From NCBI RefSeq assembly GCF_900089955.1, contig NZ_FLQX01000104.1, forward strand, positions 1 to 40,377: a DNA stretch of 40,377 nucleotides, read 5' to 3'. The position numbers and the translations under genes are program-made. Under the pieces are notes generated by a model. It made no database searches. It worked only from the letters and a program-made list of their open reading frames with translations, and had not been told where the DNA came from. Origin of the DNA: Candidatus Accumulibacter aalborgensis (GTDB lineage Bacteria; Pseudomonadota; Gammaproteobacteria; Burkholderiales; Rhodocyclaceae). Of the stretch, positions 1 to 40,377 are shown piece after piece; the first letter of the stretch is position 1, and every line of letters begins with the position of its first letter.

Positions 1-145
1 TTTCTTGCTACCCACCGCCAGGCCTTGAAAATACGGGGTTGGAGCCCTCGTGCGTCAGGGCTGGGATTTCCCGCTTCATGTCGTTTTCCTGCGCGTCGGG
101 TTGAAGGTGTACAGCGCCATCAGGACAATAAAGCTGAACAGCCAT

Positions 146-176
146 GTAGGGTGCAATAAGCAAAGCGCATTGCACC
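146..176 (+). repeat. REP-like palindrome with GTAG head
   Basis: A GTAG tetranucleotide is followed by a perfect 8-bp inverted repeat (GGTGCAAT at 150-157, ATTGCACC at 169-176) around a short AAGCAAAGCGC-type loop. A close relative (GGGTGCCA ... TGGCACCC, similar loop) lies at 27968-27996. A GTAG head before an imperfect palindrome is the usual form of REP sequences mobilised by RAYT transposases, and a RAYT gene is present at 15125-15649, though its own flanking REPs have a different palindrome. The rest of positions 1-216 holds nothing I can assign. Confidence 0.6.
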
Positions 177-216
177 ACGCGTATCCGGCCTGCTGTCGCG
201 TCTTCGTCCGGTGAAC

Positions 217-1194
217 TCAGGGCTGGCGGCATTCGCCGATGAGCGGGTCGCCGCGGCGGCCGCAGGGGCTGCTACTGACGGCTCGCGGGTGTGGCGTGCC
301 GTCGTCGTCAAGGTCTGCGGCAATCGTCTCCCAGGCCAGCAGGCCGCTTTTGTCCAGCGTCAGCCGCAACAGCCATCCGGTCCGGCCGGCCGGGTAGTCA
401 AACCCGTCAAAGACGAAATTGCCAAGGCTATAGACAATCAGTCTGCCGCGGTAGTACTCGACTCCCTGTGTCACGTGCGGATGGCCGCCGACCACCAGGT
501 CGGCGCCGGCGTCGATCATCAGGCGGGCCAGTTGCCGCTGGCGCTCGCTGGGCTGCGCCTCGCGTTCCCAGCCCCAGTGCATGAAGGGAATCACCAGATC
601 GGCGCCGGCCGCGCGTGCCGCGCGGATGTCGGCGACGACCTCGGTGTCTTCGCTCCAGGCGATTCCGGGCCATTCCGCTCCGGCTTCGAACGAGCGCGGC
701 TTGAATTCGTTGTAGGCCAGAACGGCAATGCGCAGTCCGCGAAGTTCTATCCACAGCGGTCGATGCGCCTGCTCGAGATGCTGCCCACCACCAAAGGTGG
801 CGATGCCCTGGCCGGCGAGCAGCGCGAGGGTCTCCAGGAAGGCCGCGTGGCCGTAGTCGCCGGAATGGTTGTTGGCTACGCCGAGCGCCTCGAAGCGTCC
901 GGCGAGCAGGGGCAGCACGCGGGGGTGGGCGCGGAAGGTGACGATCTTGTTTTCGCGAGGCTTGCCGACGGTGGCGATCGGGCATTCGAGGTTGCCGATG
1001 CGATAGTCGGCGTCGGCCAGGAGAGCGGCGAAGGGGGCAAACGGATCACCGGCGCGGCTGACCAGGCGGCCCGGTCCATCGTCGAGCATGATGTCGCCGA
1101 CGAAGACCAGGCGTACGGGGTCGGCCGCCAGTGCGCCGGAGACGGCGAGTGCGAGCGCAGCGAGGAGGAGAAGACAATGGCTTCCGCGGCTCAT
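217..1194 (-). CDS. CapA-family (PGA_cap) metallophosphoesterase-like protein
   Basis: A 325-residue protein with an N-terminal signal peptide (hydrophobic LLLLAALALAVSGALA) followed by a CapA/poly-gamma-glutamate-capsule fold. Family motifs occur in order: GDIMLDDGP, NLECPI, ANNHSGDYG, HWGWE, GGHPHV and SLGNFVFD. Their Asp, Asn and His residues are those expected to form the dimetal phosphoesterase site. The family includes capsule-biosynthesis proteins and many periplasmic enzymes of unknown substrate, so the substrate is not predicted here. The chosen ATG at 1194 has an AGGGGA ribosome site and overlaps the stop of the upstream secreted-protein gene (ATGA). An in-frame upstream start at 1227 would lie before that ribosome site and is less likely. 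The overlap suggests translational coupling. Confidence 0.8.
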   Translation of the reverse strand: MSRGSHCLLLLAALALAVSGALAADPVRLVFVGDIMLDDGPGRLVSRAGDPFAPFAALLADADYRIGNLECPIATVGKPRENKIVTFRAHPRVLPLLAGRFEALGVANNHSGDYGHAAFLETLALLAGQGIATFGGGQHLEQAHRPLWIELRGLRIAVLAYNEFKPRSFEAGAEWPGIAWSEDTEVVADIRAARAAGADLVIPFMHWGWEREAQPSERQRQLARLMIDAGADLVVGGHPHVTQGVEYYRGRLIVYSLGNFVFDGFDYPAGRTGWLLRLTLDKSGLLAWETIAADLDDDGTPHPRAVSSSPCGRRGDPLIGECRQP

Positions 1195-1631
1195 GGTGTC
1201 CCCTTTTCCACTGGCGACAACTCGCACCAGTATTGTATTTCGCCGTCGCGTATCGGTTCATGCACGCTGTTGAGGCCGGTGAAGCCGTAGCTTGACCGGG
1301 GCGGTGTGGGCGGCGGGTAGGGATGGGTCAGTTGGTGAATCAGCGCCGGCCCGTCGTCGCGCTCGCTGAAGACGTAGATCTTGATCGTCGCGAGATCGCG
1401 CGGCTCAGGCTGGAAGACCATCCGGAAAAGGAAGTACGAGCCGATCGCCCGCACCGGCACAGTGTAGGGCGAGCTCACCGGCTGTGCCTGCAGGATGCGC
1501 GTCTCGCCGCCGTACGTCACGTGGCAGAGCAGCGTCTCGGCATGCCCGCGCAGGGCGAGCAGCAGGATGGCGGCGAGCAGGTACCGGGAAGCAAGGCGCC
1601 TGAAGGCATGCGGAGAAGTTCGACGGGGCAT
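1191..1631 (-). CDS. Small secreted protein of unknown function
   Basis: A 146-residue protein that I do not recognise. It begins with a basic N-region (PRRTSPHAFRRLASR), a hydrophobic stretch (YLLAAILLLALRGHA) and a plausible signal-peptidase site after GHA, so it is probably periplasmic. The mature part is short and has only two cysteines, one near each end (LLCHV and QYWCEL), which could form a disulfide. It also carries a proline-rich segment (HPYPPPTPP). I chose the ATG at 1631; a TTG at 1658 is possible but would put nine extra residues before the basic region. Its stop overlaps the start of the capA-like gene, so the two are probably one transcription unit and may act together in the envelope. 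Confidence 0.6.
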   Translation of the reverse strand: MPRRTSPHAFRRLASRYLLAAILLLALRGHAETLLCHVTYGGETRILQAQPVSSPYTVPVRAIGSYFLFRMVFQPEPRDLATIKIYVFSERDDGPALIHQLTHPYPPPTPPRSSYGFTGLNSVHEPIRDGEIQYWCELSPVEKGTP

Positions 1632-1707
1632 GATCGGCAGCGGATCGCTATCCGGCAAGGAATTGCCGGCAGTATCTGGGTCCGTCCCGTGGCAGTCAAG
1701 CGTGGGT

Positions 1708-2320
<613 letters not shown>

Positions 2321-3545
2321 GCGCGGCGAATTGTAGTGGATGGCGTTGTCGACCAGCGCCTTGAAGAGCATGCGCAGTTGCAGCGGGCGGTCGATGATCG
2401 GCGGCAGCGTGACGGCCGGCTGCCAGTCGACGACGATGCCGGCGCCCAACAGCCGTGGCGTACGGATTTCCAGGACGTCGCGCAGGATCTCGTTGAGATT
2501 GATCGGCACGACGATCTCCTGCGGCCCTTGGGGAATCACCTGGCGCAGCGCTTCGAGATGTTTGCGGCTGGCGGCCAGCGCCTGTTGCAGCACGCTGGCG
2601 CTCGCCGGATCGCGCCGCTGCAGAACCGCGGTAGCCGTGGCCATGATGTTCGTCGGCTCTTCGAGGCGGAAAGTCGCTGCCGAGAAGCCTTCGCGGATCG
2701 CGGCGGCGCGTTCCTCATCGGCCAGCACCGCTTGCAGGGCAGCGGCGCGGGCGCGCTCCTGCTCTTCGCGCAGCTTGCTGATGTCGGCAATGACCAGTAG
2801 CAGACCGGGCTTACCGTCGGGGACGAAGTAGCTGTCGGCAGAGTCACTCTGCATTTCGATCAGCGACGTGGTGACCGATAGCCAGCGGGGCCGGCCGGCT
2901 GGGCGGTCGATGCTCGCTTTCCGGACGGCTGGACAGCGATTCGCGCCAGTTCGGAGACAGGCTGGCGAGCAGGGTGTGCGCCGGCTCGTTGCCCCCCATG
3001 CTGGTGAGCAGCTTCTTGTATTCGTGGTTGTCGAGGATCACCCGACCACTCTGGTCGAGCAGCGCGAAGGCCATCGGCGCGGCGTCGACCACCGATTCGA
3101 TCAGTTTCTTCTGGTTGCCGACGACGCGCTCAAGGCGGTGCAGTTCGGTGACGTCGCGGTGCGTGCCGAGAAAGTGCGTCGTCTTGCCCTGGGCGTCGAC
3201 GATCGGCGAAATGGTCAGCTCGGCCAGATAGACCAGCCCGTTCTTCTTGCGGTTGAGCAAGCGGCCCGAACACGCGCGCTGAGCAGCTAGTTCGCTCCAC
3301 ATGCGCCGGTAAGTGTCGCTCGATGTCGTCTGACTGGAGAGCATGGACTGGTTCTTGCCGACGAGTTCGTCGGTGGCGTAGCCGGTGACGCGAGCGAAAG
3401 CGTCGTTGGCGAAGAGGATATTGGCCTTGGGGTCGGTGATCGAAATGGCGAGATCGGCCTGATCCACGGCCTGTCGATACGCTTCGGGCGGCAGCTCCGC
3501 TGGCTGCTTGACAGAGTTCGCGGCAACACGGGTGATGACCGGCAT
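2321..3545 (-). pseudogene. nifL: nifL remnant: PAS sensor retained, C-terminus lost, frameshifted
   Basis: NifL is the redox/energy-sensing anti-activator of NifA. The N-terminal PAS domain, which binds FAD in characterised NifL, is intact (residues ~25-140: ISITDPKANILFANDAF, GTHRDVTEL). A second PAS-like segment follows (PMAFALLDQSGRVILDN). A one-base frameshift near 2895-2925 then moves the frame; the protein resumes as RKASIDRPAGRPRWLS, KPGLLLVIADISKLREEQ and the kinase-like linker. The frame runs to ALVDNAI, the N-box of the GHKL domain, and then enters nifA sequence, so about a hundred C-terminal residues are gone. The ATG at 3545 has a GAGGAG ribosome site. It is divergent from the rnf operon, the usual nif-associated arrangement. 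Confidence 0.85.
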
Positions 3546-3693
3546 AGGGTGCTCCTCAAGAGTGTTTCGAGGGTGTCAGATTCGCTTCTTTCGCCTGAAT
3601 CAAGCACGTTCCGTGCCGTCGCACGAATGTGGGGCAAAGCAGGCCAGCGATCGGGTCACCACTCAGGCTGGCGCGGAAAACCGACGAGAGTCG

Positions 3694-3709
3694 TGTCGGC
3701 TTTGCGACA
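3694..3709 (+). promoter_or_regulatory. NifA upstream activator sequence (TGT-N10-ACA)
   Basis: TGT at 3694-3696 and ACA at 3707-3709 are separated by exactly ten bases, matching the established NifA-binding consensus. It lies about 110 bp upstream of the -24 element of the sigma-54 promoter at 3806-3822, within the usual distance for enhancer-type activation. The site is intact although the rnf genes it should control are damaged. Confidence 0.75.
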
Positions 3710-3805
3710 TCTGCGCGCTGCCAATCCTGCCCGGGCGTTCCCGTTCGTGGTGCATCGCCCTCGGAAGCACGCATGGACGCGGGTTTGCGGGCTGCCTGCG
3801 CGACC

Positions 3806-3822
3806 TGGCACGCCTTGTGCAT
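3806..3822 (+). promoter_or_regulatory. Sigma-54 (RpoN) -24/-12 promoter for rnf operon
   Basis: TGGCACGCCTTGTGCAT matches the sigma-54 consensus TGGCACG-N4-TTGCA with one mismatch. The invariant GG (3807-3808) and GC (3819-3820) dinucleotides are ten bases apart as required. The predicted start is near 3832, about 25 bases before the rnfA ATG. Together with the NifA site it indicates an operon built for nitrogen-fixation control. The rest of 3546-3856 shows nothing else I can assign. Confidence 0.8.
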
Positions 3823-3856
3823 CAGGACGTATGGAAAAACCCGAAGCCATAACGCC

Positions 3857-4394
3857 ATGAACGAATTCATCCTGCTCCTGCTATCCACCGCGCTGGTCAA
3901 CAACGTCGTGCTGATCAAGTTCCTCGGCCTCTGCCCGGTGATGGGCGTCTCGAAGAGCGTCGACAGTGCATTGGGAATGGGGCTGGCGACGACCTTCGTC
4001 ATCACGCTGGCCGCCGGCGCGTCGTGGATGCTCGACAACTGGCTGCTGGCGCCGTTTGGCCTGGGCTATCTGCGCATCCTGACCTTCATACTGGTCATCG
4101 CCGCGGTCGTGCAATTCACCGAAATGTTCATCCGCAAGGCCAGGCCCGCTCTTTACCAGTCGCTCGGTATCTACCTGCCACTGATCACCACCAACTGCGC
4201 GGTGCTCGGCGTCGCCCTGCTCAACGTCGAGCAGAAGTTGAGTCTCTTCAAGAGCCTGCTCTACGGTTTCGGCTCGGCGCTTGGTTTCACCCTGGTGCTG
4301 CTCGTCTTCGCCGGTCTGCGCGAACGCGTGGCACTGGCGCGCGTGCCGGCCGCTTTCGCCGGTGCGCCGATTTCGTTCATCACCATCAGCCTGA
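3857..4394 (+). pseudogene. rnfA: rnfA, truncated at 3' end and fused to rnfB remnant
   Basis: RnfA is an integral membrane subunit of the Rnf complex, which drives ferredoxin reduction, here presumably for nitrogenase. The sequence is a good RnfA from [16 protein letters not shown] through [13 protein letters not shown] to [11 protein letters not shown] (about residue 177), with the expected membrane helices. The last ~16 residues of a normal RnfA (about 193 residues) are missing. The frame runs straight into RnfB sequence ([12 protein letters not shown]) without a stop, so the deletion joins the two genes in frame. The start ATG at 3857 lies 25 bp after the predicted sigma-54 start site. 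Confidence 0.85.
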
Positions 4395-4556
4395 TGCCCG
4401 GCTCCAACTGCGGGCAGTGCGGCTTCGCCGGCTGTAGCGCGGCGGCCACGGCGATTGCCGAAGGCGTCGCGTCGCCGGCCTGTTGCCCGCCGGGCGGCAA
4501 GGCGCTGGCCGTGGTGATCGCGGTTCGGCTGGGCATCACGGTCGATCTCTCCAGCG
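4395..4556 (+). pseudogene. rnfB: rnfB fragment (Fe-S motif only)
   Basis: About 54 codons of RnfB remain: [13 protein letters not shown] and ACCPPGG, the cysteine motif of its N-terminal 4Fe-4S domain, followed by the LGITVDLS segment. The N-terminal membrane anchor and the C-terminal pair of ferredoxin-like clusters are absent. It is fused in frame to rnfA upstream and runs directly into the start of rnfC. Normal RnfB is about 170-190 residues or more, so most of the gene has been lost. It could not pass electrons in the usual way. Confidence 0.85.
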
Positions 4557-5628
4557 ACTTCGTCGGCGACGGCTGGGGCGTGCATCCGGCCGACCACAAA
4601 CGCCCGGCGGCCGACTCGCCAGCCCCTCGCTGCCGCTGCCGCAGCGCCTGCACCTGATGCTCGCGCAGCACGTCGGCGCGCCGGCTCGGCCGGTCGTGCT
4701 GGTTGGCCAGAAGGTGAAAAAGGGTGAGTTGATCGCTGCTGCGCACGGCAATATCTCGGCGCCGCTGCATGCGTCGACCTCCGGAACGATCAGCGCCATC
4801 GGCGAAATCACGGCGCCGCATGCCTCCGGCTTGCCGGGAATGGCGATTTCGATCGACGCCGACGGCGATGATGCCTGGCTTGAAAGCGAGCGCGTGAGCG
4901 ACCCCTTTGCGCTGTCGCCGGGCGAGATTGCCGCGCGCGTCGCGGCGGCCGGGGTGGTCGGCCTCGGCGGAGCGACTTTTCCGTCGTCGGTGAAGCTCAA
5001 TCTAGGTCGCCGTTCGAAGATCGACACCTTGATCATCAACGGCAGCGAGTGCGAGCCCTACCTCTCCTGCGACGACCGTCTGATGCGCGACCGGGCCGCC
5101 GATGTCGTCAGCGGCATTCGCCTGATGCTGATTGCCACCGGCGCCCGGCAGGCACGGGTGGGCATCGAGGACAACAAGCCGGAAGCGATCGCCGCCATGC
5201 GCGAAGCGGTACGGCGCTTTGGCGAGATCATCGTCGAGCTGGTGCCGGCGCGCTATCCGATGGGCCTGTTGCCGTTGGAAATGAGCGCGCGCATTCGCCA
5301 CGGAGAGATGGAGTCGGCGGTCGCCCTCGGTCTGTCGGACTGCATCGCCTGTGGGTGCTGCGCCTACGTTTGTCCCGCGCACATTCCGCTGGTGCAGTAC
5401 TTCTACCACGCCAAGGGCGAACTCTCGGCGCGTCAGCGGACGCAGTTGCGCAGCGAAGCGACCCGTAAGATGGCGCAGGCGCGGCAGGAACGCCTCGAAC
5501 GTGAAGCACGCGAAAAGGCCGAAGCCGCGGCTCGGCGGAAGGCCGAGCGGTCGGCGCAGCAGGCCGCGCTGAAAACCGTTGCCGTGGCCGCTGCGGTCAC
5601 TCGCATAGCCGCCGGAGAATCGGCATGA
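4557..5628 (+). pseudogene. rnfC: rnfC, frameshifted and internally deleted
   Basis: RnfC is the peripheral NADH/FMN and Fe-S subunit of the Rnf complex. Its N-terminus ([16 protein letters not shown]) is in the frame of the rnfA-rnfB fusion. A one-base shift around 4613-4632 moves the rest ([18 protein letters not shown] onward) to the next frame, so it lacks its own start. The FMN/NADH-binding part is recognisable (GVVGLGGATFPSSVKL, NGSECEPYLSCDDRLM). At about 5261-5268 the sequence jumps from ARYPMG to LLPLEMSARIRHG, removing roughly 140-150 residues including the first 4Fe-4S motif; the second (CIACGCCAYVCP) remains. The Ala/Lys/Glu-rich C-terminal tail is typical. The stop overlaps the rnfD start (ATGA). 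Confidence 0.85.
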
Positions 5629-6257
5629 AAGCCGCTGGTCCGGCGACAGACGCGTTCGCCTCGCCGCACGCGCACGGCGGTAATTCGATCGGCCGGACGA
5701 TGTTGCGGGTACAGATCGCGCTGCTGCCGGCGACCGCTTTCGGATTCTGGCTGTTCGGTTGGCCGGCGTTCTTTCTCTGGCTGCTGACCATTCTGTCCTG
5801 CCTTGGCTTCGAGGCGCTGGCGCTGACGCTGATGGGCAGCCGACGGATCAAGGCCACGCTGTTGGACGGTTCGGCGCTGCTCACCGGCTGGCTGCTGGCG
5901 CTGACGCTGCCGCCCTGGGCACCCTGGTGGGTCGCCGTCGTCGGCGGCTTCATGGCCATCGTGATCGGCAAGCAGGTCTTCGGCGGCGTCGGGCAGAACG
6001 TGTTCAACCCGGCGATGGTGGCGCGCGTCGCGCTGCTCGGTGCTTTCTTCATCGCCACCGATTACGTCACCTCACCAAATACCGGCGCTGGCCAGATCAT
6101 TTTCGGGCTCGGGGTCGGGCTGCTGACCTGGATCATCCGAAGTTACGGAGGCTATCCGGAGGGAATGGCTTTCGCGGTTTTGCTGATGAACGCACTGACG
6201 CCGGTGATCGGCCGCCAGGGCAAGCCCCTGGCGATCCCGGAAACGAGGGAGGCCTGA
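5625..6257 (+). pseudogene. rnfD: rnfD with large in-frame internal deletion
   Basis: RnfD is a membrane subunit that carries a covalently bound FMN on a threonine. The open frame is 210 residues, against roughly 330-360 for the family. The N-terminal half is normal (QVFGGVGQNVFNPAMVARVALL), as is the C-terminus (FFIATDYVTSPNTGAGQ, IIRSYGGYPEGMAFAVLLMNALTPV). The two are joined at about 6030-6042 (VALLGAFF), removing about 120 residues of membrane helices. The loss includes the region before GAFFIATD where the flavin-bearing threonine normally sits. The junction falls where both flanks would encode a short Leu-Gly stretch. The frame is preserved, but a functional subunit is very unlikely. Confidence 0.8.
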
Positions 6258-6258
6258 G

Positions 6259-6870
6259 ATGAACCTGGCCTTGTGGCGCGAGAAGATCGCTTACTAGCCG
6301 ATCCTGCTCGGCAGCTTCGCACTGCTGGCCAGCGGCGCACTGGCGTGGGTGGCGGCGGCCACCGGCCAAGCCATCGCCGCCGCCGAAGCCCGGGATCTGC
6401 GCGATTCGCTCGTCGAGGTGCTGCCGGCCGGTTTTGCCGACAACGACTTCCTCAACGACAAGATTGAAATCGAGCGCGACGGCAAGCCGGTGATCGTTTA
6501 CCGGGCGCGCCAGGGCGGCGTGGTCAAGGGCGCGGTGTTCAAGGTCGTCGAGCGTGGTTACGCGGCTGACATCCAGTTGCTGATGGCCGTCGATGCGCAA
6601 GGCGCGACGCTCGGCGTACGCGTCGTCAAGCACGCCGAAACGCCCGGACTGGGCGACAAGATCGAGGTCGGCAAGTCGCCATGGGTGAAGGATTTCAGCG
6701 GCAAATCACCGGCCAATCCGCCGCCCGCCAAATGGGGCGTGAACAAGGATGGCGGCGTCTTCGACCAGTCTGCCGGCGCGACGATCACTCCGCGTGCGGT
6801 GGTCAAGGCGGTCAAGGGCGGGCTCGAGTTCTATGCCGCGCACCGCCGCGAGATTCTGGGAGAACCCTGA
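6259..6870 (+). pseudogene. rnfG: rnfG with amber stop at codon 13
   Basis: RnfG is the membrane-anchored, FMN-carrying subunit. From the ATG at 6259 the frame reads MNLALWREKIAY, then TAG (6295-6297), then continues with the expected membrane anchor (PILLGSFALLASGALAWVAA) and a complete RnfG body. HAETPGLGDKIEV and the flavinylation motif SAGATIT are present, and the total is 203 codons, normal for the family. TAG could derive from CAG by one transition. Restart at an internal ATG (6349) would drop the membrane anchor. Apart from this codon it is the best-preserved gene of the operon. Its stop overlaps the rnfE start by one base. Confidence 0.85.
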
Positions 6871-7268
6871 TGAGCGACAATTATGGAAATATCATCCGGC
6901 AGGGCTTGTGGAGCGAGAACATCGTCTTTTCGCAGTTGCTGGCCATGTGCCCGACGATGGCGGTAACCACCAGCGGCACCAACGGGCTCGGCATGGGGCT
7001 GGGTTTCACCGGCGCGCTGACGCTGATCGGGCTGATCCGCGAATTCCTGGGCGCCGGTACGCTGTTCGCGCAGGCTTCGAACCTGCTCGGACCGTCTTTC
7101 GCCTTCCTGGAAATGAAGCTGCCCGGCTACGGCGGCGCGCTGCTGATGATTCTGCCGCCGGGTGGCTTCGCCATTCTCGGTTTCCTCCTGGCCGGCAAGC
7201 GGGTGATGGAAAGCCGCTTGGCGCAAGGTAGCTGGCAAGCGGCAGGCGCTGCTACCGTCACGACATGA
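6870..7268 (+). pseudogene. rnfE: rnfE with in-frame internal deletion
   Basis: RnfE is a multi-helix membrane subunit paired with RnfA. The open frame is 132 residues, against about 220-235 for the family. The start (CPTMAVTTSGTNGLGMGL) and end (FTGALTLIGLIREFLGAGTLF, LPPGGFAILGFLLAGKR) are good matches, but about 100 residues between them are missing. The junction at about 6989-7003 sits on GMGLG. Intact family members carry similar Gly-Met-Gly-Leu stretches at both places, so the event looks like deletion between two short direct repeats. The frame is kept, but several transmembrane helices are gone. Confidence 0.8.
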
Positions 7269-7278
7269 GGAGAGCGAG

Positions 7279-7532
7279 ATGCAGATCGGCGTTGCCTATT
7301 CCGAGCCAGGTCAGCAGGTCTGGGTCAATATCGAAGTTCCCGACGAATCGAGCGTTCGGGTGTCCTCAGGCAGTTTCCGCATATCGACCTCAAGGCGCAG
7401 AAGGTCGGCGTTTTCGGGCGCCTGGTCAAGCTCGATGCCGCGCTGAAGCCCGGCGACCGGATCGAGATCTATCGGGCCATCATTGCCGACCCGGAGACCG
7501 TTCCGCGGCGCGATCAGGGAGAAGATGACTAG
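7279..7532 (+). pseudogene. rnfH: rnfH-like ubiquitin-fold protein, frameshifted by short deletion
   Basis: The N-terminus ([26 protein letters not shown]) is in one frame and the C-terminus ([35 protein letters not shown], ending at the TAG at 7530-7532) in another. The span is 254 bases, not a multiple of three. Family members have about six more residues (an Ala-Ile-Glu-Arg-type segment) between SSV and SGVL. The sequence at the join, TCGAGCGTTC (7348-7357), would encode both Ser-Ser-Val and the Ile-Glu-Arg-Ser stretch in shifted frames. That is what deletion between two copies of this 10-mer would leave. It is the last gene of the rnf unit. Confidence 0.75.
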
Positions 7533-7562
7533 CCAGTGAATCCCTGGCATCGGCCAGGCTGC

Positions 7563-7568
7563 TAGAAT
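7563..7568 (+). promoter_or_regulatory. Possible -10 element upstream of the PIG-L gene
   Basis: TAGAAT lies 53 bases before the chosen ATG at 7622. The same hexamer occurs upstream of argD, the CDF gene and rlmD. No convincing -35 element was found, so this is a weak call based on recurrence. Confidence 0.3.
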
Positions 7569-7621
7569 CCGGAGAAATGCGTTCCCCGCGTCGCGAGCGG
7601 GTTCACCGGCCGAGGCAGTTC

Positions 7622-9031
7622 ATGAGTTCACGTAAACAACAATTACTGCGCCGTCATCGCCGGCAGAAGCGCCTCGTCCTGCTCGGCACCCTGCTGGTAC
7701 TCGCCCCGTTGGGCGTCTTCGTCGCCTGGTGGCTGGTGCCGGCCGTGCTGCTCCTGGGCTGGCTCGCTCATGAGGCCTGGTTTGCCGATCACCTGTTCTA
7801 TTCGCCACATGATGACTACCAGTACACCTTCCCGGCCGCTACGGCGAGGCAGTGCGTATCGCTGGTCGGCGGACGTCTGCAACTGAGCGCGCCACTCGCG
7901 GCCGGCGAGACGCTGATTCTCGAAGTCGAATTGCACAGCACCCGGCTGGGCTGGTTGTTCGACCCCCATGTCTGGCTCGGCGACGACCGACAGGATTTCG
8001 AACGAGGGGTGCGCGGCCGACGCTTCCTCAACCTTTCTGGACAGGCGGTGGCGGTCGGCATGGGCGAGTTGCCGATCGAAGGACGCTTTTGCCGTTTGTC
8101 GCTGACCGCGACGCTGTACGCGCTGCCCAACCCGGATTATTCCGAACGCCGGATCATGGTCCTCGCACCGCACGCCGACGATGCCGAGCTGGCGGCGTTC
8201 GGTCTGTACAGCCGGGCGCCCGAGGCGGTCATCGTGACGGTGACGCAGGGCGAAATCGAGGCCAGGAACTATCAGCGCCTGGGGCTCGACGGCGCGCAAG
8301 CGGCGCAGCTCAAGGGACGCCTGCGCGCCTGGGACAGTCTGGCCGTTCCGCTCTGGGGCGGCGTGCCGCAGAGCCGCTGTGTGCAGCTCGGATACTACTG
8401 CCTGCAACTGCCGGCGATGCTCGCCCAGCCCGACCTCCTCTTTGCCTCGCGGGAGTCGGCCGACAAGGACGTGCGCAGCGTGCGTCTACACAACCCACTG
8501 CGCCTGCCGGCAGACGCCGACGGGCTGCCCTGCGGAAGGAACCTGCTGGCCGATCTGGTCGCGCTGCTCGAACACTTCCGCCCCGAAGTGATCGTCACGC
8601 CACACCCGGAACTCGACCCGCACCCCGATCATTTCGCCACCTCGATGGCCGTCGATCAGGCGGTACAACGGTCGAGCTGGAAACCCGAAATCGCCCTGCT
8701 TTACGCCAACCACCTGTACGACAACGACCGCTGGCCGATGGGACCGGTCGGCGCCGGCGTCGCCCTGCCGCCGGCGCTGGCGCCCCTGCCGGCCGATGGT
8801 CTGTGGAGCCCGCAACTGAGCGCCCAAGTTCAGCTCGACAAGGCGATGGCGCTGGCCATGCAGCACGACCTGCAGGGGCGTCCGCTGCTCAAGCACCGCC
8901 TGCGCCGCAAGGTTCAGTACCTGCTTGCCGGCCGCCGCTGGCCGGCGACCGGCGAGAACGACTTCTTTCGCAAGGCGGTACGCCGTCATGAGCTGTTCTG
9001 GGTTCGCCACTTCGACCAGTTCGACCAGTGA
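7622..9031 (+). CDS. Membrane-anchored PIG-L/LmbE-type deacetylase
   Basis: A 469-residue protein. Two close hydrophobic segments at residues ~16-45 anchor it to the membrane. A beta-rich region of unknown role follows (to ~residue 175), then a PIG-L domain starting at RRIMVLAPHADDAELAAFG. The APHADDAE motif matches the PHPDDE zinc/catalytic motif of the family, and HPELDPHPDH supplies the later histidines. The family removes N-acetyl groups from sugars (GlcNAc-PI, mycothiol precursors, bacillithiol, antibiotics); the substrate here is unknown. The start at 7622 has GAGG six bases upstream; an earlier ATG (7577) has its Shine-Dalgarno too close. Its stop is 25 bases before the zinc-ribbon gene, suggesting co-transcription. 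Confidence 0.75.
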   Translation: MSSRKQQLLRRHRRQKRLVLLGTLLVLAPLGVFVAWWLVPAVLLLGWLAHEAWFADHLFYSPHDDYQYTFPAATARQCVSLVGGRLQLSAPLAAGETLILEVELHSTRLGWLFDPHVWLGDDRQDFERGVRGRRFLNLSGQAVAVGMGELPIEGRFCRLSLTATLYALPNPDYSERRIMVLAPHADDAELAAFGLYSRAPEAVIVTVTQGEIEARNYQRLGLDGAQAAQLKGRLRAWDSLAVPLWGGVPQSRCVQLGYYCLQLPAMLAQPDLLFASRESADKDVRSVRLHNPLRLPADADGLPCGRNLLADLVALLEHFRPEVIVTPHPELDPHPDHFATSMAVDQAVQRSSWKPEIALLYANHLYDNDRWPMGPVGAGVALPPALAPLPADGLWSPQLSAQVQLDKAMALAMQHDLQGRPLLKHRLRRKVQYLLAGRRWPATGENDFFRKAVRRHELFWVRHFDQFDQ

Positions 9032-9056
9032 CCCGCCGCCACACTGCCGAATCGCC

Positions 9057-9791
9057 ATGACGCAAGAAATTCCGCCCGCCCCGCCGACCCGGCCATGCCC
9101 CAGTTGTCAGGCGCCGATGGCAGTCCATCGCTTCGCGCGCCAGCTCAACGGCGAAGTCGCGCTCGACATCTGCTTTGCCTGTCAGGGAATCTGGTTCGAC
9201 GAATTCGAGAGCGCCCAACTGGCACCGGCCGGCGTCGTCGAACTCTTTCGTCTGCTGCACCAGCACCACGCCGACCAGCGCCAGCCCTGGCGCGACCCGC
9301 TGCACTGCCCACGCTGCCGCGAGCGCCTGCTGCATTGCCTCGACAGTACGCGCAGCGGTCGTTTCGCCTACAGCCGCTGCCCGCAACGCCACGGCCGCTA
9401 CAGCGCCTACGCCGCCTTCATGGTCGAAAAGGGTTTCGTTCGCCAGCTCAACGGAGCCGAAGTCGAGGCGCTGGCGCGCCAGGTGCAGACCGTCCGCTGC
9501 TCCGGCTGCGGCGCGCCGGTCGACATTCGCCGTGACCACGTATGCACGCATTGCCGCTCGCCGATCGTCATCCTCGATCCCGACGCCGTGCAGAACGCTC
9601 TCGACGACTTCGGCCGGAAAGCGAGCCGGCAGCAGAACCTCGACCCGCACGCCGTCGCCGACGCCTTGGTCGCCAACGAGCGCGCCAGGTCGCAGAGCAG
9701 CCGGCAAAAGCGCCCCGAGTTGCTGGAAAGCGGCATTTCCGACCTCGTCCTCGGCGGCATCGAGACGGTGTGGGATTTGTTGAGGCGCTAG
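9057..9791 (+). CDS. Zinc-ribbon (zf-TFIIB type) protein
   Basis: A 244-residue cytosolic protein with three zinc-ribbon-like cysteine groups. The first is CPSCQAPM...CFACQGIWFD, the classic zf-TFIIB pattern with its trailing Trp-Phe-Asp. The second is CPRCRERLLHC...CPQRHG, and the third CSGCGAP...CTHCRSP. After residue ~180 the sequence is charged and probably helical. Proteins of this type are common and mostly uncharacterised, so I assign only metal binding. It follows the deacetylase gene by 25 bases. I use the ATG at 9057; the frame is open upstream only within the preceding gene. Confidence 0.65.
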   Translation: MTQEIPPAPPTRPCPSCQAPMAVHRFARQLNGEVALDICFACQGIWFDEFESAQLAPAGVVELFRLLHQHHADQRQPWRDPLHCPRCRERLLHCLDSTRSGRFAYSRCPQRHGRYSAYAAFMVEKGFVRQLNGAEVEALARQVQTVRCSGCGAPVDIRRDHVCTHCRSPIVILDPDAVQNALDDFGRKASRQQNLDPHAVADALVANERARSQSSRQKRPELLESGISDLVLGGIETVWDLLRR

Positions 9792-9814
9792 CTTTGGGGG
9801 CGCTAACGACTCGC

Positions 9815-11137
9815 ATGCAGAAGAGCCTGCTCGATCGTGTCGAGACGCTTCGCACCGACGACAGTCTGTGGCAGGACTTCGCCAGTGCCTGGGCCGGGGA
9901 AGGCGGCAAAGCGTTTGCCGACCCGGAAGCACTGTGTGCCGATTGCCTGCAGCAGGATCCTCTGGACCTCCTGCAGCGGATACTGAACGTGGCGCCAAAG
10001 CTGGGCAACGTGGCCGCCGCGACGCCAGCAAGAACCAATCGCTTGCGTGAAGTGGCCATCGGACTCTGCCTGTTGGCCTGCGAGCGCTACATTCGCGATG
10101 AGTGCACGGCGATTGGCGCTGTTGCCGCGTCGGACGGGATGCTGATCGGCGCGAGTCATCACCTGGCGGCGGCGGTGATTGCCGCGGTCTGGTGCGAGAA
10201 GGGTGTCAAGCTTCGTTTTGATCCCCAGGCTCGCGAGGCGGCGGCGGTCAATGTTCTTCCGCAGCACGTTGCACCACTGGAGTATGGCTTCCAGGGAGAC
10301 AGGGACTGTGCTCGCGCCGAACTGCTGGCGGTGGTGAATGCAGCGATGGCCGACCTGGCGGTCTTTGACCGCCCGTTGCGCCTCGCGGAGATCCGGAAAC
10401 GCGGCCTGCCTTCCGACAGAGTCCTGAAACGTGCTCTTGATCAATACGAAGAAGACCAGGGAACCCGCCTGATGTTCGGTTTGCAGACTCGCGATCCTCA
10501 CCCCATGGATGACCCGGCGCTGCGCAGCGAGTTTGCGACGCAGTTCGGGGTGCCCACGTTCTTCTACGATGCGGCGACCTGCGGTCGCCTGCAGGATGCC
10601 GAAGCAGATGCATGGAAGGGCCTGCAGGCGGACCTCCTGCACTATCTGGAGAATCTCTTTCAATTGATCTATCCACTACAAGAGGCCAAGTCGATGCTTG
10701 CTCTGGAAGACATGCATTTTCAGGTAGCGTTATCGTTTGCCGGCGAGCACCGTCCGTATGTGCGGGAGGTCGCCTTGCTGCTGACACAGGAGTTGACCAA
10801 GGAAGCGGTGTTCTATGACTACCACTTCAAGTCGCAGACCGCTGTACCCGACGCGGATCTCGTCCTTCAGCGCATCTATCACGACCAATCGGATTTGGTC
10901 GTTGTCTTTCTGGGCGGCAACTATCAGGGAAAGGAATGGTGTGGACTGGAGTGGCGAGCGGTGCGCGACCTGATCAAGAAGCGCGACGGGAAACGAATCA
11001 TGTTCTTCCGCTTCGACGATAAGCCGGTGGACGGCGTCTTCTCTCTGGATCTCGCGATCGACTGCGGCGAACATTCTCCCGCCGAAGCGGCCAAGCTGAT
11101 CAGCGAACGCCTTCAGGTCACTCCGCGCAAGCCATAG
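9815..11137 (+). CDS. TIR-domain protein, putative effector
   Basis: A 440-residue protein. Residues ~300-437 form a TIR domain of the bacterial TIR_2 type: HFQVALSFAGEHRPYVREV at the start, VFYDYHFKS after the second strand, DLVVVFLGGNYQGKEW, and EWCGLEWRAVRDL with E379 in the position of the NADase glutamate. The first 300 residues are alpha-rich and match nothing I recognise. I infer that they sense or regulate. In bacterial defence, TIR domains usually deplete NAD or make cyclic signals. The gene precedes a MoxR ATPase and FGE-fold sensors, separated by 131 bp of REP-like repeats. The chosen ATG at 9815 has only a weak ribosome site (GGGGG about 14 bases upstream). Confidence 0.8.
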   Translation: MQKSLLDRVETLRTDDSLWQDFASAWAGEGGKAFADPEALCADCLQQDPLDLLQRILNVAPKLGNVAAATPARTNRLREVAIGLCLLACERYIRDECTAIGAVAASDGMLIGASHHLAAAVIAAVWCEKGVKLRFDPQAREAAAVNVLPQHVAPLEYGFQGDRDCARAELLAVVNAAMADLAVFDRPLRLAEIRKRGLPSDRVLKRALDQYEEDQGTRLMFGLQTRDPHPMDDPALRSEFATQFGVPTFFYDAATCGRLQDAEADAWKGLQADLLHYLENLFQLIYPLQEAKSMLALEDMHFQVALSFAGEHRPYVREVALLLTQELTKEAVFYDYHFKSQTAVPDADLVLQRIYHDQSDLVVVFLGGNYQGKEWCGLEWRAVRDLIKKRDGKRIMFFRFDDKPVDGVFSLDLAIDCGEHSPAEAAKLISERLQVTPRKP

Positions 11138-11141
11138 CGCC

Positions 11142-11175
11142 GTAGGTTGGGTTAGGCCGCAGGCCGTAACCCAAC
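11142..11175 (+). repeat. REP-like palindrome
   Basis: GTAG head (11142-11145) followed by a perfect inverted repeat, GTTGGGTTA (11146-11154) and TAACCCAAC (11167-11175), with an inner GGCC/GGCC pair. It begins four bases after the TIR gene stop. The head and stem resemble the REPs flanking the RAYT gene at 15 kb. It may also act as a transcription terminator. Confidence 0.65.
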
Positions 11176-11190
11176 ATCCCGAGGCAACCA

Positions 11191-11222
11191 CGTCGGCCTA
11201 CGCTGAGTCAACCCGGCCTACC
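11191..11222 (-). repeat. Second, more degenerate REP-like element
   Basis: On the minus strand a GTAGG head (near 11218-11222) precedes a GGCCGGGTTGACTCAGC segment and a second GTAGGCC. It lies in opposite orientation to the REP at 11142-11175, giving the head-to-head arrangement common for REP pairs. The palindrome is imperfect. Confidence 0.4.
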
Positions 11223-11268
11223 ACGCCACGGCACCCCACTCCAGCCCTAAACCCTACAGGCAGAACCC

Positions 11269-12288
11269 ATGACCTACGACGTCAAGCAACTTCTGGAACA
11301 CGTACAAGCCGACGCCATCGAAGCGCTCGACAACGGCGCCGTGCATCAATGGTCGCAGAACGAGATCGACGCGCTGCACCTGGCGCTGGCGTGCGAAAGA
11401 CCACTGCTGGTGCGTGGCGAACCGGGCACCGGCAAGACGCAACTGGCCTTGGCCGCGGCTGCAGCGCTCAAGTGGCATCTGCAGCGCGTCACCATCAGCC
11501 CGCGCTTCGAGGCGCAGGATTTGTTCCACAGCTTCGACGCCGTGCAGCGGCTGGCCGATGCGCAGGCGGCCGGTGCCGGCGGCGGTGGCGTCAAGCCCGA
11601 CAAGACCTACTGCCTGCCCGGCCCGTTCTGGCGGGCTTTCGACTGGGATGGCGCCGGGCGCTACGGACCCCACGCGGCCAGGCTCTCACCCGACGAAAAG
11701 CACGACGGGGCCGACTACGCCGGCCACGTCATCCTGATCGACGAGATCGACAAGGCCGACAGCGACCTGCCGAACAGCCTGCTCGAAGTCCTCGGCAGCC
11801 GCGAGTTCCCCAACCCCGTCACTCAGGAGGCGATTCGGCCGAAAGACGGGCTGCTGCCGCTGGTCGTGATCACCACCAATGAAGAGCGCGAGCTGCCGGC
11901 GGCTTTCCTGCGTCGCTGCGTGGTGTTGACGCTCGAACCCGATAAGTCCTACGTCGACTTTCTCGTCAAGCGCGGGCGGGCGCACTTCGGAACGGCAGCC
12001 GTGCCGGCGGATCGTCTGGAGGATGAGATCCTGAAGATCGCGGCCGAGCAACTCGATGGCGACCGCAACAACGCCAAGGCTGCTGGCGTGCCGCCCCCTG
12101 GCCTCGCCGAGTACATCGACCTGCTCACCGCGCTGCGGCGGCTGGCGCCTGGCGATCCGGAGAAGCAAAGAGACTGGCTCGGCCGGCTCGCTCGCTACGC
12201 TTTCCTGAAGAACGGCGTCGTCGAGGGTAACCCGAAGCTCTCGCAGAATCCGCCAACCGCCACCAAGCCGGATTCGTCGGCGGGATGA
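11269..12288 (+). CDS. MoxR-type AAA+ ATPase
   Basis: A 339-residue AAA+ ATPase of the MoxR/RavA/dynein-related kind. Walker A is GEPGTGKT (K56), Walker B is ILIDEID (D158, E159), followed by a sensor-1 region (VVITTNEERELPAAFLRRC) and the helical lid (AEYIDLLTALRRLAPGDP). MoxR ATPases are chaperone-like and usually work with a von Willebrand A partner. The next gene, overlapping by four bases (ATGA), encodes a vWA-like region fused to an FGE fold. This coupling suggests the ATPase remodels or arms that protein on binding of a ligand. The pairing recalls the computationally described MoxR-vWA ternary conflict systems. The ribosome site is weak (AGGCAG). Confidence 0.85.
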   Translation: MTYDVKQLLEHVQADAIEALDNGAVHQWSQNEIDALHLALACERPLLVRGEPGTGKTQLALAAAAALKWHLQRVTISPRFEAQDLFHSFDAVQRLADAQAAGAGGGGVKPDKTYCLPGPFWRAFDWDGAGRYGPHAARLSPDEKHDGADYAGHVILIDEIDKADSDLPNSLLEVLGSREFPNPVTQEAIRPKDGLLPLVVITTNEERELPAAFLRRCVVLTLEPDKSYVDFLVKRGRAHFGTAAVPADRLEDEILKIAAEQLDGDRNNAKAAGVPPPGLAEYIDLLTALRRLAPGDPEKQRDWLGRLARYAFLKNGVVEGNPKLSQNPPTATKPDSSAG

Positions 12289-15071
12289 AACGCACGCCGC
12301 TGCTCGCGCGCGCCGACCTGCTGCAGGCGCTGGAACTCGCCGGCGACGACGATCAGAGCGAACGTCGCTATGCCGGCCTGCTGGCCTTCGCCGAGCGGCA
12401 GTCGATGGCCGCTAGCGCGTCGGTAGTCGTCCAGCCCGAGGTCGACGGGCGTGCCTTCGTCGGTCCAGCGCCCGCCGCAACTTCCGAATCTGCCGCGGCC
12501 GAGCGACTGAAAGCGCCGCTCTTCGCCATCACCAACTGCCGCCGTCTCGATCTCCCCGCCGAGGCGGACGATGCCGTCAAACCGTCGCCGCTGACGAGCG
12601 AGCAATGCGCGCCGCGCCAGACGCAGGGCGACGCCGCCCCCTTCGTTCCGCTCGTCCGCCGCACGCGCCTGTGGCCGGCGCTCAAGCGTTCGGCGCTCGA
12701 ACTTCGCCACACCGGTCTCGACATGCGGCGCCTGTTGCGCGACCTGGCGCGGGCCCGACCCGTGCGGCGGCTGCCTCGCCACCGTCAGCCGATCTGGGGC
12801 GGCGAACTGGTCGTCGTCTGGGACCGTGCGCCGCATCTGCTACCCTACCAGGACGATTTTCAGGCCATCGTCGCCGACCTGCTGCAGCAGCGCGGTGCCG
12901 CCGGCTGCACGCTGTGGCTGGTCGACGGCAGCCCGCAGCAGGTCAGCCAGCGCTGGCCGGAAAAACCGGGCGCTGGCGCAGCGGCGGCGACTCGGTCCGA
13001 GGCGATTCCGCTCCCGGCGCCAGGAACCCGCGTGCTGATCCTGTCCGACGCCGGGGCGCTGAGCGGTTGGCCGGCGGCAGCCTGCGCCTGGGCCGAGTTG
13101 ACTCGCCAGCTCGCGCAGCACGGCGCGCAGCCGGTCGTCTGGGCGCCGCTGGCGCCGGCGCAGATCGAAGTCGAACTGGCGCGGCGGGCGCACGTCTTCT
13201 GCCTGCAGTCCGCTGGCGGACTACGCCGCCAGCGCGGTCGCATCACCGACGACGAGCAGCGGCGCGCCGAAACCGCGCGCCTGGCAGCGCTGCGCGAGCG
13301 GCTGCTGGCGCGCATGGCTTGCTGTGTTCGCGTCGAACCGGCGCTGCTGCGCGCGTTGCGCGGCATCACGCCCGCCACCGCCGTCGAGCCGGCGCTCGAA
13401 GCGCTGGTATGGATACATCAGCCGGTGGTCTACGACAGCCTCGTCTCGCGCGCCGTCGCCGCCGACCACGTTGCCCGATACCGCCAGGCATTTGGTGAGC
13501 TGACGGCCGACGAGCAACTCGCGGCGCTAGAACGGACGCTGCACCTTCATGGCTGGCGAGGACGGGCGACCGAAGCGGCCGAGCTGCTGATCTGGCAGGC
13601 GCACGCCAGCCCCGAGGCGCGCCAGGACTGTGACTGCGCCGCCAGGGTTGAAGAAGCGCGACGCTGGTTCGAGGCGTTCAAGGAGACGGCGACCCGGTCG
13701 TCCACCCCGGACCCGCAACTGCGCCACTACACGCTCGACCTCCTTGCTCGCAACGGCGCCGATCAGACCTGGGTCGAGGCCAACTCGGAGTGGTTGTCGC
13801 CGGTGTGGGTGGCAACCGGTGAAAAGTTGTCGCCGGCCGGGCTGCGGTCGGAAGACCTCGTGCGCGCGATCAGCGCCCGCAGCGAGCTGCCGGCAGTCGC
13901 CTGTCAACTGGGTGTACAGGCGGAAGGGCTGATGCTGTGGAGCGCCGAACGTCCGGCCGGACCCGCGCAGTCTCGGCTTGGCTCGCCGCTGCAGGTCAAG
14001 CGACTGCTGGTCAGCGAAGGCGAGGGTCTGCCGACGCGTTTGCTCGACCCGGCGCTCAGTCCGCAGGCGGTCGCCACGCTCGACCGCTTTTTTGGCCCGG
14101 CCGCCGGGGTAACCATCACCACCGGGCAGCACAGCTACCGCGTCAGCCGCATCGAGCGTCCCGAGTGGGCGCAGGAAATCGGCCGCGATGCCTTTGGGCT
14201 CTACGCCGACGTGCTGGTCCCGGTCCAGCAGAGCAAGTCGCCGCACGGCGCGCAGACGATCGTCCAGCGCCTGCGCTACATCGAAGCAGGCCACTTTCCG
14301 ATGGGTTCGCCGGCGTCCGAGCCCGAGCGCTATCCGGAGGAAGGCCCGCAGCACCCGGTGACGCTCACGCAGGGCTTCTGGCTTGCCGATACCGCGTGCA
14401 CGCAGGCGCTGTGGCAGGCAGTGATGGGCAACAACCCCAGCCATTTCACCGCCGAAAACAAGGGCGGCGCGCAGCATCCGGTCGAGCAGGTGAGCTGGGA
14501 TGACGTGCAGCGCTTCCTCCGCCGCATCGAAGCGCTGCTGCCGGGCTGCGCCGCCAGCCTGCCGAGCGAGGCCGAGTGGGAGTACGCGTGTCGCGCCGGT
14601 ACCACGACGCCGTTCAGCTTCGGCGAGAACATCACTCCCGAGCAGGTAAACTACGATGGCAATAGCCCTTACCACGGCGGCGAGAAGGGCGTGTATCGCC
14701 AGGCGACGGTCGCTGTCCGGAGCCTGCCGGCGAACGATTGGGGTTTGTACGAGATGCACGGCAATGTGTGGGAGTGGTGCGCCGATGGGCAACGCGAGTA
14801 TGCTGAGCGCGACGAGATCCACCCCAGGGGGCCGGAAGCGACTAGTGTGGCCGAGCGCGCGCTGCGCGGCGGGTCCTGGGGCAGCCTCGCCAGGCTCGCC
14901 CGCTCTGCGTACCGCAGCGCGCACGCGCCCGACCTCGCCGCCCTGCGCTTCGGTTTCCGCTTTGCCCTGAGGTCCACGAGCCCGGCGGGGACCACGGAGT
15001 GGCCACGGTGCCGCGGGACGCGGCACCGTGGCCACCCCCGGGACGGGGGCGGCAAGGAAAAGATCTCGTAG
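12285..15071 (+). CDS. vWA/SAV_2336-like protein with C-terminal FGE fold carrying a DGR variable region
   Basis: A 928-residue protein. Residues ~120-330 resemble the N-terminal region of SAV_2336-type proteins, a degenerate vWA-like fold: LVVVWDRAPHLLPYQDDF near residue 175, then VLILSDAGALSGWP and QPVVWAPL. Residues ~330-650 are helical and unassigned. Residues ~660-900 are an FGE-sulfatase/C-type-lectin fold (LRYIEAGHFPMGS, LPSEAEWEYACRAGTTTPFSFG, LYEMHGNVWEWCADG, ALRGGSWGSLARLARSAYRS, FGFRFALRS). The cysteines needed by true formylglycine-generating enzymes at the C-terminus are replaced (AYRSA, GFRFAL), so it is probably a binding domain. Residues 859-899 are the variable region. A 29-residue tail encoded by hairpin DNA follows, and the stop TAG is part of a REP head. 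Confidence 0.8.
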   Translation: MKRTPLLARADLLQALELAGDDDQSERRYAGLLAFAERQSMAASASVVVQPEVDGRAFVGPAPAATSESAAAERLKAPLFAITNCRRLDLPAEADDAVKPSPLTSEQCAPRQTQGDAAPFVPLVRRTRLWPALKRSALELRHTGLDMRRLLRDLARARPVRRLPRHRQPIWGGELVVVWDRAPHLLPYQDDFQAIVADLLQQRGAAGCTLWLVDGSPQQVSQRWPEKPGAGAAAATRSEAIPLPAPGTRVLILSDAGALSGWPAAACAWAELTRQLAQHGAQPVVWAPLAPAQIEVELARRAHVFCLQSAGGLRRQRGRITDDEQRRAETARLAALRERLLARMACCVRVEPALLRALRGITPATAVEPALEALVWIHQPVVYDSLVSRAVAADHVARYRQAFGELTADEQLAALERTLHLHGWRGRATEAAELLIWQAHASPEARQDCDCAARVEEARRWFEAFKETATRSSTPDPQLRHYTLDLLARNGADQTWVEANSEWLSPVWVATGEKLSPAGLRSEDLVRAISARSELPAVACQLGVQAEGLMLWSAERPAGPAQSRLGSPLQVKRLLVSEGEGLPTRLLDPALSPQAVATLDRFFGPAAGVTITTGQHSYRVSRIERPEWAQEIGRDAFGLYADVLVPVQQSKSPHGAQTIVQRLRYIEAGHFPMGSPASEPERYPEEGPQHPVTLTQGFWLADTACTQALWQAVMGNNPSHFTAENKGGAQHPVEQVSWDDVQRFLRRIEALLPGCAASLPSEAEWEYACRAGTTTPFSFGENITPEQVNYDGNSPYHGGEKGVYRQATVAVRSLPANDWGLYEMHGNVWEWCADGQREYAERDEIHPRGPEATSVAERALRGGSWGSLARLARSAYRSAHAPDLAALRFGFRFALRSTSPAGTTEWPRCRGTRHRGHPRDGGGKEKIS
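14859..14981 (+). other. DGR variable region VR1
   Basis: Forty-one codons that pair with 16487-16609 without gaps. The two copies differ at 18 bases: 16 at codon positions 1 or 2 and only 2 at position 3. Twelve of the 16 have A in one copy. Eleven codons change the residue, ten of them ending in C and one in G, as expected if the template carries AAC, ATC or ACG codons mutated at adenines. The last ~30 bases (GGTTT to CCACGAGC) are nearly invariant and would serve as the IMH-like priming end. No template repeat is present in the window. Confidence 0.8.
14999..15049 (+). repeat. Tandem GC-rich hairpins just downstream of VR1
   Basis: A perfect 17-bp inverted repeat (14999-15015 with 15019-15035) has a GGA loop. 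It is followed directly by a second perfect one, CCCCCG and CGGGGG, with the same GGA loop (ending at 15049). The first starts 17 bases after the end of VR1. In the Bordetella phage DGR a GC-rich hairpin just downstream of the variable region promotes retrohoming, so this is the expected place for such an element. A termination role is possible, but there is no T-run and the hairpins lie inside the reading frame. Confidence 0.65.
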
Positions 15072-15100
15072 GTTGGGGTGAGCCTGCGAACCCCAACACC
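15065..15100 (+). repeat. Left REP of RAYT unit
   Basis: A GTAG head (15068-15071) and a GTTGGGG/CCCCAAC stem. It is a perfect reverse complement of 15656-15691 over 36 bases. The TAG of its head is the stop codon of the large vWA-FGE gene. Confidence 0.75.
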
Positions 15101-15124
15101 CAAGCAATCAGCTACCATTTCGCG

Positions 15125-15649
15125 ATGCGCTATCGTCGGGCCAACGTCGCCGGGGCGACGTATTTTTTCACGGTCAACCTCGCCGAGCGGCAATCCAGCC
15201 TGCTCGTCGAGCATATCGACGCCTTGCGGGAAGCTCTGCGACGGGTCCGCCACGCCCATCCCTTCCGCATTGAGGCCATGGTCGTCCTGCCCAATCATCT
15301 GCACGCTCTGTGGACGCTGCCGGCTGACGACGCCGACTTTGCCACTCGCTGGATGCTCATCAAGGCAGGATTCGCCCGGCAAATTCGTCCGACCGAGAGC
15401 CGTTCGCCAAGCCGTGCGGCGAAGGGGGAACGTGGGATTTGGCAGCGCCGCTACTGGGAACATCTGATTCGTGACCAAGACGATCTCGCGCGCCATGTGG
15501 ATTACATCCATTTCAATCCCGTCAAGCATGGGCTCGCGATGCGCGCGGTGGAGTGGCCGTATTCGTCGATTCACCGATATATTCGGCTCGGATTGCTGAG
15601 TGCGGAGTGGGCGTCGGATGGGTCCGGGGAGGGGCGGTTCGCCGGGTGA
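15125..15649 (+). CDS. REP-associated tyrosine transposase (RAYT, Y1_Tnp/HUH family)
   Basis: A 174-residue protein of the TnpA-REP type. The start MRYRRANVAGATYFFTVNL is the usual first strand. LPNHLHALWTLP carries the HUH metal-binding pair. The C-terminal YWEHLIRDQDDLARHVDYIHFNPVKHGL contains the helix with the nucleophilic tyrosine and the family's N-P-V-K-H-G motif. Such enzymes cut and join single-stranded REP hairpins and can move them. The length is normal and no frameshift is seen, so it may be active. It is flanked by inverted REPs and lies between two FGE-fold genes in the same orientation. The ATG at 15125 has no strong ribosome site. Confidence 0.85.
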   Translation: MRYRRANVAGATYFFTVNLAERQSSLLVEHIDALREALRRVRHAHPFRIEAMVVLPNHLHALWTLPADDADFATRWMLIKAGFARQIRPTESRSPSRAAKGERGIWQRRYWEHLIRDQDDLARHVDYIHFNPVKHGLAMRAVEWPYSSIHRYIRLGLLSAEWASDGSGEGRFAG

Positions 15650-15655
15650 TGGCGA

Positions 15656-15691
15656 GGTGTTGGGGTTCGCAGGCTCACCCCAACCTACGAG
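15656..15691 (-). repeat. Right REP of RAYT unit
   Basis: Perfect reverse complement of 15065-15100, with the GTAG head on the minus strand. It begins six bases after the transposase stop. Confidence 0.75.
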
Positions 15692-15758
15692 GATTGGTGT
15701 CGGATAAGGGATAATGGATGCCGTGAACAGAGCCGAGTGCAAGCAAAGCAAAAAGTCG

Positions 15759-15810
15759 GGCCGAGCGCGCGCTGCGCGGCGGCTCCCCGGGCAGCCGCCT
15801 GGCTGCGCTG
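15759..15810 (+). repeat. Vestigial copy of the VR 5' end
   Basis: The first 24 bases (15759-15782) are identical to 14849-14872 at the entrance to VR1, after which similarity fades (TCC, then GGCAGCC shared). Read in the right frame it encodes AERALRGGSPGSRLAAL, a recognisable but corrupted version of AERALRGGSWGSLARLA. This frame is not that of the downstream FGE gene. It looks like the truncated end of another target copy. Confidence 0.6.
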
Positions 15811-15814
15811 GTCA

Positions 15815-16621
15815 ATGAACGGCCTCTTCAAGCCGCAAGAATGGCGCCGTCGTGGCCCCGACCGTTTCCCGCCGCGCTGGGCGAGCGCCTGGGGCGACGA
15901 TCGTTTCGGCCTGTGGGCCGATCTGGCAGTCGCCGGTGTGGTGCAGCGCCTGCGCTGGGTCGAGGCGGGCACTTTTTTGATGGGCGACGAGGATCTGCCG
16001 GAAAGTCAGGTGCTGACGACGATTGCCGCGGGTTTCTGGCTGGCCGACACGGCGTGCACGCAGGCGCTGTGGCTGGCGGTGATGGGCAGGAACCCGAGCC
16101 ATTTCAGTGAAACCAATGAAAGCGATCGGGGCAGTCCGCAGCACCCGGTCGAGCGTGTGAGCTGGAACGATGTGGTGCTGCCGCCGGACGGTTTCCTTGC
16201 CCGCCTGCAATCCTTCACCGACGGTGTGGCGCCCGAACTGCCGACCGAGGCCGAGTGGGAATGTGCGTGCCGCGCCGGGACGCGGACGGCTTACAGTTTC
16301 GGCGACGCGATCACGCCGGAACAGGCGAAGTACCGGCGGGACGACGGCAAGGGGATGACCGTAGCGGTGAAGAGCTTGCCGGCGAATCCCTGGGGGCTTT
16401 ATGAGATGCACGGCAATGTGTGGGAATGGTGTGCCAATGCCGACTACGATGAAGAGCGCATCACGCATGGGGGTGTGGCCGTGCGCGCGCTGCGCGGCGG
16501 GTCCTGGGGCAACGACGCCAGGATCGCCCGCTCGGCGTACCGCCACGCGACCTCGCCCGTCAACGCCTCCCTGTACATCGGTTTTCGCTTTGCCCTGAGG
16601 TCCACGAGCGCGTTGGGGTGA
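15815..16621 (+). CDS. Second FGE-sulfatase-fold protein with DGR variable region
   Basis: A 268-residue protein equivalent to the C-terminal third of the 928-residue neighbour: PRWASAWGDDRFGLWADL aligns with its PEWAQEIGRDAFGLYADV. The FGE/C-type-lectin fold follows: LRWVEAGTFLMGDE, FWLADTACTQALWLAVMGRNP, LPTEAEWECACRAGTRTAYSFG, LYEMHGNVWEWCANAD, and the variable tail at residues 225-265. Like the neighbour it lacks the catalytic cysteines, so I infer ligand binding. It has no vWA-like part. The start is uncertain: the ATG at 15815 keeps the homologous region, while a GTG at 15737 would add residues read out of frame through the vestigial VR. Its stop lies inside a REP-like hairpin. It could be a stand-alone sensor or a truncated duplicate. 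Confidence 0.7.
   Translation: MNGLFKPQEWRRRGPDRFPPRWASAWGDDRFGLWADLAVAGVVQRLRWVEAGTFLMGDEDLPESQVLTTIAAGFWLADTACTQALWLAVMGRNPSHFSETNESDRGSPQHPVERVSWNDVVLPPDGFLARLQSFTDGVAPELPTEAEWECACRAGTRTAYSFGDAITPEQAKYRRDDGKGMTVAVKSLPANPWGLYEMHGNVWEWCANADYDEERITHGGVAVRALRGGSWGNDARIARSAYRHATSPVNASLYIGFRFALRSTSALG
16487..16609 (+). other. DGR variable region VR2
   Basis: Aligns codon for codon with VR1 (14859-14981). The constant scaffold is ALRGGSWG, AR, ARSAYR and the final GFRFALRSTS. The variable codons give N, D, I, H, T, S, V, N, S, Y and I, where VR1 has S, L, L, S, H, A, D, L, A, R and F. Silent differences are only two in 41 codons, whereas the ten or so codons around LYEMHGNVWEWC just upstream already show about five. 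This fits homogenisation plus adenine mutagenesis rather than plain divergence. Confidence 0.8.
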
Positions 16622-16636
16622 GGAACGAACCCCAAC
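16612..16636 (+). repeat. Hairpin directly after VR2
   Basis: GTTGGGG (16612-16618) and CCCCAAC (16630-16636) form a 7-bp stem two bases after VR2, overlapping the stop codon at 16619-16621. It resembles the REP stem of the RAYT unit. It could be a DGR downstream hairpin, a REP relic, or both. Confidence 0.55.
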
Positions 16637-16655
16637 ATTTTCGGCGAGGGATTAC

Positions 16656-16680
16656 GTTGGGGTGCCTTCGTCACCCCAAC
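16656..16680 (+). terminator. Strong hairpin, terminator-like or REP-like
   Basis: A perfect 9-bp stem, GTTGGGGTG (16656-16664) and CACCCCAAC (16672-16680), with a 7-base loop and no T-run. It is the last element of the island before about 320 bases of sequence (16681-17004) in which I see no gene, only a possible -10 box for argD. Confidence 0.5.
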
Positions 16681-16863
16681 GACCCGCTTGCCAGGCCTGT
16701 GACCGCTTGTCGATTCCGCCCGACGCTCTGCGGACTGCGCCCCCGTTGTGCAGCGCCCTTGCCAGCCAGCCCGGTTCTTGAACGCCGCGCGGCGACCATG
16801 GCTCGGCGTCTGTCCAGACCTCAAAAAGCCTCGCCTTTCCTATACATCACAACTCTTTTCCCG

Positions 16864-16869
16864 TAGAAT
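16864..16869 (+). promoter_or_regulatory. Possible -10 element for argD
   Basis: TAGAAT about 135 bases before the argD ATG, following an AT-richer stretch (TATACATCACAACTC). No clear -35 box was found at the right distance. The same hexamer recurs before three other genes in the window. Confidence 0.3.
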
Positions 16870-17004
16870 CCTGGCCTTGTCTTCCGGCATGCCTACCCTT
16901 GCGGCGCACCCTGGAAGGTACTGGTCTGGGGTCCGAGTGCGTGTCTCGTTATCCGGCGGCGCAAGCCGCCGTTTCCGTTTCAAAGCCTGTGCAATGGGTG
17001 GTCC

Positions 17005-18177
17005 ATGTCTCACCTGATGAATACCTACGCCCGCCTGCCGATCGCCTTCAGCCATGGCGAGGGGAGTTGGCTGACCGATACCGAGGGCAGGCGCTACCTC
17101 GATGCGCTGGCCGGGATTGCGGTCAACACGCTGGGGCACAACCACCCGACTCTGGTCGCGGCGATTGCCGCGCAGGCTGGGCGCATCCTGCACTCGTCGA
17201 ACCTCTACCGGATTCCGCAACAGGAGCAACTGGCCGACAAGCTGGCGACGCTGGCTGCCATGGACGAGGTCTTCTTCTGCAACTCAGGTTGTGAAGCCAA
17301 CGAGGCGGCGATCAAGCTGGCGCGCCTGTATGGCCACCAGCAGGGCGTCGACAGCCCGGCGATCGTGGTCATGGAGCAGGCTTTTCACGGCCGGACGATG
17401 GCGACGCTGTCGGCGACCGGCAATCGCAAGGCGCAGGCCGGTTTCGAGCCGCTGGTCTCGGGTTTCGTTCGCGTGCGCTACAACGATCTCGAGGCGATCC
17501 AGGCCATCGCCCGGAGCAACAAGAAGATCGTCGCGGTGATGCTCGAAATCGTCCAGGGCGAGGGCGGCGTCAATATCGCCGATGTCGGTTTCCAGCGCGG
17601 TCTGCGCGCGCTGTGCGACGAACGCGACTGGCTGCTGATCTGCGACGAAGTGCAGTGCGGTACCGGCCGCACCGGTCGCTGGTTTGCTTTCCAGCACGCC
17701 GACGTTCTTCCCGATGTGGTGACGCTGGCCAAGGGGCTGGGCGGCGGCGTGCCGATCGGAGCGTGTCTGACGGCTGGCAAGGCGACGGGTTTATTCAAGC
17801 CGGGCAATCACGGGTCGACTTTCGGCGGCAATCAGTTGGCGACGACGGCGGCGCTGACGACTATCGCCGTCATCGAGAAGGACCGCCTGATCGAGCATGC
17901 GGTCGCCGTCGGTGGCCTGATTCGCGAGGGGCTGGCGCAGGCGCTGGCGGGCAGGAAAGGCGTCGTCGATATCCGCGGCCAGGGGCTGATGATCGGCATC
18001 GAACTCGATCGCCCGTGCGGCGAACTGGTGACGCGCGCTCTCGCGGCAGGGCTGCTGATCAATGTCACCGCCGACAAGGTCGTTCGCCTGTTGCCGCCGC
18101 TGACCTTCAGCGCCGACGAGGCGCGTGAACTGGTTTCGCGCCTGGCCAAGCTGATTGGCGATTTTCTTGCCGCCTGA
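17005..18177 (+). CDS. argD: Acetylornithine aminotransferase
   Basis: A 390-residue class III PLP-dependent aminotransferase that converts N-acetylglutamate semialdehyde to N-acetylornithine in arginine synthesis (it may also act in lysine synthesis). Recognisable parts are the N-terminal MNTYARLPIAFSHGEGSWL, the FFCNSGCEANEAAIKLAR region, AFHGRTMATLSATGN, LLICDEVQCGTGRTG, the PLP lysine in VTLAKGLGGGVPIG, and HGSTFGGNQLA. Length and motifs are complete. I use the ATG at 17005, which has a GGGTGG upstream; an ATG four codons later is possible. It leads argD-argF-argG with a 12-base gap to argF, so the genes are almost certainly one operon. Confidence 0.93.
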   Translation: MSHLMNTYARLPIAFSHGEGSWLTDTEGRRYLDALAGIAVNTLGHNHPTLVAAIAAQAGRILHSSNLYRIPQQEQLADKLATLAAMDEVFFCNSGCEANEAAIKLARLYGHQQGVDSPAIVVMEQAFHGRTMATLSATGNRKAQAGFEPLVSGFVRVRYNDLEAIQAIARSNKKIVAVMLEIVQGEGGVNIADVGFQRGLRALCDERDWLLICDEVQCGTGRTGRWFAFQHADVLPDVVTLAKGLGGGVPIGACLTAGKATGLFKPGNHGSTFGGNQLATTAALTTIAVIEKDRLIEHAVAVGGLIREGLAQALAGRKGVVDIRGQGLMIGIELDRPCGELVTRALAAGLLINVTADKVVRLLPPLTFSADEARELVSRLAKLIGDFLAA

Positions 18178-18189
18178 TAGAGATCGGCC

Positions 18190-19140
18190 ATGAACAGCGT
18201 AAAGCATTTTCTCCAGTTCAGCGACTTCACGCGCGCCGAGTACGACCACCTGTTCGAGCGCGCGCGCTGGATCAAGGCCGAATTCAAGGCCTATCGCAAG
18301 TACTGGCCCCTGTGCGACCGCACGCTGGTGATGATCTTCGAGAAGGCGAGCACGCGGACGCGGCTGTCGTTCGAGGCCGGCATGCAGCAGCTCGGCGGTT
18401 CGGCGATCTACCTCAACAGTCGCGACTCGCAACTGCAACGCGGTGAGTCGATCGAGGATGCAGCGCAGGTGATCTCGCGGATGAGCGATGTGGTCATGAT
18501 CCGCACCTTCGAACAGGCGATGATCGAGCGCTTTGCCGCCCATTCACGCGTGCCGGTGATCAACGGACTGACCAACGAGTATCACCCGTGCCAGATCCTG
18601 GCCGACATCTTCACTTTCATCGAGCATCGCGGACCGATCCAGGGCAAGACCGTGGCCTGGATCGGCGATTCGAACAATGTCTGCAACACCTGGCTGCAGG
18701 CGGCCGAAGTGCTCGATTTCCGGGTGCATGTGTCGACGCCGCCGGGCTACGAAGTCACGCCGGAACGGGCCGGCCTGCATGGCACCCGGCACTTCGCGCA
18801 GTTCGCCGATCCGCTCGACGCGGCGCGCCAGGCCGATCTGGTGACCACCGACGTGTGGACTTCGATGGGCTTCGAAGCCGAGAACGACGCGCGCCGGCGT
18901 GCCTTCGCCGACTGGCAGGTTGACGTCGAGATGATGCGTGCGGCCAGCCCGCAGGCGCTGTTCATGCACTGCCTGCCGGTGCATCGCGGCGAGGAAGTCG
19001 CCGCGGCGGTCATCGATGGTCCGCAGAGCGTCGTCTGGGACGAGGCCGAGAACCGCATGCATACGCAGAAGGCGTTGCTGGAATACGTGCTGCTCGGCCA
19101 CGTCGACGGTGCCCAACAGAACCCCCAATCCGGGACCTGA
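18190..19140 (+). CDS. argF: Ornithine carbamoyltransferase
   Basis: A 316-residue enzyme that makes citrulline from ornithine and carbamoyl phosphate. Diagnostic motifs are STRTR (residues 54-58, carbamoyl-phosphate site), HPCQILAD, VAWIGDSNNVCNTW, SMGFE in the ornithine loop, and HCLPVHRGEEV. Length is typical and there is no disruption. It sits between argD and argG, and the three encode consecutive late steps of arginine biosynthesis. The last ~10 residues (GAQQNPQSGT) are low-complexity. The DNA around the stop has short imperfect repeats of a CCTGATTC type that continue into the 48-base gap before argG. Confidence 0.93.
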   Translation: MNSVKHFLQFSDFTRAEYDHLFERARWIKAEFKAYRKYWPLCDRTLVMIFEKASTRTRLSFEAGMQQLGGSAIYLNSRDSQLQRGESIEDAAQVISRMSDVVMIRTFEQAMIERFAAHSRVPVINGLTNEYHPCQILADIFTFIEHRGPIQGKTVAWIGDSNNVCNTWLQAAEVLDFRVHVSTPPGYEVTPERAGLHGTRHFAQFADPLDAARQADLVTTDVWTSMGFEAENDARRRAFADWQVDVEMMRAASPQALFMHCLPVHRGEEVAAAVIDGPQSVVWDEAENRMHTQKALLEYVLLGHVDGAQQNPQSGT

Positions 19141-19188
19141 TCCTGATTCCAATCCCGGTTCCTGATTCGTTTCGTGCAGGGAAATGCC

Positions 19189-20418
<1,230 letters not shown>

Positions 20419-20437
20419 TCAGGGGAGGATCCCGTCA

Positions 20438-20647
20438 ATGTTTGGGTTGACGGAAGAGCAGATTTCGGACTTTGGCATGACCTTCGGGGTCGGCGCCTTC
20501 ATGCTCTTCATGCTGTTCATCATCGGCGAGATCGCCTGGAAAGCGAAGGCCGGCAAGACGGGGACGATCGTGCTCTTCTTCGTGCTGTCCTTCGGTATGC
20601 TGGGCTTCGTCACCAAGACGATACTGGAAAAATTCTGGAGAATGTGA
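20438..20647 (+). CDS. DUF2788 small membrane protein
   Basis: A 69-residue protein with two hydrophobic segments ([19 protein letters not shown] and [18 protein letters not shown]) joined by a short basic loop (KAKAGKTG), predicted to span the inner membrane twice. It matches the DUF2788 family, whose function is unknown. It follows argG by 19 bases with a GGGGAGG ribosome site, and ppnP begins two bases after its stop, so it is probably translated as part of the same transcript. The GTG overlapping its final bases (20644) is an alternative ppnP start but less likely. Confidence 0.75.
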
Positions 20648-20649
20648 AC

Positions 20650-20961
20650 ATGTCGCAGTTCGATCACGTCAGCGTCGTCAAGCAGGCCAACGTCTACTTC
20701 GACGGCAAATGCGTCAGCCACACGCTCCTGTTGGCCGACGGAACGAGAAAAACGCTAGGCGTCATCCTGCCCTCGACGCTGACCTTTACCACCCAGGCGC
20801 CGGAGGTGATGGAAGGGGTGGGCGGTGTCTGCCGCGTTCGTCTCCAGGGCGAGAGCCAGTGGCAGGCTTACGGCGCCGGCGAGTCCTTCGCGGTGCCGGC
20901 CGATTCGTCGTTCGAAATCGCCTGTGACGAGGCCTATCACTACGTCTGTCACTTCGGATAG
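20650..20961 (+). CDS. ppnP: Pyrimidine/purine nucleoside phosphorylase
   Basis: A 103-residue single-domain cupin of the PpnP (YaiE, DUF1255) family, which phosphorolyses a wide range of nucleosides to base and ribose-1-phosphate. The recognisable pattern is [61 protein letters not shown] and YHYVCHFG. Length is normal. It begins two bases after the DUF2788 stop. It links to arginine synthesis only by position, and I infer no metabolic connection. Confidence 0.88.
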
Positions 20962-20970
20962 ACGAGATTC

Positions 20971-22890
20971 GTGAGTCGCTCGCGCGGCCTTCATAACAAA
21001 TATCGCCGCGACATCGATGGCTTGCGTGCACTGGGTGTTCTCCTGGTGGTCGCTTTTCACGCCTTTCCGAAAGCTCTCCCCGGCGGCTTCGTCGGCGTCG
21101 ATATCTTCTTTGTCGTCTCTGGTTACCTGATCAGCACGATCATCTTCGGCAACCTGGAGAACAACAGCTTCAGCTTTGGCGAGTTTTATGCGCGCAGGAT
21201 TCGCCGCATATTTCCGGCTCTGGCGGTGGTCCTGGCGACCGGCTGGGTATGTGGGTGGTTTGTCCTGTTGGCCGACGAACACCGGGAATTGGGGCTGCAT
21301 ATTGTCGGCGGCGGCGGGTTTGTGGCCAATTTTGTCCTCTGGAGCGAGGCCGGCTACTTCGACAGCAGCGCCTACAGCAAGCCTTTTCTCCATTTGTGGT
21401 CGCTGGGTATCGAAGAGCAGTTCTACATTCTCTGGCCGCTGCTGCTCTCTTTCGTCCGGCAACGGCAATACAACTTCCTCGCCATCACGCTTCTCGTCGC
21501 CATTGCGTCCCTGACCACGGGTGTTCTGACGATTGATGCCGACCCCGTGGCGGCCTTCTATTCGCCATGCTCGCGTTTCTGGGAGTTGATGGTCGGCGGC
21601 ATACTGGCCTACCTGGCGCTACACAAGCCCCGTTGTCTGGTCGTAAACCCGAATTGGCAAGCGGCCGTCGGGCTGGCGCTGATATTGCTCGCCGTGGCGC
21701 TGCTGAACAAGAATTCGGCATTCCCCGGTTGGTGGGCCTTATTGCCCACGATGGGGACTTTTCTGCTGATCGCCGCCGGCACCGATGCCTGGTTGAATCG
21801 ACGGTTTCTGAGCAGTCGAGGAATGGTCGGCATCGGGCTGATCAGCTATCCGCTCTACCTGTGGCACTGGCTGCTGCTTTCCTTTGCCTGGATTGTGGAT
21901 GGCAGAATGCCACCACCGGGAACCCGCATGGTGCTCGTGGTGAGCAGTTTCCTGCTCGCCTTTCTGACCTATTTCTTTCTGGAAAGACGAATCAGGGCCG
22001 GGGGCAACAGGACCGTGCTGGCGCTGCTTGGCGTGATGATCGCGCTGATCCTGATCGGCCTGGCCAGTTACCGGCAAATGATTCCGCCACGCAATGACGA
22101 TAGGAGCATCCAGCCCATCCTCGAGGCCCTGCGCGACTGGGAGTATCCCCTGGGTTTTCAGAAAACGGAATTCAAAGGGACGCAGGTCAATGCAATCAAG
22201 GCTGGCGAGAAAACGGTGCTGTTCATTGGCGATTCGCATCTTGAGCAATATGGCCCGCGAGTGGTCAGCGTGCTGGCCAGTGACGCAAGGCGATACAATT
22301 CCGCGATTTTCCTGACCAGTGCCGGATGTTCGCCGATTCCCGGCACTGGCCAGACGAACAAGTATCATCGCGACAGGTGCATTGATTTCAGGCAGCAGGT
22401 CGAAAGGCTTGTGCTTGATCCGGACATCAGCGCTGTGGTGATCGGCGCTGCGTGGAACCTGTATTTCCTCAAATCAAGCTCGCAATACGCCGAAAATATT
22501 GACCTGGAATTCGAACTCCGTCTTCTGGACAGTTTCATCAGAGCCATTGCGGCGCGCAAGAAAGTGTTTCTTGTGCTGGATAATCCGAGTGGCCTGCAGT
22601 TCGAACCCAGAAATTTTTTCGCCGGCAGCCGATTGACTGATTTGACGGTCACCAGCTTTCGCAGGCAGGTTCCCCTGGCCAGCGACCAGGCGATGCTTGC
22701 TGCGCGGCTGGCGCAGCTGGCGACCGCAGCCGGTGCGACGGTGATTGATCCGGTTGTGCACCTGTGTTCGGCAAAGGATTGCCCGGTCATGACCGCGGCC
22801 GGCAAACCCATTTACAAGGATGACAACCACTATCGCCCCTTCTATGTCAGGGAATATGCCAGCTTCATGGATGTCGCGCTGGCAGATTGA
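20971..22890 (+). CDS. Membrane O-acyltransferase with SGNH domain (OafA/YrhL type)
   Basis: A 639-residue protein. Residues ~1-370 form an acyltransferase-3 domain with about ten membrane helices. It has the catalytic histidine in VVAFHAFP, the GFVGVDIFFVVSGYLIS signature, FYARRIRRIFPAL and HLWSLGIEEQFYILWPLL. Residues ~400-639 are an SGNH hydrolase-like domain (FIGDSHLEQYGP with the serine, DDNHYRPFY with the Asp/His pair). Such proteins O-acetylate lipopolysaccharide, exopolysaccharide or peptidoglycan. The start is a GTG at 20971. The C-terminal half is visibly less GC-rich than its neighbours, which may reflect horizontal origin. It follows ppnP closely. Confidence 0.85.
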   Translation: MSRSRGLHNKYRRDIDGLRALGVLLVVAFHAFPKALPGGFVGVDIFFVVSGYLISTIIFGNLENNSFSFGEFYARRIRRIFPALAVVLATGWVCGWFVLLADEHRELGLHIVGGGGFVANFVLWSEAGYFDSSAYSKPFLHLWSLGIEEQFYILWPLLLSFVRQRQYNFLAITLLVAIASLTTGVLTIDADPVAAFYSPCSRFWELMVGGILAYLALHKPRCLVVNPNWQAAVGLALILLAVALLNKNSAFPGWWALLPTMGTFLLIAAGTDAWLNRRFLSSRGMVGIGLISYPLYLWHWLLLSFAWIVDGRMPPPGTRMVLVVSSFLLAFLTYFFLERRIRAGGNRTVLALLGVMIALILIGLASYRQMIPPRNDDRSIQPILEALRDWEYPLGFQKTEFKGTQVNAIKAGEKTVLFIGDSHLEQYGPRVVSVLASDARRYNSAIFLTSAGCSPIPGTGQTNKYHRDRCIDFRQQVERLVLDPDISAVVIGAAWNLYFLKSSSQYAENIDLEFELRLLDSFIRAIAARKKVFLVLDNPSGLQFEPRNFFAGSRLTDLTVTSFRRQVPLASDQAMLAARLAQLATAAGATVIDPVVHLCSAKDCPVMTAAGKPIYKDDNHYRPFYVREYASFMDVALAD

Positions 22891-22946
22891 CCTGGCCGCG
22901 CGCAGTGCTGCTTACCCTGCGAGTCGCTTGCGCGGCTCGCAAATCA

Positions 22947-22973
22947 CCCCTCTCGCGCGTTCGCGGGAGAGGG
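22947..22973 (+). repeat. CCCTCTC...GAGAGGG hairpin
   Basis: CCCTCTC and GGGAGAGGG pair around a GCGCGTTCGC loop, 57 bases after the acyltransferase stop. It may terminate that transcript. This type of purine/pyrimidine palindrome recurs in intergenic DNA of many proteobacteria. The rest of 22891-23156 holds only the yajQ -10 box. Confidence 0.45.
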
Positions 22974-23016
22974 TTCGGGTGCGGGGAAAGAGCAGATCTC
23001 GGCCTTCTCTAGGCGG

Positions 23017-23022
23017 TATAAT
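23017..23022 (+). promoter_or_regulatory. -10 element (TATAAT) for yajQ
   Basis: A consensus TATAAT 135 bases before the yajQ ATG. No good -35 box is seen 16-18 bases upstream, so the promoter call rests on the perfect -10 and its intergenic position. Confidence 0.45.
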
Positions 23023-23156
23023 GCTTGATTCCCGTAGGCGCTTGGGGCGGGCGATGAGCGAGCAAGCGCCCGCCGATTCACGACCAGTCTGCCGCTCTGA
23101 GCTGGCCGTTGCGCGCCTGCCGCTTTTCCGCGCAACTCCTTAATTGGACGCAAAAC

Positions 23157-23651
23157 ATGCCTTCATTCGATTTTTCTTCAGAAGCCGACATGGCCGCGCT
23201 GACCAATGCGATCGACGTCACCAAGCGGGCCATCGACAATCGTTACGACTTCAAGGCGACCAGTGCCAAGGTGGAGTTGAGCGAGAAGGACAAGCTGATC
23301 ACGCTCTACGGTGACTCCGACTTCCAGCTCGGCCAGATCAAGGATCTGCTTTTTCCGGCAATGGAAAAAAAGGAGAAGGAGAGCACCAAGAGGCTTGACG
23401 ATCAGCCGGTGCAGCGGGTTTCGGGCAACAAGGTCAAGCAGGAGTTGAAGATCAGGATCGGTATCGAGTCGGAACTGGCGAAGAAGATCGTCAAACTGAT
23501 CAAGGATTCGAAACTCAAGGTTCAGGCGTCCATCCAGGGTGACGCGGTGCGCGTCAGCGGTGCCAAGCGCGATGAGCTGCAGGCCTGCATCGCTCTGGTA
23601 ACCAAGGAAATTACCGACTTTCCGATCAAGTACGGCAACTTCCGCGACTGA
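23157..23651 (+). CDS. yajQ: YajQ family nucleotide-binding protein
   Basis: A 164-residue cytosolic protein of the YajQ (UPF0234) family, with two ferredoxin-like domains. Members bind nucleotides, and in some species cyclic di-GMP. The family start MPSFDFSSEADMAALTNAID, the FDLK-like RYDFKATSAKVEL, and VSGNKVKQELKIRIGIESELAKKIVKLIKDSKLKV-type segments are clear. The C-terminal VRVSGAKRDELQACIALV is also typical. I use the ATG at 23157, which fits the family length; the frame is open upstream. It is 25 bases from the SNF2 helicase start. Confidence 0.9.
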   Translation: MPSFDFSSEADMAALTNAIDVTKRAIDNRYDFKATSAKVELSEKDKLITLYGDSDFQLGQIKDLLFPAMEKKEKESTKRLDDQPVQRVSGNKVKQELKIRIGIESELAKKIVKLIKDSKLKVQASIQGDAVRVSGAKRDELQACIALVTKEITDFPIKYGNFRD

Positions 23652-23676
23652 TTCGGAGATTGCCAAAGGGGCTATA

Positions 23677-26600
23677 TTGCACAAGCCTGCCGAAGAGTCG
23701 AAGACGGTGGAACAGAATGATCTCGGCGTCCTGTCGTGGACCGAAGAGCTGCGTCGCGTGGCGATGGCGGTCAGCAAGAAGGACCGCAACCCCGCTGCCA
23801 ACCGCCAGCAACTGTTCTATTTGCTGCACTGGACGGCCGACGCCCGCGGTTTTGGGGTGACCGTAGGTAAAGGCCGCGATCCCGAGAGCGCCGACGAGCT
23901 GTGGACCCTCGATCGTGCGCTGAGCAAGCCACCGCGCTTCGTCAGCGACGAGGACCGCCCGATTCTGCGCCTGTTGTGGGCCGAGCGTTCTTTCGACACC
24001 GGCTTGCGTGCCTTTGGCCTCGGGCCTCGGTACGGCGGCGAGGTGTTGCAACTGATGGCCCAGACGGGCCGCTTGTGCCGCAAGGATGACTTCTCGATCC
24101 TCGCGCTGTCCGCCGCGCGTCCGGCGACGCTGGCCTGGCAACTGAATGCCGACGGGAGGCGAATTCCGCTGCTCAGGCCGGATCCGGCGGCCACTCTGGT
24201 CATTCCCTTGCGCGCACCGTGGTATCTCGATGTCGACAAGCGTCTGCTCGGCCCCTTGCTGGTGCGTGGCAACCAGGCCGTGGTCGCTCGTCTGTTCTCG
24301 CTGCCGCCGCTGTCGGCGACCGCGGCGGCGCTGGTCGGCGAAGCACTGGCTGAACCGGCGCTGGAGTTGCCCACCGATCCGGAAGAGGCGAGTGTCAGCA
24401 TGCGCAGTATCGACGTTGACCCGGTGCCTGTGCTCAGCCTGCAGACGCTCACCACGCACGGCAACCGTGGCTGGCGGGAATACTTTGCCAGCTTCGGCGG
24501 CGGTCCTTTCGATGTCGCCTTGCCGGTTTTTCGGTATGCCGATGTCGAAGTAGTCCCTGACGACGCGCGCGATTTCTCGATTCTGGCGAGCGGCGAGATG
24601 GTGCGCATCGTTCGCCGGATCGCCAGGGAAGAGCTGTTGATGGACGAGCTGGCCGCCGCCGGCCTTGAGAAAATTCCCGGCTATGTCCTGCAAACCTTCG
24701 GCAAACCGCCGGACAACGCCTACGGTCTGGCGCTGGAGACGAGGTGGCCCGCCTTGATGCGCGAGGGACTGCCGGGCCTGCGCACTGCCGGTTGGCAGAT
24801 CGAGTTTGCTGCCGACTTTCGCCATCGTGTGCTCGAAGTCGAGGCCTGGGATGCCGATCTGGTCGAGTCGGAAGGCGGCTGGTTCGACCTTGACATGGGG
24901 ATCATCGTCGAAGGTGAGCGCTTGCCGCTGGCGCCTCTGCTCGCTGCGCTGTTCCGGCGTGACGGGCGCTGGCTCGATGCGGGTCTGCTGGCGCAGATCG
25001 AAGACCGCGAGATGATCGAACTGGTGACTCCGTCCAGCCAGCGCATTGGTCGCATTCGTGCCCCGGCATGGCGTTTGAAGCCGCTGGCGGGAACCCTGAT
25101 CGACCTTTTCGACGGTTTTTCCGGCGGCAACACCCTGCGCCTGTCGCGTTTTGACGCGCCGCGGCTGGCCGAGCTCAACGACAGCAGTCGCTGGCGGTTC
25201 AGGGGTCAGCGTGACGTCCAGGCGCTTGCCGACCAGTTGACCGCGGCGCAGGGAATCGGCCACATCGATCCGCCGCTCGGACTGGGGCTCGAGCTGCGCC
25301 ACTACCAGACCGAAGGCCTGGCCTGGCTGCAGTTTCTGCGCGAACAGAACCTCGCCGGAATTCTGGCCGACGACATGGGGCTGGGCAAGACCGCCCAGAC
25401 GCTGGCGCATCTGCTGCTCGAAAAGGAAGCCGGCCGGCTCGACCGGCCGGCGCTGATCGTCCTGCCAACCTCACTGATCTTCAACTGGAAGAATGAGGCG
25501 GCGCGTTTTGCTCCCGGCCTGACCATCCTCTCGCTGCACGGCCCGGAGCGCAAGAGCCGTTTTGCCGAGATCATCCAGCATGACGTCGTGCTGACGACTT
25601 ATCCTCTGCTCTGGCGTGATGCGGAGGAGCTGACGCGCCACCGCTATCACCTGCTGATTCTCGACGAAGCGCAAACGGTCAAGAACGCGCGCAGCCAGGG
25701 CGCCGAAGTGGTGCGCAAGATCAGCGCCCGGCATCGTCTCTGTCTGACCGGCACGCCGCTGGAAAACCACCTCGGCGAGCTGTGGAGTCAGTTCGACTTC
25801 CTGCTTCCCGGCTTTCTCGGCAGCAACCAGAGCTTCACCAAGCACTGGCGGACGCCGATCGAAAAGCAGGGCGACGTGCAGCGGCGTGAGCTGCTCGCCC
25901 GCCGCGTTCGCCCCTTCATCCTGCGCCGCAAGAAGGAAGAGGTAGCGCGTGAGTTGCCGCCGAAGACGATCATCGTGCGCAAGGTCGAACTCGCCGGTAG
26001 CCAGCGCGATCTGTACGAGACGGTTCGCGTCGCGATGGACGAGAAAGTCCGCGACGAGATCGCCAGCAGGGGCTTCAACCGCAGTCAGATCGTCATTCTC
26101 GACGCTCTCCTGAAGCTGCGACAGGTCTGCTGCGATCCGCGTCTGGTCAAGGCGAGGTCGGCGCAGAAGGTCAAGGAACGAGCCAAGCTCGATCTGTTGA
26201 TGACCATGCTCCCTGAGCAGGTCGAGGAGGGCCGGCGCATCCTGCTCTTTTCGCAGTTCACCAGCATGCTGGCACTGATCGAAAAGGAACTGAAACTGGC
26301 CGGTATCGACTACGTTATCCTGACCGGCGACACCAGGGATCGCGAAACCCAGGTGCGCCGCTTTCAGGCGGGTGAGGTGCCGGTGTTCCTGATCAGCCTC
26401 AAGACCGGCGGTATCGGCCTGAACCTGACCGCCGCCGACACCGTGATCCATTACGACCCGTGGTGGAACCCGGCGGCTGAAAACCAGGCCACCGATCGTG
26501 CCCACCGTCTCGGTCAGGACAAACCCGTTTTCGTCTACAAACTGATCGTCGCCGGCAGCATCGAGGAAAAGATCCTCGCTCTGCAGGAGCGCAAGGCAGA

Positions 26601-26694
26601 ACTGGCCGCGCAGATCCTCTCGGAAGACCGGGGGGTGGACACCAAGTTCGGTCGTGACGACATCGCCGCCCTGTTCGCGCCGCTGTCCGGCTGA
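23677..26694 (+). CDS. SNF2-family DEAD/DEAH helicase
   Basis: A 1005-residue protein. The first ~540 residues are a long N-terminal region found in bacterial SNF2 proteins, with no clear motif. The SNF2 ATPase follows: LRHYQTEGLAWLQFL, motif I DDMGLGKT, LIVLPTSLIFNW, motif II DEAQ, motif III LTGTPLEN, and the helicase C domain with SQFTSMLALIE, FLISLKTGGIGLNLTAAD, VIHYDPWWNP and QATDRAHRLGQ. It is probably a nucleic-acid translocase remodelling RNA polymerase or DNA-bound proteins. The start is a TTG at 23677 with an AAGGGG ribosome site six bases upstream. All motifs are present and there is no sign of damage. It looks chromosomal rather than part of a defence cassette. Confidence 0.87.
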   Translation: MHKPAEESKTVEQNDLGVLSWTEELRRVAMAVSKKDRNPAANRQQLFYLLHWTADARGFGVTVGKGRDPESADELWTLDRALSKPPRFVSDEDRPILRLLWAERSFDTGLRAFGLGPRYGGEVLQLMAQTGRLCRKDDFSILALSAARPATLAWQLNADGRRIPLLRPDPAATLVIPLRAPWYLDVDKRLLGPLLVRGNQAVVARLFSLPPLSATAAALVGEALAEPALELPTDPEEASVSMRSIDVDPVPVLSLQTLTTHGNRGWREYFASFGGGPFDVALPVFRYADVEVVPDDARDFSILASGEMVRIVRRIAREELLMDELAAAGLEKIPGYVLQTFGKPPDNAYGLALETRWPALMREGLPGLRTAGWQIEFAADFRHRVLEVEAWDADLVESEGGWFDLDMGIIVEGERLPLAPLLAALFRRDGRWLDAGLLAQIEDREMIELVTPSSQRIGRIRAPAWRLKPLAGTLIDLFDGFSGGNTLRLSRFDAPRLAELNDSSRWRFRGQRDVQALADQLTAAQGIGHIDPPLGLGLELRHYQTEGLAWLQFLREQNLAGILADDMGLGKTAQTLAHLLLEKEAGRLDRPALIVLPTSLIFNWKNEAARFAPGLTILSLHGPERKSRFAEIIQHDVVLTTYPLLWRDAEELTRHRYHLLILDEAQTVKNARSQGAEVVRKISARHRLCLTGTPLENHLGELWSQFDFLLPGFLGSNQSFTKHWRTPIEKQGDVQRRELLARRVRPFILRRKKEEVARELPPKTIIVRKVELAGSQRDLYETVRVAMDEKVRDEIASRGFNRSQIVILDALLKLRQVCCDPRLVKARSAQKVKERAKLDLLMTMLPEQVEEGRRILLFSQFTSMLALIEKELKLAGIDYVILTGDTRDRETQVRRFQAGEVPVFLISLKTGGIGLNLTAADTVIHYDPWWNPAAENQATDRAHRLGQDKPVFVYKLIVAGSIEEKILALQERKAELAAQILSEDRGVDTKFGRDDIAALFAPLSG

Positions 26695-26705
26695 AGCGTC
26701 TGCGC

Positions 26706-26711
26706 TAGAAT
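26706..26711 (+). promoter_or_regulatory. Possible -10 element for the CDF gene
   Basis: TAGAAT, 29 bases before the ATG at 26741. No -35 box at the right spacing. Weak call. Confidence 0.3.
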
Positions 26712-26740
26712 GAGAAGTCCCGCTTTGGAAAGTCACCGCC

Positions 26741-27931
26741 ATGAGTCCACCTGACAGCGCGCCGGAAATGTCCTTCGATGACCCCGGCCGACACGCCGCG
26801 ACCCAGCGCTGTACGTGGATCAGCGTGCTGGTCAACGTTTTCCTCACCTCGGCTCAGGTCATCGCCGGTATCGTTGCCCACTCGCAAGGCCTGATCGCTG
26901 ACGGGCTGCACTCGCTGTCCGATCTGGTCTGTGATTTCCTGGTCCTTTTTGCCGCCCACCACAGCAAGGACCCCGCTGACGCGAGCCACCCGTATGGCCA
27001 TGCGCGCATCGAGACGGCGGCATCGTTTGCCCTCGGCGCGATTCTGGCGGCCACCGGCGCGGGAATCATCTGGAGCGCGGCGATGAAGCTGCAGAACCTC
27101 GGCGACCTGCCGCCGGTCGCGCCGCTTGCCCTGTGGACGGCGATCGTGGCGCTGGCGGCGAAGGAGGGATTGTTTCGTTACATGCTTCGCGTCGGCGAGC
27201 ATCTACGTTCGCCGATGCTGATTGCCAATGCCTGGCACGCACGTTCCGACGCCGCTTCATCGCTGGTCGTCGCCGTCGGCATCGTCGGCAATCTGATGGG
27301 CTACGTTTTTGCCGACTCTGTCGCGGCGCTGATCGTCGGCTTCATGATCGTTCGCATGGGCGCGGTGTTCGCCTGGGAGGCGCTGCAGGAACTGATCGAC
27401 ACCGGGCTGTCGATCGAGGAGGTCGACAGCATCCGCCAGGTGATCGTCGACACGCCAGGAGTGAGCAGTCTGCATGAGCTGCGTACCCGCCGCATGGCGC
27501 ATCGCTCGCTGGTCGATGCCCATGTCTGCGTCGAACCGCGGATCAGCGTCTCGGAAGGCCACCGGATCGCCGAGACGACCCGCAAACGCGTGCTCGACAG
27601 CCATCCCTCGGTGTCCGATGTGCTGGTGCATGTCGACGTCGAGGACGACCTGGATCACGACAGCAGCAGCCAGGCGCTGCTCGACCGCAGCGAGTTGATG
27701 AGCGATCTGGCGCCGGTGCTCGCCGGACTGCCCGAGCCGCAGCGGGTCGTCCTGCACTATCTGAATGGCCGCGTCGAAGCCGAGGTCTATCTGCCGCAAG
27801 ACGCGCTGGCAGACCCTGCCGCGCTCGGCCATGCCGAGCGCGAATTCATCCGGCGCTTGTCACAGCATCCTTTGCTCGCCTCGCTGTCGATCAACTACCG
27901 GCACCGGGTTCTGCCTGCCGGCGGCGACTGA
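26741..27931 (+). CDS. Cation diffusion facilitator (metal efflux) protein
   Basis: A 396-residue CDF transporter with six predicted membrane helices in residues ~25-230. Metal-site residues are in DGLHSLSDLVCD and again in AWHARSDAASSL (the two D/H pairs of the central site). The HPYGHARIE segment after helix 3 is typical. Residues ~230-310 form the cytosolic dimerisation domain (HELRTRRMAHRSLVDAHVCV, VSEGHRIAE, VLVHVDVEDD). A further ~85 residues extend beyond the usual end. The likely role is export of zinc, iron or a related divalent metal by proton antiport; the metal cannot be told from sequence alone. It stands alone, with two hairpins after it. Confidence 0.88.
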   Translation: MSPPDSAPEMSFDDPGRHAATQRCTWISVLVNVFLTSAQVIAGIVAHSQGLIADGLHSLSDLVCDFLVLFAAHHSKDPADASHPYGHARIETAASFALGAILAATGAGIIWSAAMKLQNLGDLPPVAPLALWTAIVALAAKEGLFRYMLRVGEHLRSPMLIANAWHARSDAASSLVVAVGIVGNLMGYVFADSVAALIVGFMIVRMGAVFAWEALQELIDTGLSIEEVDSIRQVIVDTPGVSSLHELRTRRMAHRSLVDAHVCVEPRISVSEGHRIAETTRKRVLDSHPSVSDVLVHVDVEDDLDHDSSSQALLDRSELMSDLAPVLAGLPEPQRVVLHYLNGRVEAEVYLPQDALADPAALGHAEREFIRRLSQHPLLASLSINYRHRVLPAGGD

Positions 27932-27956
27932 GTGACCGAGATTGCCGCCGGCAGGC
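27913..27956 (+). terminator. Strong hairpin over the CDF stop codon
   Basis: A perfect 13-bp stem (27913-27925 with 27944-27956, GCCTGCCGGCGGC type) has an 18-base loop containing the stop at 27929-27931. There is no T-run. It may stabilise the 3' end or slow RNA polymerase. Confidence 0.5.
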
Positions 27957-27967
27957 AAGAACAGCCA

Positions 27968-27996
27968 GGGTGCCACAAGCAAGGCGCATGGCACCC
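27968..27996 (+). repeat. REP-like palindrome related to 146-176
   Basis: GGGTGCCA (27968-27975) and TGGCACCC (27989-27996) form a perfect 8-bp stem with loop CAAGCAAGGCGCA, close to the AAGCAAAGCGC loop of the element at 146-176. The GTAG head is not conserved here. Confidence 0.5.
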
Positions 27997-28052
27997 ATTG
28001 TACCGCTCTCAGGTGCTCATTGCCCTCGGCACCACTGGTCGGAGATTCGCGA

Positions 28053-28058
28053 TAGAAT
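28053..28058 (+). promoter_or_regulatory. Possible -10 element for rlmD
   Basis: TAGAAT, 27 bases before the rlmD ATG at 28086. No clear -35 box. Weak call supported by recurrence of the hexamer. Confidence 0.3.
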
Positions 28059-28085
28059 CACGCGCTTTGTCAGCGGAAGCCGCGC

Positions 28086-29423
28086 ATGCCGACCGGAATC
28101 ATTGAATCGCTGGACCACGAGGCGCGGGGAATCACGCGCTGCGACGGCAAGACGGTCTTTGTCGAAGGAGCCTTGCCGGGCGAAACGGTCGACTATGCAA
28201 CTTATCGCCGCAAACCCAGCTATGACCTGGCGCGGACGCTAAGGGTTCTGGAACCCTCGCCGGATCGCGTGACGCCGCTCTGCCCGCACTTTGGCGTCTG
28301 CGGTGGTTGCAGCATGCAGCACCTCGATCCTGTCGCGCAGGTCGCCGCCAAGCAGCGGCTGCTCGAGGATAATCTCCGCCATCTTGGGCGGATCGCTGCC
28401 GAGCAGCTCTACGCCCCGATCTACGGTCAGCCCTGGGGTTACCGCTATCGGGCCCGCCTTTCGGTTCGCCTGGTGGTCAAGAAGGGTGGCGTTCTGGTCG
28501 GCTTTCACGAGAAGAGGAGCAGCTACGTCGCTGACATGCGCCAGTGCGAGATTCTGCCGCCGCATCTGTCGGCCATGCTGCTGCCGCTGCGCGAGCTGAT
28601 CGGTAAAATGTCGATCCGTGATCGCCTGCCGCAGATCGAGGTGGCGGTCGGTGAGCGGGTGACGGCGCTGGTGCTGCGCATCCTGGAATCGCCGAGTGCG
28701 ACCGACGAGGACCTGCTGCGCGATTTTGCCGACCGCCATGGGGTGGTCTTCTACCTGCAGCCACAGGGGCCGGCGACGGCGTGGCGCTTCTATCCGCTCG
28801 ACGGGCCGCGCCTGTCCTACCTCCTGCCGGACTTCGCCGTCGAGCACTTCTTTTCGCCGACCGAGTTCACGCAGGTCAATCACGCGATCAACCGCGTCCT
28901 GGTGCGTCGCGCCCTGGCGCTGCTCGACCCACGCCCTGGCGACCGCGTCGGTGACATGTTCTGTGGGCTGGGCAATTTCACGCTGCCGATCGCCCGCTCG
29001 GGGGCTCGCGTTTTGGGCGTTGAGGGCAGTGCCGAGTTGGTTCGTCTTGCCGCCGAGAATGCCGCCGCCAACGGCCTCGAGGATCGCGCCGAGTATCGCG
29101 TCGCGAATCTCTTCACGGCGACGCCGGAGACCCTGGCGGCTCTCGGTCATTTCGACAAGATGCTGATCGACCCACCGCGCGAAGGTGCCCTGGAACTGGT
29201 CAAATCGCTTGGCGCCGACGGCCCGCAGCGAATCGTCTATATTTCATGCAGTCCGGCGACGCTGGCGCGCGACGCGGCGATCCTGGTCACCCAGAAGAAC
29301 TACCGCCTGCGCGGCACCGGAGTGGTCAATATGTTCCCCAATACCTCGCACGTCGAGTCGATCGCGCTCTTCGAGCGTACTTCAAACCAAGTGAGTAATA
29401 ATGAAAACACCACGCTTTCTTGA
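28086..29423 (+). CDS. rlmD: 23S rRNA (uracil-5-)-methyltransferase RlmD
   Basis: A 445-residue SAM-dependent enzyme that methylates U1939 of 23S rRNA. A short N-terminal TRAM-like domain ([18 protein letters not shown]) is followed by the Fe-S cysteines C66, C72 and C75 in [15 protein letters not shown], with a fourth in RQCEIL. The methyltransferase domain has the SAM site ([18 protein letters not shown]), the catalytic DPPREG, and [11 protein letters not shown] with the nucleophilic cysteine. Length and motifs are complete. The last 23 bases overlap the start of the lipoprotein gene, suggesting coupled translation. Confidence 0.92.
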
Positions 29424-30228
29424 ACCGGCAGTTGGCATACCTACCCTAGGGATGGTCGTTCTTGCCGGCTGTACTCTCCTTGTGGGTTGCGCGACGGACA
29501 GTTCGATGCTGGGCAGTGGCACGAACATAACCGCTTCCGACAAGACACGCATGACCAAGAGCGGCTATCTGTCCGACTACGCACGCCTGAAGCCGACGCC
29601 CTGGAGTGACGGAATCGAATGCTGGCGTGACCCCAAGATCGATGCCAGGAACTACGACAAGGTGCTGATCTCGCGCATCGTCCTATCGCTTACACCGCCC
29701 AAGGACAAGGAATCTGAACAACTGGTCGATCCTGGCGACCTGAAGGCCCTGACCGACTACTTCTACGGCTCGCTGGTCAAGGCATTGAAGCCACAGATGC
29801 AGGTGGTCGAAAATCCAGGACCCGGGGTGGTGGTTATCGGAATCGCTTTGACCTCCCTGGTGCCCACTGCGGTGAGCAAGAGCGTTACCGGTACGCTTAT
29901 TCCTTACGCGTTCATCGCCGAAGCGAGCTCCGGCGTTGCCTCGGGCCGGCCGGCGGGCTCCACTCCGTACATGGGCGAAACCGGGATGGAGATGCAGTTC
30001 CGTGACGGCGCATCGGGCGCGATCCTGGCGGAATGCCGGGATACCGAGATCGGACGCAAGTACGCCGCAGACAGCAGCTCGAATGCTGCGGGCGCAGCGC
30101 AGACCTGGGCGGGTGGCTATGTGAATTCGTTCCAGGCCTGGTCATATGCGAAAAACGCATTCGACAAGTGGTCGATGCTGGTCGCCAAGCGCCTTGCCGA
30201 TCTGCGTGCGGCTAACCCGGCGCAGTAA
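29401..30228 (+). CDS. DUF3313 family lipoprotein
   Basis: A 275-residue putative lipoprotein. Two lipobox-like sites follow the hydrophobic N-terminus: VLAGC (Cys24) and LLVGC (Cys30); I cannot tell which is used. The body ([41 protein letters not shown]-free [22 protein letters not shown]) matches the DUF3313 family, which has no known function and is probably in the outer membrane or periplasm. The start overlaps the end of rlmD by 23 bases. It is slightly less GC-rich than rlmD. The ORF ends 38 bases before the convergent glycosyltransferase gene. Confidence 0.75.
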
Positions 30229-30255
30229 GCGCAACTCACCTTGGTGAGGATGCTG

Positions 30256-30275
30256 GTCAGCTTGGTCTAGCTGAC
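30256..30275. terminator. Bidirectional hairpin between convergent genes
   Basis: GTCAGCT (30256-30262) and AGCTGAC (30269-30275) form a perfect 7-bp stem over the stop codon of the glycosyltransferase gene. A second small palindrome (CTCAC/GTGAG, 30235-30248) precedes it. Neither has a clear T-run. Confidence 0.4.
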
Positions 30276-32015
30276 GCGCTCCAGCAACACCCGCCGCCGC
30301 GCCTCGGTCTTTGCGTCGTTGTGCGCGGCGGGATTTTGCTCCTCGATAGAGCGCACTACGTAGCGCCCTGGTTCGCTGGCCAGAATCGCTTGCGCCCACT
30401 CGTTGTTCACCACCCTGAAGCGAGTCGCCCTTGCCCCCGGTTTCACCGCGGGACGTCCCAGGTAGAAGACCACCCGCGCTGCATCGGTCAGCTCAACCGC
30501 CCCGCCGTCCGTCTGCTGCGCGTTGATCTCGACCGCTTCGCCTTCCGGAACAATCTGTCGCACGGTCGCGCAGAACCGTTGCAACTCGCGCGCCTGATGA
30601 CGCAGGCTCTCCATCGTCCCGAGCACCCCGACAAGGAGCACGAAGACCAGCGCCATGGCCGGTGCCAGCGCGCGCAAGCGGTCGTTCATCCGCCTCAGCA
30701 GCAGAACGCCGAGCCCGATGCTGGCGCCGACCAGTGGCAGCCACGCCGGGATCGCCTGCCAGTACTCGGGAGGTAGAACAGCAAAGGCATCGAGTGCCGC
30801 CGGTGCCGCCAGCGGATGTGCCAGCCGCAAGATCCCCAGCGCGAGCGCCGCCACGCCGCTGACGGTTCCGCTGATCGCCACCGCGGCCAGTCCCCATTTG
30901 CGCAGCCAGGTTGCCCAGCCACGGCCAGAGTCGAGCAGCGCTTCTGCCACGATGAGCGCAAAGAACGGCGCAATCGGCAGCAGATAGTACGTTCGCCGCG
31001 ACCCCGAGAGCGTGAAAAACACGAAGATTGCCAGATACCCGAAGAGCGGGAACAGGCGCCGCCGGTCCTCCGCGCGGTCGTACATGCGCAGGCTGAAGCC
31101 GCCTCTGGCGCGTGCCTGCTCGCGTACGCGCAGCCAGGCCAGTGCCAGCGCCGCGGGCAGGAGAGCCGACCACGGCGCGAGCAGCTCGAACTGGTTCCAG
31201 AAGTAGAAATACCACGGCTGCACGTGGTCGAAAGGCGTCAGCCCGCGGGTCACCGACTCGCGCCACAATAGTTCCAGAGGTCCCGTGTCACCTCGTGTCA
31301 GCCATGGAATCGCCAGCGGCACCCCCAGCGTCAGGCCAAGCGCGAGGACGCCAAGCACCGTCGGAAGAGGGCGCACCCAGCCAAAGCCGCGTACCGCCAA
31401 AGCCCACAGAAAGGCTGCAAAGCCCGGCACTGCCACGCCGACCAGTCCCTTCATCAGCGAGGTGACGCCGACCACCACCCCCAGTGCCGGCAGGTGCCAC
31501 CAGCGCTGGTCCTCCGATGCCTCCATAATCAGCAGCATCGCCAGTGCGACGCCGAGCACGGTATGGGGGTCGGCGCTCGCCACCCGGCTGAAAAAAAGGA
31601 TCCTGAAGGTGGTCGCGAAAACGCAGGCCGCCACCGCGCCGGGTAGCGCGCCTATCGTCCTCTTTCCCAACAGGAAGACCACATAGGTGGTCAGGACGAA
31701 GCACAGCGCTCCCGGTAGCCGGAGGGTCTGCTCATTCAGCGTCCCGGTCAGCGCCGACACCACCGCAATCAGCCAGTAGCTGCCGAACGGCTTGTCTGGA
31801 TAGGGGCTGCCGCCTATGGTCATGCGGAAGAAGTCGCCGCTGGACAGCATCTCCATGGTGACGGCGCCCCAGCGCCCCTCCGATCCCTGCAGCGGGATAT
31901 CCAGCCGCCACAGCGAAAGGAAGGCCGCGACCAGCAAAGCGGCGACCAGCAGTGGCCGTACGTAGCGCTCGTCGGTCGTGCCGCGGCTCGCCGACGCAAG
32001 CTGCGCAATGCTCAT
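30267..32015 (-). CDS. ArnT-like membrane glycosyltransferase (GT-83/PMT type)
   Basis: A protein of about 582 residues with about a dozen predicted membrane helices. The first periplasmic loop after helix 1 has LDIPLQGSEGRWGAVTMEML, where ArnT/PMT enzymes have the acidic metal-binding motif. GGSPYPDKPFGSYWL and the later LSGSRRTYYLLPIAPFFAL are typical. The family moves a sugar from polyprenyl phosphate to lipid A or another envelope acceptor; the sugar is unknown here. I prefer the ATG at 32015, because an upstream start (32039) would place the first codons inside the terminator of the neighbouring rhlE gene. The soluble C-terminal region is periplasmic. Confidence 0.8.
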   Translation of the reverse strand: MSIAQLASASRGTTDERYVRPLLVAALLVAAFLSLWRLDIPLQGSEGRWGAVTMEMLSSGDFFRMTIGGSPYPDKPFGSYWLIAVVSALTGTLNEQTLRLPGALCFVLTTYVVFLLGKRTIGALPGAVAACVFATTFRILFFSRVASADPHTVLGVALAMLLIMEASEDQRWWHLPALGVVVGVTSLMKGLVGVAVPGFAAFLWALAVRGFGWVRPLPTVLGVLALGLTLGVPLAIPWLTRGDTGPLELLWRESVTRGLTPFDHVQPWYFYFWNQFELLAPWSALLPAALALAWLRVREQARARGGFSLRMYDRAEDRRRLFPLFGYLAIFVFFTLSGSRRTYYLLPIAPFFALIVAEALLDSGRGWATWLRKWGLAAVAISGTVSGVAALALGILRLAHPLAAPAALDAFAVLPPEYWQAIPAWLPLVGASIGLGVLLLRRMNDRLRALAPAMALVFVLLVGVLGTMESLRHQARELQRFCATVRQIVPEGEAVEINAQQTDGGAVELTDAARVVFYLGRPAVKPGARATRFRVVNNEWAQAILASEPGRYVVRSIEEQNPAAHNDAKTEARRRVLLERVS

Positions 32016-32025
32016 CGCGGGCAGC

Positions 32026-32052
32026 AAAAAAGCCCGCATGCGGCGGGCTTTT
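32026..32052. terminator. Rho-independent terminator (bidirectional)
   Basis: AAAAAAGCCCGC, ATGC loop, then GCGGGCTTTT forms a GC stem with A- and T-runs on its two sides. It lies 18 bases after the rhlE stop on the minus strand and just before the glycosyltransferase start. Confidence 0.8.
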
Positions 32053-32069
32053 CGGCGGAGCAGAAGCGA

Positions 32070-33503
32070 TCAGCGATCGCCATACGTCCGGCGGCTACCG
32101 CTGGCGATAGCGCCATGGCCACTCTTGGCTGCTTCGCGGTAGGGCGCCGCGTGCGCCGATCCATCGCGCTTGGCCGCCGAGGGCTTGCTGAAATGGCTTT
32201 CGCTTCGTCCGGCGGGTTGGCTGTGGCTGCGGTTCTCGCCACCCTTCCACGCCGGTTTGCCGGTCGGGCGAGGCTTGACCGAAGGCGACCGGCGAGTCGG
32301 CTCATGACCGACCACGACTTCGACCGGAATGACCTGTTTGGTGAACCGTTCTATCTTTCTGACGTTGAACTGCTCGGCGTGATGGACCAGCGAGATCGCC
32401 AGACCGTTGCGCCCGGCACGGCCGGTGCGGCCGATGCGATGCACATAGTCCTCGGCAAATTTCGGCAGATCGTAGTTGAACACGTGTGTGATCGTCGGGA
32501 CGTCGATGCCGCGCGCAGCGACATCGGTGGCCACCAGGATGCGTACCTGACCACGACGCATGGCGGCGAGCGTGCGGTTGCGGGCTCCCTGATGCATGTC
32601 GCCATGAAGCGCCGCGGCGTTCAGACCGGCGACGTTCAGGCGGTCGCTGACGGTGTCGGCATCTCGCTTGGTGGCCGTAAACACCAGCGCCTGATCAATC
32701 GTCGTATCGCGCAGGAGGTGGTCGAGCAGGCGGTTTTTGTGCGCCAGGTCGTCGACGAAGTGCATGCGTTGCTCGATGTTGTCGTGGCGCGCCGACGCGG
32801 AATCGACCTGGATGCGCAGCGGTGCGCGCGTCATGCGCTGGGCCAGCTCGCCGACGGTGCCATCGAGCGTGGCCGAGAAGAGCATTGTCTGGCGCGCGGC
32901 GGGAGTCGCGGCAACGATCCGCTCGATGTCCTCGATGAAACCCATGTCCAGCATCCGGTCGGCTTCGTCGAGGACCAGGATCTGCAAATTCGAGAAGTCG
33001 ATCTTGCCCGACGTCATGTGGTCGATCAGGCGGCCCGGCGTGGCGACCAGGATTTCCGGGTTGCGGCCGAGAAGCTCCATCTGCTTCGGATAAGGCATGC
33101 CGCCAAGGATGGCGACGGCTTTCACCTGATGAAGCTGGCGACCGTACTTTTCGGTGGCCGCGGTGACCTGCAGCGCCAGTTCGCGAGTCGGTGTGAGCAC
33201 CAGCATCCGCGGGTGGGCGGGCTGGAAGCGCTGGCGATCATGGCCGCGCGGGCGGGCGGTAGCGCGCTCGGAGCTGGTCGTGCGTGGTGCCGCGGCTAGC
33301 CGCTCCTGGACGGCAAAGCGATGTAGTGCCGGCAGCATGAAGGCTGCCGTCTTACCTGAGCCGGTCTGCGACGAAACCAGCAGGTCGCGCCCTTCGAGGG
33401 CGGCCGGAATGGCTTGTTGCTGTACGGGGGTCGGTTCGCTGTAGCCCGAATCAGTGAGTGCTTTGAGGATGGCCGGGTGGAGGCCGATTTCTGAAAAAGT
33501 CAT
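32070..33503 (-). CDS. rhlE: DEAD-box RNA helicase (RhlE type)
   Basis: A 477-residue DEAD-box helicase. The Q motif (FSEIGLHPAILKAL, PTPVQQQAIP), motif I (SQTGSGKT), TPTRELALQV, motif II (LDEADRMLDMGF), motif III (SAT) and motif VI (HRIGRTGRAGRNG) are all present. The C-terminal ~100 residues are basic and low-complexity (PRPTGKPAWKGG, AAKRDGSAHAAP), as in RhlE, and should bind RNA. The likely role is ribosome assembly and RNA unwinding in the cold. The ATG at 33503 starts the family's MTFSEIG; an upstream TTG in the same frame is rejected. The gene is transcribed from a promoter about 250 bases upstream with a structured leader. Confidence 0.9.
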   Translation of the reverse strand: MTFSEIGLHPAILKALTDSGYSEPTPVQQQAIPAALEGRDLLVSSQTGSGKTAAFMLPALHRFAVQERLAAAPRTTSSERATARPRGHDRQRFQPAHPRMLVLTPTRELALQVTAATEKYGRQLHQVKAVAILGGMPYPKQMELLGRNPEILVATPGRLIDHMTSGKIDFSNLQILVLDEADRMLDMGFIEDIERIVAATPAARQTMLFSATLDGTVGELAQRMTRAPLRIQVDSASARHDNIEQRMHFVDDLAHKNRLLDHLLRDTTIDQALVFTATKRDADTVSDRLNVAGLNAAALHGDMHQGARNRTLAAMRRGQVRILVATDVAARGIDVPTITHVFNYDLPKFAEDYVHRIGRTGRAGRNGLAISLVHHAEQFNVRKIERFTKQVIPVEVVVGHEPTRRSPSVKPRPTGKPAWKGGENRSHSQPAGRSESHFSKPSAAKRDGSAHAAPYREAAKSGHGAIASGSRRTYGDR

Positions 33504-33600
33504 GTTTCTCTTTCGTATGGATGCGCGGCGCACTGCCGTCACGGCATAGCACGCTGCTGAAAATAAATGCAACGCCAACCAACGAAAAAGCTGAGAGAGA

Positions 33601-33659
33601 CTCTGATCGGTTCAGAGAATTCAGCACCCGTCAGCACATGTGCCGGGGCGGTGCTGAAT
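33601..33659 (-). promoter_or_regulatory. Structured 5' leader of rhlE (two hairpins)
   Basis: On the minus strand two stems follow each other: a 10-bp perfect stem (ATTCAGCACC/GGTGCTGAAT, 33619-33628 with 33650-33659), then a 6-bp stem (CTCTGA/TCAGAG, 33601-33617). The second is followed, about ten bases later, by CTTTTT. This resembles an attenuator or a folded cold-shock-type leader. The 303-base gap 33504-33806 holds this leader and the promoter at 33754-33781. Confidence 0.45.
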
Positions 33660-33753
33660 GAATCGACACCAGGAGGCAGGAGGGCTTGAGAAGTTACAGC
33701 CAGGTTCGCGATGCTCTTTGCACCGGGCAGCGTTGCTACCTGGTGCGGCGCGC

Positions 33754-33781
33754 ATTATAGCATCGACTTGCCGGCCGTCCA
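33754..33781 (-). promoter_or_regulatory. Sigma-70 promoter for rhlE
   Basis: On the minus strand TGGACG (33781-33776) and TATAAT (33759-33754) are 16 bases apart. TG one base before the -10 makes it an extended -10 promoter. The predicted start is near 33747, giving an untranslated leader of about 245 bases before the rhlE ATG. Confidence 0.6.
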
Positions 33782-33806
33782 GTTTTCTTTGCCGCTGGCG
33801 CGACTT

Positions 33807-34376
33807 TCACAGTAGCGCAGGCACTTGCCATAGCAAGGGCGAGAATACTTCGCTGACCAGTACCGATTGCCCGCCAAAACCAAAGCGCGAGCGGCGAGCC
33901 CAGAGCATCGTCGGCGCCTCGCTACCGCCGAGTTGCAGCGCCGTGAGCGCCGGTTCGAAGAGCGCATGGCGGTGATCGAGGCGGTTGAAGGTAAGCTGGC
34001 CACGCGTGAATCCGGGGTGCGAGAAAAGCAGTGCGCCCAGCGAACGGTTTCCCAGACGCGCCAGCCAGACGGTCAGCGGGCCGCGCGGTCGCCGGGGCAG
34101 TACCGTGTGTGCGAAGACGACAATCTGGTCGTCACAGAACAGCGCCACTTCACGCACCCAGGCCTGGACACCCGGTTCGATGCCGAGCACCCGGGCTTCA
34201 TCGGCTGTCGGTGTGCCAAGCTCCTGGCGCAGCACGCGAACGGCGAAGCGCCCTTTGGCCTGGATGCGCGCGGTCAGCGAGCCACGGCCGCGCAACCAGT
34301 TGTTGAACGGAGCGCGAGCGCTGTCGGTCGTGCGCAGCAAGCTCTCGCGCCATGCCTGCCGGCGGGCGATGCTCAT
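33807..34376 (-). CDS. ubiC: Chorismate lyase
   Basis: A 189-residue UbiC, which splits chorismate into 4-hydroxybenzoate and pyruvate, the first step of ubiquinone synthesis. Family features are WLRGRGSLTARIQ, WVREVALFCDDQ, VFAHTVLPRRP, LGNRSLGALLFSHPGF, and LWARRSRFGFGGQSVLVSEVF, whose SEVF glutamate is catalytic. The ATG at 34376 gives the family start. A longer frame to 34628 overlaps the DUF192 gene on the same strand and is rejected. The DUF192 gene ends 26 bases upstream, so the two may share a transcript. No ubiA follows; rhlE is next. Confidence 0.88.
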   Translation of the reverse strand: MSIARRQAWRESLLRTTDSARAPFNNWLRGRGSLTARIQAKGRFAVRVLRQELGTPTADEARVLGIEPGVQAWVREVALFCDDQIVVFAHTVLPRRPRGPLTVWLARLGNRSLGALLFSHPGFTRGQLTFNRLDHRHALFEPALTALQLGGSEAPTMLWARRSRFGFGGQSVLVSEVFSPLLWQVPALL

Positions 34377-34402
34377 CACCGGAAGCGCAGCGCTGGCCCG
34401 GC

Positions 34403-34846
34403 CTATTGTGGCCGCGGGGACTTTTCGATGCCGCCAATACGAGTTCCCGGTTTGATTCCCTTGCCGGCGAACCAGCCCAGATTCATCTCCAGCGCATAGC
34501 GCGCGGCGTTCGCGGCGCAGTGGTTGTCGTCGGTCTGTGGCTGCATGTCCTCGATGTTCAGAATACGTCCTTCCTCGTCGAGGAAGGCGACCGACAGCGG
34601 CAGAAAGGTGTTGCGCATCCACATGCAATGGCGTTCCGCCTGCGTAAAGACGAAGAGCATGCCGTGGTTGGCCGGCATGCTGCGGCGATGCATCAGACCC
34701 TGCATGCGCTTGCCGTCATCGGCGGCCACCTCGGCTTCGATGCGGTAGAAACCGGCCGTCAGGTCGATGCCCTGCAGTTGCGCCGCAAGCGGCGGCGAAA
34801 TCAGCACCAGGGCCGATACAATCAAGAAAAAAAGACGCCTGTGCAT
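34403..34846 (-). CDS. DUF192 secreted protein
   Basis: A 147-residue protein with a signal peptide (MHRRLFFLIVSALVLISPPLAA) and a DUF192 domain: MQGLMHRRSMPANHGMLFVF, CMWMRNTFLPLSVAFLDE, IEDMQPQ and ALEMNLGWFAGKGIKPG. The family folds as a small beta protein and is periplasmic or extracellular; its function is not established. The ATG at 34846 has GGAG about eight bases upstream. A longer frame to 34939 lacks support. It is 26 bases from ubiC on the same strand. Confidence 0.82.
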   Translation of the reverse strand: MHRRLFFLIVSALVLISPPLAAQLQGIDLTAGFYRIEAEVAADDGKRMQGLMHRRSMPANHGMLFVFTQAERHCMWMRNTFLPLSVAFLDEEGRILNIEDMQPQTDDNHCAANAARYALEMNLGWFAGKGIKPGTRIGGIEKSPRPQ

Positions 34847-34971
34847 CGCATGCTCCGCATGAGTCTGTGTCAATGGTAAACGTTTGCTCTGGCCCTGTGG
34901 ATCCCGCCGCCGAGACCGTAAAATGGACCTGTTTGGCATGCCTGGAGCGGGTGTGGTCGGTGATCCGGCGG

Positions 34972-35364
34972 CTATTTCTTTCGTGCAGTTCCCTTGGCTT
35001 GCTCAGGAGCCTTTGTCGGCGCCTTGGCCGTAGCCGGAGATTTGCTTGCCGATCCCGGGGCTTTGGCGCCCGCCGATGTCGATGTCTTGCTGGCCTGGCG
35101 CTGCCCGCCGGTCTTGGCGCCAGGGTGCGAAGCCACCTTGGCCGCCGGCTTGGCCGCGGTCCTGGCCCCTGTTCGTGCGGGGGGTTTGCTGACCGGCTTG
35201 GCGACTGTCCTGGCCATCGGTTTCGGCGGCGGTGCGGCTTCGCCAAAGGCCACCGACGCGTCCTCATCCTCGGCAGCCTTGGGTACGGCCAGGCTTGTCG
35301 CGCAGGACAAGGACAAGGCTGCGGCCAGCAGGCCGTGCACCAGACTGTTGATGGTCTTGCTCAT
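34972..35364 (-). CDS. Ala/Lys/Pro-rich low-complexity secreted protein
   Basis: A 130-residue protein with a signal peptide (MSKTINSLVHGLLAAALSLSCATSLA) and a mature part made almost entirely of Ala, Lys, Pro, Thr, Ser and Gly (PPPKPMARTVAKPVSKPPAR, AKVASHPGAKTGG). The tail is strongly basic (GTARKK), resembling histone H1-like or cell-wall-linker sequence, and is likely unfolded. It has no recognisable domain. It lies 45 bases downstream of nirN on the same strand. Low-complexity GC-rich DNA can hold false ORFs, but the ATG start and clear signal peptide argue that this one is real. Confidence 0.5.
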   Translation of the reverse strand: MSKTINSLVHGLLAAALSLSCATSLAVPKAAEDEDASVAFGEAAPPPKPMARTVAKPVSKPPARTGARTAAKPAAKVASHPGAKTGGQRQASKTSTSAGAKAPGSASKSPATAKAPTKAPEQAKGTARKK

Positions 35365-35409
35365 AACCAAGCCTCTCGACCTTGTCGTTTACTGTCCGGG
35401 ATCAATGGA

Positions 35410-37017
35410 TCAATGACTCGTGCCTTCGGAACGTGATATTTTATTCCACACGTTGTATTTGCCGACAGGTTTCTTCGCCGGTATGCGTTTCACTTCCTTC
35501 AGCGTCTGGGCGTCGATCACCACCAGCGCGCCGTCCATCTCCCACAGGCTGGCCAGCGCGTAACGGCCGTCACGGGTGAATTCGACATGCGCCAGCGTCT
35601 GGCCCGGCTCGGCCTTGATCTGCGCCACCACCTCCAGGGTTTGCTTGTCGATCACCTGCAGCGTGTTCTTGTGTTCCGGGCTCATCATCGAATCGGTGAA
35701 GGCGTAACGACTGTTTTCGTGGCTGCGCATGAAGAATCCTGGTCCTAGCGTCTTGATCTGCTTGATGTTCTCGTAGGTGTCGAGATCGACGACGGTGACT
35801 ATCCCTTCGTTCAGATTGGGCGAGGCCATCACGTTCCGTTCGCGACCGGCCGCATCCTTCCATTTCCAGGTGATTCCCGAACCCAGGTGCGGCATGCCGG
35901 GCAGGTCAAGATCGGCGATCTTCTTGTGTCCGTCGAGGAAGATCACCTGTCCCCTGGTGGCCGAACGCGACGAACCGAGGATCTCGCGGTAACTCTGGGT
36001 GAAGAAGAAGTCGTCCAGGTAATCCTTGAGAAGGGTACGGCGGGGGGTGAACATTCCCGGCTTGAAATGGCCTTCGCGGTACTGATAGTCATGCACCAGC
36101 CCTTCGGCGACCGGCTCGGCGTTGGGGTCGTAGCTGATCTCCCAGACTTCCGGCACATCCTTGAGCGCCGCGATGAAGCTTTTGCGCGGCGCGGCATCAT
36201 AGACCGCCGAGACGCGCGAGGTCTTGTTGCCTGCACTATTCACCGTCGGGATGACCTTGACCAGTGCTAGATCGTTGGCGTCGAGCAGCACCAGGCTGTG
36301 CGGCAGGTAGTTGCCGACCAGCACCCACTTGCCGTCGCCGGAGACGGCGGCATTGCGCGTGTTGAGGCCGGCCCGGATCTCGGCGACGACGACCAGATTG
36401 TAGAGGTCATACTTGGTAATCCAGCCGTCGCGCGACGCGAAATAGACGAAACGTCCGTCGGGCGAGAACTTCGGCCCACCGTGTAGCGCATAGCGACTGG
36501 GGAAGCGGTGCAGACGCTCGAGTTTGTCGCCGTCGAGCACCGAAACGTGATGGTCGCCGACCTCGACGACGACGAACAGGTTGAGCGGGTCGGCCCCCTT
36601 CAGTCCGGGACCGGGTAGCGATGGCTGGCTGGCAGCCTGCGCATCGACGACATGCGAGTGGCGGATCTCCGCTTCGCCCCATACCGGCGCCGGGCTGACC
36701 GGACTGTAGATCCAGGCAACGAGTTGCTGCGCTTCGCCGGCGCCCAGCTTGTCGCCAAAAGCCGGCATTTGCGTCGCCAACCGCCCTTCGCGGATGACCT
36801 TCAACGCTTCCGTCTGGCGTAGACGCTCGAGGTTCTCGGGCAAGAGCGCCGGGCCGATGCCGCCCAGCCGGGATTCACCATGACACGCGGCGCAGTGCTC
36901 CTGGTACAGTGCCTTGACTTCGGCGGCGGCGGCCGGCGACGAGGTGCCGGTCAGCGACGCCGCGACAGCGGTCACACCGACGAAGAAGATGGCGGCCAAG
37001 CGGAGGTGCCGTTTCAT
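35410..37017 (-). CDS. nirN: NirN-type cytochrome c / heme d1 dehydrogenase
   Basis: A 535-residue periplasmic protein. A signal peptide (to about residue 32) precedes a cytochrome c domain with CAACH (C42, C45, H46), followed by RLGGIGPALLPENLERLRQ. This pattern fits NirN rather than the cytochrome cd1 nitrite reductase NirS. An eight-bladed propeller of the d1 type follows (FVYFASRDGWITKYDLYN, VSGDGKWVLVGNYLPHSLV, FVEFTRDGRYALASLW-like repeats). NirN catalyses the last dehydrogenation of dihydro-heme d1. Its ATG directly abuts the nirJ stop (TGAATG), so the pair is coupled. No nirS or other heme d1 genes lie in the window. Confidence 0.8.
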   Translation of the reverse strand: MKRHLRLAAIFFVGVTAVAASLTGTSSPAAAAEVKALYQEHCAACHGESRLGGIGPALLPENLERLRQTEALKVIREGRLATQMPAFGDKLGAGEAQQLVAWIYSPVSPAPVWGEAEIRHSHVVDAQAASQPSLPGPGLKGADPLNLFVVVEVGDHHVSVLDGDKLERLHRFPSRYALHGGPKFSPDGRFVYFASRDGWITKYDLYNLVVVAEIRAGLNTRNAAVSGDGKWVLVGNYLPHSLVLLDANDLALVKVIPTVNSAGNKTSRVSAVYDAAPRKSFIAALKDVPEVWEISYDPNAEPVAEGLVHDYQYREGHFKPGMFTPRRTLLKDYLDDFFFTQSYREILGSSRSATRGQVIFLDGHKKIADLDLPGMPHLGSGITWKWKDAAGRERNVMASPNLNEGIVTVVDLDTYENIKQIKTLGPGFFMRSHENSRYAFTDSMMSPEHKNTLQVIDKQTLEVVAQIKAEPGQTLAHVEFTRDGRYALASLWEMDGALVVIDAQTLKEVKRIPAKKPVGKYNVWNKISRSEGTSH

Positions 37018-38211
37018 TCACGCTCTCCGGATTCTGATGTAGGGCGTCACGGCAACGCGCTCGCGGCCGGGTGAAACGCCTATTTCCGCATCATCGAGAT
37101 AACAGCCGGGGTCTTCGGCCCAGGCGTCGCCGGTCAGTTGCTGGGCACGAACCCGTGTATTGCCGTTGCAGATAGCGAAGTGCTGGCACTCGCCGCAGCG
37201 TCCCGACACGGTCCGCGGAAACTGCTTCAGACCGGCCATCAGCGGGTCCGAAACGTCAGTCCAGATGGCCGAGAACGGGCGCTCGCGAACGTTGCCAAGG
37301 TTGTAATGCCACCACATGGTATCGGGATGGACGTTGCCGAGATTGTCGATATTGGCGACATTTACGCCCGATGAATTGCCGCCCCACTGGGCAAGTCGGG
37401 CGCGGATGTTCGCTGCCTGGTCAGGGAACTGCTTCTCCACCCAGTGCAGGAAGTAGACGCCATCGGCATCATTGTTGCCGGAAGTGAACTCCTTGTGCAG
37501 GCCGCGCTGCTGGTAGTCCCAGCAGGTAGCGAAGAGAAGATCCATCGCCCAGCGCGTCAGTTGGTGCTGCGCGTCGTCCTTGCGGTTCTTGTTGCCGCGA
37601 CCGGCATAGTTGAGATGGGAGAAATAGAAGCGGTCGATGCCTTCGTCCTCGACCAGTTCGAGCAGGCGAGGCAGGTCGTGCGCGTTGTCCTGGGTCATTG
37701 TGAAGCGAACGCCGATTTTCAGGCCGAGGTCGCGGCACAGGCGAATCCCCTTCAGCGACGCGTCGAAAGCCCCCTGCATCTGGCGGAACTTGTCGTGCGT
37801 GGCGCCGATGCCGTCGAGCGAAACTCCGACGTAGTCGAAATCGCACTCGGCGATGCGGTCGATGTTTGCCGCGTCGATCAGGGTGCCGTTGGACGACAGG
37901 CCGACGTAGAAGCCCATCGCCTTGGCGCGGCGGGCGATGGCAAAGATGTCAGGGCGCAGCAAGGGCTCGCCGCCGGACAGAATCAGCACCGGGACGCGGA
38001 AACGCTTCAGGTCGTCCATCACGGTGTAGATCTCGTCGGTGGTCAGTTCACCGGGGAAGTCCTTGTCGGCGGAAATGGAATAGCAGTGCTTGCAGGTCAG
38101 ATTGCAGCGCCGGATGAGATTCCAGATGACGACCGGTGCCGGCGGGTTCTGCTTTGGCCCAGGCTGTTTGGGAGCCGAGAGTTCCTGCATGTACTGGGAA
38201 ATCCGAAACAT
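37018..38211 (-). CDS. nirJ: Heme d1 biosynthesis radical SAM protein NirJ
   Basis: A 397-residue radical SAM protein that removes two propionate side chains during heme d1 synthesis. The N-terminal cluster motif is CNLTCKHC (C36, C40, C43). LILSGGEPLLRPDIF and VSLDGIGATHDKFRQM are typical. The C-terminal auxiliary Fe-S region is CGECQHFAICNGNTRVRAQ ending with DPGCYLDD. The ATG at 38211 has a perfect GGAGG seven bases upstream; the longer frame to 38280 would overlap the FNR-type box. It is the first gene of a two-gene unit with nirN. Confidence 0.9.
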   Translation of the reverse strand: MFRISQYMQELSAPKQPGPKQNPPAPVVIWNLIRRCNLTCKHCYSISADKDFPGELTTDEIYTVMDDLKRFRVPVLILSGGEPLLRPDIFAIARRAKAMGFYVGLSSNGTLIDAANIDRIAECDFDYVGVSLDGIGATHDKFRQMQGAFDASLKGIRLCRDLGLKIGVRFTMTQDNAHDLPRLLELVEDEGIDRFYFSHLNYAGRGNKNRKDDAQHQLTRWAMDLLFATCWDYQQRGLHKEFTSGNNDADGVYFLHWVEKQFPDQAANIRARLAQWGGNSSGVNVANIDNLGNVHPDTMWWHYNLGNVRERPFSAIWTDVSDPLMAGLKQFPRTVSGRCGECQHFAICNGNTRVRAQQLTGDAWAEDPGCYLDDAEIGVSPGRERVAVTPYIRIRRA

Positions 38212-38266
38212 CGTGCAGCCTCCAGGAGAAATCCGGCTATTAGAGAAGATGGCTGCCGGGGTCACC

Positions 38267-38280
38267 TTGACGTGGATCAA
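38267..38280. promoter_or_regulatory. FNR/Dnr-type box between nirJ and nnrU
   Basis: TTGACGTGGATCAA matches the consensus TTGAT-N4-ATCAA with one mismatch. It is centred about 62 bases before the nirJ ATG and about 120 before nnrU. Such sites bind FNR/ANR (oxygen) or DNR/NNR (nitric oxide) regulators. Its symmetry lets it serve either direction; nirJ-nirN is the more likely target. Confidence 0.7.
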
Positions 38281-38393
38281 GGCCTCGCATCAAGCGTCGC
38301 CGGGTCGCCGGTCGGGCGGGCGGAGTCGCCAGGGCTTCTCGGCGGACCAGCAAAACAGTATTCTTGCATGGTTCTTTCGCTGGGTAACTGTCC

Positions 38394-38978
38394 ATGATGC
38401 TCTTGATCCTCGGCCTGGTCGTCTTTCTGAGCGCGCATTCGACGCGAATCGTCGCCGACGGCTGGCGCACCTGGCAGATCGACAGGCTCGGCGAGCAGCG
38501 TTGGAAAGCGATTTTTTCGCTGGTCTCGCTGCTCGGCCTGGCGCTGATCGTCTGGGGCTACGGCGCAAGCCGGGCCGAACCAGTGGCGCTCTGGCAGCCA
38601 CCCGGATGGACGCGCCATCTGGCTGCCGTGCTCATGCTGCCGGCTTTCGTACTGCTGGCCGCGGCCTATGTGCCGGGCAACCGCATCAAGGCGCTCGTCG
38701 GCCACCCGATGGTGCTGGGCACCGAGTTCTGGGCTGTGGCGCACCTGCTGGCCAATGGCAACCTGGCCGACGTTCTCCTGTTTGGCAGCTTCCTGGTCTG
38801 GGCGGTGGTCGATTTTGCTGCCGCTCGTCGGCGCGACCGTTCCGGCGCTACGCCAACACCGCCGACCGCCGTAGCGCTGTCGCGCGATGCCCTCGTCGTC
38901 GTCATCGGCGTCGTCGCGTGGAACGTATTCGCCTGGCTCGCGCATCGCTGGCTGTTTGGTGTCGCGCCCTTTGGCTGA
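38394..38978 (+). CDS. nnrU: NnrU family membrane protein
   Basis: A 194-residue protein with about five or six hydrophobic segments. The start MMLLILGLVVFLSAHSTRIV and AYVPGNRIKALVGHPMVLGTEFWAVAHLLANG are the conserved NnrU signature, including the HPM and H residues that may bind a metal or heme. NnrU genes often accompany nitrite or nitric oxide reduction genes, although the biochemical role is unresolved. It diverges from nirJ across an FNR/Dnr-type box. Its stop is one base before the azlC ATG. Confidence 0.8.
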   Translation: MMLLILGLVVFLSAHSTRIVADGWRTWQIDRLGEQRWKAIFSLVSLLGLALIVWGYGASRAEPVALWQPPGWTRHLAAVLMLPAFVLLAAAYVPGNRIKALVGHPMVLGTEFWAVAHLLANGNLADVLLFGSFLVWAVVDFAAARRRDRSGATPTPPTAVALSRDALVVVIGVVAWNVFAWLAHRWLFGVAPFG

Positions 38979-38979
38979 T

Positions 38980-39696
38980 ATGACGAATAAAACCATTTCA
39001 GCGCACGACCCCTGTGTAAATGGCTGGTCAGTGCTCGCGCTGACCGCTCCCATCGCGATGGGCTACATCCCCCTGGGTACGGTTTTTGGATTCCTGTTTG
39101 TCCAGGCTGGCGCCGCTTGGTGGCTGGCAATCCTGACCAGCGTGTTCGTGTTCGCAGGCGCTTCCCAGTACATGATGATTCCCATGGTCGCGGCCGGACT
39201 TTCCGTGGGCACCATTGCGCTGGCCACATTGATCGTCAATCTCCGCCATGTGTTCTACGGATTGTCCTTGCTGAAGAAGTTTCCACAAGGGAGTTTGCTC
39301 CGTTGGTACATGGTTTTTGCGCTGACCGACGAGACCTATTCGGTCCTCACGACGATCCCCGAGTCGACCAGCCACAAGCAGATGGCTTTGGTCGCCTTGC
39401 TCAACCACATGTGGTGGGTATTGGGCACCGTCATCGGCGCCGTTATCGGCGCCCAGGCACAGCTTGCTCTGGCGGGCCTTGATTTTGTCTTGGCAGCGCT
39501 GTTTGCCGTGCTCACCGTCGAGCAGTGGCGAACGAAGAAGACCCCGGCGCCTCTATGGGTGGCTCTTGCGGCATACGCAGTGGCACACCTCCTGGCGGCA
39601 AAGCATGCATTGGTGATTTCCATCGTCCTCAGCATCGTGGCCGGAATGCTCTGGCAACCCAAATCGGTAGCCGTCGGCGAGGTCCATAATGATTGA
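38980..39696 (+). CDS. azlC: AzlC family amino-acid exporter subunit
   Basis: A 238-residue membrane protein with about six or seven helices. The signature is GYIPLGTVFGFLFVQAG, FVFAGASQYMMIPMVAAG, and LIVNLRHVFYGLSL. It is the large subunit of the AzlCD pair that exports branched-chain amino acids and analogues in Bacillus. The ATG at 38980 starts one base after the nnrU stop. The next gene, azlD, overlaps by eight bases, confirming the pair. The substrate is not known here. Confidence 0.88.
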   Translation: MTNKTISAHDPCVNGWSVLALTAPIAMGYIPLGTVFGFLFVQAGAAWWLAILTSVFVFAGASQYMMIPMVAAGLSVGTIALATLIVNLRHVFYGLSLLKKFPQGSLLRWYMVFALTDETYSVLTTIPESTSHKQMALVALLNHMWWVLGTVIGAVIGAQAQLALAGLDFVLAALFAVLTVEQWRTKKTPAPLWVALAAYAVAHLLAAKHALVISIVLSIVAGMLWQPKSVAVGEVHND

Positions 39697-40036
39697 CAGC
39701 GGGTATGTGGTCGGGGTGATAGCCGCCATGGGGCTGGTCACCTTTGCACTGAGGGCAGTCCCATTCGTCGGCGCGCAATGGCTGCAAAAACATCCGATTG
39801 TCCAACGCCTGGGTGAATTCCTGCCCCTGGCGATCATGACGCTCTTGCTCGTGCACTCCGTCACCGGGGCGGCCCTTGAGCATCCGGGAGGTCCGTGGCC
39901 GGAGCTATTGGCAGTCGCCCTGGTCGTATTCCTGCAATGGCGAAGCAGGAATGCGCTGTTGAGCATCGTGCTGGGTACTTGTGTCTATGTACTCATGCGC
40001 AATCCCGGTCTTGGGTGGCTTACTGAATTGTTCTGA
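39689..40036 (+). CDS. azlD: AzlD family amino-acid exporter subunit
   Basis: A 115-residue membrane protein with four hydrophobic segments (VVGVIAAMGLVTFALRAVPF, LAIMTLLLVHSV, LLAVALVVFLQW, ALLSIVLGTCVYVLM). FALRAVPF and the WRSRN segment before the last helix fit the AzlD family, the small partner of AzlC. It overlaps azlC by eight bases, as is typical of the pair. The ATG at 39689 gives a normal length. Confidence 0.88.
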   Translation: MIDSGYVVGVIAAMGLVTFALRAVPFVGAQWLQKHPIVQRLGEFLPLAIMTLLLVHSVTGAALEHPGGPWPELLAVALVVFLQWRSRNALLSIVLGTCVYVLMRNPGLGWLTELF

Positions 40037-40120
40037 AGTCGACGCCGGCGGCTTCGCGCTCTATCTGCCCGCTATCGAAATGAGACTTGGCCGCCAAGCT
40101 TCTTGCGTGTTTTCCGATCG

Positions 40121-40315
40121 TCAGGCGGCCTGCCTATGCGGCCGATGCGCCGGCGACCCATACAACATGCCCTCGACACTGATGTCTTCGTCTATTTCTG
40201 GCCAGTGGATGCCTTGGCCATCGCCGAGAATTGCAAAATTCTGGCGCTGCTCCGCAGTCGCTTCTGATAATCTCCAGGACCAGGTCAACGGGACGCTGAT
40301 GGTGCGCCCATCCAT
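40121..40315 (-). CDS. DUF2442 domain protein, N-terminally short
   Basis: A 64-residue protein matching DUF2442: DGRTISVPLTWSWRLSEAT, EQRQNFAILGDGQGIHWPEID and EDISVEGMLYGSPA. The family is small, often beside DUF4160, and sometimes annotated as toxin-antitoxin related, without proof. Family members usually have about 20 more N-terminal residues ending in a beta-strand before SDGRTI. Here an in-frame stop lies 9 bases before the ATG at 40315, so the gene is either truncated or starts late. The rest of 40037-40377 shows no other gene. Confidence 0.55.
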   Translation of the reverse strand: MDGRTISVPLTWSWRLSEATAEQRQNFAILGDGQGIHWPEIDEDISVEGMLYGSPAHRPHRQAA

Positions 40316-40377
40316 CGTAATCGTTTAGCCCCCCGCTCGCCGGCACCGCCCCTCAATCAGGCGGCAGCCGGTAGCGG

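Follow-up and report, generated by a model that had tools for sequence, protein, structure and literature searches.

Clade 5A DGR loci, such as DGR 8 of Thiohalocapsa PB-PSB1, are described as carrying a MoxR ATPase and two CLec targets, and Accumulibacter is named in the same source among organisms with several related DGRs (PMC10907252). In Treponema denticola, isolates have been described in which targets are left after DGR loss; no RT or template was identified in those isolates according to that account, most of the differences between their variable regions (VRs) and the templates of other isolates are at adenines, and intact isolates carry an HRDC accessory gene (PMC4891356). MoxR-vWA-VMAP ternary conflict systems are reported to combine a MoxR ATPase, an FGE-type domain and a TIR effector and to have a link to DGRs (PMC7159879). 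Finally, the target of the BPP-1 phage DGR is described as having, downstream of its VR, a GC-rich hairpin with a free stem sequence and a conserved loop (PMC3240598).

The window, i.e., the whole stretch of 40,377 nucleotides from the wastewater bacterium Candidatus Accumulibacter aalborgensis that was analyzed, contains the following features.

9542 to 11137, + strand: TIR-domain protein, 531 aa (Pfam TIR_2, E=2.8e-9, residues 395-509)
11269 to 12288, + strand: MoxR-type AAA ATPase (Pfam AAA_5, E=4.5e-14; bpMoxR below cut-off), with a 4-nt overlap with the next gene
12285 to 15071, + strand: target 1, 928 aa, with a C-terminal FGE domain (PF03781, E=4.9e-41, residues 666-894)
14859 to 14981, + strand: VR1, in target 1
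14952 to 14981, + strand: constant 3' end of VR1, IMH-like, reading CTGAGGTCCAC (relatives' templates, CTGAGCTCGA)
15815 to 16621, + strand: target 2, 268 aa, FGE domain only (PF03781, E=2e-34, scored on frame 15737-16621)
16487 to 16609, + strand: VR2, in target 2
16580 to 16609, + strand: constant 3' end of VR2, IMH-like, reading CTGAGGTCCAC

The TIR-domain protein is a putative effector of the MoxR/FGE-target gene cluster, and related DNA is also present upstream in the relative G018 (67% over window positions 10042-10674). In the long N-terminal extension of target 1, no domain was recognized and no further Pfam match was obtained at E<=0.001; a link of this N terminus to SAV_2336/VMAP-type domains was not supported in profile searches. 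Target 2 probably starts at the ATG at 15815 and not at the listed GTG at 15737, judging from its closest orthologues, which align their start there. Its best PDB relative is 2y3c, T. denticola variable protein 1 (E=3e-19), in an alignment that runs through the VR, and both VRs lie at the C-terminal end of the FGE/C-type-lectin fold, with PF03781 found in both targets. An AlphaFold model of target 2, built from 14 sequences, had a mean pLDDT of 58, with the VR region mostly below 50. The constant 3' end is the same in both window VRs and differs from that in the relatives' templates examined, a difference between IMH and IMH* if, as we presume, these stretches have those roles. PADLOC and NCBIfam assigned no defence-system name to the scanned window proteins; IetA/GajB matched the MoxR protein weakly, and FGE-type and other matches fell below cut-off.

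The variable regions and the templates of relatives

VR1 and VR2, of 123 nt each, align without gaps and differ at 18 positions, distributed over codon positions 1, 2 and 3 as 9/7/2, with both position-3 changes being silent. Counted by hand, an A is present in one copy at 12 of the 16 differences at codon positions 1 or 2, and 11 codons are altered, the third base being C in 10 and G in one. These are the counts that a first-pass annotation had reported, and the gapless alignment confirms them. The full duplicated stretch, of 146 nt (14845-14990 and 16473-16618), extends slightly beyond the VRs. The opposite pattern that had been claimed for the flanking DNA is real as well: over 189 aligned codons of the flanking FGE sequence, differences were distributed as 51/47/92, unlike the 9/7/2 of the VRs (Fisher p=0.0023). 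With the A columns of the template of the relative G312 excluded, the VRs differ at 3/96 columns versus 190/567 in the flank (p=7e-12), such that non-adenine VR columns are 97% identical and flanking DNA is 66% identical. The VR pattern is therefore due neither to chance nor to ordinary divergence.

In relatives (G186, G312 and others), an RT gene and a template are located between the two target genes. In both G312 and the sister G305, an A-rich template has been kept together with a reverse transcriptase that reads YMDD and an accessory sequence of the HRDC type; the best PDB match of the G312 RT is 8ub7 (E=4.8e-39; next match, 2.9e-13). Compared with their own template, the G312 VRs are changed at 14/26 and 17/26 adenines and at 0/87 other sites each, and those of G186, where the HRDC accessory is interrupted by an in-frame stop, at 14/21 and 16/21 adenines and at 1/92 and 4/92 other sites. 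In G305, target 1 lies on a separate contig and the assembly breaks within VR1; read from two contig pieces, this VR differs from its own template at adenines only, a 1-nt gap also falling at an adenine, and VR2 has 14/90 non-adenine mismatches, even though RT and template are kept. Allowing for the G186 stop and the divergence of VR2 in G305, each of these three loci combines an RT, an accessory sequence, a template and A-specific VRs.

Since the genome's own template has been lost, the adenine test on the window VRs was performed by proxy, with relatives' templates. Adenines of the G312 template coincide with 15/18 differences between VR1 and VR2 (p=2.5e-9), and those of the G305 template with 12/18. 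Relative to the G312 template, VR1 is changed at 19/26 adenines and 4/87 other sites (p=2.6e-12) and VR2 at 14/26 adenines and 7/87 other sites (p=1.7e-6); with the G305 template, the adenine bias is likewise seen for VR1 (p=1.1e-9) and VR2 (p=1.4e-5). The 4/87 and 7/87 non-adenine mismatches indicate that no known template, in its exact sequence, was a recent source of either VR. Moreover, both VRs have a G at column 15 that is absent from the template stub listed below and from the templates at G305, G312 and G018, the closest loci; this suggests that the two VRs exchanged sequence or that the template changed late. As far as sequence comparison reaches, the orthologous loci in the genus settle the origin of the window VRs.

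Deletion borders and competing explanations

Between the two VRs, the window contains the remnants listed here.

15062 to 15066: left edge of the stretch missing from the window (~1.6 kb in G305, L169 220-1822), which contains the HRDC-type accessory gene and the RT gene there
15065 to 15691, + strand: transposase-like element with 36-nt perfect inverted repeats at its flanks (Y1_Tnp, E=7e-4, below cut-off)
15701 to 15768, + strand: remnant of the sequence that directly precedes the template, from alignment to relatives
15769 to 15786, + strand: template stub, the first 18 nt, with 17/18 nt identical to the G305 template and to the G312 template

In the alignment to G305, window 14984-15061 corresponds to L169 139-219 and window 15067-15690 to L169 1823-2446. 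The transposase-like element, which we take to be RAYT-like, has an 85% identical copy in G305, located there between RT and template, and was therefore probably present before the split. Further downstream, 15701-15786 matches L169 2680-2765 (84.9%) and 15723-15786 matches G018 (85.9%). The stub ends at a deletion junction on the 5-nt repeat GCTCC (15782-15786), and approximately 253 nt of G305 sequence is missing.

A genome search for a template and a DGR RT, as the first-pass annotation had proposed, found neither a matching template nor a cognate RT, yet relatives keep both between the target genes. With VR2 and an inferred A-rich template as queries (E<=10), no template was found in the assembly beyond the 18-nt stub; besides the two VRs and a template on contig C125, these queries gave only short matches (E>=0.14), and VR2 additionally matched a C125 target over 48 nt. 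A lenient tblastn search for an RT remnant between the two targets returned chance-level matches only, and a genome-wide comparison with the G186 RT gave the C125 RT (33%) as the top match, with none close. At this locus, the window genome does not have a complete DGR, the DGR-type RT being absent and the A-rich template reduced to the stub, although an RT or template might sit unplaced elsewhere, given an assembly of 181 contigs.

The C125 DGR, which has a different template, is the single other DGR found in the genome, and its three VRs are changed relative to that template at 18/32, 19/32 and 21/32 adenines and at 0/83, 3/83 and 0/83 other sites. The presence of such an adenine-specific writer, together with the trans activity reported for Thiohalocapsa PB-PSB1 (PMC10907252), would be compatible with window VRs that are still rewritten in trans from elsewhere in the genome. 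We consider this very unlikely, since the window VRs mismatch the C125 template at 56 and 48 of 117 sites (non-adenine in 27 and 26 cases), which rules out C125 as their writer, and since the inferred template recovers nothing at better than E=0.1 apart from VR1, VR2 and the C125 template, no RT close to that of G186 was found in the genome and VR2 has no GGA hairpin downstream. Because VRs and template are repeats, a local RT-template cassette that is present in the organism could also have been dropped in assembly, and both the break within VR1 in the G305 assembly and the reported coexistence of RT-bearing and RT-less structural variants in PB-PSB1 (PMC10907252) fit that idea; it is nevertheless unlikely, as the window is continuous across the locus and, of the two missing segments, one ends at the transposase-like element and the other at the 5-nt repeat in the template, neither of which resembles a VR-template crossover. 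Least credible, to the point of being hardly worth entertaining, is an origin without any DGR, by positive selection on two FGE paralogues with gene conversion between them: FGE domains can duplicate, and the non-template G that both copies have at column 15 would fit some exchange, but selection gives no reason for 15/18 differences to coincide with the adenines of a distinct repeat in a different species, and the RT, accessory sequence and template between orthologous genes would be left unexplained, such that the orthologous cassettes already contradict it.

Judged from sequence, the window thus very probably contains former DGR targets, the remains of a DGR locus in a TIR/MoxR/FGE-sensor cluster that has lost its writing machinery. 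The initial proposal that both proteins "are or were" DGR targets stands in the past tense, on the strength of the RT and template between the relatives' targets and of the stub, and not in the present tense, with no matching template or cognate RT found in the assembly. Ancestrally, an RT gene would have lain between the FGE genes, and its product would have copied an A-rich template into the 3' ends of both, mutating at template adenines; ancestral writing is supported by the comparison with intact relatives, and the copying step itself is assumed, as this is how DGRs are known to work. The alignment shows that the lineage of the window has lost the accessory and RT genes and that its template has been trimmed to 18 nt at the 5-nt repeat; the order of these changes is our inference. 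Both genes most likely now encode fixed sensors that would have kept their last-written binding surfaces.

Hairpins, recurrent loss and known systems

Two features lie directly downstream of the VRs.

14999 to 15035, + strand: hairpin after VR1, with a perfect 17-bp stem and a GGA loop
16611 to 16681: REP-like palindromes directly after VR2, at the site of GGA-loop hairpins in relatives

The VR1 hairpin is the sole GGA-loop hairpin with a stem of at least 7 in the window; none remains in the downstream flank of VR2, and the homology to G018 ends at 16612. Across loci, GGA-loop hairpins were found in 18/23 VR flanks, 0/8 template flanks and 0.7% of base-shuffled flanks, in arrays of one to four.

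With intact and lost labels that we assigned on the tree from sequence comparisons of the loci, the cassette is damaged or lost in 9/15 loci, corresponding to at least six changes; a hand count with regain excluded gave seven separate losses, or six without G230, which was scored as damaged because its RT reads YMDH. (A YMDD-to-SMAA RT mutant was used by Guo et al.) G273 was omitted from the tree, since its best open reading frame did not cover the N terminus. For the FGE parts without the VR, dN/dS between the window and five relatives was 0.17 to 0.30, an average that includes the time before cassette loss, and both frames are open. Between VR2 of G304 and G302, both without a cassette, differences were 3/0/6 at codon positions 1/2/3, versus 67 at positions 1 and 2 and 10 at position 3 in four summed VR comparisons (p=0.001) from two locus pairs (G312/G018 and G186/G125) in which one partner of each has RT and template. 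VR2 of the window and G305 (13/12/6) was excluded from this pooled test, as neither copy is close to a template. VR1 differs strongly between G304 and G302, and not every VR therefore looks frozen after loss.

DGR targets that remain after loss of the machinery are already known as a kind; the recurrent loss and the hairpin arrays are the interesting parts. We tentatively propose, as a reading with somewhat less than even prospects, that DGR-diversified sensors in Accumulibacter have repeatedly been frozen, the machinery being deleted or inactivated and the sensors staying under purifying selection while a random binding surface becomes a fixed innate-type receptor, and that these DGRs mark their targets by GGA-loop hairpin arrays, such that loss of the hairpins might inactivate one target alone, a possibility raised by VR2 of both G305 and the window. 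The deletion borders illustrate how diversification of a putative immune sensor by a DGR can come to an end without loss of the sensor, and the related loci, whether intact, damaged or lost, form a set for asking whether sensor hypermutation is transient. In this group, the hairpins may serve as a template-free sequence marker of DGR targets.

With the MoxR-vWA-VMAP systems as described, the window shares a MoxR ATPase, an FGE-type domain and a TIR domain; a Pfam scan of nine window proteins found neither of the other domains in their name, vWA and VMAP. In having a GC-rich hairpin 3' of a VR, with free stem sequence and conserved loop, the present loci (in the window, VR1 but not VR2) resemble the account of BPP-1; the single BPP-1 hairpin has a 4-nt GRNA loop, whereas here the loop is GGA, of 3 nt, and the hairpins come in arrays of one to four. 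In the window, as in DGR 8 of PB-PSB1 as far as that locus is described, a MoxR gene immediately precedes a long target whose N-terminal extension is unrecognized, and there are a second, short target consisting of CLec/FGE only and a TIR nearby, but the window lacks RT and template. Adenine-biased VRs, the lack of an RT and of an intact template, and an HRDC accessory in intact relatives are shared with the DGR loss described in T. denticola; compared with that account, the window adds visible borders of the deletion, a stub of the template and a transposase-like element, and the loss recurs across species of a genus.

The variable regions and their template

The two variable regions (VRs) of the window, VR1 (14859-14981) and VR2 (16487-16609), belong to a cluster with the following features.

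Just upstream, beside the MoxR-type ATPase, same strand as the targets: TIR protein
Directly upstream of target 1, same strand as the targets: MoxR-type ATPase, 4-nt overlap with target 1
12285-15071, + strand: target 1, 928 aa, FGE domain with VR1 at its C-terminal end, long N-terminal part unrecognised
15065-15691: transposase-like element (Y1_Tnp match below cut-off), bounded by perfect inverted repeats of 36 nt
15815-16621, + strand: target 2, 268 aa, barely more than an FGE domain, VR2 at its C-terminal end

VR1 and VR2 form an ungapped alignment of 123 nt in which 18 bases differ, 16 of these at the first or second codon position, exactly as counted in the first-pass annotation. Its description of an opposite pattern in the flanking DNA was likewise borne out: there, third positions dominate (51/47/92 differences by codon position in 189 codons, versus 9/7/2 in the VRs; p=0.0023). 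With the columns that are adenine in the template of G312, a relative, excluded, the VRs are 97% identical (3/96 differ) and the flank 66% (190/567 differ). Near-identity off the template adenines, next to a divergent flank rich in third-position changes, is the pattern that a shared template gives. Outside the VRs, the FGE parts yielded dN/dS values of 0.17 to 0.30 against five relatives.

As a DNA query, VR2 found matches in 26 of 297 family genomes (own genome counted; scoring limited to two candidates per genome), the best within the same genus. Among 28 genus genomes, near full-length target 1 orthologues (67-76% identity) were present in five others (G305, G312, G018, G304 and G302), with a second set at 46-49%. 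Between its two targets, G312 has a full template as well as a YMDD RT and an accessory sequence of HRDC type. The two G312 VRs deviate from this template at 14/26 and 17/26 adenines and, in each, at 0/87 other sites. The best PDB match of this RT was 8ub7 (E=4.8e-39), which we take to be the BPP-1 DGR RT, followed by group II RTs (2.9e-13). In the complete genome G018, the orthologous locus retains two VRs, with a fragmentary RT and a damaged template between them. Against these templates and that of G305, the relative nearest to the window (76%), the window VRs compare as follows.

Sites changed in the window VRs relative to templates of relatives (adenines; other sites)
G312 template: VR1 19/26; 4/87. 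VR2 14/26; 7/87
G305 template: VR1 16/23; 6/90. VR2 11/23; 6/90
Damaged G018 template: VR1 14/20; 4/75. VR2 10/20; 4/75

The differences between VR1 and VR2 fall on template adenines in 15/18 cases for G312 (p=2.5e-9) and 12/18 for G305 (p=2.7e-6). The low level of non-adenine change is what one would expect if copying had ended some time ago. At VR column 15 (window 14873 and 16501), both VRs have G and all templates (G305, G312, G018 and the stub left in the window) have C, which hints at a possible exchange between VR1 and VR2.

The first-pass annotation had proposed searching the genome for a matching template and a DGR RT. In the 4.7-Mb, 181-contig assembly, RT family matches occur at four places (contigs C150, C125, C168 and C134); the C150 match scores above the TIGR04416 cut-off and represents the RT of a group II intron. 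On C125 there is a DGR (L002 1288-2562, L011) with its own RT. Its template is asparagine-rich and lies within the RT reading frame, in the same frame, at the 3' end. Three FGE genes of this locus have VRs, and an in-frame TAG breaks one of these genes. These VRs differ from their own template at 18/32, 19/32 and 21/32 adenines and at 0/83, 3/83 and 0/83 other sites. By eye, some gene starts at this locus resemble signal peptides. As the writer of the window VRs, the C125 template was rejected (non-adenine differences, 27/56 and 26/48), and searches of the assembly, one with VR2 and one with an inferred A-rich template, brought up no further template. The RT of G186, another relative, had the C125 RT as its top match in this genome, at 33%.

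The deletion in the window

G305 carries the accessory sequence, RT and template. Window positions 14984-15061, 15067-15690 and 15701-15786 match G305 139-219, 1823-2446 and 2680-2765, respectively, and G305 220-1822, holding the accessory and RT genes, is absent from the window. The template is reduced to an 18-nt stub (15769-15786), the next base being the start of the continuation into the target 2 leader, and the 253 nt missing here are bordered in G305 by GCTCC on either side. With the accessory/RT segment absent and the template cut to 18 nt, both writer and template are lost. In G305, an 85% identical copy of the transposase-like element lies between RT and template, adjoining the latter; more copies of the element's repeat lie close by. 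In the most economical order, the element would have inserted before the window and G305 lineages split, and RT and template, either first, would have been lost in the window lineage thereafter.

Recurrent loss and GGA-loop hairpins

Among 15 loci surveyed, some from fragmented assemblies (G304, G302, G298 and G312) and some from single-contig genomes (G018 and G125), a full-length YMDD RT with template is present in six; in the other nine, the RT is deleted or fragmented (eight loci) or reads YMDH (G230). On the tree of the long target (VR excluded), for which the program issued a long-branch warning, G261 foremost, well supported branches enforce a minimum of six changes. In G273, outside the tree, an accessory-gene fragment is all that remains. 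At the G230 locus (L093, about 7530-8519, minus strand), the template is also adenine-poor; in G186 (L087 7504-7974), an in-frame stop splits the HRDC accessory gene, and RT and template look intact.

After their shared loss, G304 and G302 differ in VR2 mostly at third positions (3/0/6), versus 67 differences at positions 1 and 2 and 10 at position 3 in four VR comparisons within the pairs G312/G018 and G186/G125, each with RT and template in one partner (p=0.001). VR1 of G304 and G302, however, differs strongly, a counter-case to freezing after loss.

We scanned 90 nt after each of 23 VRs for hairpins with a perfect stem of 5 or more; the VRs come from 13 loci, which are not independent, several being orthologues. 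At least one GGA-loop hairpin was found in 18/23 flanks, versus 0.7% of base-shuffled flanks and 0/8 template flanks, and 42 of the 52 hairpins in VR flanks, counted by hand, have this loop. Arrays of up to four hairpins, differing in stem and constant in loop, follow the VRs in L083, L086, L087, L089, L161, L163 and L165-L169. Three flanks hold other loops only (G298 VR1, the second G018 locus and G273 VR2), and two, those of window VR2 and G305 VR2, hold no hairpin. REP-like palindromes (window 16611-16681) begin directly after VR2, the site of the GGA-loop hairpins in relatives. The two hairpins at the second G018 locus (L084 9400-9500) have TAC and TCC loops; TCC reads as GGA on the opposite strand and its stem is palindromic, as if that hairpin had been inverted.

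More widely, the GGA loop is infrequent. In loci of the own genome totalling 101.6 kb, it occurs in 2/18 hairpins with three-base loops and stems of 7 or more, one of the two being the window VR1 hairpin; in relatives' loci, which were chosen around these targets, the figure is 39/94, not each place-checked. In G305, VR2 lacks hairpins and departs from the template at 14/90 non-adenine sites. VR1, which does have hairpins and is read in two contig pieces, departs from it at adenines only, including a 1-nt gap at a contig end. These very few cases suggest that hairpin loss would end rewriting. The assembly break inside this VR1 (L162 end, L169 start) may be an instance of VRs acting as assembly break points.

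Comparison with known systems

As described in PMC3240598, the BPP-1 element requires a hairpin downstream of the VR with a conserved 4-nt loop; the loop described here, in contrast, has 3 nt, and the hairpins occur in arrays. With MoxR, long and short CLec targets and a TIR gene nearby, the window cluster fits the clade 5A loci as presented by Dore et al. (2024, PMC10907252), in whose account the targets of such loci are proposed as antigen sensors. A link between ternary conflict systems and DGRs is reported by Kaur et al. (2020, PMC7159879). What the window holds is a DGR locus in a degraded state, its deletion borders still recognisable. In PB-PSB1, mobile elements are reported to have led to loss of RT or template (PMC10907252), and in Treponema denticola target genes are reported to remain after DGR loss (PMC4891356); the window locus is thus a further case of an already known kind.
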